In this document: piece after piece, positions 1 to 64,000 of the stretch
Layout: every line of letters starts with the position of its first letter
How positions within the stretch are numbered: position 1 is the stretch's first letter
NCBI GenBank assembly: GCA_025642065.1
Contig: JAODUP010001045.1
Coordinates: forward strand, 80,528-144,527
Length of the DNA stretch: 64,000 nucleotides
Origin: Paralvinella palmiformis
Lineage: Eukaryota; Annelida; Polychaeta; Terebellida; Alvinellidae
Reading direction: 5' to 3'
Notes under the pieces: model-generated
Seen by the model: only the letters and a program-made list of their open reading frames with translations
The model's database searches: none
What the model was told of the DNA's origin: nothing
Made by a program: the position numbers and the translations under genes

Positions 1-38
1 TGTATCTGCAAGTTCCTCTTGTGTTGTCCTTGCTGCTC

Positions 39-263
39 AATAGACCGATCCAGGCAAAATGCGTTGCATCTGTTACCAACTACGGTCTCTGGTTAGAAAC
101 AGCTATGGCGCCCACTGTTAATAGGAGATGGCATCTTTGCGCTAATGGTAAACGCTGGAAATCTTTCAGCAAATTATTTATTATTACACAGAAACTGAGA
201 TTAGTATTTCAGCTGAACATTTGTGTCTTTCCAAATGATTTAACACAATATTTATCAGGATAA
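39..263 (+). repeat. Dispersed repeat, copy 1 of 2
   Basis: About 225 bases reappear in reverse orientation at 54200-54395. Shared landmarks are the tract agaaacagctatggcgcc, the word ctgttaatag, and the end ttatcagga. The open frame here is fortuitous: the second copy has different indels and stops. The family is unknown; it could be a SINE body or a piece of a larger transposon. Confidence 0.7.
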
Positions 264-740
264 AACAGGATAAATTAATGCTAATGAAGATTCTTTAAAT
301 ATTTAATTTAGAGATTTGGAAATATTATTTTTACTAGTACCATATATGTATCATCTGTATATTATTAAATAAAAATGAAATAAAACCGTTCACTTTCAAT
401 ACAAGATATCATGCATACATACCAATGTTACAGTAAGAGGAATCAACCATTGAATTATAATCTATGTGATCATTGATTTTATCCATTCTCATCGTCATGT
501 CATGTGGCAAAGGTTCTACAAAAATAAGTTTGAACTAGATAGGCTGGACTATGACAGACCTGCAAATCGCGCTGAACGTTACTTAGTTTAGTGGCATATA
601 TCTGTTGGATAAAGTCTATGCCATTCTTATTAAATGCAAAATTATTATCTGGAGATCACATACACTTAATAGAATATAAATAAAATCCAAATATAGCTGT
701 TAAATAGCCTAAATATTGTTTTTCAGTAAGACATTTATCG
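264..740. other. AT-rich non-coding stretch
   Basis: I see no splice-flanked exon, repeat family or RNA gene here. Confidence 0.5.
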
Positions 741-744
741 GCCA

Positions 745-2060
745 CTACACTCGTAATTCACCATCCAACACAACAGTTCTTCGACTTCTAACCCGAGACC
801 GTAGTGTGAAATTCAGCCGCATGATGGCGCCAGTGGTAATTGAATCGGTCTGTTCTGTGGTGTATATCTCATACCACTGATATCTTGCTTTTTTAGATTT
901 GACTTCTGTGACAAGTGGTTTTTCCTGTGCTTGATTTATTCTATTTCTTAGTTCGGCCATTTTGTTCGTCAGTGTGTCTGCATTGCTATACCAGCAAATC
1001 AATATGTTTCTTACCATTGAGAGATCTCCGCCAATGTTTTTTACAGGATGTCATAATCTTGTTAACGTGCATTGAATTATGTACATCTTGTCTTAAAGTG
1101 CTTAATCTTGATTTTTCTTTATCTTCCTGATCCTTAGCTGACCTGGTGGTCCTCTTACCCTGTAAGTATAGTTTCCCGACCTGTCAGCTCCTTGTTGTTT
1201 CTTTGCTTCTTCTATCAGTTTTTTTCTTTCTTTCAGGCTGTTGCTTTAGGGTGTAATCATGTTCTAACACAAGTTTCTTGTATTTTTTTTCTATTCTCTC
1301 AATTTGGCTATGTTTCTGAAGAGTTTTTTGTTGCTTAACCCAGTTTGGTCTGTTCTTGTCATCCTGCTTATTTCCTAGCCTGGTTACGTTTAATATGTAT
1401 TCTTCCTTAAATTCATTCCGATTTGATCTCTAAAAAGTGTAAGTGTGAATAATGTATCTACTCTCAGTCTATCTTTAGGTGCCTCTGCTCCTCTCTGCGT
1501 TATACATTATCATGTAGCGTTTTCTTGCTTCCTCATCTCTCACATCTATAATTGTTTTTTCTATGTTTATATAATCTTGTGCTGGTTTTTTTTTAGTTGT
1601 CCCTGCTTAGTGTTATTTATTTTCCAATCTAGAGCTTCAAGTGATTTCTATAAGGTGTCTGTTCGCGGCCTTTGCCTTGTGTCCGTATCATCCAATGCTA
1701 CTTTCAAGTTGCCCAATTCCTTTGTTAATTTGTTAGATGATTCTTTAGAAGTTCTTTACCATAGTTTCACCCAGCTTCTCCAATTTGTCGTCAATTAGTT
1801 TAATCTTCTTGTCAAACGCCTCTCTATGTTTATTAATCATATGCAATATGTTGGTTGCACCCATGCTACATGATTTGCAATACCAGTGTATCTGTTGGGT
1901 TGTATTTTTATCAAATAATCCATAAACCTATATGGGGACATTTTGACAGGTATCTCTTATGTTATATCAGTCTTCGCATATATCACATGTTGATGCCTTA
2001 TCTAGGGTATTTTCCTTATTTACTGATATATCCTGTGCTCTTACCTTGAACTGTCGACAT
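745..2060 (-). pseudogene. Decayed non-LTR retrotransposon (PHD-finger ORF1 and start of ORF2 endonuclease)
   Basis: Read on the minus strand. Positions 2010-1820 give a broken PHD-type zinc finger: CDICED, then a WY..C segment, then HWYCKSCSMGATN. A lysine- and glutamate-rich coiled coil follows (INKHREAFDKKIKLIDDKLE). This is the usual ORF1 layout of CR1/Jockey-type LINEs. Positions 1017-745 then open with CWYSNADTLTNKMAELRNRI and EVKSKK, which matches the start of the ORF2 apurinic endonuclease domain of these elements. Stops and frameshifts interrupt both reading frames, so it is a dead copy. Family membership is inferred from motif recall, not from a search. Confidence 0.6.
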
Positions 2061-2757
2061 TATTGTTTACCCTTCTCCTTATAGTTATAGGCTTATAGAG
2101 AACTAGCTGACAGCTGGGAAATAACTCAGCCTTCTCCCTTTTCTATGACGTCACTGGTAACCACACTCTTTCTTTGGTACTGGTATTTTTTTTCTAAATG
2201 AATTATCTAGACATTAATACGTTCAAGATGCAGCTTTTAGTTTACCCTTCTTATTGTTTTTGTAGTTTCTCTTCCTTATAGAGAATCTAGCCGACAGCTG
2301 GAAAATAAATAATTCGGCCTTCACCTTTTGCTATGGCGTCATATGCCTTAATATGGTAATCACGAGTCGCGGACAAAACCTCCAGCGGACAAAACCATCT
2401 GAATGTCGGTGGTTGTTTTGAAAAAGATGGTTTATATGTAAATTTAATATATAGTTTTTGAAAATATAACTATATAAGGCCAAACACAAATTTTCAATTG
2501 CAGTGGCCATATTCTAACAACCATTTGTCCGTGTGTTAATTACTGTCAATTAACCCTAACCCTATGCTACCGCCATTTGTAGTATTTTCAATTGCAGTAG
2601 CCATATTCCACCAACCATTTGTATGTGTGTCAATTACTGTCAATTAATATATGTCCGCAGGGGGTTTTGTCCGGCTGCTGGTTATCACAGTCTCTTTCTT
2701 CGGTACCATATTTTTTCTAAGTTATTTATCTAGACAACAATACCTTCCAGGGGCCAC
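2061..2757 (-). repeat. Direct duplication of about 170 bp, possible LINE 5' monomers
   Basis: A unit at about 2062-2240 recurs at about 2242-2370 and continues at 2686-2757. Shared words include gtttaccctt, gacagctgg.aaataa, cttttctatg/cttttgctatg and atctagaca. The second unit is split by the inverted-repeat element at 2368-2674. The pair lies directly upstream, on the minus strand, of the LINE ORF1 remnant, so tandem promoter monomers are plausible; that role is inference. Confidence 0.55.
2368..2674. mobile_element. MITE with CGGACAAAACC terminal inverted repeats
   Basis: The left end cGGACAAAACCtcc is mirrored at the right end by ggGGTTTTGTCCGg. The interior contains two diverged copies of a block with aattgcagt, gccatattc and ccatttgt, at about 2496-2545 and 2590-2640. 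There is no coding capacity. Insertion inside one copy of a tandem duplication shows that it arrived after the duplication. Confidence 0.65.
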
Positions 2758-2962
2758 TTGTTGGTATCAAACTAATCTATGATCATTCCTGGATATAATT
2801 GTTTGGGTAGATTTATGTAGATCCTTATATAAAGTCTGTTAATTTATCTAATTATGAGATAGCTCTTGGGATCTGTCACATGCGTAAATTACGTGTCAAA
2901 ACCACCTCTATGCCAGCTAGCCAATATTATGCACACCACTGTTATGTTTCATCTGTTCTAAG

Positions 2963-2963
<1 letters not shown>

Positions 2964-3040
<77 letters not shown>
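2964..3040. repeat. (TA)n microsatellite
   Basis: About 75 bases of almost pure TA, with one TTA interruption. Confidence 0.95.
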
Positions 3041-3424
3041 CATTCACTAATAAATATTTTCAGATTTACACCACTTTGAAAAATTTATACCGTTTTCGAA
3101 ATCGTACTTAATTTTTAGCCCTGTTTGAACCCTGATAACCTTTTGCCTGCTTGAAATGGAAGGCGCACCCCTTCAACTGCGGTGGTGGTGGAGTCGGCTG
3201 TGACAAAATCTTGTCACTATTTACTTAATTAAATGTTACTAATTACATTGTACAGTGGTTATAAAGTTACCCGAAATGTATAGTCTACAGCAAACATTGT
3301 TCTATTTAGACTTGCCGAGATAATACTATTTTATGACGCATGTTGAAACGGAGATGATTGTTTTCTTAAGGCAACGTATCTTAAATGACCATCATATAAA
3401 ACCACCATAAAATGTATACATTCC

Positions 3425-4020
3425 AGATGATCGTGGACATGTTTTATAACGTGGCAATTCGGCTGAGCAGGGTGATGTCCCGAAATGCTTTTAGCTGGAT
3501 TTCTTTTATTGTCGTGGGATTTCTTTGAATTGTGGGAATTTCTTTTATTGTCGTAAACATGCTAGACCTATTGTTTCATGCAATAGGTGATTGTTCGAAC
3601 ACCAATATAAATATGTCCGGAATAGGTTTTATCGGTGTTCGCTGGTTGACCTTTACGCCAACAAGGACCAGTATATAAGCAGCAACGCTGGCCAGACTGG
3701 CCAGTTTCGGGGTTGTGAAATTAAGCTCCGTTTCTCTTTTTACATCTTTACGCTCAGATTCTTAAACTTAGCAATAGTCATCCGATGCTTTGAGTTTTAA
3801 CTCGACGCATTTTATATTTCAAAACTTGGACATTTTTGCGAAGGGTTTCTACTTTATTTGATTTGATTCACTTTTCGGTTTATGTTATCATAACAAGAAG
3901 TACGTATTTTGTATTGTTTGAGACAATTGATTGTCATATTTATGTTTATTTTAGTTTGATTTGTTAGTGTAATAAATAAGTTTAGTGAAATATCACCGGA
4001 CTTGTGTCAATCGATTGCCT
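3425..4020 (+). repeat. Possible solo LTR or LTR remnant
   Basis: The block has a TATA-like box (gtatataagcagc, about 3670) and a polyadenylation signal (aataaa at 3971-3976). A GC-richer tract follows about 60 bases further on and could be an untranslated leader. This order is that of a promoter-carrying LTR. I cannot fix the two ends or see a primer-binding site with certainty, and no gag or pol frame follows. It could equally be an old host promoter region. Confidence 0.3.
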
Positions 4021-4499
4021 ACAAGTAACCAGTGAGAGGACTTGGTTACACGGCGATCTCAAACGGGTCGGGCTCGGAGGACTCGACTGAGCCGTCGGAC
4101 ACTGCCATGTTGATGGGGTCGGCGATCTTGGATAATTAGAAAGCGTAAAAGCACGCAGAAAGTCACGTAACATTAAATTTCATTCAAGTTATAGTGTTTC
4201 CATTTCAGAAATGTCTAGTGTATGCTGCCACGCATTTGGTTAATGATCAAACTAATATGTTTTACTTATTTATCCAATACTGATGAATGTTCAATTGCTT
4301 AACTAAATATAATTATGTATATACTAGTATTATATAGGTTATATGTTGATAAAGAAATTTGTATTATGACTACACAAGTAAATAACGGGCCCCTATAAAA
4401 GCCTTTACCCAGTTAATAACACTTTTTTCATAGAACTCTCATCTAATCCGGTCTTGGCTTCCACTGTGAAATTGTATATTTAAAACATATGTTGGGGAG

Positions 4500-6365
4500 T
4501 TAATTTATTGTCAATGTATATGATATGTCCAAAGGAAACTTGTCTAGATGATGCTTTTTCCAGGCATACCAATTTTCGCCGCCACAGAGGCAAAGTGCAA
4601 GCATCCTATATTAATGGCAGGAAGCGGAAGAGCGAAGCAAACGTTAATGAAATAAAAGCTCACGAGCTGGTTGTCCTCTGTGGTGGCAATGTTTGACTTT
4701 GGCTGAGGAGACAAATCGTCCCTTTGTCTACACCAATAATGACACTTGGTGTTATTTTGAATTCGTCTCTAGTTAAATTGTCCCACCAACTAAAACATTA
4801 GAACGGAGGAACGAAAGCAGTGATCAGATTGGGTTGCCCGTCACTGTGGGTGGCAAAAGAAAGGAAATGTCTATTAAAACAACACCTGATCTACGAACAC
4901 CAACAAAAGTAGCAAAAATATGACATCTCCCGATTTAAAGATTACCCCATTCAAAAACCCAACAGGCACCACAGTAAAAGCAACACATGAGAAGCCGATC
5001 GTGACAGGTAGAGCTGCATTTTATGATGTGAATCAAATGCTAATTGATTTAATTATTTGTAAATTGAAAATTGTTTATGATCACTAATAATCTTCACCTA
5101 TTTTGACCCTTTTCTGAAATTTGTGAATTCCGATTAAGCATTTTAGTTTTTATATAATACTGAACCTTTTTTTCATTACCTTTCATATAAAATTATTTTC
5201 CTCGCGATTAATTAGAGTGTATAATGAAAGTGTATAGATGTAGATGTTGCTGAACTAACCGATATTTATCTTCGTGAGCATGATGCACATGAACAATATA
5301 TTTTAGAATGGGTTAGATAATATGACTGATACTGCTTAAACTAAAAATTCCATTCAGCTATACTCCGAATTGGAAGTAGTATTCTTTTGTTTAATGATTC
5401 ATTTCCTTTTTACACAGACTTTCAATTAAAATGCAAATGAGAGGCCATTAACAGGACATTTGCAAATATGAATATGTTTTTCACGAGTGATGAGCCTGTC
5501 ATTTAATCTTTTGCAGAAATTATTGTTTCTTCATCACCAAAAGCACCAGATACTACACCCAGTGTAAAAAAGTTTTTCTTCTTCTATAATTATGTCATCA
5601 TCACCCAATCAACAAAAAGTAGCCAATTCAAATCTGTCCTTTTCAGTCCCCATACCATCATCATCTGGCCTGAAACGGACGCTCTTTCTAGAAAAGTCTA
5701 TTTGCATACAAAAAAGGCAGCAGAAAAATAAATATTAAAGTTTTGCTGAACAGGGTTAGTAAGAAGAGTTAATTGCGAAAAGAAAGTGAGAATATGTACA
5801 CAATGATGACCGATGCCATCCATGGGTTGGCTGTGAAAATGAGGAGCTATGTAAAGGTTGGGTACATTACAATTGTATAGGTTGGGAAATTTCATTGGTA
5901 GTGATGTATCTGATAGAAAGCACATTTGTCCAATCTGTGCTAATGATTAAGATCTTCGTTTAACCCGATAAAATTGAATGATGTAATTTTTCATAATAAT
6001 AATCGTTAAGGAATTTTTGATAGCATTTCATTCATAGCAATAACAGTTGTTTCTTTTTCCCTGCAAATATATATAAAGCACAAAGATGCATAAGATTTTG
6101 CCTTGAATACTACACAATAATCGAAGTTAAAATAGCATTTATGTTAGTGTTCAGATATGCCACGTGCAGGTCAGTATCGATAATCAAATTGTTCAATATA
6201 TTCGTTATAAATAATTATTGTTCGAAATAAACAAGAGAAATAATAATCAATCATTACAATATTAATTAATCTATTCACTTTCCTGACCCAGCAAGATGAA
6301 GCGAATGAAACAAATTACAGAACCGGATATTCTCTCTAAAAGAAGACAAGGTATGAGCCATCACA
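4500..6365 (+). pseudogene. Decayed transposon-like gene with PHD finger
   Basis: Several plus-strand fragments look like exons of a damaged gene. Positions 4508-4696 are a basic, cysteine-containing frame. Positions 4800-5010 read as a Thr/Pro/Lys-rich stretch with one stop and end in a possible donor. Positions 5818-5949 carry a PHD-like pattern (RCHPWVGCENEELCKGWVHY, then after one frameshift HICPICAND and a stop). Positions 6296-6352 form a short exon-like block before a gtatga donor. The frameshift and stops argue for a decayed copy. The family is not identified; domesticated host origin cannot be excluded. Confidence 0.35.
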
Positions 6366-6556
6366 CATTTATTTCCTATTTACTACATTTTCTAACTAAA
6401 TAGCATGAAATTACAACACTTCTAACCCATTTAAAACAGCTTGCTGTCAACAAACCAAAATGTTTCGTTTTAAGTGCTCCCATGTCTCGTCATCATCAGA
6501 TTCATTTGTAGTACCCGAGTCTTGCATGTATATTGATTCATTTTCAAGCTAGTCAT

Positions 6557-8280
6557 TTATTCCACGAGAAATTTAAGAAAATCTTGCTTCAGTACGCCTT
6601 TTTGGTGCCTGAATTCTTGTTCACAAGCTTCAGTGGATACCACTCGTAAATCAACAGCCGATATACATTCAGTTTGGTCTATTATCATTTTCTTGATTTC
6701 TGTGATTGTGCGACTTGACATTTTCATGAATTGTTCCCACCCTAATGTTGTAATAAATACTGGTGGTTCGTGGAATGGCACAGCTGTTCTTTTACGTGCT
6801 CGCATGGGATCATATTCAATGTACATGTCGAAGTAACGAGCTCTCTTTTCCCGGGCCTGTGTACTAAAGGATGCCAATGTGGGATCCAGAGATGGTCCAT
6901 AAAGAGATGAAAGTGGCTTTATTATACATGGGTCACTTAAGTATTCTTTTTCTCGGAGTAGAACACGAAATGTCTTCTCTTCTTTGGTGAGATCTTTTGG
7001 TTTTCGATTTCCTTACACTCTGAAATCTTTTATGTTCATCTGACTGAACGGTTTCTCTCTGGGCAAAGTTAATGTGTCATAGGCTCTACAGATATTCTCC
7101 CAGTGACGTCTGTAAGGAAGCTTCGGCATCAATTACTGCCTTGATTTCTTCAAGCTTAGAATCTGCACTTTCATTTGTTGAAGCCTTCCCTGGTCCATTG
7201 ATTCAATATGTTTTTGATGTGAAAGCCCTAACCTTAACTGGCATTCTTGCCACCATCAGCGAATCACAGCTTTGAGACTTTAACCCGCGCCACATGCATG
7301 AACCAATAATTGCCATTCCTCATTCATTCCCTATACATGAAGATTGCGTCTATGATTTCAAATGTAATATCAGCTATCAGTGGATCCTTTACATCACGGC
7401 TAATGAACCGCATGAAGTTCACAACACTTAGATCTGGGTTAGGATTTGATAGCTGTCTTCTGACAAATGGTAGAACAAGTTCCTTGGCCAAGGCATTTTG
7501 TGCTATTTTAAGAAGTTGCCACCCCTTATGATGGTCAGTGACAATGTTCCAGCTTTTGGTGCATTTTCAGATCAAAGTGTGGGCATATTGCCATGGTCTT
7601 CCAAAATAATTCCCAAGAGAATTCTACCAAACTACGAATCTTGTTCATTTCAATATGCCCCGGGGCAGGAGTTGGCAACACCCATCAAAATTCTAATTCA
7701 TACATTGGCGTGTCACCATCTGTGTGTGAGGCAATGCGTTGTTTAATATAATCTAGGCTGTATTTAGATATACCACATTGGTTGCATATATATGTTGACA
7801 AGATAATGTGAAAGCATAAAACATAAGGTGAACCATCACGAGATATGGTGACCCATGCTCTGTTTCAATGACAACATTATGTTATGCCTGTTTTTGCCAA
7901 TTTCATGCAGTACCTGATAGCAGGAGTCATACGAGTATGGATTAACAAATATAGGTTCACACACATGGAACATTACTGGTATGATTGGTGGCCGTCACTA
8001 GACTTCTCTTCCCTGGGAGGATTGCACATCACTGCAATGGATCCCGTTTTGGTTTCTTTGAATTCAATACGAAGTACCTTCGAAAATACTCGGTTGTCAT
8101 CCGTAGTTCTAGTTTGACTGACCGGTTCTTCATATATACCTTTTGATTTGCCCATTGCTTCCAGTTTTGACGTTTTGATGTTCTGTTTACAGTTTTGCCA
8201 ATCCAGCTTGCTTTTGGGAATATTCTTCTGTCCACATGAATAATACTTTTTATAAATTGAGGAATGGACAGTTTCGTCAA
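6557..8280 (-). pseudogene. Decayed unidentified protein gene, convergent with the PHD fragment
   Basis: Minus-strand translation gives long coding-like stretches broken by stops. Fragments include IYEEPVSQTRTTDDNRVF (about 8130), FHVCEPIFVNPYSYDSC (about 7950), a cysteine pair in YICNQCG (about 7790), and an intact 106-residue frame at 6877-6557 (EKRARYFDMYIEYDPMRARK). The short overlapping plus-strand frames here are shadows of this strand. Layout and decay suggest the second gene of a large DNA transposon whose other gene is the plus-strand PHD fragment, but I do not recognise a transposase catalytic core. Confidence 0.35.
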
Positions 8281-8299
8281 CTAAACTATCTTGATCTCC

Positions 8300-9525
8300 C
8301 GCATCTCAATAGTATTACATTCAATTTAATGCATATAAATGAACAATAATAAATTAATTACCATGGAAACTGTTTTAAATAAACAAAGTACTTAAATAAT
8401 TAAAACACTTACTTTATTAATGGGAGGTAAAAATAATAAATGTAACTAAACAAAATCGGCAAAATAAAACCTTTTTATATTTTTCTTGTGAGGGAAAAAG
8501 TCGGGCAACTAATTAGATATTTAAATAGGCAGATAACCATTCAGAAGAAATGAAGAATCTCAGGAAATAAATACACGAAAAATATCACAAATAGGATCTA
8601 TCTGATAGTACGTTTCCCAATAATATTTCCAATGAGCTAGATTAATGTGAAGGTTGAAATTTTGATGTTTTCCCCATTTGTTCTTGGCCTCGGTTTATAA
8701 AACATTAATTCATAATCATACGCAAAAATCTACAATCACCATGGCAACCTATTTATATATAACTACTGTTTTTCTTATCAAATGTGCAATTATCATATGT
8801 ATTCAATAATATAATATTCTTTTAGTATTAAGTTATTCAACCAATCTTACCACCTATTCCGTATTTATTAGAACATAGTCATATACCAAACGTCATTAAC
8901 AAGCTCGTCTTTTATGATGGCACAGTGAATAAATTCATTCTATTTATAAAATTAATTTCAGAATTTAATTTGTTTATTTGTGTTTCTTTAAATACATGTA
9001 TCTTTAGAACCATTTGTCCGAAATGATTGTGACCAGAATCAATAAGAAATATGTAATGTTCCTGTGTTATCTATATGTACATCCCCCTGATAACTGTGCT
9101 AAGACCAGTTTGGTATAATATTGCATGGACTCATATTAACTAACATCACCTTATTTAAAGTTGATATGTAACGTTAATCGATAATCCTTAGACATATAAC
9201 TCTACTCATCAGACTAATGTATCTGCAACTTCTTTAATCGCGTCTTTGTTAGTAGTACTTTGACCTGAAAATTTTAAAGATAATTATTTCAACATCTTAA
9301 ATACAAATACTACTCGAATACTAGCAATTATTGGTAATAATCTGATCAAACATTTAAAGACGAAAATATACTTGTTTTATTAATATCCGCATGTTTTATT
9401 AAAATGCATAATGTCTAGCATTCAAATTAACCAAATACCATTATTAACAACAGTTTTTTGCGATCTATCCCATTCTTAGCTGTGTTATTCCCCAATCTTG
9501 TGTTAACTAACGACAAAAATCATCA
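8300..9525. other. AT-rich non-coding stretch
   Basis: No coding exon, repeat family or RNA gene seen. Minus-strand AATAAA at 9381-9376 lies about 155 bases beyond the lectin-like gene stop and is a candidate polyadenylation signal. Confidence 0.5.
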
Positions 9526-9532
9526 CTACTAG

Positions 9533-10555
9533 TCAAGCCGGAGGTTCACTCCACACCAATATTTCTCTAAACCCGATATAACCATCAGCTTCATCACATC
9601 GGCCTGAACACACGATCTTGACGAATGTCGTCTGTACCATGTTGATATAATACATTTCCATGGGTACGTTAGTACAGTCGTGCTTAGTTGCGTGTCCATT
9701 ACACTGTCGTACACGCTGAAATATACAATATAGGAATATGTCGGCTAACGTTCTTGGTGTAAATCAATTTTGTTCGGATTTCCCAAACAGTAAAAGTGGT
9801 AAATACCGTTGAATAAAACCCGGTGTGTATGCACATTTTGAAATCATTATCTAAATCAGCTCACCGTGTCCTTTCTTCCGTCGCTGAAGCTGAACATCAT
9901 TTCGCTACACTGTGTCCTGTTACGACATTTATGGTAGATGTCTATCCTCTCTACGATCTGGGTATCGTTTAGTTGTAACTTGATCCACTGATTATGATCT
10001 ATGGATTTACTGGACCAGACATCGATTAGATTTCCATTCATTACTCTGCCGCAGTCTGAGGGATTAACTGAAGCATCACAAGTGGCTCCCAAACTCGGCA
10101 AAGCGCTATTCATACCGCTGTAGTATTTCTCTTTGTGGTCGGGCACCATAGAGACAAATAACAGTTATTATCGCATATTTTCGTCGTAGAAATATCGCAA
10201 ATTGCAAACCTCATTTGAGTAAAACAAACATTTGTTGCTTACCATAGAAAGACCATTCTTTGTTGGTAACATTCGGGTTTATCCAATTTGTTTTCTCTCC
10301 GAGAATTGTACAAGTGCCAATTTTCTCACCCGATTCAGACCAGTTCATATTAAATCCAACGCATTCGCTGTATAAGCGACAAATCCTCCGACAAGCGATC
10401 CAAGTGACATTATGGGACATTTCTTGAATGCTCCTGCCACCACGCTGGATGTTCGGCCACACGAAGAAGTTGCCTTCATAGCAAATACCATTTGTGTGAC
10501 AACTTGGCGGATATATAGCAAACAGGAATGGCAAAGTCAACCATAACACTTCCAT
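9533..10555 (-). CDS. Secreted apple/PAN plus F5/8C (discoidin-like) protein, three exons
   Basis: Exon 1 (10555-10243) encodes a signal peptide (MEVLWLTLPFLFAIYPPSC) and an apple/PAN-like domain with spaced cysteines and N-glycosylation sites (NVTW). It ends in a strong donor, G|GTAAGC. Exon 2 (about 10145-9865) encodes the first half of an F5/8C or fucolectin-like beta sandwich, with WSSKSIDHNQWIKLQL and ERIDIYHKC; donor ACG|GTGAGC. Exon 3 (9715-9533, acceptor tatatttcag) continues in frame to FVKIVCSGRC, DEADGYIGFREILVW, SEPPA and a stop. Phases 1 and 0 fit, giving about 259 residues. Such proteins usually act extracellularly in adhesion or glycan recognition. The in-frame acceptor for exon 2 reads GG instead of AG, so this copy may be damaged. 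The large minus-strand frame visible over exon 3 is not the spliced frame. Confidence 0.75.
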
Positions 10556-10559
10556 TTTA

Positions 10560-11375
10560 AGGAATTGTATTAAACTTTATCGGCAAAGTAGGACAGGACC
10601 ATTCCAAGATTGCTGTTATCATATAACATCAGGTCAAAACAATTCTTAATATAATTATAGCATGCTTCATTTGCTAGCTAATTCGGATGCCTTGGTATTA
10701 TAGCCCCAGTAAACATATCTGAAATACAATAGCATAGTAAATACAATGACGTATACCTACAAAATGTCTAATATTACTAGTCTCGACACTTTAACTTAAA
10801 CAAAATATACTTTGATTTATCGTTGTAAAATTTGGCTAACATGCAGATTAAGCCTAAATGTCAATTATAATATTTTTCTGTCAACATTAGGTATTCTTAT
10901 TGGTTTAAGTATTGCTTTATCACTCATTATTTTAAATTTATCTTCATCTTTTCCACAATACTCACCTCCGATGTATTTCCATTCTTTCATCTGCCTATAT
11001 TCCGGTATCACGTCTCCTCATTTCCCTTGGTTACTGACCAGAGTCATCATTCACTTACCAATATGAAAACACAGTCTATCGTTATCAGTCTACGTATCCT
11101 ATACTGTTACCAAGATCTATATGCATTATAATTAGTGTAATAACGGAATATTCTGAACATTGATTCCTTAATCAATTGGCACATCTCGGTCGTTAATCTC
11201 CTACATTTTTTTCTTTAGTAGCATCTTTCGATCAAAGTCTCTCATATCTGATAGTTAACACTGAGGAGGAGATTATTTATTTGTTTAACGTAACCTTCCC
11301 TCTGTCCTCATCGATGAAAATAAGCCAGTAACAGGATAGCGAGCCAACGAATATTGAACGAATGTAAAAGGGACC
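10560..11375. other. Non-coding stretch upstream of the lectin-like gene
   Basis: AT-rich. It contains one hydrophobic 84-codon frame at 10812-11066 that has no splice context and looks fortuitous. No TATA box could be assigned with confidence. Confidence 0.4.
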
Positions 11376-11387
11376 TCTGGTTAAATG

Positions 11388-11562
11388 AATGAGTGAGTGA
11401 GTCTGAGTGAGTGAGCGAGTGAGTAAGTTAGTGTGGATGAGTGAGTGATTAAGTGAGTGAGTGATTTAGTGAGTGTGGGTGAATGATCGATTGGGGTAAT
11501 GAATGTGATGTGTGTGTGTGTGTGTAGTGTGTGTGTGTGTGTGAGTGAATGAATGAGTGACA
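11388..11562. repeat. (GAGT)n / (GTGT)n microsatellite
   Basis: Imperfect tetranucleotide gagt/gtga repeats pass into (TG)n at about 11510-11545. The Ser/Thr/His-rich minus-strand frame here is a translation of the repeat. Confidence 0.9.
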
Positions 11563-11564
11563 AC

Positions 11565-14270
11565 ATATTCTTTGTCATGGATGTCTCAGAGATAGGATCG
11601 AAGTATTGGCAACTTCCTACGATGAATCTAATTATTGTTGTTATACCGAAGCACACTGTTCGTATCAAGAACACCGCTATTGTGTGTGGATAGGGTTAAT
11701 CGGTGGATTTCAAACCGAGTAATTTCTTTTAACTATTTGTAACTCATTATATAGGTTTACACTAGCACCTGCCTTTTGATGTAGGACCACGCGGGATGAG
11801 GGACATTGTTTCCTTTCTAATAGACTGTGCACCGGATGCAACTTCTTCCTGAGGGAGAGTAAGTGAATCGTGTAATTGATGTATTGTGTGGTCACGATAA
11901 TAGACCAATGGATTATGACCCAAATTCTTTATTTGTGTTTTTTTATCTCGTTTTGGATATCGAAACGAGTGGAAATGTGAATGCTACACTTCGATAAAAG
12001 ACGCACAAAATTTTCATATCGATGTATTTCAATAGGTAAGGTGTTCTTTACTCTGATGTTTGATTTATATATCTGCAATCTATCTGTCCATAATTTCTCT
12101 ATTATAGCCAGTCTTATGTACGAAGTCATATTTTGATATTACAAATATTTATCGAGAAAAGAAATATAATCTAAAGATGTTTTATACATAACACAACACA
12201 GTGGCAGCTGGTACTATTGAGAAAGCAAGTTCGATTATCTAAATATCTATCACCACTTAGCACAGATGATCGATCAAACAACAAGATAGTCTAAATAAAA
12301 CTTGATTGATTGAAGTAATTCGCTTCATCTCAGTCATCGAAAAGTCACAATACCCATTAGATAATTGACCCCAATCATTTGATTAGCTATATTTTTCCAT
12401 CGTATTTTCAATCAGTCTTTCCTGACTGTGTCTCGTTAACCAATTAGTGTCTGATAGTTTTATCCTTACACCAGCACTAGTATATTTATGTACACTTTAG
12501 TAGATTGTTTGTTGTCTTGAATTCTACTTTTCCATGTTTTTAAGACAGATATTATAAACGTTGATACACTTTGTCATCCACCAGACAGCTGTCCTAGGTA
12601 AAGGTATATTTCTTCCATTTTAATTCCTTTTTAAAACTAAATAATTATTTATGACTTGTTATATATATAATTTTCATAATTTCTAAGCCGAGTTGTTTAA
12701 CATTTAACATTTATTTTTAGCAGTAAATGGCTAATGCGAGCACGATTATTGTAATTTCCGAATTAAAATATGATGTAAATCTAGCAACCACCGTACGCCT
12801 GATTTGTAAGTGTTGATACTGTTAGATAATGATGAATTAAGGTGGGTCTTCTGCGATAAGGTAATTGTTAGCTTTCAATTCTTTATTGCATCCAATATAT
12901 TTTAACAAATAAATTGTTTTCTTTAAATATGTGACATACTTGCATTAACATATAAAAAAATAATATATTAACTAAAAAAAATGTAACTGTATATTAATTA
13001 GTCAACATCTATATTTAGTTCTGCTTCTTTAAACATCGGACTGGTTCCTTGCATATTTCAACATATAATTGAAATATTATGTATTTATATTATTTGTACT
13101 GAAGATGATACATAAATCCGAACACGCTACTGAAACAACAGATAACACCAATTCTATATTTGATAAATATTGTAATTTGGTTTAATCTTCGGTTTGAAAA
13201 ATTTCATAATCCTACGATGGTCTATAATCGGCCAACTGTTTGTGTCATTTATTTGTGTGAACTACACGACTTGGAAATTGCTTTGTTGTCGTTGTTCTTT
13301 CGTAATAATAAATCAGAGCGTTAATATTTTGCTTATCAGCTGATATCTTGATCTTAGATTTCGTTTCTATTTCACCAAACTCGAGCCCTAGAAGATGGTG
13401 TTTATCTGGAGCTCTCGGTGCAGCCCACGTTAGAGGGGAGTTGAAATATTCTATAACAGATCCGGAACATTTAAGGTTAAAATTGCGGGATTATCACGGT
13501 ATTGTCGTTCAGTGGACCCCCTATTAATCCCACAATGCAAAGCGCGCCTGGCTAGTTTTGGTTTTTGACGTCATCATGCAATGTGTATATTGGCACAGAG
13601 AAAAAAGAAAATATTCAGTCGTTCCAATTGTTTTCTATATTATTATTTGCGTTTGTTTGAAACAATATCCCCCCAAAGTCTTTAAAATCTGAAAACATGT
13701 TTACTCTGCATAAAAAACTGTAATTATTACTAATGAATGGTTACTTCTTTCTACGAGCTTCGAATGATATGTACAATCAGAGGTGACTTTTGTGGAAACG
13801 TCCAGGATAACTCCACTCCGTCAACCAGTCCTCGATTATTATCGTCAATATATTGCTGTCTTTTCGACCGTGGACCTTCCGAGAATAACGAATCTCGACT
13901 GTATTATGTAGAAAAGGGGATGTGTGTAGTAGGCTGGCTCATCGCGATTCACACGAATAACCGATGATCCCGCCATCTAGCGAATGGGTTATTGCTAGTA
14001 TCAAATTCTAATCGGGATATGAATGTGAACTTCGCATTTGTTGTTTTAATTTTTTGGGTGATTCCGACGTTAACGGACCAATAGATTTCTCTTTGACACC
14101 ATTCATAAATCGGGTAATATACATTACAATACTGAGTAAATAATCGTTGAAAACTGGTCATAATAGTACGCGCGTAAAACATGACTTTTCACAATTTTGT
14201 CATGTACCAAGCAGGTCTAGTGGATGGGTTAGACAGAAGAGGTGCGTGTATCTATTCATGTACAATCAGA
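11565..14270. other. Non-coding stretch
   Basis: No recognisable exon set. Short frames at 13737-13967 and 14182-13949 overlap on opposite strands, with no splice or family support. A short (AC)n/(CG)n tract lies at 14269-14305. Confidence 0.4.
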
Positions 14271-14599
14271 CACACACGTACACACACACATGCACGCGCG
14301 CGCACGAAATACTTATTTACGATATAAACTTACTGAATTGAATTCAATTGGATATATATTTTGGAGCGTTAGCTTTATTTGGATTAGGTTATGATCACAT
14401 TAGTCTTATTTCACCAGACACTATATTTTACTCGAAGATATGTACGACACTACACTAAAAGCCGTACTCCCTCCAGAATGATGCCATGACGTGCAACATC
14501 GTTCATATATTGGTACAACAACCTGTATAAAATAAAAGTAGAAACTTAACATCTTTGTACCAAAACCCATAAATTTCAATCCGAACCCATACTAAAAAT

Positions 14600-15635
14600 T
14601 ATGTTTAACCCGTGCCCAACCCAACCCGCAAGACTATAACTCGCAACCAACCCAACCCAACCCACAAGAATGGAGTCCGAACACGAAACATACAAAATTC
14701 CTGTTATTACGATAATTAATTGAAAAACGAACTCAAGTTTTCCATTGAAACTTATTCACATTTTTATAGTAAAATCCTGTAGTATCCTATAATGAGTATT
14801 TAGTTAGCTGGCCGTAAGTTTGGCAGTAGCCACGGTTATCAGTAGCAACAGTTGATATACAATAATGTCTATTCAAAACATAACAGTACCTCCAATCAGT
14901 TAGAATACAATAAATGTCTTCAATAAAACACAAAATCTACTAATTTCCAATAGTAGCTATTGTCCCGCAGCATGTATCAGCAATAAAAGAAGGCAGTATG
15001 ACTTAGTTTTTCTCATATTATACCACGTTACCTTGGTATCTGATCATTGTTGATGAACTTTACATCGTACTCGGACTATGAGTTTGGGTAACCCCTGTAC
15101 TGGGCGCTCCACTGAGCTCGATTCTTTTCGAGGATATTGGCGCTACAGAAGTTTTGTAATTATTATTATTATATGTGTTGCTTGATAGCACTTGTAAACA
15201 ACGATCAGGAGTACCCGTAAACATATATAAGCAGTCAAACTACTTACCAATTAATAACTATACTAACACAGCACCTCTCTGTAGAGTCCCAGATACTAAC
15301 TACCTACTGCTATTATAACAGGTTCATAACTGTTCAAACTGGAGATGGATTGTTTGCTGTATAAACGCATGCTGGACCAATTTTGTGAGGTTCGGTGGCT
15401 GAATAACGGGAGGATGATTAGCATATTTTTTTATATTTAAAAAATAAATAAAACCTAATTTTTTTCAAGCAATTCATACCCAACACAACCAACAAGACTA
15501 CAACCCGAACCCAACCCACAAGACAGCAATCCGAACCCAACTCGTGACCCGATGAAGGTTTCAACCCGCCCAACCCGACCCAACTGCTGCTGATTGGGTT
15601 AACTCGAACGGGTCAACCCAACCCGTGTAGGGTTC
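14600..15635. repeat. Degenerate CCCAA-rich repeat tracts
   Basis: Tracts of aacccaaccc occur at 14610-14670 and 15480-15625. The right tract ends with an inverted portion (gggttaactcgaacgggtc). The paired tracts flank about 800 bases of AT-rich DNA and may be subterminal repeats of a DNA element; ends not resolved. Confidence 0.4.
15035..15175 (-). repeat. Dispersed LINE-tail-like repeat, copy 1
   Basis: Read in reverse it begins with (TAA)n, then acaaaacttctgtagcgcc and gagctcagtgg.gcgc, and ends aaagttcatcaaca. The same block is at 40105-40240 on the plus strand, and a fragment is at 36440-36485. Confidence 0.6.
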
Positions 15636-15724
15636 GTGTGTGTGTGTTTGTGTGCGTGCTTGCCTATCTGTGTATGTGGGTGTGTCGGCTCAAGTCATAT
15701 GGTGATTGTGCGTTTAGTGTTGCA

Positions 15725-15957
15725 GCCCCCACTTTGCGTCGTCTCTTGAAAATTTTAAATATCTTCTAAAACACACCTATTTAAGGTCGCTTTCACAAAT
15801 AAATAATTATTATCTTTTAAATCATTACAGGGTTTTTACATACATATTATTTGGGGTATTATTATATTACAAATTATTTGTACAGCGCCTTTGAATGGTT
15901 CCTGCTAGTAAGGGCGCTTTATTAAATATACATTATTATTATTATTATTATTGTGTG
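15725..15957 (+). repeat. LINE 3' end with (ATT)n tail, copy 1
   Basis: The block reads through ttaaggtcgctttcacaaa, ttgtacagcgcctttgaa and agggcgctttattaaata into (ATT)n. It matches 50965-51190 in reverse. A run of ATT after a gcgccttt motif is typical of 3' ends of several animal LINE families; family not resolved. Confidence 0.65.
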
Positions 15958-16524
15958 TGATTAGCAAGTAATACATATATAATTAGGAAGTAATTAAATA
16001 ATTGAACTAACGAATCACTTAATTATAAGTATTAAAGAATATGTTGAATGAACAAAAGATACAGATACTTAATAAAACCATATTACTAACTGCATGACAA
16101 TAGTTTATCACAATGGTAACAAACATTGTTATGACAACATACTCATCCAGTATGATACTATCCGGATGTAGAGATGAGCTAGAGAGGTCACTGGTTTACT
16201 ATGGACTACTGATCACTTAAACAGGATGATCTTGGGAGATGAACACAATAGAAGGTGTCAAGCGAAGCCACTCTGCTTCATTGTGGTAAATTCGATGATC
16301 TGACATGTGAAGTCACATCTTTTCTATGCATTTAGGGGTTTATTGAGTCAATATTTAAGTACTTGGCATTTAGGCAGGACGGGTATATAAGGTGACCATT
16401 CACACAGGTTCACTCTTGACAGTTACCTCATGCTGAATACAAACCAGAAGCACATTTTGTGAAAACTTGGGACTACCGTATTGTGTAATTTACAGCTGGT
16501 AATTTATCAGTATGCATTCATACT

Positions 16525-16915
16525 TGTCAAATTCAGAATGTTTGGCAGAAAACAGGATTGTGTGTGGTTATACTTTGATAAAGCTAAAGTTGTGGGGGAA
16601 CGAGGATGTCGGGCTACGTGTATGAAATGTGCTAAGGAAATGAAGGGACTTGTCGCTAAAATCAAGTAGCATTATGATTGTTGCATATAAATCTGTGCAT
16701 TGCCATTCCAAAACCACAGCTCATTGTGTCCAGTGAATGCACACACTGTTGATACTAGGACTACTCATACAGCTCCAGCCGTTTACCATGTGCCAGGTCA
16801 AGTCAAACAGGATCCATCTCCAATCAGATTACCACAGGCAAAGATGCAGAAACATGATGCGGTGAGCCTAGAAAATATTTGTTTAATGACAGGAAAATAG
16901 ATTTAACATTTCGAA
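16525..16915 (+). pseudogene. hAT-type transposase remnant (BED zinc finger)
   Basis: The frame at 16550-16668 reads RKQDCVWLYFDKAKVVGERG, then CRATCMKCAKEMKGLVAKIK, a stop, then HYDCC. The aromatic W-YF start, C-x2-C pair and later H..C pattern are those of a BED finger at the N-terminus of hAT transposases. The in-frame TAG between the Cys and His pairs shows decay. The following Pro/Gln-rich stretch to 16900 fits the linker seen in such proteins. No catalytic region or RW motif is present. Confidence 0.6.
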
Positions 16916-16919
16916 GTAA

Positions 16920-17570
16920 ATATAACGTAACAAACAATTATTTTATTCCCTATCAAATGCACTACCATACTCAAACAATTCTAGTCACCAGCTATCATAT
17001 TTCCATTAAAGTAGTGTGTAGAACACTCGCTAGGGATTTTCGTGTGACGTCATCTTTGACAAATATCACGTATTACTATGGCTTTTTCACAAGCGTCCTA
17101 ACCAGTTGAAAGACAAAATATCAGATTCCCACAAAAGTGTTATAACATTTCAGGGATATTAAGAGCTATAGCTTTGAACCACTCGCGAAAAAGGTCACAG
17201 ATAGTATTAATTGTGAGAATATTTCCCTCTTCCTATCACATAACAGCATTTAAAATAAGTGATATTTGTCGGTACACAGGAGCCCATATATACGGCTCTC
17301 CCACATGTGGCTTATACAGTAATGTGCCGTCCTCGTTGGAACAACCACTATTTAAACAGTTTAGTGGTGTCTACAATACAGAGCCATAGGAAGCCTTGAG
17401 TGAATTATAATTTTGTTGCGAATAATGGAAAATATTTCTCATTCACGAAAGCCTGAACTGATGTCCAATAGTTTGCTATAAAAAATACCCCATTATTGCT
17501 CACAATACCAGTTTTCTATTAAGTTTATCCATCAAGCAGTTAGTTCATTTGGGCTTAGCATCATTATTTC
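16920..17570. other. Non-coding stretch
   Basis: AT-rich sequence with two short open frames (16879-17109, 17174-17389) that have neither splice context nor recognisable motifs. Confidence 0.4.
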
Positions 17571-17589
17571 TTCATTTTATCTGGACTGT

Positions 17590-18450
17590 ACATGAGGATC
17601 TCTGTGGCAGTGAACATTTTCCAACATTGCTGCATTACAATAACAAGGCAGCACTTCTAAACAGACCAAATTGGAGATCTAAAACGAAGACTGGACCAAT
17701 TTTAAAATTAAATGCTACAAAGACCTAATTAGAAATACCCTCAAAAGCAATCAGAGAAAATCACTGGGAACTTTTATTCGTCAGTGTTACATTTCATAGC
17801 AGAAATAACAATACATAAATCCTCTACATTTTCAAGAAAACTCCACAAGCCCTGGTGGAACGGGGAATGCGAGGAACCTCTCGAAAATGGAGAGATAATT
17901 TAACCTATTTAAAAGAAATCCCAATCAAGAAACATTTTCCAATTATAAAAAAGAGTACGCCTAGGCTAGTCGGGACATTCGCAGAAATATGCGAAATTAT
18001 TGGAATATGTCTCCCATTGAAATAATAGGACCCCAAACAATAAATATGAGAAATGATTAAAACATTCTCAGCTAAAGTTCATTGCCCCCCCCCCCCCAAT
18101 AAACAATTAGAAAAGCACGGGAGCATAATCACAAACATAAAATAAATCGGGAATACGTTGGAAGAAAAATGCGCATAATTCATCGACAGAAAATTACACA
18201 GTAAAATAAAAAGTACCTTAGATCAGAATCGATGAAATTTCACTTCTCAAAATGATAAATGTTTTAACCAAATATTTTCGGTGAGAGTACTACTGGATTC
18301 TCTCAAAAAATCACATGATTCTGCCGTTGGACCTGATGATATTCATTACCAGATCATAAAACAAATACTAGATCCTGATAATTATAGTCCAATAGCTCTG
18401 ACATGTTGTATTTTTAAAGCTGTTGAGCGGGTATGATATTTGGAATATCA
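17590..18450 (+). pseudogene. Decayed CR1/Jockey-like LINE ORF2 remnant
   Basis: Frame-broken landmarks in LINE order: CGSEHFPTLLHYNN (endonuclease end, about 17603), KPWWNGECEE (about 17853), a lysine-rich connector, then DSAVGPDDIHYQIIK (about 18323) and NYSPIALTC..FKAVERV (about 18390), which are the first reverse transcriptase motifs. Many stops and a poly-C run at 18086-18099 lie between. The copy is 5' and 3' truncated. Confidence 0.65.
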
Positions 18451-18717
18451 TGACATTCCCACAGGCCATCGGAGTGGGCTTAGAAACCATAGTGAGTTAA
18501 TGAGTGGGTGAGTTAGTAGGATTTAAGTATTTCCTGGCACGAATATGTCCTAGAATAAAATGTAGAAGGATAAACCTATTTTAAATTCTATTGCTCGACT
18601 GTGCACGGTCTCTACAAACGTTTGTAGAAAGGAAAATTAGAGCTATTGTCATGTCTGTGAGTGTATGTGATATATTGCAAAGTAGGCAGATAAAAAACGT
18701 CATAACAAACAAATAAA

Positions 18718-18723
18718 TTTATT
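18718..18723 (-). terminator. Candidate polyadenylation signal of the dispanin gene
   Basis: The complement reads AATAAA, about 240 bases past the stop codon at 18964. No cleavage-site evidence beyond position. Confidence 0.4.
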
Positions 18724-18963
18724 AAACATATCACTAATATATTAGCTTTTACAATAATGATAGACTTGGTTCTCATATTTCGACAATAATATTCAGCAAC
18801 ACAAAACTGTGCTGTAGTGTTAGCAAATGGCGTTATTAATAAGCATCAAGTTCAATAATATCCTGTATTAGATTCAAGAAACATTAGCATTAGATTACAA
18901 GACATCAGATTGGCTGCAGAAATTCACTTCGCCATAAATTCTCAGATTGTACAGCACACTTTG

Positions 18964-19675
18964 TCAGTATATGTAGTTTTGATGGACCCCCACTAGTAAG
19001 CCAATGATCACCCCAATAATTATAATCGCGCCAATGACGAAGCCAGCGATAGCGAGTCCATATGCCGCGAGTCTCTTCACCTTTGAGCGCTCGAACTGAT
19101 TCGTTGAGTGGTCGACATAAGAGAGCACTGCCATCACGGTGGCCACGATCCCAGTTGCGAAACAGCACAACATCGATACCATGGCGGTAATTAGACTGCC
19201 CCAGCTCCAAGGTACTGCGTTACTTTCGATGTTAGATTGGGTGATGGGCACAACTTGCTGTAATGAAAACAGAAATTATGGAACGATCAGGATCTAGGTG
19301 GAATATCAATGTTGGCAAGGTCTAATCGCGATAGGATATACATTGCAGACTTGACCAGGAATGACGTTTTAGGTCAGATATGTACCCTGGAATTTTAGAA
19401 AGCGGTAGGGTTGTATTTAGACCCAGGAACGAAATAATATGTATGATAAAATAGATCGGAATTTCAAACATAATAAAGACTAGTAGTAGTACTGTTTCCT
19501 TGTTATTCTTATATTCGTTCCGGTAAAAGGAGATAGAACGGTAGCTATGCGTTTATATATTTAGGTGTAGATTTGTGTGCGAGGATTGCATTACCGGAGC
19601 TGAGGCACTAAAATCCGACATTGGACTTTGATCTGCATATTGATACTGTTGGTTGGTTTTGTTCAGGTGAGCCAT
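18964..19675 (-). CDS. CD225/dispanin (IFITM-like) two-pass membrane protein, two exons
   Basis: Exon 1 (19675-19595) starts at MAHLNKTNQQYQ and ends GCTCCG|GTAATG. Exon 2 (19257-18964, acceptor tttcattacag) begins QVVPITQSN. The phase-0 join gives 124 residues. The domain starts with the intramembrane segment SLITAMVSMLCCFATGIVA, carrying the CC pair typical of S-palmitoylated IFITM proteins. A basic loop with FERSKVKRLAAYGLAIAG and the transmembrane segment FVIGAIIIIGVIIGLLVG follow. Length and layout match CD225 proteins, which restrict membrane fusion or traffic vesicles in vertebrates; a role here is inference. A further upstream acceptor at 19700-19699 suggests a separate 5' UTR exon. 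A longer overlapping minus-strand frame (19210-18905) is a shadow. Confidence 0.85.
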
Positions 19676-19762
19676 AATGGTGGAGAACAACTTTGATGCT
19701 GTAAATAATGTAACACAATAATGATTAGAGATATCTCACTGCCAGAAGTATCAGTTTTACTT

Positions 19763-19793
<31 letters not shown>

Positions 19794-19794
19794 T
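19763..19794. repeat. (CA)n microsatellite
   Basis: Pure dinucleotide run upstream of the dispanin gene. Confidence 0.9.
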
Positions 19795-20365
19795 TAGCTG
19801 TTAGGGTCAAGTAAATCCTAGTACATGAACTTAGGTTTGAAACAATATTTCGTTCTAGTCCAGTAATAATCCATTGGGCAGTATTGTTACTTAATGTTTT
19901 GAGCTAAATCACTTCACTCTTTCAATATGTAGGCGGTGTAAATATTATTACGTGTTCAACAAACTATAATGTTGGTTAATGCGCTGAAGGCCTATACAAC
20001 TTTTAACTCGGGTTAGAGAAAAAACTTACAACGCCAGACCAGTCGGACGTCTATCCATACGGTTCATATAGGTAGGAATTATCTAGTTATTCGAACCCAC
20101 AATAAAGCTGAGATCAACATTTATAGGTTTCTTTTGAATCACAGTAAATGACTACTGAATGTAAACTGTGGTATCAAAGTAGTTATCTTATGTATGTAGT
20201 AACTCGCCTTTGAACCACACGCACGTGTTGTTTACTGCGAGCTGTGGTGTGAAATGGTATTTTTGGTATGTGCTTCCGTTTTTGTATGTAGCCTGCTTGT
20301 AGCCGCTTACTCAGCTATTACGCCCTATTACGGTCTGTTTCAGCGCAGATGTCAGTCTTTTGATC

Positions 20366-20530
20366 GCTTGCTTTGTATTTCGGGGAGAATCCCGAGGCTG
20401 TCGCTTATTATGCACAACGTCTATGTTGGAGTGGTTGAGACACCTCCTCTTCCAACCACCACTCACAGGAGAGCAATACGGAAAGATGGAGCCGAAATAC
20501 CCTAAGGGTGGTCACTGCCAGAGTGATGAC
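20366..20530 (-). mobile_element. tRNA-derived SINE family B, truncated copy
   Basis: Shares ggctgtcgcttatt, gttggagtggttgag, acggaaagatggagccgaaatacc and gtcactgccagagtg with the copies at 38947-39335 and 52232-52539. It lacks the tRNA-like head. Two overlapping open frames here are repeat translations. Confidence 0.7.
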
Positions 20531-20559
20531 ATTGATAGATCGTTATGACTCTTGGTTAA

Positions 20560-22200
20560 CTCGGAATTAAAAATAGCTGCCATTGAAATCAGAGAAAATC
20601 GCATTTTCTGCCATATTCTGACTTTCAGGATAATTAGATAATTGCTGATTGGCTTTAAGCTTTAATTATGATATATGTGATTTAGCCTGGTGTTATGTAG
20701 TGCCTGTCGACCATCTTGGAATTCACAATGGCCGCCAATATTGCCAGATTAATGACAAGAAATAATATATGATGAGTATCACAAATGAATCGAGTTATTG
20801 TCACAACTACTATACTAAACAATAATTGTAAAGACATATTTTCTTATAAGAATAGTCCGGTTAATCAGTCTACACGATACACACAACCTGTCATAGTTGT
20901 ACAAGTGTTAACTCATCTCCGGGGATTATCATAGAGAGATTTCCACACATTTAGCAACTAATAGTAACATGTTTTCTATAATGCTTCAAAGTAATAAATA
21001 CTGCAAATAATGAATACTACAAACTGTTATTGGTCATCACGGGTTACTAATGAACTCACAATAACCAGCTAAGTATATATAATCTATATAATCACATCGA
21101 AATCAATCCCCAGTAGTATCACACATATATGACTATGTATCAACTTCTCACACATTTGGCAGTTGACGAAAAATAATAAATAAACTGTAACATTCGAACG
21201 TACAACAAATACAATCATTCCATTGCCAACGAACACATAAAATATTGCAATGTCCATTGCCTGAAATATCAGTTCAAATCATGGGACACAGCAACAACAA
21301 ATGTTCAACCATCATCACTATCACTCCCTGATACTATGTTTTTCATCAGATCCCACATCATTATGTTCAGTTTCACTATCGGATGAAGTGCTGTCGTCAT
21401 CAGTTGGCATCTTCCACCGCTACATTGACAAGAATCAATGGCCAATGGAATCACAAATTGAATCTAATACAATTAATTAATTACTTAATCAAACTAGAAA
21501 CCTCTTCTATGTCTGCGGAAACGCGATTACCTTAATCTCCAGCTCCAAGATTTGTCAGCCAATCAGCGAGCTATATGTCACCAGTTCTTGTGTTGGATTA
21601 CTGTGTATATTGTCATAATTACCCGGTGATATCCTCAAATATTCCACCTTATGATTTTGAACCAGTATATCATAATTCTGAATTATCAATTACTGAAAGT
21701 ACTAAGAGTGACACAGAAACAGAGTTCATAAATACCGAGAACAATCAACATCGAGGCGGAGCTGTCAGTTGTCATTTCGTAATGGTGTTCCTGTGAGCAA
21801 TGCGTTTCGTTGCCTACAGCTAGAGTCTATAGAATGTACATTTTGTTGTGAATTATCAAAACATATACTGCAGCTTAGATCTTGTTACTTCAGACATTGT
21901 ATTTGTAGATCTATTTTGGACTTTAAATCTACTCTGGAATTTAAATAACCAATACAAAATGTATTCGTGTTTGATTCTTTACAGTTCACTTATTGAGTTT
22001 ATGGAAAACCTGGCCCAAAACCAGAATTACTATACCATCATGTGTTCAACAATTAATAAGAAACACATACCCTGAAGAAGATGGTGTATATGAGGGATAT
22101 CACGAAATTATTTAGTCTGATAAATGAACTGTTAATATTTTACAGTTGAGATATTCAGTACTTTCACATTTCAAATATTTATTCTGATTCTGTGGCACTA
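20560..22200. other. Mostly non-coding, two acidic coding-like fragments
   Basis: A minus-strand stretch at about 21410-21325 reads MPTDDDSTSSDSETEHND. A plus-strand stretch at 21640-21760 reads PPYDFEPVYHNSELSITEST. The PYDFEP word recalls the N-terminal part of P2X7-cytosolic-domain-like proteins common in invertebrate repeats. Neither has convincing exon boundaries. Confidence 0.3.
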
Positions 22201-22202
22201 CA

Positions 22203-22204
<2 letters not shown>

Positions 22205-22247
<43 letters not shown>
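22205..22247. repeat. (TA)n microsatellite
   Basis: Pure TA run. Confidence 0.95.
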
Positions 22248-22252
<5 letters not shown>

Positions 22253-22259
22253 GACTTAA

Positions 22260-23500
22260 TTCTGTTCTTATTACAATATTTGATACATAACTGTATCCTG
22301 TCAATGATATTACACACATGCAACACATTTTATTCAGACAGCTAGCTAATATATACACTTGTCAATATGAGATATGGTTTAGATAAAAAAATAAGCATCT
22401 ACATATACTTCACAAAGTGAAGTAATTTTGACAAAACACTCAACTTCTATAGTCATTAGTTTTTCACAAGTTACAAGATTAATATGTATATTACAACTAA
22501 TTTGGTCCATGAATAAAAAACATACAATGACTTGAATGGTGAAAACACAGCAATGAAGATGGGCTGAACTGCATCAATCTCATACATATGTAATTGTTTA
22601 ATTACAACCATGATGAAGGAGTAAAAAATGTGTTAATAGGTTCATGAATATTAGGGGGTCGATTATAGGTAATTAATACATAAAAAAATAACTAACTACT
22701 GAGGCAAGTTGCACAAAACAAAGCAATATTTTCTTTCATATTTATACATTATCCATAATCCACCCCAATTTTCATGCAATAACAATGTTTGATTCATTTA
22801 TTGCCTGTAATTAGACAATTTCCTATTTGAAATAGACATATTTCACTAGCTTGTGATTGGCAGTTAATTAAATAGTCCATGTTACATTTCACATTAGGCA
22901 CCAAGTGATTTTGTATCAATAATTATAACTAAAGTGCAAATATTAGGAATTATTTTTTCTTTGAAGGAAACATATTTTAAGGGAGTTAATATGGCAAATA
23001 CAAATGTGTCCATGTTACCTAAATGAGTCACCAACTACATGGACCTACTCTTATTTGTTTAATCCTGTACAAAGATGACTCAGGCTTGAAATGACATTGA
23101 CAGATCCGAACTTGTCTCGCAGGCGAATGAAATAATTTTACTTTCTTCAACCAACTATCCAATTTAAATTTATTATCTCATGGCAGCGTAAAAAAGGAGT
23201 ATGCAGGATTCGTTTTCTCCGTAAGCAGACAGTTTGGTGCACAATAAGTCAGCATTTTGATGGTTTTTCTTCTGCTTAAAACATACAAGGATATACGAGA
23301 TGATTCACATAGCTAAGCACTGGTGACGTCACAAGGCAAGGTCAAGAAAATAAATGGCGCCGATTTCGAAGCTCAGTTGCCGCAGAAAATCAGACCGTCT
23401 TCAATGCATGAAAACTATATTAACACGCAGGGGTTTTTATACATAAACATGTTGATAATAACTTGTATTCAATGCTTGACAACATAGCGTAAAGAAAAAC
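22260..23500. other. AT-rich non-coding stretch
   Basis: No exon, repeat family or RNA gene recognised. Confidence 0.45.
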
Positions 23501-23505
23501 GTCAT

Positions 23506-24432
23506 TTATTGATATGAAAATAGAGTAAAGTTCCCCCTTGAACATAATATGTGCATCAATGGAAATATTGCAGTAGTATTTGGTGAATCAGAACCGATCT
23601 TTCTCCTAATGATTGTTGTTTTCCTCTTGACAAAAGTGCTGAACTTGTTGGCTAGGAGTTCAGCAGAGGTAAAATGTGGAAGATTCACATTTGAGTTACT
23701 TCCAATCAAGTTCTTAGTTAATTTGAAGAGTTTCTTTTTATCTTTTCTACGTTCCTCTATCTTTGTAGAATAGAAACACTTCTTCTCCTTGCATAGTAAT
23801 GTATTATTGTTTCTACAGAGATCCCCGTGTATTTCACAGTGCACCATTAAGGAAGTTCAGAGCCAGGTTCTCTCTGCTTTCCTCGAATATATCTTAACAG
23901 AGTATTAAGGTGTTTTGGGTCTCAACGGGATGATGTTTTAATAAGAGGGAGCATGGTAATTAATGACACCTTTGTTATAGGCTTCTACCAGCTCATCAAC
24001 TGATCCCTCACAATTACCTTGTTGAGACGACTGTAGATCCTGAATGCATTCTTTAATATTTATGCCACGATAGTTTCTGTATGTGATCGTTCTTCCTATG
24101 CAATGGGGGTTCTCCATATTAATAATACACTCTACAGCCAGATGATCGCCGAAGGATTTACCATTGTTGGTACCGAGACAAAAGTCAATTACAAAAGGAG
24201 CTCCTACTGTGAAGGGACTCCATTATCTAAAGATGACCAAATCTAGAGTGTGGGCGCCTGCTTGGTGAGTTGCACTATTGACATGCTGAGTCAATCCGTG
24301 TGAATTCAATATACTGCAAAACCTACGAGCTTCAACATCAGACTTAATGTCCATATGGAAGTTTAAATTACAAAAGGAACTCCTACTATGAAGGGACTCG
24401 ATTATTTAGAGATAACCAAATCTAGAGTGGCG
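23506..24432 (-). pseudogene. CR1/Jockey-like LINE ORF2 remnant (endonuclease to pre-RT)
   Basis: On the minus strand the order is FHMDIKSDVEARRFCSILNS, HGLTQHVNSATHQAGAHTLD, LVI, then GDHLAVECIIN (late endonuclease motifs), a connector, and a 113-codon open piece (23847-23506) with KDKKKLFKLTKNLIGSN and ELLANKFSTFVKRK, the usual segment before reverse transcriptase. Stops separate the parts. A 60-base block is duplicated at 24190-24249 and 24371-24430. Confidence 0.65.
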
Positions 24433-25675
24433 AATTATGTTAGTTGAATCTACGTAATGTTTTCCACGTGAATTCTACGTCCACATTTACACGTGAAAAC
24501 TATGTAGAAATTTCTACGTAGACATTACGTACTGATTGCACGTAAAATTCACGTGATAAAATTTACATTGAATCCACCTTATACTATCATTCGTGCAATG
24601 ATACAAAAATATAATAAATCACAAATTTATTTTAATACAAATACAACTTTTTAAATCGTATTATCAACAATGTTAAGATGAAACTTGAGACAAACTAAAT
24701 CTAATCTACATAACATATTACAGGTATAGCACCTGTCTAAATTAAAAGGATAGATAATTTAACTACAATTAATACAGCTACACAAGATATAAACACATAT
24801 CAGTTGTATACAAATATACTCAAACTATTGACAAGATAAGTTTTAGTATTTCACAGTATATTTATAAAATATTTTTTTCGGGGGGAAACTTTAACATCAG
24901 TAGCACCAACAATTAACAAGAAAATTTTTACATGTCACAATAAATGGACATACATTGTAATAATCTTATTATACATCCAAAACAAATGAAAACAAGAGCT
25001 CTCTTGATATAGCTCCGTTTCCCTGTAATCTAAGTATTCTGTGACCTTCGATAGAGATCAATTAAATACCAGGGTCCCAATTTAATTTAATTGCACATTC
25101 TAGCGAACTGCAGGTACCATTAGCCAACGTTTAACAGAAAATATTTTTTGAGAAAGAGTGAATACAAAGTGGCACCAATCAAGCCAAATATGTCGAAAAA
25201 AATAAAAGTACTTAGCAATTTTGAGTCAAGGTTAATATTTAATGCGACATGCACAAGTACATATAACTGTGGTACCATTAACTGAAGTTGATAACAAACA
25301 TTTCTATGAGAAATAATTTCATTTTGACAGAGGAATATATAATTATAAATTATCATGAATTTGTAAGAGGTTTGATGAAACCGCCAAATTAAAGACATCA
25401 ACAAACATGGAGAAAATATAGTCACTTCCTGGCTTCGATGCATCGTGGGAAATATTTTGTGTTTGCACGACCATGATGATCATTATAACGTGAAGTTGAT
25501 AAGTGCACACGTAGGATTTACGTAAAATTTACGTGTTGAAAAATACCAGTGATAAACACAGGGACACGTCGCTACCAACATGTAATATACACGTAAAAAC
25601 ACGTTGTGATACGTAACGAACGTACACCACGTGTTATTTACGTAAACTCTACGTGTACGTGCCGCGCTGGGTAGT
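24432..25675. mobile_element. DNA element with CACGTA/TACGTG subterminal palindromes
   Basis: Both flanks of a 1.2-kb AT-rich segment are packed with short palindromic words (tctacgtaatg, cacgtgaa, tctacgtag at 24450-24560; acgtaggatttacgt, cacgtgttatttacgtaaac, tctacgtgtacgtgcc at 25505-25665). The interior has no transposase. The outer border at the right is gccgcgctgggtag. The layout is that of a non-autonomous element with transposase-binding repeats; exact terminal repeats are not clear at the left end. Confidence 0.45.
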
Positions 25676-26187
25676 CATCCTTTTTGTAATCGATAAAGGT
25701 TGATATAATAAAACTGTAATGGGTTATTAATTACATTTATGAGTATTGATTCAGATGTCATTATATATAGAGAGAGAGAGAGTGTATGCATCTATCATAA
25801 TGAAACACCAACTCGTCGCCAACTGTAGAAAAATCCTCTGATGAGAAAGAACAGCGATGTAGGTCCAAATTGGCCGCAATACGAAAACGGCCACACCTTG
25901 ACCAATACAGCCACCTACATAAACTATTAGAGGCAGTCGAGCGACCAGCACGCCATATGTCTCAATTGGCTTGTGCTTCTTTGTGTTAGCATTGACTTTG
26001 GACAACCCATAAGAAGTGAACGATAACCGTCAATCAGCATGTGATTTGTTACCACTAGCTATATTTGAACACCTAATATATAATGATTTATCAGCTTATT
26101 AGATCCCACAACTGATATTGGATCTATAGAACTCCAACATCAGAATGTGACACACACAAGTGCTCCCCTTATATATATATATATAGT

Positions 26188-26791
26188 CAGAATCCGTTAA
26201 TCCGACAAGGTTTATCACATGATAATATGTCGGATAAACGAGAATGTCGGAATATCGAGTCCGTTACATAACGGTAGCGTGTTCCACACATTTTAAATCA
26301 TAAATATATAACTCCGTATTTAAACCAATTTTCAATAAACGTGCGCAAGATACGGAATGGCATGGAAGCCACTGATCATTTTGATGTTTGTTAATTACAG
26401 AAACTATAAAGAAATACTCGTGTCCCTTAGTACGTCAGATTAACTTAATTAGCCATTAATGATTATGACTCGCTATTAGATACCCATAGGCAATGGAAGT
26501 ATCGTGTGTTGGTGTGTATGGTCGAGGATGACAGTAATTGGTTACGATCTGGCAATTATCGCGGGTGGGCGGGTTAATTAAAAATTACTGACAACATGTC
26601 GGTGTGTCTTGCATGACTGGACCAGCCGAATTATTGGCAACATTTTCGTGTTGTCGGATTATCGCGGTCATTTTACATTGAACTTTTGTCAGATTAAAGA
26701 GTCATTTATAATGGAGCTAAATCTGTCACAGACAATAGTGTGTCGGATGGGGGATTCGTCGGATAAACGATATCCGGATTGACGGATTCTG
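26188..26791. mobile_element. Pogo/Tigger-like MITE inserted in a (TA)n tract
   Basis: The left end CAGAATCCGTTAATCCGACA is mirrored by the right end, whose complement reads CAGAATCCGTCAATCCGGAT. Further ATCCGAC-type words lie inside both ends. About 604 bases long, no coding capacity. TA runs flank both sides. The CAG ends and repeated TCCGAC words resemble pogo/Tigger relatives; classification is by resemblance only. Confidence 0.6.

Positions 26792-26792
<1 letters not shown>

Positions 26793-26829
<37 letters not shown>
26793..26829. repeat. (TA)n microsatellite
   Basis: TA run bordering the MITE; (CT)n and (GT)n follow at 26880-26920. Confidence 0.9.
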
Positions 26830-26833
<4 letters not shown>

Positions 26834-26984
26834 GTAGGAGGCCATAATCATTTAGTTTGGGTGTGCATCCTGGCGCACAACTCTCTCTCTCTGTGTATAT
26901 ATGTGTGTGTGTGTGTGTGTTATTGGTGACACCTGATATCATGATGTTGCATAATGTTAAAGAAACAATTAACAACTGTTAAAA

Positions 26985-27314
26985 CTACCCCCCCCCCCCA
27001 AATACCGCTAATATAAATAAACTTGGCCACGGATTAGAAACAGATCCAAAACCTGGATAAAACTCCATTAGCCCGCACTTCATAAACAGAAATCAGAACA
27101 CAGTACAAAAGATGAGACAAAACAACAGCTTCTACTATTAACTTGAGTACCATTTAATTATATTTGTTTTTCTAAAGAGAAGACATTTCTATTAAGAAAA
27201 CATTGTAGATGTGCATCAGAGAAACAGTGCTTCCACAATTACCACGTGCATATAGACAGATAATGAAACCTTTATTGGAATTATTGGACGTGTAATTTGG
27301 CGTATCCCGTTTTG

Positions 27315-27352
<38 letters not shown>

Positions 27353-30090
27353 TTTCATATACATGATACTTTTGAGTCAGATAATTTGGCAACTGGATGA
27401 TTTAACAGTTAGATTAATACTGGTAACACAAATAACAGAATATTATATTGCAGTAATCAATGTAATATTCTAAATCCAGCCGGTTCGTTACAGGAGTTCA
27501 CACTATTTATAGCCCAGACTGACCAGCCCACGGCTTAATTAGTTAATATCTGGGTTGTATTGATAAGCTCATCCATCACTAAGGATTACCACTTCTCATC
27601 TGGGTCGCATTGATCCATGTAGGTCAGAGCGACCTATTTACGTTATCACATCTTAGAAAAATTAGAACGCTGTGTTCTGGTTGATATTTACATATAAGCA
27701 ATGTGTAGTAATTTATATATGGGTTCATTTAAATATCACCTTACCCTATATTGATTATTGAAATGGGAACGCATTTGCCTTTAATTTACATATTTCTATA
27801 GACAGAGTATAATATTTCTCTTTTCATAGCTAGATTAATGTACCTTGTGTTTTATTATTACTGGTACTTCTAAGCTGTTATTGCAAATGATATGACACGA
27901 GATCGAATGAGCACAGACATTAAGTCTAGTGCTAAATTATTAATAATACCCCCAAAGTGACATCATACACAATGACTGACTGATATTGTAATCTTCTAAT
28001 GTGTTTTTCCTCTCCTCCGTCTATGATGGTTAAAGAAAACTATACGAAACAGATTATTAACTGCTTTCACTCTTCGGAATATCAATTAACGAGTGAAACT
28101 TGGAAAATCCTATCTGAGCTAAGTCATTGCATATTATAGGAATCCCATAACTGTCTCGGGAAAACAAACAGCAAAAGACCGTGGAAAATTGAAAACCCAT
28201 CCTTGGAATGACAGATTAACAGCTGCAACCCAGTTTTGTATTAATCACCATAGCAACCTACAGCACAGGTGATCTAAATGTAATTAGTTTTATTACATGT
28301 CATCCAAAACAGACTGTCTCCATCCATGAAATGGTTCCATGGTTCAGAAAGATCCCGTGGAATATGGGATCGAGTCCAGGCCTATTAGACTGAAATGTTT
28401 CATCTTTCATATTATCCCATTGGAGTCAGGGTATTTACTTGTTGCTGATTTAGCCGCTCACGTTCACTGAAGTGATGTGAGATAAGAAAACTGAAACTTA
28501 CAAACATTTATGGTCCAGTACACATCTGGCATCAGCCGTGACACATATATCTACTGAGACAGACAGACAGACAGACACAGACAGACAAGATTGACCAATT
28601 GTCCGTCGAGCAGCCAGAGCGGAGATACAAGAAGCCAGCATGCCAAGAATGACACGTGCATTCAGAAAGATGCATTTCCATGCAACAAGACGGAAACTAG
28701 AATGGAGCAGATTTGAAGCGAAACAAAAACCAAAACGTAAACAAACAGAACAGACGGTCCTCATTTTGGTAAAAGAGAGCATTCACTAAGAGAAACAAAC
28801 CTTGTTTAACACTGGACCGGATGTGGGAACTGGGGACTGGGAAACAAAACAAAAAACAACACGAGAACTGGGCCATCAGGTGTAACACAAACCATAAATG
28901 CAATATGTTATTGTATTTAAAGCAGAGAGGCTTAGTCAGTGAGATCTAGTGAGGATGTTTTTTTAAAGCCACGGTGGACTCTTGAAACAAAAACTCTTTA
29001 GAGAATCCCGATGATGGTTTCACAAACGTAACCATGTTTCATAAACCTGCCAGTGTTTAGTTGTTTTTAAAATAAAATTTTGAAACATGAACACGTTTTT
29101 TAATTAAAAGGATGCTGTTTCTCTGAAGATGGCAGTTATTGAAATAAGGTCATGGTTTCTATAAGCTTAGTCAGTTTTCAAAAAAATACTGTCAAGTTTA
29201 CTAAAAGTAAGTTTCTGAACAGCTGGGTCAAGTTTCTAAACCCATATAAATCAGTTTTCTGTAAACCATGTCAAATTTCCAAAAGCATGATTAAGATTGC
29301 TAAAAACAGTGACATCTTTCTGAAACATGGGATGCTTATAAACCAGAATATTAGGATATGGCATTGGAAATTTCTAGGTTCAGGTTTGAATCTCAATGAA
29401 ACATATATGCGTGTACTGTCTCTCTGGGGATTCATCCTTTGGCCATTTGTTCCGAATATGACACGCACATACTCGCTCACTTTCTAAATATATGGACATA
29501 CAGCCAAGGCAAATTCCCCTGGGAAAAGGGTCCACAAACACAGGTATGATTTGGAAAGAAACCCCAAATTAGGAGGTTCTAAGTACAGTGCTTTGATCAC
29601 TACATTATTAGATATCCCCTCAAAGAATAGACAAATCCTCATTTCCAAATGTCTTACTGCGAGGAAAGAAAACTAATAATGAGAATGTGCGATGTTTCAT
29701 TGTCATTTATCGATTGACACAGTGGCATTATAATTAAATGCGAAAAAGGAATAATCTGTAATTGTTTACAATAATTTACACCATCATTAAATTGTGGCCT
29801 TAATTTCAGGATTGATGCCATCTGGGGATACAGTTTCAGTCGTTTCAAGAAAAATGATAGTGGGGGGGGGGTGTAATGATGGGGTTTAATGGCACACAAA
29901 CATAAGGAAATCAAATGAATGCCAATCTTTAAAGGTTGATATTCATAATATCATTAATACTGTCTACTCAGTTCTTTAATGTGTCATAATTACTTCCCAT
30001 TATTATTAACCTTATTGGTCATGTGTACTGTATGGTTTTATTTCATGTTGTATTATTTTAAGGAATCACAATTTTTTATAGTCTACATAT
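26985..30090. other. Non-coding intronic or intergenic stretch
   Basis: Contains (CT)n/(GT)n at 27316-27352 and (ACAG)n at 28557-28585. The open frames at 28498-28903 and 29152-29487 lack family motifs. No dynein WD40 exon was found. Confidence 0.4.
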
Positions 30091-30093
30091 ACA

Positions 30094-30515
30094 CATGGTT
30101 CCCACAGCCAAGGAAATATTATTTTCCAGGACATCTCCAAGACAAAGTATACAAGATATAAAGGTAGTAAATGAAGATCTGTACAAAAACAGCATATCAT
30201 ATGTATTTAATGTATGATAGATTACTGATATTTTTATGGCACACCCTCTTCTTCACCCCTTCTAGCTATCTGGACCACCCACTTTTATTAAAATTTTAAC
30301 TGGCCATGTACCGGTACTCTTTTTCTTCTACAATCAAAGTTTTCTTCTACAGGCATAATATTTATTCACAGTTTTTTTAAATTATGAGTGGATTTTTTTA
30401 ACAGGCATTAATTTTTCCAGGACATTTCCTGATTTTGTAAAATTCAAGGATATTTCCAGGACCTGGAAAACGAATTTGTTATTTTCAAGGTTTTCCAGGA
30501 TGGGTGGGAACCATG
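30094..30515. mobile_element. MITE with CATGGTTCCCAC terminal inverted repeats
   Basis: The left end CATGGTTCCCAC is matched exactly by the right end GTGGGAACCATG. Internal words recur as near mirror copies (ttttccaggacat and ggacatttcctg). A diverged relative lies in reverse orientation at about 43700-44150. No coding capacity. Confidence 0.7.
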
Positions 30516-30704
30516 CATACATGTAATGTTTTATTGACATGTCTGTATAATCAAACCTTTAATTATAACACTATCAATAGTATTATGTATGTTTATTTTC
30601 ATGTTTACATAGAGTGCACTAAAGTGAATTTTTTTTATTCTGTTTTATAATAATGATATTAATATGCTATGTGCAAATTTTAAATCCCAGATCTGGGGGA
30701 TGCA

Positions 30705-30981
30705 GTGTTCCAGCTAGGTTTTGAAAAGTACAGGGTGCAGTTGGCAGATGGAGGGCACTTTTATGCGTGAAAGTTATTTTTGAGGGCACATCATTTGAAA
30801 TCCGTTTTTAGTTAACTTTGGCATTTAGTTAATATTCATGAAATGGAGCTTGTGACAGTATCATAATTACCAATAACACCGGGCGCCCTATAAATACACA
30901 GGGCACAAAATAAAACGTACAGGGCACAGTTAAATAGGGGCAGGGCATTGCGCCACTGTGTAATGGCCTAGCTGGAACACT
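30705..30981. mobile_element. hAT-like MITE with 8-bp target duplication
   Basis: Ends GTGTTCCAGCTAGG and CCTAGCTGGAACACT are inverted repeats. The element is flanked by the direct repeat GGGATGCA (30697-30704 and 30982-30989), the 8-bp duplication expected of hAT elements. Length 277 bases, no coding capacity. Confidence 0.8.
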
Positions 30982-31230
30982 GGGATGCACCGCTGTTCAA
31001 GGAAAATCCACCACATAAACTAAGAGAGATTTAAACAATGAGAGTGAAATCAGTGGAAAGATAATTTCATGATTTAATTAGACAGGACACGTTTGCCATA
31101 AAAGAAAACCAACTTACTGTAAATAAATTAACAAATGCTGCAGCATTTCCTTCTTTTTTGGTTTAATATTGAGCTGAATTATGAACAATCTTCATTTAGA
31201 ACAACAAACCATGACACATTTGTTGGTTAA

Positions 31231-31802
31231 AGGGACAGTCCAAACAACAGAAAATATGTTTTAAATATGTAATGCTTAGAACAGTAACCAAATTTCCACA
31301 ATGATAATCACGAAATGTACCTGATATAACAGGTATAGGGAAATAATCCCAATTACTGGAGGGCCACCATTACGGCTACATCGGAAGCCAGATTCGAAGG
31401 CGGGAAGGAGAAACTGAATTGTTCTGATGTCACATGAGGGCTCTCAAGACAGATGTCGATTATAGTTTCTCTTGAGCACTAATTTCTAAGCCACTTTGAA
31501 TCATCTTCCTCTTGTCAGGTTCCTTCTGGCTCAAACTGATATGGTTGTATGCCATTCATGACTTAATTTTAACAAGATAATGCCGTTTAGTTCAGGAATA
31601 ATTCTTTGCTCACACTTGTTTACATGCTGGCTAGCTTCAAAATGGCAACGCTCACAGGCCATTAAAAGTAGATTAATCAGCACTTTGAACTGGATTATTT
31701 ACTATGTGGGTGATCATTTACACATTTTGACATTATTTATGATATTTGTGAGTAGAGCTGAGTTAGATCTCAAAATTTGAAACGAAGGTGGACTATCTCT
31801 TT
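31231..31802 (+). mobile_element. TTAA-flanked inverted-repeat element, copy 1
   Basis: Starts TTAA then AGGGACAGTCCA and ends TGGACTATCTCT before a degraded TTAA. About 570 bases. The same element, longer inside, is at 47173-48891. TTAA target sites suggest piggyBac-type mobilisation; the AGGGACAGT end is not the classic piggyBac CCC start, so this is tentative. Confidence 0.65.
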
Positions 31803-31809
31803 AGCCTGT

Positions 31810-32670
31810 GTCCCATCTTAATTAGTATAAAATTGTTTAACCTTCAGCCTGTAGATCCAGAAATAACATCTATTCATTTCGTCAATTATGTTCTAAGCTA
31901 GCAGCACTCTAAACTTATCAGTGACTAAAATTCATTTTAGTCATTCTAGCATCACAAATTGTGGAAATGTGGAACTTTTGTTAGTTTCTATTCTTTGACG
32001 AGATGCAGAAATATTTCACTTCGAATAAAAATGGTTGGTTAGGCTTGGACTAATCACGAAGCGAGTGACGACGTGTATTGGGTGGTTTCGTCCGCTGACT
32101 AAGCCTCTGATAAAAGGGCAACAAACGCTAAAAACATATAGAAAAAATAAACCATAATGAGTCAAGCAAAAACATATTGATTTCTTTTTTCATTATTCGA
32201 ATCAAATTGTAAAATAGGAACACAAACTGCTTTCGGTTAGTGATGTGGGTAAAGACGGAGAAACAAATACGCAGTTTAGCAGTGAAGTCACGCTCTGCTC
32301 GAGATAAAAGCTGAATGTTTTGTTCCGGGTGAATAAAGTGCTTCTCCATTGGCCAGAAGTAGTAAAAATTTGGTTCCATCCTCATGCAACACAGGATGAT
32401 AAGTTTACTTCTTGGAACGGGGTTGTCAAAATGCACTGCCAGTTAAAACAAGATTACAACTGCCTACAACTGCTGTCAATTCTGTTCATGCTTTGACAGA
32501 TGATCATCTCAAAGTTAAAAAGAAAACTTGAAAAAATTGTTGTCTGAAGGATGCACGATATAAAATTGACTAACGACAGAAAAGGGAAATTATTTACATC
32601 CAAGTGAAATAATCTAGATCAGCTACTGAGGATAATTAACTAATGAAACATCCACTAATTGTAGAAACAT
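31810..32670. other. Intronic non-coding stretch
   Basis: A 102-codon minus-strand frame at 32436-32128 has no recognisable motif or splice border. The adjacent stretch at 32038-32135 (cgaagcgagtgacgacgtg) may be an unlisted repeat. Confidence 0.35.
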
Positions 32671-32672
32671 AC

Positions 32673-32788
32673 CTTCTCTCCCCAGAGGCTGCGTTTGGGT
32701 CTCCTTGCTGTAAGAGACGTGTTCCTTCAGTGGTATGTTGGTCTGAGTGACCTGTAACGTGGTCAGCGTTATGTTCTTCTTGCTCGTC
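32673..32788 (-). CDS. DYNC1I: Dynein intermediate chain exon d (light-chain docking)
   Basis: Acceptor ttttcgtttccag, donor GAAG|GTATGT. Length 116, phase 2 in, phase 1 out. Carries the VTQTNIP..EHVSYSK segment (Tctex type) and the KETQT core recognised by LC8. The overlapping 109-codon frame at 32965-32636 reads another phase and is a shadow. Confidence 0.8.
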
Positions 32789-35700
32789 CTGGAAACGAAA
32801 AGGGCATAAAGCATCTGTCACATAGCGGCACTTGTTTAGATGAACCTTAACTGTATTACGCACAACATCGCGGATTGTTTTGATATAATGAACAGTGTCA
32901 TGGTGGTTTGCAGACTTAAGGGAAGATGTTGCCTCAATATGTAAGAGACCGAAGCCACGCATCACATAGTCACAAATCTGCTCATGCAGGGATACCAGTT
33001 TGGTTGGTGATGGGTTTGTTCACAAATTTGTATAAAATGTCAGTTAACATATACAGGGTACCCACAGGAGGTGGTCTCACAGACATGGTGCGTTTTGGAC
33101 CAGCATTAATTTTACAGCAACACATTACTGCTCAAGCTGGAAGACTATGGTTATTGTATAACATTAGCCCAAAAGAAGCTGGCGATAATCAGGATGAGGA
33201 ACGAGGAGCATGAGCATGTGTCAGATTTACATTTGGCTAGTATGGGATGCAGCTCAGGGACAGCTAAAGAGTAGAGGGCTCTCTAGCTTTGTGGTCCCTG
33301 ATAAAAAAGAAATTAGATAGATCTATAAGAACAGATGAGATTTGTATATTTTCAAATTTAATGGGGCTCCTCTGGACTAATTTGAAACAGTTTAAAGTAT
33401 TTTGGATCTCTCTAGTTGGAGTGGGTCTTTTAAATTCAATGGGGCCTTTGAATATATTGTTTTAGACATGGGGGGGGGGAGGAGAGAGAAAATACGTAAT
33501 GAAGGGGCCCTAAATTCTATTAACTCAGGGGCCTCTTGAGGCCTAAATCCCCTGCAGATTAATCTAACATTCGGAAGGATCTTAGTCCACAGGTTCCATT
33601 TCAGGGCCACTAACATTGGATAAGGGCCACTAACTTTCAAATGTTAGTGGCCTTCTGGGCCACTAACATATTTTTCCCAACCTTTTCCCCGGCCCAATGG
33701 TTAGTGAGATGGGACAGTTGTAGTAATGTGCCATTGGGAAGTAAAAAGTTACTTCTCTGATGACTAAAGAATGGGAACCTCCTAGTAATGGAATGATCTT
33801 TTACACATAGTTATACAGAGAGTGGTATTCAGTGTGTGTGCATGTGTGTGTGAGTTCACGTGAGTGCCCAAGTGCAGATATTATATATTATATATCACCT
33901 CGTGATACATACGTTTTGGTAGTTGTTGTTGCCGTAGCTGATGTGGTATCACATGGTATCAGTGTACTTGGTTTCGTGGCTGTATCACCACTCTCCACAG
34001 CTGGAAGATAAAATAGCATCCGATATACTGAGGCCCTATATTTATAATACAGTAAAAATCTGGTTACAAAATGAAACAGCGTCTTAAATCAAAATGGCCT
34101 GTTGGTCCGACCAAGCTCCCATTTACTTCCATAATAAATCAACTCAGATATACCGAAGTATTTATGGTGACTTGCTACACACATATCATAACTATTTTTA
34201 TACAATAAAAACTGGCTTAATACGAAGTGATATTACGGTTGCAGCAGCAAAAGAAATTCTGTATAGACTGTGTTGGATATAAAGAAATTCTGTGTCAGAA
34301 TTTTGCTTTGTTTTCAACTAACTGTCGAACTAACAGTGAACGTTATCCTATGATCGTGCTAATTGCAGTCTCTTATTTAAGGCAGTGATGATCTTAAAAA
34401 TTACAATGCAATAACTACAAACTTAAAACTCATGGCAACGCATAGAAACTGCTAAGCAGAGTGATTGCAATGAAGGTAGACTTTTCTGCAAACTGTCGCA
34501 CAACAAGTCATTAATGCTCAAGGATGTTTCATGTCATAGCGGGAAAAGATCAAAAGAAAGGTTGACTAAATTTTGCTAACATGACACAGAGAGAAGCTGG
34601 TAATCAGTAAAACTTCAAAACCAAGATGTTTCAGAAGAGTCGGGTAACTTCGGGTAACCCCCTTATCATATCAACAGAAGGTATGGATGACACTGACAAC
34701 TTCACTTTTCTTTGAGGGGGTGCACATAGTTGTAACTTTAAGACCCTAAAATGGAAGAGTGGCATGGTTTTAGAAATTTAATTGTTGTGTTTCACCCAAT
34801 CAGCGAACAGGAACGTATTACCTCCATGTTTACTAAGCAATTGTTTTAATTTTCATCAATTACTGATATTGGTCATGTGGCATTTTATTTAAAAACTTGT
34901 ATAACTCGAAATACCATCGTAACGAAATGATTTTCAGTTCTTCTTGAATTTCACTATAACCAACGTTTGCTGTATATGATATGATAAAAGGGAAGGCGCA
35001 CTTAGTGCTTTGTTTAAACTTGCTGCTTGTCTTACCTAGGACATACACACATACACACACACACACACATCAGCATTGGAAATTCCGTTAATACTCATCA
35101 GACACCAATGATGGCAAGTCCTAAAAGTTATCAGCCCCGATGAAAAGTTGCTGGCCCAGGTGCCACAAGAAAATAGCAGTCAAGATATCGCAAAGCCAGC
35201 TGGACCTGCATGAAAAAGTTGGGAGCAATGTATAGGCTAAAAATACTAGTACATGGGTACTATGCATGATAGGGTGAATAACTGTCAATGGAAATGGGTT
35301 TACAAATGTAGGTGTGGCGAGGTCAAGAAAAGAAAAAATAGCCCTAAGCTTATTTTCACCAAGTGACACACAAAGCACCTAATAATTTAGTTATTAAACA
35401 TCCATCTTTATTTCAGCATAAAATTAAATATATTCTTTTTGGGGGTTCAATCCCCAAATAACGATGTGTGAGAGTGTCAGATTTAAATTTCCCAGGTAAC
35501 TGTCTGTAAAAAGACATGTCTGTAAAAAGACATGTCTGTAAAAAGACATGTCTGTAAAAAGTGGTTACTTGAAAGAGGAGATTCCATTGATATTTGGCCA
35601 ATCACCACCGTCGTACCAATGCTTCATATGTCAAGAGCATGTGAAAAACATAAACAGAACAACTTCTGTGCACGCGTGATGTCAGACTCCAGTTCACTTC

Positions 35701-38700
35701 CGCCTACATTTGCAGGAAAAAACATTTTGAAAATGACAAATACAAATCTGGGTTTGTTCATTGAATAAATTATTGTTTCTTATTATTTTAAATGTTTTAT
35801 TTGCCGTGTGAAACGTAGAATAGGCTGAATATCAGCAGGACCACTGGGCCGGCAACTATAGAAAGATGCACGCCCGGGTCAAGAAGTGTTGGCCCCACGC
35901 CGGCTCTTATTTCCAACACTGCACACACACACAGAGTGCAAGAAGCTACACCATATAGAAAGGTGCTAACTGATGATGATGATTGATGTTTTACGGCCAC
36001 ATCTGTGCATATGTTAGACTAAAGTCAAAAGATGAAACACCCTACAGATATGCCCACACCGAGATTCGAACACACTAGCAGTTAGACCACACAGACGCCC
36101 GAAGAAACGTGCTTACTGAACGAAAGCCTCTGACGGATGAAGCACCCCTAATGATGTCGACAAAACACTGGAGATTCAACGGTACAAACTGGACATCTGT
36201 AGTACAGCCCACTACCAGCTCCAATAATGAGCATACAAATAAACATTGTTTTGACAGTTTATAAACAAACCAGCATTCAGCTTTAATGTGTACCACCATT
36301 AATACCTATCAGACCAAAATTAAATGTCTCATTATATCAGACCAGCCAGCTAATATATAATCCACAAACTGGGTGCATAAATACATATAAGTGACACAAC
36401 AAACAGGGATTTTCAGACTCGCTTATCCTTCCTAAGTTTCCTTTCCATCTGATCATTTGTTGATGAACTTTGCATCGTACCCGGATGACGAATGCAATTA
36501 TTAATAGCTACCATTAGACGTAACTGGTACATGTATTAGTTTTTAGACATTGAATTTTATATATAACGGTAACAGTCTTTTCTTCCAGAATTTTAAAGCT
36601 TTCAGTTTGCAAATATTTAAAATCACTCACTTAACATACTACAACACCAAACACATCCAGTGCTCCTGGAGGAGGATGGAAGAAAACAGATTAGAAAATA
36701 TCAAAAGTATGGGTGTTTCCAGGATGACATGTCCATGACGTTACGCTACAGTGAACATTTACTACCAAGGCACCCCCAATATTATTATTAATGTAAACAC
36801 AAACAATAGATGCACAGCATTCATTGGACACTATTTATAGAAACATGGGAAGAACCTTCGTTTACTGGTCACGTGTCACACATGAAAATTATGTATGGAA
36901 ATTCGCTAACTTCCCACAAACACCTGGTAAACAGGGGCATATTCTAACCACAGCCATGGGTTCTGTGGGGGGAATTGCCAGTGCAAGGTTTTTCCCAAAA
37001 ATATATTGATTGGTCACCAGATAGAATTCACTCCCGTTAAACAACACTGGGGACAGACATGACTCATTCATGGAGTAACATACGAACAGATCATGAAACT
37101 AGTTCAGCGTGTTCGAAGAACAATGTGAAGGGATAACCAATTGCTGATGAGGAAGGACAATGAGATGAAGACATTGGCTATCTAATGATGAGTTATAACC
37201 AATAATAATGATGGTGAAATCTAATAAAATTGGAAAAACCCGGACAGGGATTGTTATAACTGGTATAAAAAGACCACGTTGACAGACAGGATTAAACTGA
37301 ATGTCAGCAAAAGGTATACATTATACTATTAAAAAGAGGAAAGGAGCTCACTAGAAACAGCCGACAAGATGAAGATGTTACTATCTCTTAAACTGTGTAC
37401 CTTCATAGGTAAGTCAACGATCGTGATCATCTCACAATATCAGTGATCTATCCTAAATGGCTCAGCGAAGAAGGTGTCCTGAGAGAATATGAGCTCGCTG
37501 GACACTGTGGACAAATTATTATCTATTGGATGCTAATTAAACCGGTAACTAAAAACAGTATAGCCACTTGGTAGCTGAAGATGGGATCAGATTGCATAGT
37601 TCTACTCTGAAGAGCTAATTACAAACAAACAAGTTCCATAACACAGATGGTAAATTATTATGACAAAAAAATGAGCCTAATTTTGAACAAATATTACTAT
37701 ATCGGCAGCATCAGCATAACGCTCTTTCACATCAAAGCTGTTCAATGGATAAAAATCAACTGCACTTATTGCTTGCTCATCTCAAAGCGGAGCATCTACG
37801 TGGTCTAAGTGGCAGACCTCAGGCACTCCGGTTCAGAACCAAGCCAGGCAATATTTCAAGGGTGTTTCATCACTTCCCTGGTGAAAAGATCATGAACTAT
37901 TCAAGAATCGTGCATGAACAGTTCATGCACAGAATTCATGAATAACACATGAACAGTTCATGAATGGTTCTTGAACATGAAATGGTCCTATTCATGAAAA
38001 GTTCATGAACATTTCAAGGCACAGAGCTTAGGAACTGTTCAAGAACATTTCAATGCACATAGTCCATGAACAGTTCATGAATGGTTCTGAAACATGAAAT
38101 GGTCCTATTCACTGTAAAATATGCATATTTCAGTAAGTGAGAAACTCCAAACTAATTAGTTTCATTATTTATTTTATCATAAAAATAACAATCATTTCTC
38201 ATGTAAATAAAATATAATTCAACTGCATGGTTTAAACAAATCCGAACTCAACTAAAATTTGGAGCTCAGCTCTGGGCAGACTGTGACTGTCACTGACCCT
38301 GGGCTACATGGTTACGCCTTACGGTAATAGCAGACCTCTAGATCTATTACCTAACAATAGTAACATTATATTTACAATTGATGCCACTAGACTAGGTAGT
38401 AGGTCTAGATCTAGATCATACTTCATAATCATAGACATAGATAAACATTACATGTCTAGGTGTTAAAACATAAACCGTTGATTAGATCTAGATCTATATT
38501 CTATATGCTATTTCAGTATCTGTTTTAAAAATATACACTAATACACTATAATAGTCAAATAGAAATCTGAACGTTACTTAGAATTAGATGTAGATCTAAC
38601 AGTATCATTATGATTAGAGTCTAGACTCTAGATATAATCCCTTGTTAATCATAATCATAATGCCGTCTCCTGCTCTCCTTTACGATAATCGGAAAATCCT

Positions 38701-41085
38701 TTCTTGGTGTAACAATGCCTGTGTCTTTAACAATACTCAACAGGCTCTCCAACACCCAATCAACTAAAATATACATGCTGATTTAAGATGGTCACATTTG
38801 AAAACTTCTTAAAGCTGTTGTAAACAACACTTGTATGAGGCTGCTCTTAAACCACTCAACCGTTTAAAACAAAACTAGCAATCACGCTTTTATCTCGTTG
38901 ACAAATCACATCACCGGAAAATCGCGCGAGAGTTCACGCATGCGATTTATAGGCCTAGTTGTTGCTACTTCTAAACCCGGCACTGGTAAGGGGACAGGTT
39001 CGATTCCAGTAAGAGGTCGAAACTTTTCCAGAGATTAATTTCTCGGCTCACAATATCGTGGGTGGCTAACCACGTTAAATGACGCTGCCTTCTCCACTGA
39101 ATTATTAAAAATAAAGGGGGACGTTGTCGTTAAAGACCCCATGAGGACGTAAAATAATTAAATACTCTGGCAGTGACCACCTTCAATAAAGGCTTCATAG
39201 TATTTCGACTCCATCTTTCCATACTGCTCCTCTTTGAGTGGTGGGAGAGGAGATCCCCAACCACTCCAATATAGAGGCTGTGCCGAATACGTGACAGCCT
39301 GGGGATTCTCCCCAAAAAACAAAACAAACACAAATAATCCGAGATAGAAAGCATGTTCTTAATCTTAGTTTAATTATGAATATTTGACTTAGAATTTGAA
39401 TGGAATTGACAAAATGAAATTGACCCTATGTCTGACAATTAAAAGTCTTAAATGTTGGTAATTCATCCTAGAAACTAAATAATATGCCAAAACTACTTGT
39501 TTCATATGTTTTGTTCTCGGTAAAAAAATCGAACTTTAAATATTTTTCAGCAATTCTTGAACTCATAATGTTTATGAATGGTATATGGAGTTCTTGGAAT
39601 GTTCTTCAACAATTCTTGAACTAGGTTCATGAACAATTTATGAATGGTTCATGAACCTTTCCAGATTCATGAAATATTCTTCAACCATTCATGAACTTGT
39701 ATGGTGAACTGTTCATGAACTATGGTTCATGAACCAGTCATGTGAACATTTCATGAGTAGTTCATGAATAGTTCAAGAATGTTCATGAACAGTTCATCAA
39801 GTCATGAATTTCATTTCACCAGGGTTAGCCTACCGCTAGCCAATTAGCAACCATAAAACTGCAACATTTTACTTCAGTTCTCATCTTAAAGTGAGTGGGT
39901 GACTGAGTTGTTTGTTTAGTCTCGGCACTGGAGAAAAAAAAGCTTTTACCCGAGGACTCAAACCTGACTTACATGTTTGTACTATAGCATAGTCATGGAA
40001 TATGCTGACTGCAGGAAGACAGTGACACTTAGCTCGCCTTCAAAATATCACTTCTCCAGGTCATTCCCAAAATACAATTTCATGTAGCAATTAGTGGTCA
40101 GACAGATTATATAATAATAATAATGACAAAACTTCTATTGCACCAATATCCTTGAAAAGAATTGAGCTCATTAGCGCATCTAGTACAGGTGTTGGGTAAA
40201 CTCGTGGTCAAGGTTGATGGTGCAAAGTTCATCAACAGATGATCGGATAGAGTGGAAACTTAGGAAGGATAAACGAGTTGGAAAAGGTGAGTTTTCAAAT
40301 GGTGAAGGAAAGAAACTATGCTCTTTGATGACTTAACATGTTCAGGGAGTGAATACCAAAGAATATATTAATAATAAAAGTAAATATAAAAAATAAATAC
40401 AAAAATTATATAAATATATTAATAATAATAATAATAAATCGGTTTCCGGAAAAAAATTATATTTCTTCAAAAGCAAAATATTTACATATATTCCGATCAC
40501 TTACTATTAGTCTGCTGCCATTAATTTGTCCAGTGAGGTCACAGAGCCTAATGAGGACACCAAAATATTGGCCAAGTCAGAAATGACCATTAAAACTAGT
40601 ACTTCTAAACCACAGACTTGTCGCATGACGAGATAACATCTATTTGAAATGATCTATTTGAAGAGGCATATAAAGAATCTACGTTTGCTTTTAGAATGGA
40701 AATGGGGATTTTATGAGGGACATGCCGATTAGAAAATCATCTTCAGAAATCAGCTAATTGAAAAACGTAGAGTAAATTCCACAATACCGCACCATTGGCC
40801 GCAATACAATCCCACTACATGAGTGACCAGACTTATAAACTAACATAATTCACAATAAAGTGCTGCAGAATATAAGAATAGAAATGTACAGAAGATGAAT
40901 AAAATACCAAATTTAAAACATTGTCTTGGTATATGGAGAGTCACGAATACACAAATCTGTGTGGTATATAAACACTTTTCAAAACATACACATTGATTGA
41001 CAGAAAACGAAAACACACCGTTTATAGCTGGATTATTTGGTGGTAGAGAATCTGATCTTGAAAACATGGATTATTGTAAATGTAG

Positions 41086-41145
<60 letters not shown>

Positions 41146-41163
41146 TGTCTGTATGTATATATA

Positions 41164-41194
<31 letters not shown>

Positions 41195-41222
41195 ATACAC
41201 AAATACACACACACACACACAC

Positions 41223-41253
<31 letters not shown>

Positions 41254-44200
41254 ATATGCACACTGAATGTGGTACCCTGTGAGCATTTAACCAATTAAAA
41301 TGTTCTGGATACAGTACCTGGTAGGTTCTGCCACAACACTGTGACACCACCACATGGTATTCTTGTAATCTATATAGAGATATTGCTATTTAGGAATTTA
41401 TCTCCTTGTTCAATGTTTAGAATGGGCAAACAAAATTTAAATTCACAAATTAATTTACCATTTAATTCAGAAATATTTCTTCGATGACATTCCTACCTAC
41501 TCATGGTAAAATGTATTAGCCAAAAAGTCAGAAAAAAAAGGAATTGGAATTGATAAATTTGATGTGGAATTGGAATTGACCAAAATGGAATTGAGTGGAA
41601 TTGACAATAATGGAATTGACCCCATGTCTGATATGGGTCATTCCATATAAAATGGACCAAATTCTGAAAAAGTTCCCACCTAACAACTTCAGATTGTATT
41701 AATATTTTTTATATATCAACCGCTTAGTATAATGTATATGATGCGGTCTGGCACATATTTTAGGTTTCGCTAAAAATATTTTCAGAGTTTGAACTGCCAT
41801 TAGGGGTACCTCTTATTTTGTCACTTTGTTTGAACCCTGATAACTTTTTAATAAATTGGTATAGAGACATGAAACTTTCAGGGCTGAAAGCTAATGAGTA
41901 AATCTATAGTTGGCAGATTAAGTCAAAATCTGGATTTTATTAAGTTCAGTTTTTTTTTTCTAACAACTTTGCAAATCAGTATCTTCAGAACCATGATAGT
42001 TAGCAATGTTGAAACTATACAATTTCAATCTCTGTACTCTGGAGTAATAATAAAATGAATGGCAAGCATACACATATAATCTGTTGTCAGAATGTAACCA
42101 CAGAAATCTGAACAAATTATGTTTTGCCTTTTTTTGGTCGGATCATATCATCATGTGGGGTAAGTGGTAGGTGAAAATAATTATACCATGTGATAGAGCT
42201 CAGTTTTCTCTAAAATGTTATAACAGATTCAACTTCTAGACAAGTTTCCTGCCATAATAAAGGTAATTTTCAAATTATGCATATTTTCGCACTTGAGACA
42301 TGGTAAAGGATCTTGCAAGTCCTTCTGGCTTCATGAAGTCTTTATGGTCTATAGGACAGACGCCTCTGATCTATATAACTGTATCCCTTTATTTTATAAC
42401 AGTGTTGCTGTTTTTGATGCTGGTAATGTCAGGCAGTGAAACACCATGTTCCGGATCAGTGAGGGTGTCCAGCCGTTATCGACACAGCCATCATCAGAAT
42501 AACATGGAAGCAGACTTGGTCAGGGATATTCTTCATGCAATACGCGTCATGCAACACGAAGGGAATAAGCTGAGAAAAATATATGTGAGTTATGGAAAAC
42601 AACAGCCAACCAGCCGTGTTACATGTACACTAACTTCATACTGTAAGACCTTGCTTATTACCTGTGTAGCAGAACAGCCCCATAGGCGAATTTGTGAGCG
42701 AAAGCGAGAACGCATCGCAGCAATGCGAATCACCTAGTGAAAACATATCAGATAAACAGTCTTTTTTAAAAACCTAAACCAATTTGGGACCCTTTTAAAC
42801 CACTGCACTATAGTAGCACTCAACAAGGCCCATTAGACCAGACTTATTATCAAATTACCCCCATTCCACATACAATTAATGAATGAGATCGAGTGCTTTA
42901 TTTAACCTTGCTGGTGGTCACGCATTGACTGCTTTATTTAACCTTGCTGCTGGTCACACCTGGAACATTATAATGGCCACGAGGTGACTAATGTGTAAAG
43001 TCTACAGTAAATTCCCACCATATCAGATAAACAGTCAAATCACTTTACCACATCTTGTACCTATTATATCGTATTTTAAACTCGACTCATCACTAACCAA
43101 TCTATGTTATATTTCAGCTCCTACTCTTGGGCCGAGAGTTAGAAATACCACTGGAACTGTTCCAGGACTATAAAAGGCCAAAAATAGACTCAGATCAGGT
43201 AATAATGACATCTCGGTACATCCAATTGTTCCAAGCTTAAATCTATTCTTAACTGTTACTATTATTAATGGTAACAGTTGAGAATGTCTGACAAACATGT
43301 TTTAATAGTATTAAAACATGTTCGTCAGACATGTCCTAATTAAGGCATAACAGAAGCTCATTAGTCTGTGAGAGGCCATTACCCATGACTCAGTATTAAA
43401 AAATGTTGCTGTCTTTACAGCCACCTTTGTTCACAAGGTTAAGGCTAAATCATAGTAAACGAGCCTAAACAGACTCAATGGTTTAGTTCATTCGTACACA
43501 AAACAGATAAGTTATTAATCTAGTAATAGAATGAAAATTATCTAATGACAGAAGAACTTTCAACCCACAGCGGGTTGTGGCAAGAGCCACACTAATGCTA
43601 CCCAGCCCCATAACATGACTCTGTTTTTTCAAGCATCATATTGTTTAGTTTGGCACAAACGTAGAATGCTTTAGTCAGGTCCACCAATTATCTATGATTT
43701 TTTTAAACATTCCAGTACGGGTTTTTCCAGAAATAATTAGCTCATGCCATAACAAGATCAAGACATTCTAAAATGTATATTTTACCCATGATGCACCTAG
43801 TAATTATTAATTATCATGCAGGGAACATTTTGTTTAAAAAAATATTAGCAACAATTGCTAATCAATTGGGGAATTATACAAATTCAGGAAATGTCCTGGA
43901 AATAACATTGTGCCGGTCCATAGTCTTGATATCCTGTGTTAGTTAAAATTTAAATAAAAGTGGGTGGTCCAGAGAGCTAGGATGGGTGAGGAGGCTGTAC
44001 CATAAAAATGTCAATAATCGATCATACATTGATTAAATATATGCCATTTTCGCACATATCTTGATTTATTGTACATCTTGTCCTGGAAAATGGTCATTTT
44101 GTTTTAGAAAAGTCGTGAAAAATTAAATTTCCTTGGTCGTGGTAACCATGATGTGTCACTACAACTACAAAATGTCACTTGAACAAAACAGTGTGTTGCA

Positions 44201-46146
44201 GCTCCGTAGTTAATTTCACTCACTAGTGTCTTGCCCGACTTGACGACCACATCTACTGAGGCCAAGTCATCAAGCTGGGAATGTTTCACATAGGGCTGTA
44301 TGTTCAGATGACACCTTAAGTAGAAAAGAGGGCTTAGTTATTACGTCGATGAATAATCGGCTGAAGTTGCGTGACTGGTTGATCCAACTTTTGGACAACG
44401 TGTAAGCCCCAAATCTTGTCTAACAATCCAACTTTCGCATCTATATTCAGCCACGGTTTGAACTCTGCCTCCTTTAGGCATTTCTCAGCTGTCATATAAC
44501 GTACCGCTTGTACAAATCTTCTACCATTAGGACTATTACAAGACACAAGGTGTTTGAGTTTATTCTAAAAGCATCTCTGAACTAAAGTGTACATATTTTT
44601 ACCAGGATGCTTCTAGTAATTACTGATGATCATGCAATCCGTGTAACTTGTATAGCGATTTGCGACACGATACTGAACAAAATGTCCATTGTCATGTCAT
44701 GTTTTCATGCTGTGGCAACACAAGCTGCGTTGCACTAGGATGTTCTGACATTAAGCTTTACTCTTTCATATCAAATCAGTATTTAATAATATATTTATTG
44801 TCCTCACTTAAATCAGATGGCTTGGAAAATAGTGCCTAACGCTGATAACCCATTGATCATGTCATTAATAAAGATGACTAGAAGTATGTGTTTTGGTTGT
44901 CCGATTGATTAATTTAGTCTCAGCCCTGTAAAAATATCCGTGTGTCGGACTGACTGTAGCCCCGGGGTCCAGCATCCTCCTAGACCTAGGTCGGTTCTGG
45001 TTGTCATAAAAACAGTTGATCCGTCTTGAATACTATCTGTGCAGCTCATTAAGCACAATTACAACATCATCAAATCTGAAGAAACCTATCGAAGGTGGTA
45101 GTAATAAGATGATTAATTAATAATAGCACCATATTACAGAATGCCAACGACGACGTTCTGGTCAGTATTTATCTGGCTGCAGACAATTACACGGAGAAGC
45201 TGACCTGCCTCCGCCAAGAACAGATCCTAACAAATGACATTTACAAATATCCACAAAGCGTTGACGATCGATTTTTGTCCACCTTCTCAAGATTCATGAC
45301 TCGCTGGTCAACATTCAGATGTCTGCTCTACCAATTGTTAAAAAAAGCTGGAGCGATGGAAGAATGGACACCAATAATAACAACCGAGGGACGATGTCAA
45401 CAATCAAATGCTGGAACCAATCGTCTGCTCAGCTGTGGCAGATCGTACGCCTTGTTCTACTTCCTAAAGCAAGAGTATTTAACATCAGCTTCCAGCTACT
45501 TCAAGCATATGAGACGAACAGACAGACAGAGGGAGAGCTTAGGGTGATCTTTGCCCATCTTCATCTGAAGGATACGTACAAGAAATATAAGTTTACCTAA
45601 TCCCAGCTGCTGATCACTAAAGATATAAAAACTAACCTAAATAGATTCAAAACATCGTCAAATTCTGCTCTAAGTCACTCTGACCTTAAGGTGCTTCTCA
45701 TTGGCTGATCAAACGAACAGGCAACCAATAAAAGAGCATGCTATTAATATTATAATAAGTATTATAATAATAACAATAATAACGCACTTCAGAGTTTCAA
45801 GAACAATACTTTGGAATGTATAATTGATGGCAGAATGGTGTCAAGCCAAAGCAGCCATATCAATCAACGATTTGGTCAAGAGGAAAACTATGCCATGTTT
45901 AACTTTCCAAGTAATTCGTTAATCCCGAGACACTGGAGACAATTTAAGGCATAACATATGGATAAGTCATATGGATAAAAAATCAATATTTGTTATTGTT
46001 TATAATTTTGTATCAATTTCAGATAACAATATTACTCTGTAAACAAACTTGTGAAAGTGTATTTTGTGGGTATTTTTCTACTTTTGTACGTTTATGGCTA
46101 TTCTGTGATTTATATATATTTATATCCTCTTGTAAATATCAGGCAC

Positions 46147-46178
<32 letters not shown>

Positions 46179-49100
46179 ATATATGTATGTGCACCACTAT
46201 TTAACTTGTACAGGCCTATATTTAATATTGTATATACATGTATAAACCATAATGTATCAAGTATACCCTTTCTCATCTCTCTTCACCTTTCAGTGATCTC
46301 ATGAACAATCTACTTTCAGTGATCTCACGAACAATCTACTTTCAGTGATCTCATGAACAATGTACTTTCAGTGATCTCATGAACAATCTACTTTCAGTGA
46401 TCTCATGAACAATCTAGTAGTGTAATTTATTTATCTCTTGTGTCACATAAATTATAGGCACTTATGTCAATAAATCAGTCTTATCATTATTATCAATGTT
46501 TAGTATCTGTTAACTCTGACTATTATCTCTCAGTGAATGTTTATTATGATAGATGCTGGTCATACCTGAGGTACATTGTCTTCGGGGGGGGGGGGGTAGA
46601 CTAAATGAGCCGAGCGACCTCAAAAGGTAACGAAGTGAAGTCAAACATGAAACTGCCCTCAGATATGCCCACACCGAGGTTCGAACTCAGGTGGTAGTGA
46701 TCTGTGATTCAACACTGTACCAGTTAGACCATGGAGGCCCCCTATATGTAGCAGATGATATCATGTACACATTCTTGAGGCGACCTAGGGTGACAGCAGT
46801 GTTTTGTTAATGGACTTTATAGAACAACAACAAAACCTGCAATAATCATTTATGATCAATTTATATTATAATACATTTATATAATGTGTAACTGTTGAAG
46901 AATGACACCAACAGTGACACTTGATTCAAATTCCATGCGCTGCTAATCGATCTAAATTTAATAAAGCATAAAATAGTACAATACTTTATATAAAAAATGC
47001 TATCTGATTAAAAAAGTACAATACTTTAAAAACAAAAGTACAACTTGTCAGCACTGCAACCAAATTAAAAACAGATGAGATTAAGTGCAGCTGTAAAATA
47101 GGTAAGATTCTTAAAAAGAAAGGTGCTGATGTATAAATATTCTGTAATTAGTAAATTGATTTCTTTATTTAAAGGGACAGTTCACACTCTTAAAAATTTC
47201 TTAAATATGTAATGCTTAGAACAGTAACCAAAAATTCCACAATAATAATGATGTTCTATCTGGGGTACCACAGGGCTCTGTCCTTGACCCCTTATTGTTC
47301 CTTAATTTAATAGCTGACATAGACAAATCAGTAATATCTTCATTTCTGTCAAGCTTGTTGATGACAAGCTGATTATCAGTGGGCCATTGATAACAACATG
47401 GCGTTCAACTGTGACAAGTTTTAATGTGCACAGTATGGAAGAGATAAAGAATACTATATCATATCACCTAAATACAGGCAGTATAATTGCAGAAAAAGAA
47501 ACAGCGAGAGACTTGGGTGTCTTGATGAGCAAAGATAGCACATTCAAGACACACATCAAGAATGTAGCAGATGCAGCAAAGAAAATGTGTGGCTGGATAC
47601 TCGAACTTCCAGGATACAAGAAGTCAGTCCCAGTTGTGGAAATCACTAGTCCTGTAAAAACTGGACTACTGCAGTCAGCTTTGGTCTCAATCAGAGAAGG
47701 GAGATATGCAAACTCTTGAAGCCATCCAGGGATCCTTCACCAGAAAAATGGCAGGCATCTAGACTACTGGGAACAGCTGAAAAAGCAGAGAGACTCTATT
47801 CCTTACAGAGGAGACGGGAAAGATACATGATTATCTATACCTGGCAAATTCTGGAGGGACAATTACCAACATTGGAGAGTACGGCATAACGTCATCAAAC
47901 CACATAAGTAGAGGACGTACCTGCTTAATCCGCAGAATTAGTAAGGCAGCTCCAACGGTGGTACAAAAGCAAGCCTATGCAAGCTGCACAATCTGAACCC
48001 CCCAACATAATGCCCAAAAAATTCCTGAAAAAAAATGTTTCAAGTTTGGACCATTAAAGAAAAAAGGCCAAACCTTGGGGTTAAAAAGGGAAAGGTGGTG
48101 ACTGCGAGTCTATCACAGCAGGCGGCCATCCATGGCGACCCAGGGACTGATCCTAAAACCATCACAATTATAATTAATAATCACCAAATATACCTGATAT
48201 GATAGATATAGAGAAATAATCCAAATTACTGGAGGTCGGCCATTATGGCTGCACCGGAAGCCAAATTTGAAAGCGGGAAGGAGAAAACTCAAATGATCTG
48301 ATATTAGATGAGCACTCTCTGGACTGACGCAGATTATAATTGCTCTTGAGTGTTGATATCTCAACCATTCAAGATGTTGTGATATACAGTTCACATTTGA
48401 ACCAGCTAAAATACAGTTCAAATTTTGCACAGAATGGCAACAAAGAGATCCCTTCTCGGAATCCATTGGTTCACAGAGTTCACACAGACACCAGTCAAGT
48501 GTTCCCAGTTCTCCTCAAAGTTTCTTCAACGATTTCGCTATCTTCAAAATGATCAGAATCATCTTCCTCTTCTAAGGTTGCTTCTGGCTAAAACTGATAT
48601 TGTTGTATGTCATTCATGACGTAATTTCTGTTATGTTCTGTAATAATTCTTTGCTCACACTTGTTTACATGCTTTTGTACAGGCCCTACAGACTTCTGGT
48701 CAAACTGCTGTGTTCAATTGACGTCAGCATTCAGTATCTTCCTGTCTCTGTCTAGCTTCAAAATAGAGGGACCCACAGGTCATTAAAAGTCGATTAATCA
48801 GCACTTTGAACTGGATTATTGAATGTGTGGGTTAATTTGTGAGCATAAGTGTATTAGTCCTGAAAATTGGAAATGAAGGTGGACTATCCCTTTAAACAAT
48901 CTCAAACTCATGGTTGACAAGTCTAACCCAACCCTCAGTTAAATCCAAATTATACTGGAGTTGGGCTAAATCTCCTTTTTGGACTAAAATGGGTTTAATA
49001 TAGTTCAACAATAAATGCCAGGATAAAACCAATAAAATGTGATATGTACATTTACAATTCCATTTGGTCAATTCCAAATTGATCCTTTCCATTTTTTACC

Positions 49101-52100
49101 ATGAGTAGATACCCCAAATAGTTTATATTCCAAGTAGAATTGTCACGGAAGAAATATTTCTGAATTAATAAAATAAAATGGTAAATTAATGTGTGGATTT
49201 TAATTTTTTTGTGGCAAACCAATTTTTTATTTAAATAACCAATTCGAATTCCTGAATTGCCCATCAATACAAATCCCGGAACTGAATTGAGCCCCCCTCC
49301 CCGTGTCTGATATTTACTGTCAATATAAAGTACACAAATAACAGTAAGTTGAAGTAAATGTAGGCCTAAATCCAGTACAGAATACTAAACAATAACAAAG
49401 GTGACCTGTGGGCGCCTCCATGGTCTAGCGGTAGCGTACTGGACCACAGATCACTACCACCCGTGTTCGAATCCCGGCGTGGGCATATCTGAAGGTTGTT
49501 TCGTCTTTCACTTCGTCTCATTACCTTTGGAGGTCGCTCGGCCCATTTAGCCTACCTTGTGCACAAAAGTGGCCTAAAACATCAATCATCATCATCATCA
49601 CATGACCTGTGAGAGATAATGAGAGTATCACTCCAACATCCCCCCCCCACCATATCCTACTAAGTTTTAATACAACCTCATATGGTGTTCACAACATGGA
49701 GCAATAATAATAATACGGTGGTTACCTGATGGCGGAATTCCAAGATCAGCCAAGATCTTCTCTGTTTCATGGCAAAGATCATGCTGTACAGAGGATGATG
49801 TAGCGCCTCCGAGCTATAATGGAAAATTAATTACATTTTATTTAACTTCCTTGTAAAATATTTAATTTCTATTGAAATTTACATAGCTAACTCAGAATAA
49901 CAGACCTGGAATATGGAAGCCATTGTTCAAATGATAATACAAAAATTCTGCACGACTTCTCCAAAATCTTTACCTCCCTGGGCCAATTTCTTGGCTGTTT
50001 TATTTACACAGGTTAATCACGATCGTGTCTTTTACACAGGTTAATCACAATTATGTTTGTATACAGCTTAATCATGATCAGTGAAAATAATTGCCATGGA
50101 TATTACAAATAGCAAGAACTGGAACCTTTATTAAAAATGCATTTGCTGAAAATAACATTAAATCCAAATATGGATCAAACACAATGAGCTGCTTCATCTG
50201 AAGGTATCTGACTCGGCCTTTCATTAAAGGCTATCTGAAATTCACACAACCAACCAGTCTTTGAAATGACAAATATTTTTCCATAATTAAATGCATAAAT
50301 ACAATTAAGTAAAAATATCTGTCTCAATCCAAGGGTAAAACAAGTCCATTTTTAAATAACTCAATAATTTTTTTATAGAATTTGGAATTGATCATGTCCA
50401 CAAAATAATTTGCCACTTAACTTTTCCGTTGCAAAAAAATAAGTAATAACATTATATATAGCCCAAAGACTAATGCCATAGATCTGATCAGCAGAGTTCA
50501 AATTTTGACATGAGCATGCTTGAAGCCTGTGAAGGGTGTTTCATCTTTCACTTTGCCCCATTGATTACCTTTGGAGGTTGTTCAGGCCATTTAGCCCACC
50601 ATGTGCACAAAAGTAGCTGTAAAACATCAAACAAACAAATAGTGTCTTCCCATTTTTCTTATAGACAACCATCTACAAGGAATTCAATAATTGACCGGAC
50701 TTGATAATGACCAGAATTGATAAATTTTATTTACGGAATTAAGAATTGCTGTATATACTCGGCGTATAAGTCAACCAGACAGATAAGTCAAGGTCATTTT
50801 TGACCCTATAATTCTTTCCTCAAGTCAAATATTGGCTTAAAATCTATCAAAATCCTAACTGTTGTCGTCATTCCCGTAAAAGCTGACCCAGTTATTTCAA
50901 ACTCATGGTGTCAGCAAGTGCATCGTAAATATATTAATATAAATTTATTCACTCGCAGGGATACGCACATATAATAATAATAATAATAATGTATATTTAA
51001 TAAAGCGCCCTTACTAGCAGGAGCCATTCAAAGGCGCTGTACAAATAATATGTAATTTAATAATACCCCAAATAATGTCTGTAAAAACCCTGTAATGATT
51101 TAAAAGATAATAATTATTTATCTGTGAAAACGACCTTAAATAGGTGTGTTTTTAGAAGAGACTTAAAATTTCCAAGAGACGACGAATTTCTAATATTTGC
51201 CGGCAACTTATTTGGATTTCGCTTTGACGTTATAACTAATAAACAAACTTGTCACACCAAACACGCCTGATTGGTTTTAATTAATTGTTATTTATTGAAT
51301 AAGACTAGTAGGCAGCGATGTGAGGATTTTATTCCGACTTCGGCTCTTATTGGGTTCAATCCTATAGTCACACAATAGTGTTGTGTGTAAAAGATGGCCG
51401 AAAACATCTTTCCTTCGGCTAGTAGGAAATATGATGCATATAAGTTGAGGTGCTCATGGGAACTCCCTTTTCCCTACCCAAAAAAATTGACTTATACGCG
51501 AGTATATATGGCGATCAAATGGAATTATGTGGAAGTGGCGTTGACAAATTGAAATAGAACCCATGTTTGGCAGGAGAGAAGCTATAAACAGCCACTCAAA
51601 AAAAAGGACAACACTGGAAATAAGTGTTCAAAGTTTGTTTTGTGTGCTATCTAGTTTCTTGATCCTTTTTTAACACACTACTCAATATTTGACACATGAA
51701 TTTGTACATGAATAGTATGATTATATCAAAATAATGACATTCATCATACAAAGTGAATATTGTCTATCTAAACTGTTAATAGTTTAATTTAACATTGCCT
51801 CTGAGAATCCAATAGCAGAATACCAGCTTAAAAGCTTTGCTGTTGCCCAGAAGATTGTACACTTTAGTCACATAGTTTAGTGTGAATATTTCCGGCCCAT
51901 TTAGCCTTGGAAATATTTGCCCAAATGGTGCTGATGAAACTGAATCTGTTGTACATTTTGTGTAGTGGACATGCATTCTGGCAGCACTGTTAGCTTGCTG
52001 ATGACCAAATTTTTTTGCACTTTGCATATTTTTCATTTCCAATGGTAACACGTCAAAAATATTCATATATGGAATTCTGTGGCGTTCTACCTTTATACAT

Positions 52101-54037
52101 CACTAAAGGGTGGATATTTCACCGGATAACAAATAATAATCACAGTATTATTTAAAGCTTTTCTATAATATATAAGCCAACATCCAGGTATGTATCAATG
52201 TGGTCATGAGAAAGTGGTACACTGCTTCAAATTGTTTGTTTTGTTGTTCGTGGATAATCCCCAGGCTGTCGCTTATTCAGCACACGTTGGAGTGGTTGAG
52301 AAACCTCATCCCCCACCACTCGAGGGGAGCAGTACGGAAAGATGGAGCCGAAATACCCAGAGAGTGGTCACTGCCAGAGTGTTTTACGTGCCCTCTTTAT
52401 TTTAAATAATTCAGTGGATATTGTGAGCCGAGAAATTAATCTCTGGAAAAGTTTCGACCTCTTACAGGGTTCGAAAGTGTGACCGTTGGCACCAAGTGCC
52501 GGATGAGTAACCGCTAGGCTACCGGAGCTCACTGCTTCAAACTAATTTCAGGCAGCCTTTATGTACTGAGGAAAAATGAAGTCACATTTTAACATTCTAT
52601 GTCACCTTTGAAGTGAAGTCACAAATGAAGGCCTAAAAAAATATCATGATTTATGGTAGTACGTCGACCTAACAAAATTTTCCCTGCAGTATTTCCAGGT
52701 GACATTTTGGAACTCAGGATATAGTTTTCTTTTCATAATTCGTTAAAATATGTTTTGTATACTGTCGATAGGTCAAGGCAAATTATAATGATCTACACAA
52801 ACTGTTTGCGCATACTTAATTAACGGTGTAATTAAACATTCAATGTGAAGGTAATGACTTAGAAATAATTAGACAGTCTTTGATGGTACGTTTTTGTCCC
52901 TATAATGTGGCAATAAGCGAGATGGTCGTCACAATATAAATTACCGGAATATGCAGTCATTTAGTATATCTAACTAACTTTCTATTGAAAATAAGTTAAT
53001 TAATCAGTGATTATCCCGTTATTAGTATAAATATGCCCAGACAAAATGTGTATATGGCGGCACCCTAATGTCTTTGCCGCCAAACGAATGAGATACGACG
53101 CTCTTGGATACGAGTTGTCTTGTTACGGACACTGCCTTCGAATTGAAATTCGTGAAATGCGCTACTGAGTCCAACACCATCTAGGTCTAGAACTAGGTCA
53201 CTATCGTCTAGACGGCTGCTAACGCGCTGAAATTTGTTCTCCCGATGACTCGATTTCTTGACACTGAAATACCATCGGCCATTAAGCCGAACCCCCCCCC
53301 CAAAAAGGGTCAAAATGTTGACACAAAGTCTCAGCTTAATGGCCGGGAGCTACGGTATATACAGTATATACAAGTAGTAATTACCCACATGCCTAATACA
53401 GTTAAGTAGTCAGTGAGGGCCAACTAGACTGGGTATTAGGTTATCATAATGGGGATAACTCCATTCCTGTATTGCATATTGATATTGTATGTATTACAGT
53501 CATGCTGTAGAGTGTAGTTACAGTAGCAGACGTTATATTGTTATCATTTGATTTTACTATTTTATAGTTGCATTTTGTTTAAATTTAGTTTTTTACAAAT
53601 CAGTGTAAAAATGTTGTTTTTACATGACGTTAATAACCGTTAATTGACGGTGTTAATAACGTCTGTGTAAAAAACTTGCCGACCCTGGTTACAACTACAA
53701 AGGATAGATCTAAATCTTGTCTAGACGTCTAGATCTAGACGGGAAACTAGAATCTAGATCTACTACATCTAGTCTACATATTTAATTGATATTGCAATAG
53801 TAAATATGACACGTCATATACCAGTCAACACAAAGACCAACAGGTAGCCAGCAGCTATTATTATTCTCTGACAAATATTAGATAATCTTAATCATTACTA
53901 ATGATTCATCAGACTCAATATCATAATAATTAGATCTAGATTAAACGACGAAGTCACCTCTTTTTTCGGCGTTTTTCCTCCCTTAAAGCCTGAAGCTTGG
54001 CCTTTTTTCGTTCTAACTCAGCTCGACGGTCAGACAT
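32673..54037 (-). CDS. DYNC1I: Cytoplasmic dynein 1 intermediate chain, N-terminal exons
   Basis: Four exons on the minus strand encode the disordered N-terminal half of the dynein intermediate chain, which binds dynactin p150/NudE and the dimeric light chains. Exon a (54037-53958) opens MSDRRAELERKKAKLQALRE, the charged single helix of the family. Exon b (49813-49726) encodes LGGATSS then DLCHETEKILADLGIPPS. Exon c (34000-33913) is Ser/Thr-rich. Exon d (32788-32673) encodes ITLTTLQVTQTNIPLKEHV then SYSKETQTQPLGRE, holding the Tctex- and LC8-docking motifs. Phases fit from b to c to d. Exon a ends in phase 2 while b starts in phase 0, so one exon rich in Lys/Glu is unlocated between them. The acidic linker and WD40 propeller exons were not found left of 32673. 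Confidence 0.8.
33500..33690. repeat. GGCCACTAAC palindromic cluster
   Basis: Words gggccactaac and gttagtggcc alternate at 33604-33670 and can fold into hairpins. Origin unknown. Confidence 0.4.
33913..34000 (-). CDS. DYNC1I: Dynein intermediate chain exon c (Thr-rich linker)
   Basis: Acceptor tttatcttccag, donor AAAAC|GTATGT. Length 88, phase 1 in, phase 2 out. Encodes a Ser/Thr-rich linker (SATATTTTKT) as in the serine-rich region of animal intermediate chains. Confidence 0.7.
35501..35560. repeat. 16-bp minisatellite containing the palindrome GACATGTC
   Basis: Unit tgtctgtaaaaagaca repeated about 3.75 times without mismatch, implying recent expansion. Confidence 0.95.
35971..36100 (-). 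mobile_element. tRNA-derived SINE family A, diverged copy
   Basis: In reverse it runs from gggcgtctgtgtggtctaac, the box-B-like gtgttcgaatc, ggcatatctgtag, through the gcc-taaaacatc motif to a (TCA)n tail. It matches the intact copy at 49411-49602. Confidence 0.75.
36425..36490 (-). repeat. Dispersed LINE-tail-like repeat, fragment
   Basis: The words gatcatttgttgatgaactttgcatcgta match the repeat at 15035-15175. Confidence 0.5.
37264..37272 (+). promoter_or_regulatory. TATA box of the cytokine-like gene
   Basis: TATAAAAAG lies 105 bases before the start codon at 37369, placing transcription start near 37295 and giving a 5' UTR of about 75 bases. No other TATA-like word lies between it and the start codon in usable spacing. 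Functional use is inferred from position. Confidence 0.55.
37369..37408 (+). CDS. Cytokine-like gene exon 1
   Basis: ATG after gacaag, 13 codons of signal peptide start, donor ATAG|GTAAGT (perfect consensus), phase 1. Confidence 0.65.
37369..45547 (+). CDS. Secreted four-helix class I cytokine-like protein, four exons
   Basis: Exon 1 37369-37408, exon 2 42403-42584, exon 3 43118-43198, exon 4 45140-45547, giving 236 residues. Residues 1-25 are a strong signal peptide (MKMLLSLKLC then TFIVLLFLMLVMSGS). Predicted helices: A about 47-80 (NMEADLVRDILHAIRVMQ on to LLLLG), B about 105-135 (DVLVSIYLAADNYTEKLTCL), C about 142-172 (FLSTFSRFMTRWSTFRCLLY), D about 197-226 (YALFYFLKQEYLTSASSYFK), with a long AB loop and a long CD loop containing WTP and a cysteine. 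Intron phases are 1, 0 and 0, and exon 1 holds only 13 codons plus one base, as in IL-6, LIF and G-CSF type genes. No sequence motif proves cytokine identity; length, secretion, helix order and gene structure are the case. Another secreted helical hormone is the main alternative. Confidence 0.7.
37876..39824. mobile_element. DNA element with CCCTGGTGAAA ends and TTCATGAAC arrays
   Basis: The left end CCCTGGTGAAA is mirrored exactly by TTTCACCAGGG at the right end. Both subterminal zones (37880-38110, 39540-39815) are arrays of the palindrome-like word ttcatgaac and its variants. The interior is AT-rich, without a transposase, and carries a nested SINE of family B. A second, partial copy ends at 57302. 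It sits in intron 1 of the cytokine-like gene. Confidence 0.7.
38947..39335 (+). mobile_element. tRNA-derived SINE family B, nested copy
   Basis: The tRNA-like head has an A-box-like taggcctagttgttg and a perfect B box ggttcgattcc (38997-39007). Then come the shared body (aacttttccagagattaattt, actctggcagtgacca, ccaaccactccaa, gacagcctggggatt) and an A-rich end with caaaacaaac. It contains about 70 more central bases than the copy at 52232-52539. Confidence 0.8.
40105..40240 (+). repeat. Dispersed LINE-tail-like repeat, copy 2
   Basis: Plus-strand match to 15035-15175: (TAA)n, acaaaacttctattgcacc, gagctcattagcgc, gcaaagttcatcaaca. Confidence 0.6.
41087..41253. repeat. Compound (TA)n / (CA)n microsatellite
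   Basis: TA runs at 41087-41136, 41155-41193 and 41229-41253 with (CA)n at 41203-41224. The Ile/Tyr-rich open frames on both strands are translations of the repeat. Confidence 0.95.
41390..41645 (+). repeat. GGAATTGAC-word repeat
   Basis: Contains acaaattaatttacca, actcatggtaaaa, tgataaatttgatgtgg and repeated ggaattgac words, shared with 56540-56990 and, more diverged, with 49030-49320 in reverse. Confidence 0.6.
42403..42584 (+). CDS. Cytokine-like gene exon 2
   Basis: Acceptor cctttattttataacag; donor ATAT|GTGAGT. Length 182, phase 1 in, phase 0 out. Completes the signal peptide and encodes most of helix A. An open frame continues upstream to an ATG at 42300, but splicing to exon 1 gives a far better signal peptide. 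Confidence 0.7.
43118..43198 (+). CDS. Cytokine-like gene exon 3
   Basis: Acceptor gttatatttcag, donor TCAG|GTAATA. Length 81, phase 0 both sides. Encodes the end of helix A and the AB loop (GRELEIPLELFQDYKRP). Confidence 0.7.
43700..44150 (-). mobile_element. Diverged relative of the CATGGTTCCCAC MITE
   Basis: In reverse it begins CATGGTTaCCACgaCCAAGG and shares ccaggacaagatgt, tatgatcgattattgac, gaccacccacttttat and caggacatttcctga with 30094-30515. The far end is not clear. Confidence 0.6.
45140..45547 (+). CDS. Cytokine-like gene exon 4
   Basis: Acceptor accatattacag, 135 codons then TGA. Encodes helices B, C and D in one exon, as in LIF-type genes. The long open frames beginning at 45275 and 45319 are the true frame and a shadow, respectively. 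Confidence 0.75.
   Translation, partial: NANDDVLVSIYLAADNYTEKLTCLRQEQILTNDIYKYPQSVDDRFLSTFSRFMTRWSTFRCLLYQLLKKAGAMEEWTPIITTEGRCQQSNAGTNRLLSCGRSYALFYFLKQEYLTSASSYFKHMRRTDRQRESLG
45727..45732 (+). terminator. Polyadenylation signal of the cytokine-like gene
   Basis: AATAAA 180 bases after the stop codon. Confidence 0.5.
46140..46182. repeat. (TA)n microsatellite
   Basis: Imperfect TA run. Confidence 0.9.
46287..46416. repeat. 26-bp minisatellite, five units
   Basis: Unit starts ctttcagtgatctcatgaac and ends aatcta; five tandem copies differ at only two positions. Confidence 0.95.
46594..46742 (-). mobile_element. tRNA-derived SINE family A, copy
   Basis: In reverse: ggggcctccatggtctaact, ttgaatcacagatcacta, box B gagttcgaacctcgg, gtgggcatatctga, then cggctcatttagtcta. 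It lacks the (ATC)n end. Confidence 0.75.
47173..48891 (+). mobile_element. TTAA-flanked inverted-repeat element, copy 2 with nested LINE
   Basis: TTAA at 47169-47172 and 48892-48895. Ends AGGGACAGTTCA and TGGACTATCCCT. Outside the nested LINE it follows copy 1 (31231-31802) but keeps about 180 more internal bases (48365-48545), so copy 1 is probably an internal deletion. Confidence 0.7.
47246..48170 (+). pseudogene. 5'-truncated CR1/Jockey-like LINE (reverse transcriptase end)
   Basis: Reads NDVLSGVPQGSVLDPLLFLN (RT motif), a damaged active-site region where LVDDKLI stands for the usual ADDT, then ETARDLGVLMSKDSTFKTHI and, after frameshifts, LYSLQRRRERYMIIYTWQIL near the C-terminus. It interrupts the TTAA element between 47245 and about 48175. 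The 110-codon frame at 47387-47719 is part of it. Confidence 0.75.
49030..49320 (-). repeat. Diverged GGAATTGAC-word repeat
   Basis: Words such as tttggtcaattccaaatt, ttaccatgagtag and tggtaaattaatgtg are related to the repeat at 41390-41645 and 56540-56990. Confidence 0.45.
49411..49602 (+). mobile_element. tRNA-derived SINE family A, intact copy with target duplication
   Basis: 192 bases. A box tggtctagcggtag (49421-49434) and B box gttcgaatcc (49465-49474) are well formed. The tail is (ATC)n. Perfect 9-base target-site duplications TGACCTGTG lie at 49402-49410 and 49603-49611. The head could be misread as a tRNA gene, but it has no acceptor-stem pairing and carries a SINE body. Confidence 0.9.
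49726..49813 (-). CDS. DYNC1I: Dynein intermediate chain exon b
   Basis: Acceptor ttttccattatag, donor TCAG|GTAACC. Length 88, phase 0 in, phase 1 out. Encodes the conserved short helix ending ILADLGIPPS. Confidence 0.75.
50515..50640 (+). mobile_element. SINE family A, body fragment without tRNA head
   Basis: Shares tgaagggtgtttcatcttt, tacctttggaggttgttc and catttagcccaccatgtg with the intact copy. Confidence 0.7.
50965..51190 (-). repeat. LINE 3' end with (ATT)n tail, copy 2
   Basis: Reverse match to 15725-15957, including agcgccctta, aaaggcgctgtacaaat and the terminal trinucleotide run. Confidence 0.65.
51200..52200. other. Non-coding intronic stretch
   Basis: A 96-codon minus-strand frame at 52066-51776 (KKFGHQQANSAARMHV) has no start context, splice border or known motif. 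The expected missing dynein exon was not recognised here. Confidence 0.35.
52232..52539 (-). mobile_element. tRNA-derived SINE family B with 12-bp target duplication
   Basis: Flanked by CACTGCTTCAAA at 52220-52231 and 52540-52551. In reverse it has the A box tagcctagcggtta, a degenerate B box (tttcgaaccc), the family B body and an A-rich end. Two open frames across it are repeat translations. Confidence 0.85.
53060..53350. repeat. Unclassified block with CGGCCATTAAGC inverted pair
   Basis: The words cggccattaagc (53274) and gcttaatggccg (53333) form an inverted pair around a poly-C run. An 82-codon minus-strand frame (53313-53065) overlaps without splice support. Might be a short DNA element. 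Confidence 0.3.
53958..54037 (-). CDS. DYNC1I: Dynein intermediate chain exon a (start)
   Basis: Start codon at 54037, preceded by ttaagaaaa. Ends AAAAAGAG|GTGACT in phase 2. Matches the conserved AELERKKxKLxxxREEK N-terminus of the family. Confidence 0.8.
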
Positions 54038-54199
54038 TTTTCTTAACTAACGACGATGTCCACCTTCAAGAAGAGTTCTACGCATAATTTGAACAAAATA
54101 TTCACAATATAACTGTTTTGCAAGGGGTCGACGTGAATAACTAAGGCCTAACTGTGTCATTCATATGGAAACATCGGTCCGCTCAATCACCGAGTTAAA

Positions 54200-54395
54200 T
54201 CCTGATAAGTATTGTGTTAATATCCTTTGGAACGACACAATCGTTCAGCTGAAATACTAGTCTCAGTCTCTGTATAATATGAAATAATTTGCTGAAAGAT
54301 TTCAAGTACTTACCGTTAGTAAAAAGATGCCATCCCCTATTAACAGTAGGCGCCATAGCTGTTTCTAACCCAACCCGAGATCGGTCTATTGTTTT
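54200..54395 (-). repeat. Dispersed repeat, copy 2 of 2
   Basis: Reverse copy of the block at 39-263, located just upstream of the dynein start codon. Confidence 0.7.
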
Positions 54396-54853
54396 GTATT
54401 TTTGAAAGTATTTGATTTTCAATTCTTCGAACACACCTACAAATATCCTGAAACAAGTATATAAATCCTTTCAAATACAAGAACAATTGCACGTGACCCG
54501 ATGTCTGTACTATGGTCCCTGCGATGAACCTCATTGATAGCTTTACATCGCAAGTACCTGCTCATTGCAGGAACATTTCAACTATTTATAAATACTGTTA
54601 TATTTTGACATCCCCCTATATGGCTGCTCTTAGCAGACGTCACTGTACCATCAGACTCTGAAAAGACATAATTATCACACGTTTCTCGAAAGGATTTCAC
54701 GGACCCATGACAGCCTTTTTCATATTACTGAGTTGTATTTCATAGAAATTAATGTTGTTATGCTTTTGCTACTTGTATACGTATATCTCTTCCCTGTCTC
54801 TGTGTTGATACTATGATGGATCAGTGAGCAAACTCTGCTCAGCCTTGCACTCT

Positions 54854-54856
<3 letters not shown>

Positions 54857-54890
<34 letters not shown>
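54857..54890. repeat. (TA)n microsatellite
   Basis: TA run at the boundary of a SINE-like element. Confidence 0.9.
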
Positions 54891-54893
<3 letters not shown>

Positions 54894-54929
54894 TTATAAT
54901 AGTAGTAATAGTAATAGTCGAAATGGGGG

Positions 54930-55085
54930 TTTTTAACGTGGTTGGCAACCTCAAATAAGGGACTCCCCCTACTATAGTGGCACGGCCGAGGCGTCAACCT
55001 GCGATCTCCCGCACAGAATGACCATATCCATTGGCATTGGTAAATAGTCTCACGCTCTACCCATGTGGCCAATGAGGCGATATAT
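54930..55085 (-). mobile_element. tRNA-derived SINE, third family (C)
   Basis: In reverse: cattggccacatgggtagag (A-box-like), then gggagatcgcaggttgacgc (weak B box) and a body ending ggttgccaaccacgtt. Single copy in the window, flanked by TA runs. Confidence 0.55.
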
Positions 55086-55099
55086 ATATATATATATAT

Positions 55100-55148
55100 A
55101 TAGCCTACCATGTGCACAAAAGTGGCCGTAAAACTTCGATCGTCATCA
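55100..55148 (+). mobile_element. SINE family A, tail fragment
   Basis: Matches agcctaccatgtgcacaaaa and gtggccgtaaaac of the family A tail. Confidence 0.6.
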
Positions 55149-55554
55149 CTTATATAGCAATATATGAAGAAAAAATTACAGTTTGAAATAAAACCTGATT
55201 TCTATTAATTTGTTTAAACTTTCGATTTCGATTCCATGATCGTAAATAACGAAAATTTAAGGAATATATTATCCTTTGAATGAGTGGCTGATTAAAACAA
55301 CAATAACATTAATAAATATGAAAAATGAAGGTTGGTGATACCAATTAAGACAAGCTATTATGATTATACTGCACGGATATGTTAATTCGTTGTAACGCCT
55401 TTTACTTCGATCTGCTTATCAGCTGTGTGTTGTACGTCACGCATGAGTAAACTGGTAATGTACAATGTTGCTTTATTTATGATTGCGCATGAATGTTAAA
55501 TGTTGGTATGTCATCAGAACATGTCTTATTATAAATACTTCCGTTTGTCGTATT

Positions 55555-55613
55555 GGCACAGTATGTGGAAAAAACAGGAGAGTGATATCCGGGAAGAAGT
55601 CCAGCATATCCAG
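55555..55613 (+). other. Possible 5' UTR exon of the 2H phosphoesterase gene
   Basis: GC-richer exon-like block ending ATATCCAG|GTAGGT. Its frame does not join the next exon in phase, so if used it would be untranslated. It lies divergent to the dynein start 1.5 kb away. Confidence 0.3.
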
Positions 55614-55949
55614 GTAGGTGTTACCAGTAAATTAGTAGATCTAGATTTCTAGTGAATATAGACTTGACTTATCTAGAAACTCTACTTATAAAGGTCTAGG
55701 CTAGCCTAGTATGAAGTATCTAAGTAGATGACAAATTAGTACTGCTACTAGTAATAGTAATAGTGCATAATAATAACACTAGTAGCTAATACTAAAATAG
55801 TATTAGCTACGTACTAGTGTTAGTATTACTATTTATTTAGTATTATAATATTAAATTATATCTAGACCCTCTCTGGCTCTGTATATCTATTTCATGCCAA
55901 ATATGGTGTAAACTGTAGTCTCCCGCGTTTCATCTGTTTTTGTATAATA

Positions 55950-55951
55950 TT

Positions 55952-55992
<41 letters not shown>
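55950..55992. repeat. (TA)n microsatellite
   Basis: TA run followed by (CA)n to 56015. Confidence 0.95.
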
Positions 55993-55993
<1 letters not shown>

Positions 55994-56539
55994 ATATATG
56001 CACACACACACACACTGTCACTTATGCATAATACATAGATAGAGTTATTAAAATACCAGGACAGTACAACATTTTTTCCCATTGTTGTCCTCAGCTTACT
56101 TTAAATCTACACTACAGTCTACAGTCACCGACTAGGCCTGCAGTTGATTGTGATAATGCATGCTCATAGTTTAAGACCTGTATATCTATATATACTTCAT
56201 TACTTGTAGAGTTTAAACCAAGTGTAAAATGTCAATGTATAAAATGTCTCTCCGATCTCCTGTAGATCTATAATCCATGTCAAACGGGGTTTTACTTCCA
56301 CAATCCAAGCCGCCCTTTATGAAGAGCTTCAGAGATGGGCTTAAATAATAAAACCAGGCAGAGCAGTGATTAGTTGGCTAATGGGAAGGGGGGTCTCCAC
56401 CTTTTCCATGCCGTCAATAAATATAATATGTGTGATAATTCCAGACAATAATAAATAAACACTGGGGACCATCACCGAGCGCGTCCTCTTTGATTGATAA
56501 GGTGTCTGTCTTTTAGACAACTGAAGTTTCCTACAAAAA

Positions 56540-57302
56540 TATTTAATCTACAAATTAATTTACCAGTTAATATAAACTACTCGGATTATGATATTCCAGG
56601 TAGTTACTCGGAGTAGATACTTGGAGTATCTACTCGTGGTAAAAAGTAGTAGGTAAGAAGAGTCAGTAAACAATGGAATTGATAAATTTGATGTGGAATT
56701 GAAATTGACAAAATGGAATTGAATTTGACAAGACGTCTCTGTGACTGAATATAAACTACTCATATTAGGTATTCCAAGTAGGTCCTCGGAGTACCTAACC
56801 TACTCATGGTAAAAAGTAGTAGGTAAAAAAGAGTCTGTAAAAATGGAATTGGAAAATTTGGAATTGATAAATTTGATGTGGAATTGATAAATTTGATGTG
56901 GATTTGATAAATTTGATGTGGATTTGACCAAATAGAATTGATTGGAATTGACAATTGACAAAATGAAATTGACCCTGTCTGACAATTACTGGTCTTAAAT
57001 GTTGGTATTTCATCCTAGAAACTAAATAATATATTTATGCCAAAGCTACTTGTTTTGTATGTTTTGTTCTCTATAAAATTGGACTTTAAATATTTTTCAG
57101 CAATTATTGAACTCTAATGTTTATGAATGGTATATGAGGTTCTTGGAATGTTCTTCAACAATTCTTGAACTAGGTTTATGAATGGTTCATGAACCTTTCC
57201 AGATTCATGAAATATTCTTCAACCATTCATGAACTTGTATGGTGAACTGTTCTTGAACGTTCATGAACAGTTCATCAAGTCATGAATTTCATTTCACTCG
57301 GG
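56540..57302. mobile_element. Second copy of the TTCATGAAC-array element (partial)
   Basis: From about 56930 it follows 39390-39824 (cttaaatgttggta, catcctagaaactaaataat, atatttttcagcaatt, then the ttcatgaac array) and ends ttcactcggg. The 5' part contains GGAATTGAC words and a 20-bp tandem (gaattgataaatttgatgtg, three units at 56861-56920). The left terminal repeat was not found. Confidence 0.6.
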
Positions 57303-57337
57303 TTAGTTTGACCCCTACCATGTTAAAAGCCTTGTGA

Positions 57338-57360
57338 TATATATATATATATATATACTG

Positions 57361-57411
<51 letters not shown>

Positions 57412-57412
57412 C
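57338..57412. repeat. (TA)n / (GT)n microsatellite
   Basis: Two TA runs separated by gtgtgtg. Confidence 0.95.
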
Positions 57413-57419
57413 TGATTTA

Positions 57420-59640
57420 TATATCTCAGTTATCATCTTAGATATATCTGATCTAAATTAGCATAAATGATATGATATTTATAATACAGAAGTATAAAAA
57501 AATGTAGTAATAATGAAATTGGAGAAGTTGAAGCTACAAGCCTGATGACCTTTAACAAACATTCGTCTACTAATATCAACAAAAACAGCAAGTAAATATT
57601 GCACAGCCAGCTGAGCATACATTTCCAATATTTGTCATGGATTAAAATGCAGTGGGAGGGCCACTGAAAACAGTACTGGCCTGTTTTAGTACTAACTTTT
57701 CCATCAGTCCATATAAAAAAAACATAATGATGGTGATAACCAATCAGAATTGAGCTTTTAACACCACAGATTTCTGAAAGATGCCATCACAGTTATGAAA
57801 GCTTAAATTTGATTGGCTTATTTATTTGGGGCTCTTGAAAATGCTACCCAGGGTGTGGATATTAAATCATCTTCAACCTGTCTGTAATATTTTTTTGTTT
57901 TAGCAGCTTTTACTATTAATTATTGTAATAAGATGTCCGGAAATGTAATTATTCTAAGTTTGATAAGATTCTTGTCCTGTTTCGATCATTGCCAAAAATA
58001 TCTATTCGCGCATGAAACATAAAAACACGAGTCCATGTGGTTTGGGTTCGATTCAAGTGGATGAATTTTTTAACACTTGATCCACTCAAGTATTTGATTA
58101 TTTGTTGAAACAGTCACATTACATAAAATAATCAGTTATTTTATGTGCTTTCTGCGTTTGAACTAAAGTGCTGTGAGCAATATGATTCTATTATTTCAGT
58201 CCCGGATTGCACCACTTGCACCCTAATTAAAAATAATTTCAATTTCTTGGGTGGAAAAACTCTCCAACACCTCACCAGTGAAGGGAGACACAGAGAGAGA
58301 GAGATAGTAGTAGTAGTGGTGATAGTAGTAGTATTAGTAGTAGTAGTAAACAATAGTAACTTGATATAATACTATTAATAATAAATTTTCATATATTTAT
58401 TATGGTGTTTTGGAAGACAATTATTCTATTATTCATGTCACCGAATAACAATATGATGACGAGACAATCAAATAAAATTATATTGTGAACAAAGTACATC
58501 ATTAAAAAAAAAATTATACTAATTCATGCTGTCAACTAATATCATCACTCAGTTAACATTTTTTAGTTGCACTTTTTGGGATAACAGTTTTCTGTAATAA
58601 ACTTGAAAATACACAAACAAACTGAGTTCCTACATATGTCTTTATGCTGGCAGGTGAAATGGTTGTGATGTAAAGTGGTGTACGACCCTCGGTAGGTTGG
58701 CCTGAAATCTGCTGGGTTTACCTGGATGTATGTACATTTTGCTTCTCTAAAAATTGTATGGTAAGATTAGAATATATATTGCATTTACCATCATATCTCT
58801 ATCATAGTCTATGGATTATAATATAGACATCGACATACAGATGGGCTAGTGAAATGGTGCAGTGATTAATGCATTGTGCACCAAACCTTTGGGTTGTGAG
58901 TTCAAATATGACCCATAGCTGTGTTTGTGGGATGTTTTTCTAGATACTAGTGATATATCCTTGCTGCGACCAGTGCTGAGGCTAATTAATTCAATCAATG
59001 AACTAAAATACACTTAAGTAAACACAATACTTTACACAGAATTGATTCGAAGTCCTGATGGTTCCTATGATTAAAAACACTGAATTAAAATCATGAATAG
59101 TTTTACCAAGCCAGACCTATTGCCTATGTGTGTGTGAACATAATCTGAAATGTATTCAAATTATGCATGGACTTCCCAGTGTTTCAGTCGTTATGAATTA
59201 TATGTCATATTAAAACGTGTCTGAATGTGAAAAAATATGAAATAATAACAATAAAGGTATCTCTTTAGAGTGATAAAAGCTGGGTTTTTAAAGAGCCTCG
59301 TAATACATGATCTGAATAAATTTATAAATTTTTTATAATGTACAAAATATATTCATAAGAATCAACATCCTGATGGATCAAATTCATCAGCAAATTCATT
59401 GCTGATAAAGAAGAGCTCTATAAGAATTAATATCGTAGTAAAGAGAGATAATATAACAATACTAAAAATACTGAAATAAATTATTTTCCAAACCAAACAG
59501 ATGGTACGTTAGATAAAAGCCTGCAATCTGACAGACTTTCCTGAATTATATTTGGCTATACTTTTTTGGTTTTCTAATAAAAGAATTCAGCGTGCTATCC
59601 AGTTTGTTTGCTTTCTAATTAAAAGATACATTTATTGACA
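57420..59640. other. Non-coding stretch
   Basis: Intronic if the 55.6-kb UTR exon is real. A (TAG)n tract at 58300-58350 makes Val-rich and Thr-rich frames on the two strands. No further exon recognised. Confidence 0.4.
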
Positions 59641-59671
59641 TATCAACCGTTATTACAGCAAAGGCTCGGTG

Positions 59672-59909
59672 ATGAAGTCCTATAAGAGTGCCGTGGTTAT
59701 CATTCCACCAGAGAGTCTGTGGCAACAAATACAAGATATAAGACAGTAAGTATACTGGGACCTCATTATCCCTGTTGTTCATTCAGATAGCTGGCTACGT
59801 CTTATTTGCGGTTAATCTGTGGCTGCTATTTTCAAAACGACTTCTACTTGTAATGTCAGAGAATCAATAGTTACACACAATATGAAGATGTCACTAAATA
59901 AACTTTGAG

Positions 59910-59949
<40 letters not shown>

Positions 59950-59964
59950 GAGTTTAAAGGAAAA

Positions 59965-60003
<39 letters not shown>

Positions 60004-60450
60004 TACACCTAGTTCACTGCATGATAACTCGAGGGAACAAACAGCACACATGCTAGGGAATGAAATGCACATAAAGCATGTTAATCAAATTAATTTATTC
60101 AGCCAATGCGTAACTTCATTTTGTCATTGCTCACAACAACTACCGTGAACATTTGAACCAATTCAGTGTCACAAATTAGCCGCCTGTGTTTTCATACTTC
60201 GTGCCCAACAAAATAATGCGTTCCAATGATCAATGCCCTATCAGAGTGAGAGTTGCTATTAATTGGGTTGTGCTTTGCATTGTAATTAGATCAAGATCTA
60301 TGTTATGGCAGTAAAAAAACCACAAGGAAACTGAATCTTTGTTTACTGGAACAATTAATTCTCGGTTTGGTTTAGTTTATTACTTGTGAAAATTACACCT
60401 TATTATTTATATTCATATTCTTTATTATCCTTATGTTTATTATGGTGATT

Positions 60451-60488
<38 letters not shown>

Positions 60489-60595
60489 CACAATTTGTAA
60501 ATAATAAAGCGCAATGCTGGTTACATAAAACATTACCAGTGATTGATTCAACAATCTACATGATTTAAAAAGGAAAACAAGTGCGCATTAATGAT

Positions 60596-60634
<39 letters not shown>

Positions 60635-62310
60635 ACACCCCACAGCTTTGTCGGTTTATTTAATTTGAATTTATTTGGAATAATATTATTCCCACGTGAG
60701 AATGGTATCATTTAAATGAAAATGCACACAATATGATGGGCTTTGATTTGTTATGGAGAAAACATTATCAATTCGAATGCACACACACACACACACAAAC
60801 ACATGTTGTTAGATTTTCATACTTTCCTTAAACTGGTTCCTGCTATGTACTAAATTTATAATGGTGTGATGTAATTTTACAGAGTTCATGACAAGGCCTA
60901 TGATCGTTGGATGCCACATATTAACTTGGTTTATCCATTCCTGCCCGACGTTAATGCCGGTGATGCATTCCTAGAAGCATCCAGCACAATTGAGAAGGCT
61001 CTGTCCGCCATCCGGCCGTTTAGAGTTCGGTTCACAGCGGATTCGTTTAAGTCCTTCAGGCATAGCAAGAACTCAACACTGTGGCTAAAACCACTGCCTT
61101 TGACTGGAGAGAACGCAGATCAGATTGACGAAATGGAGAAGGGCATCCACGTCATCTCTGGTAGTGATGACAGTGAACATCGAGATGAGCTTTCAGCTGC
61201 TGCTGCAGATATTTCTGATAATTTGGTCCCAGCAGAGAGGAAGATCAATAAGAAAGAGGAGACTAATAATAGACTAGAGACTGCGGATGAGAATTTCGGT
61301 GTGCCGCATCCAGAGCTTATGAAGCTACAACATGTAATAGAGGCGCAGTTTCCCATATTTCAGGTTGGCTATAATTCAGCGATTATTCTTAATTACACCG
61401 ATGACCCAGGATTGGGTTTGGTCAGTTAGTGGATTATGCCTCATTTAATTTCTTTAAGGCATGTATTTTTTACTGGTAACCGTATTTTCCAAATGGAGTA
61501 TATCTGCTTTAAAGAATTAGTCTGCTGTTTTTGTCTAGTTACTATCCAGCTGGCATTAACACAATTACTCCTTTGCTCCATCCCCTCCCTTGCCATCTGG
61601 GCTCATTATCAATGTCAAAGTGAGCCATATCGTGTTTTTTATTCTATAATTACGTTGTTATTAATTGCTATTTTGCCATCAACAAAATTCAACTACCATA
61701 GGACATAGAAATATGTCAAGGACAGTATTATGAGCCATAATATTCATTTTCTGTGGGTTGTGATTTGTTAGTATGTACTCACTGACTGGAGAATATGTTC
61801 CTATCTTGCTATTGTTGTTATCACTTTGATATATGAGGGGCGCCTCCGTGGTCTAGCGGTAGTGTGCTGGACCACAGATCACTATCACCCATTTTCGAAT
61901 CCTAGCGTGGGCATATCTGAAGGGTGTTTTTCGTCTGACTTCGATTCAATACCGTTGGAGGTCGCACGGCCCATTTAGCCTACCATGTGCATCGTCACCA
62001 GCCTGTTGATCCTTCTGTTTTACAGACTGCTGAATCTAACTGATTATGGCTTCCTGAAACCTATTTTATATTTATTTCGGAATTGATTTCATTTTACTTT
62101 CAGGATCTCAGCACTCTGTCAGAACGAGGCTACACACCACACCTGTCCCTTGGTCAGTTCTCAACGAAACGGGTGAATGTCTACCGGGAACAGTTCTCCG
62201 AGAAATGGTCCGATATCGAGTTTGAAGTGGATTGTGTGCATCTGATCAGCCGATATGATTTCCACGATCCATTTCAGATCAGAAAGTCTATCGAAATAGA
62301 ACAAAAATAA
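59672..62310 (+). CDS. 2H phosphoesterase (2'-5' RNA ligase-like), three coding exons
   Basis: Exon 1 59672-59745 (MKSYKSAVVIIPPESLWQQI, donor AGACA|GTAAGT), exon 2 60883-61363 (acceptor taattttacag, donor TTTCAG|GTTGGC), exon 3 62104-62310 (acceptor ttttactttcag). Phases 2 and 0 fit, giving 253 residues. The two family signature motifs are HIN in RWMPHINLVYPF (exon 2) and HLS in GYTPHLSLGQF (exon 3); such pairs bind and act on RNA or nucleotide phosphoesters. An acidic, lysine-rich insertion lies between the lobes at about residues 102-145. The first motif has Asn where Thr or Ser is usual in the superfamily. The substrate cannot be told. The start follows upstream exon sequence (cagcaaaggctcggtg) that is probably 5' UTR. 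Confidence 0.85.
59916..60008. repeat. (TA)n microsatellites in intron 1 of the 2H gene
   Basis: Two TA runs, 59916-59945 and 59970-60006. Confidence 0.9.
60453..60632. repeat. Paired (TA)n microsatellites
   Basis: TA runs at 60453-60483 and 60600-60630. Confidence 0.9.
61838..61997 (+). mobile_element. tRNA-derived SINE family A in intron 2 of the 2H gene
   Basis: Starts gggcgcctccgtggtctagc with an intact A box and a B-box-like tttcgaatcc, and follows the family body to ccatgtgc. The tail is lost. Confidence 0.85.
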
Positions 62311-62590
62311 CGAGTCTTTCATCGGGTAAGACGAAGATGTGGAGCAAGATTCTGGTACCGTCTTCTGGGTAGATTTGAATTTACTCTCATATTTATATAC
62401 CAACCGCCTCATAAGATGGCAAAACAGATGTAAAACAAACTGCTGTATTTGTGTGTATTCTAATTTTACAAGTCAATGTATGTGTATTTATGTGTGTCTG
62501 TGTGCACATGTCCGCATATGCATAGTTTAAGGACTATTGTCGAATCCAAATATTTTCAAATTTGTAGTTGTGCGTGTCGAAGGCATGTGT

Positions 62591-62596
62591 AATAAA
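62591..62596 (+). terminator. Candidate polyadenylation signal of the 2H gene
   Basis: AATAAA 281 bases after the stop codon. Confidence 0.45.
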
Positions 62597-62599
62597 TTC

Positions 62600-63555
62600 T
62601 CATTCAATCTGGTCTGACTTTGTTGTGCTGAACATTATCAATTTAAGCAAAATTTCTGATTTTCCTGTTATGAGAGAAATAAATAACATCCTTAATGGTA
62701 ACAGTCCTGGCATACAACGTTTGCCACTTATGTTGCCAATATCTGAATGGGATTGATATGGGATCTACAACAACATGCCACTCCCAACAGCATGGTCCAT
62801 GTTTAAAACAGAACCATCCGCACCAATAATGATTATGGAGGATGGCACATGCATCAGCTCAACTCAACACACACAGAAGCAACCAGTTAAGCCTATCACA
62901 AACTCTTATACGTAACAAAAAAACCCACATATATAATGCTTTTGCAATTAAGTCTCTCGTATACTTTTTACATTACAAAAAATAATCATATATATTACTT
63001 TCAAATATCATAGTGGGGGAAGCGTCTGGAAAATCTGGGGCAATCTTGTACGTTGCAGGGTGATTAGTTGTATATAGGTCGATTATAGTCTTGTGGGACG
63101 AATAGTCTTGTTTGTCATTTTTTTCTTCAAAGTTTGCTAGCACTGAATCAGCTGCCACCTGTTGATGTAGTCATATCGATCATAATGTATGCATAAATAT
63201 TACAGAAAAGTCAATTACAAAATCTTCAGTCAGACAATATTTGTATAGCGTCTATCATATGGTTTCATGTCATGATTTCGATCAATAATATCAGATTAGT
63301 TTATAATTACCTGGAATAGTGCCAATATGAACAGGAAATAAGTGAAATATATACTTTAAAGGAATATTTACATGGAAATATTGCGCAACAATCATACACT
63401 GCATATTCTGGTATCTGTGAAATTATCCACTCTGTGTTACAGACCCAGTTTAAATATGTGCAGTTGTAAATAGTTGCACTATATAAACACACTGGTTGAT
63501 TAGTGAATATTAAAATTGCTTTGGAGAATGCATGCAGCACAAGAATGTATAATTA

Positions 63556-63593
<38 letters not shown>

Positions 63594-64000
63594 CTAAATG
63601 ATACAAATTAGAGAGTTGTTACACTGCCACCAAAATGCCTGTATATTACAGTAAACTCTACTCTGCGATAAACTAATTCAACTTATTCACGACATTGTCT
63701 GATTAGGTTACATATACGACTTAGCATTCGATACCATCGCATATGACAGTTATTCAACTGTATTATGTTTAACTAGGTCAAACATCTGCCTGATATTATT
63801 AGTCGCAGCACTGTGACAAAAGGACGTAGTTCAAGCGGTATACAAACTCGGGTAATGATGAACCACTTAATATTGTTACACCGAAGAGGACTCGTCCGAA
63901 TCATTATATAATACAATATACAGCAGTAGATATCTGGGAAAAGCTGTTACCGTGGACAAGTGGCCACTTACTGTGACTACTAAATATAATATACCATTCT
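62600..64000. other. Non-coding stretch at window end
   Basis: AT-rich, with a (TA)n run at 63560-63591. Open frames at 63158-62973 and 63540-63307 have no splice or motif support. Confidence 0.45.

What the first reader, a model, noticed from the sequence alone, without database searches (positions are those of the whole stretch)
37369..45547. Candidate invertebrate class I (IL-6/LIF/CNTF-like) helical cytokine
A four-exon gene encodes a 236-residue secreted protein with a strong signal peptide and four long amphipathic helices separated by a long AB loop, a short BC loop and a long CD loop. That is the up-up-down-down long-chain cytokine pattern. Sequence conservation in this superfamily is very low, so such genes are routinely missed by homology searches. 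Clear IL-6-class ligands are poorly documented outside vertebrates, apart from the insect Upd proteins, even though many invertebrates carry JAK/STAT parts. The helix assignment is from reading the residue pattern, not a computed prediction.
Basis: partly seen in the sequence, partly recalled or inferred. Interest (0 to 1): 0.9.

Follow-up and report, generated by a model that had tools for sequence, protein, structure and literature searches.

The report
Invertebrate LIF/CNTF-type cytokine gene
A four-exon gene carries an intron at the same spot, in the same short motif, as the vertebrate cytokine genes CNTF and CLCF1, so it likely encodes a secreted IL-6-class signal protein in what is probably an invertebrate, where two recent surveys located no such family member.

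Summary
The gene is real: four exons with GT-AG introns at the stated coordinates give a 236-residue protein, and a second haplotype keeps exons 1 and 2. Ordinary sequence searches find no family, and both single-sequence AlphaFold runs failed, so the fold is not confirmed. The new evidence is gene structure. The second intron is phase 0 and falls right after the Tyr of L-x3-Y|x4-G. That motif ends helix A in 5 of 5 human LIF-branch cytokines and is in 0 of 10 other class I cytokines. Read-through and isoform proteins place the vertebrate CNTF and CLCF1 intron at the same residue (14 of 14 informative). The intron-anchored helix-A block beats all of 100,000 shuffles. The same genome holds an exon resembling class I cytokine receptors. 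Best reading: an IL-6-class long-chain cytokine related by descent to LIF/CNTF/CLCF1, likely signalling through a gp130/Domeless-type receptor. It lacks the FxxK motif of LIFR-using ligands, so it is not filed with those. Not shown: fold, transcript, binding, host species. The host is probably an invertebrate.

The parts
37264..37270 (+). TATAAAA, candidate TATA box 105 nt upstream of the start codon; also present in the second haplotype
   Evidence: match to a consensus only
37369..37408 (+). exon 1, 40 nt, first part of the likely signal peptide (MKMLLSLKLCTFI), ends in phase 1
   Evidence: identical 40 of 40 nt in haplotig C370
37409..42402 (+). intron 1, phase 1, GT-AG; about 37875-39825 is missing from the other haplotype
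42403..42584 (+). exon 2, 182 nt: rest of the signal peptide, N-terminal linker with C29, helix A up to Y74
   Evidence: open and with the same splice sites in haplotig C370
42570..42584 (+). codons L70-x3-Y74, last five codons of exon 2: first part of the LIF/CNTF/CLCF1 helix-A end motif
42585..43117 (+). intron 2, phase 0, GT-AG, directly after Y74: same place as the intron of vertebrate CNTF and CLCF1
43118..43132 (+). codons L75-G79, first five codons of exon 3: x4-G part of the motif
43118..43198 (+). exon 3, 81 nt: end of helix A and AB loop (predicted)
43199..45139 (+). intron 3, phase 0, GT-AG, just before predicted helix B
45140..45547 (+). exon 4, 408 nt with TGA stop: helices B, C and D (predicted); N-glycosylation sequon N117-Y-T; Cys 124, 162, 187, 200
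   Evidence: P0001 98% identical over the exon
45143..45241 (+). predicted helix B, residues 103-135 with a break at 118-123
   Evidence: low confidence
45266..45346 (+). predicted helix C, residues 144-170
   Evidence: low confidence
45428..45517 (+). predicted helix D, residues 198-227
   Evidence: low confidence

Best explanation
This four-exon gene likely encodes a secreted long-chain helical cytokine of the IL-6 class, probably related by descent to vertebrate LIF, CNTF and CLCF1, because its second intron sits directly after the tyrosine of the same helix-A motif as in CNTF and CLCF1. Inferred mechanism: the precursor loses its signal peptide, folds into an up-up-down-down four-helix bundle held by disulfides among its five mature cysteines, is secreted, and binds the cytokine-binding module of a gp130/Domeless-type class I receptor of the same animal, one exon of which seems to be present in this genome. 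Receptor pairing would then activate JAK and STAT in the receiving cell. Shown: gene model, intron positions and phases, motif, a significant helix-A block, a receptor-like exon. Inferred: fold, secretion, receptor pairing, JAK-STAT output. Host: probably an invertebrate, not identified.
Confidence: 0.72

Rival explanations
1. A secreted all-helical protein unrelated to cytokines (for example a lineage-specific reproductive, immune or salivary protein) whose helix pattern and intron position match by chance.
For: No whole-sequence similarity; the helix test does not separate cytokines from other helical bundles; no confident fold.
Against: The anchored motif has a chance of about 3e-4 from composition (6 of 20,000 simulated), the anchored block 0 of 100,000 shuffles, before counting phase 0 at the same codon; a phase-1 intron in the signal peptide also fits long-chain cytokines (recalled).
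Confidence: 0.14
2. The host is a vertebrate or other chordate after all, and this is only a fast-evolving LIF/CNTF/M17-type gene.
Against: The protein database holds ncbi, nr and uniref records of many vertebrates, yet two searches with this protein found only sequences of the same or a very close species. CpG varies from 0.42 to 1.03 in 4-kb steps, a mosaic usual for invertebrates (interpretation recalled).
Confidence: 0.07
3. A class II (interferon/IL-10-like) or short-chain class I helical cytokine rather than a long-chain IL-6-class one.
Against: Class II genes have introns in phase 0 (PMC8863823, passages), whereas this gene has phases 1-0-0. Helices of 27-36 residues with AB and CD loops over 20 are long-chain (low confidence). 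The motif is absent from IL-10 and IFNA2. No short-chain class I cytokine was in the panel.
Confidence: 0.03
4. The gene model is wrong or the locus is a pseudogene.
For: No RNA evidence; the protein searches returned no annotated protein for it.
Against: Clean splice sites, two haplotypes with exons 1 and 2 intact and dN below dS, exon 4 open in a third sequence.
Confidence: 0.04

Closest known systems
CNTF and CLCF1 (vertebrates)
   Same: L-x3-Y|x4-G at the end of helix A with a phase-0 intron directly after the Tyr; similar intron-anchored helix-A block, 7 of 28 identities with human CLCF1 and 5 of 28 with CNTF
   Different: extra phase-0 intron before helix B (its absence in CNTF/CLCF1 is recalled); no significant similarity in helices B-D; no FxxK before helix D; Pfam models do not match; CNTF lacks a signal peptide (recalled)
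LIF and OSM (vertebrates)
   Same: same motif; signal peptide (recalled for LIF and OSM); 6 of 28 block identities with LIF, 4 of 28 with OSM; LIF coding exons of 19/179/411 nt in phases 1-0 (recalled) against 40/182/81/408 here; LIF also has cysteines before helix A and in helix C (sequence)
   Different: LIF lacks the third intron (recalled); no FxxK here; different cysteine spacing
IL-6 / G-CSF
   Same: intron phases 1-0-0(-0), with the AB loop on its own exon (recalled for IL-6: 19/191/114/147/168 nt); G-CSF has five exons and four introns (PMC6389648, passages); best class I pairwise score is IL-6
   Different: no L-x3-Y-x4-G in IL-6 or G-CSF; one intron fewer here
Drosophila Unpaired (Upd1-3), ligands of Domeless
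   Same: known invertebrate IL-6-like ligands (PMC13203501, results and part of the discussion; PMC7378365, passages)
   Different: sequence not compared here (no Upd sequence was used); no shared intron or motif has been tested

Membership tests
Long-chain class I helical cytokines (IL-6 class) | signal peptide and secretion | tested here: met
   hydrophobic N-terminus across exons 1-2 by sequence; no signal-peptide program run, secretion itself not tested
Long-chain class I helical cytokines (IL-6 class) | four long amphipathic helices with long AB and CD loops | tested here: met
   pattern above shuffles, 10 of 2000; helices in a low-confidence model
Long-chain class I helical cytokines (IL-6 class) | left-handed up-up-down-down bundle | tested here: inconclusive
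   AlphaFold mean pLDDT 34-35, Foldseek no match at E 0.001
Long-chain class I helical cytokines (IL-6 class) | intron phases 1-0-0(-0) with the first intron in the signal peptide | tested here: met
   for this gene; the vertebrate pattern is recalled, only the phase-0 intron of CNTF/CLCF1 was seen here
Long-chain class I helical cytokines (IL-6 class) | binds a gp130-type receptor and activates JAK-STAT | not testable with these tools
   a class I receptor-like exon exists in the genome; binding needs experiments; the STAT search did not complete
LIF/OSM/CNTF/CTF1/CLCF1 branch | L-x3-Y-x4-G at the end of helix A | tested here: met
   residues 70-79
LIF/OSM/CNTF/CTF1/CLCF1 branch | phase-0 intron directly after that Tyr | tested here: met
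   here; CNTF and CLCF1; LIF recalled; OSM and CTF1 not tested
LIF/OSM/CNTF/CTF1/CLCF1 branch (LIFR/OSMR ligands) | FxxK at the start of helix D (receptor site III) | tested here: not met
   by sequence: none in residues 187-227; present as FEKK, FLQK and FQKK in CNTF, CLCF1 and LIF; the role of the motif is recalled. So it is not filed as a LIFR-type ligand
LIF/OSM/CNTF/CTF1/CLCF1 branch | match to its Pfam models | tested here: not met
   0 families up to E 10; not a defining feature in itself: phmmer with human CNTF, CLCF1 or LIF against the PDB also misses the other two
Class II cytokines (IL-10/interferon) | all introns phase 0 | tested here: not met
   first intron is phase 1; rule from PMC8863823 (passages)

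The most novel reading that the evidence does not exclude
A protostome carries a true relative by descent of the vertebrate LIF/CNTF/CLCF1 cytokines, still with the ancestral intron after the helix-A tyrosine plus an IL-6-like intron before helix B, together with its gp130-type receptor. The IL-6-class ligand-receptor pair would then predate the split of protostomes and deuterostomes and was missed only because the sequence has drifted beyond homology search.
Probability: 0.55. Interest if true: 0.92.

Novelty: new member of a known kind. Interest (0 to 1): 0.82.

Why it matters
One survey finds IL-6-family receptors from Mollusca on but IL-6-family ligands only in vertebrates (PMC13203501; abstract, results and part 1 of the discussion), and another could not locate IL6 superfamily members in invertebrates (PMC8226699, passages). 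A ligand gene that shares an intron position with CNTF and CLCF1 would give those orphan receptors a candidate, argue for common descent where sequence cannot, and offer a search recipe (secreted, phases 1-0-0, L-x3-Y|x4-G at the second junction) for other invertebrate genomes.

Tried and rejected
Pfam, PDB sequences and three protein searches for relatives: the two with this protein alone gave only sequences of the same or a very close species (P0001) and the window's own ORF (P0002); the third used an alignment with four human cytokines and returned 207 proteins, of which 120 were listed; among those I saw only vertebrate names or unnamed records. Viral contigs: none; plasmids: none. Pairwise shuffling and profile alignment: no usable support; the alignments shown were very short or out of register. 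Helices B-D alone: only IL-6 stands out and not after 18 tries. AlphaFold on the full and on the trimmed protein: too poor; Foldseek on the second model is not counted for or against. Pfam and PDB on neighbouring ORFs were meant to place the host and did not. No paralogue in the window or, at E 0.001, elsewhere in the genome beyond the second haplotype. 3'-UTR AUUUA count: 7 against 5.0 expected, not significant. A WSxWS-like exon after the receptor exon: 4 candidates, none convincing by eye. Searches of the genome for STAT, molluscan haemocyanin and cox1 never got an answer.

Full report
Observation. The four exons exist at the stated coordinates: 37369-37408, 42403-42584, 43118-43198 and 45140-45547. 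They join into one frame of 236 residues, with GT-AG introns in phases 1, 0 and 0. The genome later became searchable: 594,056,205 bases in 2597 contigs, the window being C50:80528-144527; this protein has no further match in it at E 0.001 except a second copy of exon 2 on contig C370. C370 contains exon 1 (40 of 40 nt identical), the same splice sites and exon 2 with 9 differences in 182 nt against 45 in 1117 compared flanking nt, four amino-acid changes, dN 0.036 and dS 0.109. It is collinear and lacks about 1.95 kb of intron 1 (37875-39825), so it is most likely the other haplotype; the contig ends just past exon 2. An ORF from a JGI metagenome, P0001, carries exon 4 with 3 differences in 135 residues. 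It appears to have been translated with TGA as Trp, because it reads through a TGA in intron 3 and through the stop codon (inference).

The intron and the motif. Exon 2 ends ...GNKLRKIY and exon 3 begins LLLLG.... The pattern L-x3-Y-x4-G spans this junction. It occurs once each in human LIF, OSM, CNTF, CTF1 and CLCF1 (5 of 5), in 0 of 10 other class I cytokines and in 1 of 6 controls (14-3-3 zeta). Of the 120 CNTF/CLCF1 relatives listed (of 207 found), 100 have it. Of the other 20, in 15 the block that follows the Tyr is not preceded by it, 2 begin inside the motif and 3 have a substitution. Of those 15, one (P0120) simply starts at that codon. The remaining 14 (4 CNTF, 10 CLCF1) show unrelated sequence, judged by eye, right up to the residue after the Tyr, and in 11 of the 14 the residue just before is Gln, as expected when a CAG acceptor is read through in phase 0; the other 3 look like alternative isoforms. 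A BLAST-edge test picked out 5 of these; I take it that it missed the rest because short chance matches extended the alignment. Two isoforms (P0059, P0063) also break right after LAGTY on the donor side. So vertebrate CNTF and CLCF1 have a phase-0 intron directly after this Tyr, and so does the gene in the window. LIF has it too as far as I recall (coding exons 19/179/411 nt); this was not tested.

Other gene-structure points. Class II cytokines have introns in phase 0 (PMC8863823, passages), which this gene does not. Long-chain class I genes have phases 1-0-0-0 with the AB loop on its own exon (recalled: IL-6 19/191/114/147/168, EPO 13/146/87/180/156, GH 10/161/120/165/198; each sums to the coding length that I recall). 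This gene, 40/182/81/408 in phases 1-0-0, looks like that pattern with the last intron missing.

A receptor in the same genome. The Pfam family IL6Ra-bind has one weak match in the genome, 16.7 bits, E 4.4, below cut-off. On reading it, it is an exon (C1076:451014-451140, 127 nt, phase 1 to phase 2) encoding ...PQKPRFTGCVVYNWLSMNCTWKP..., with the C-x9-C-x-W signature of the first cytokine-binding domain (signature recalled). Against the PDB, 14 of 15 matches up to E 10 are chains of five class I cytokine receptors: IL-13RA2 first (E 0.031), then IL-31RA, common gamma, gp130 and OSMR; the other one is XKR8. Pfam on the exon alone gives IL6Ra-bind E 9.7e-4 and TSLPR_D1 E 3.7e-3, both below their cut-offs. 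Individually each match is weak; that nearly all are of one kind is the point. A downstream WSxWS exon was not found by a simple scan of about 49 kb.

Host. Not named. The protein database contains vertebrate records of ncbi, nr and uniref, yet the protein finds none. CpG observed/expected is 0.66 overall and 0.42 to 1.03 in 4-kb steps. Neighbouring ORFs resemble F5/8-type, CD225 and 2'-5' RNA ligase domains. I take the host to be an invertebrate, perhaps a mollusc (recalled resemblance only). Searches for molluscan haemocyanin, cox1 and STAT did not complete.

Mechanism. Most likely, the protein is secreted, folds as a four-helix bundle and acts on a gp130/Domeless-type receptor to start JAK-STAT signalling. 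Only the gene, motif, intron and receptor-like exon are shown. It lacks FxxK before helix D, present in CNTF, CLCF1 and LIF, so I do not file it with ligands that use LIFR; it is filed as an IL-6-class long-chain cytokine related by descent to that branch.

Literature. A 2026 survey reports IL-6 family ligands only in vertebrates and IL6R-type receptors from Mollusca on (PMC13203501; abstract, results and part 1 of the discussion read). A 2021 survey could not locate IL6 superfamily members in invertebrates, while noting reported IL6-like proteins in Drosophila and in Asterias forbesi (PMC8226699, passages). Against a strict vertebrate-only view, the IL-12 survey PMC12162339 places receptors before or around molluscs and suggests that ligand subunits other than p19 and p28 may go back as far as nematodes (passages). 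In shrimp, other Domeless ligands are reported: a peroxiredoxin (PMC9195186, outline and abstract) and a C-type lectin (PMC5645147, listing only). My searches for a molluscan or other invertebrate class I ligand showed me no others among the titles and abstract beginnings listed; the lists were capped (20 of 267, 15 of 685, 15 of 3204 and 12 of 21), and the library holds open-licence papers only.

Noticed in passing
G000:C1076:451014-451140 (L011:14-140): Exon resembling a class I cytokine receptor (C-x9-C-x-W module, phase 1 to 2) in the same genome; 14 of 15 PDB matches are class I receptor chains.
   Followed up: partly
window 37875-39825: About 1.95 kb of intron 1 with TTCATGAA-type repeats near both ends is missing from the other haplotype (C370): likely a mobile-element insertion; related repeats at 57104-57306.
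   Followed up: partly
window 60875-62310, + strand: Two exon-like ORFs matching Pfam 2_5_RNA_ligase2 (E 6.5e-15, over the cut-off, and 5.9e-6, just below it), reminiscent of AKAP7/LENG9 (recalled); the first has no PDB sequence match.
   Followed up: partly
window 18964-19275, - strand: ORF with weak CD225 (interferon-induced transmembrane) similarity, E 3e-4, below cut-off.
   Followed up: no
window 9856-10576, - strand: Two ORFs of what may be one secreted lectin-like gene; the one at 9856-10164 has weak F5/8 type C similarity (E 4.6e-4, below cut-off).
   Followed up: no
window 46287-46416: Five copies of a 26-nt tandem repeat just before a possible poly(A) signal at 46469; an earlier possible signal lies at 45727.
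   Followed up: no
window 46595-46721, 49430-49556, 61858-61984: Dispersed copies of an element (76-86% alike) that reads like a tRNA-derived SINE (the SINE reading is by eye, ARAGORN found no tRNA).
   Followed up: no
P0001 (JGI metagenome ORF): Exon 4 of the same or a very close species in a metagenome contig, apparently called with TGA=Trp, so that it reads through the intron and the stop codon.
   Followed up: partly
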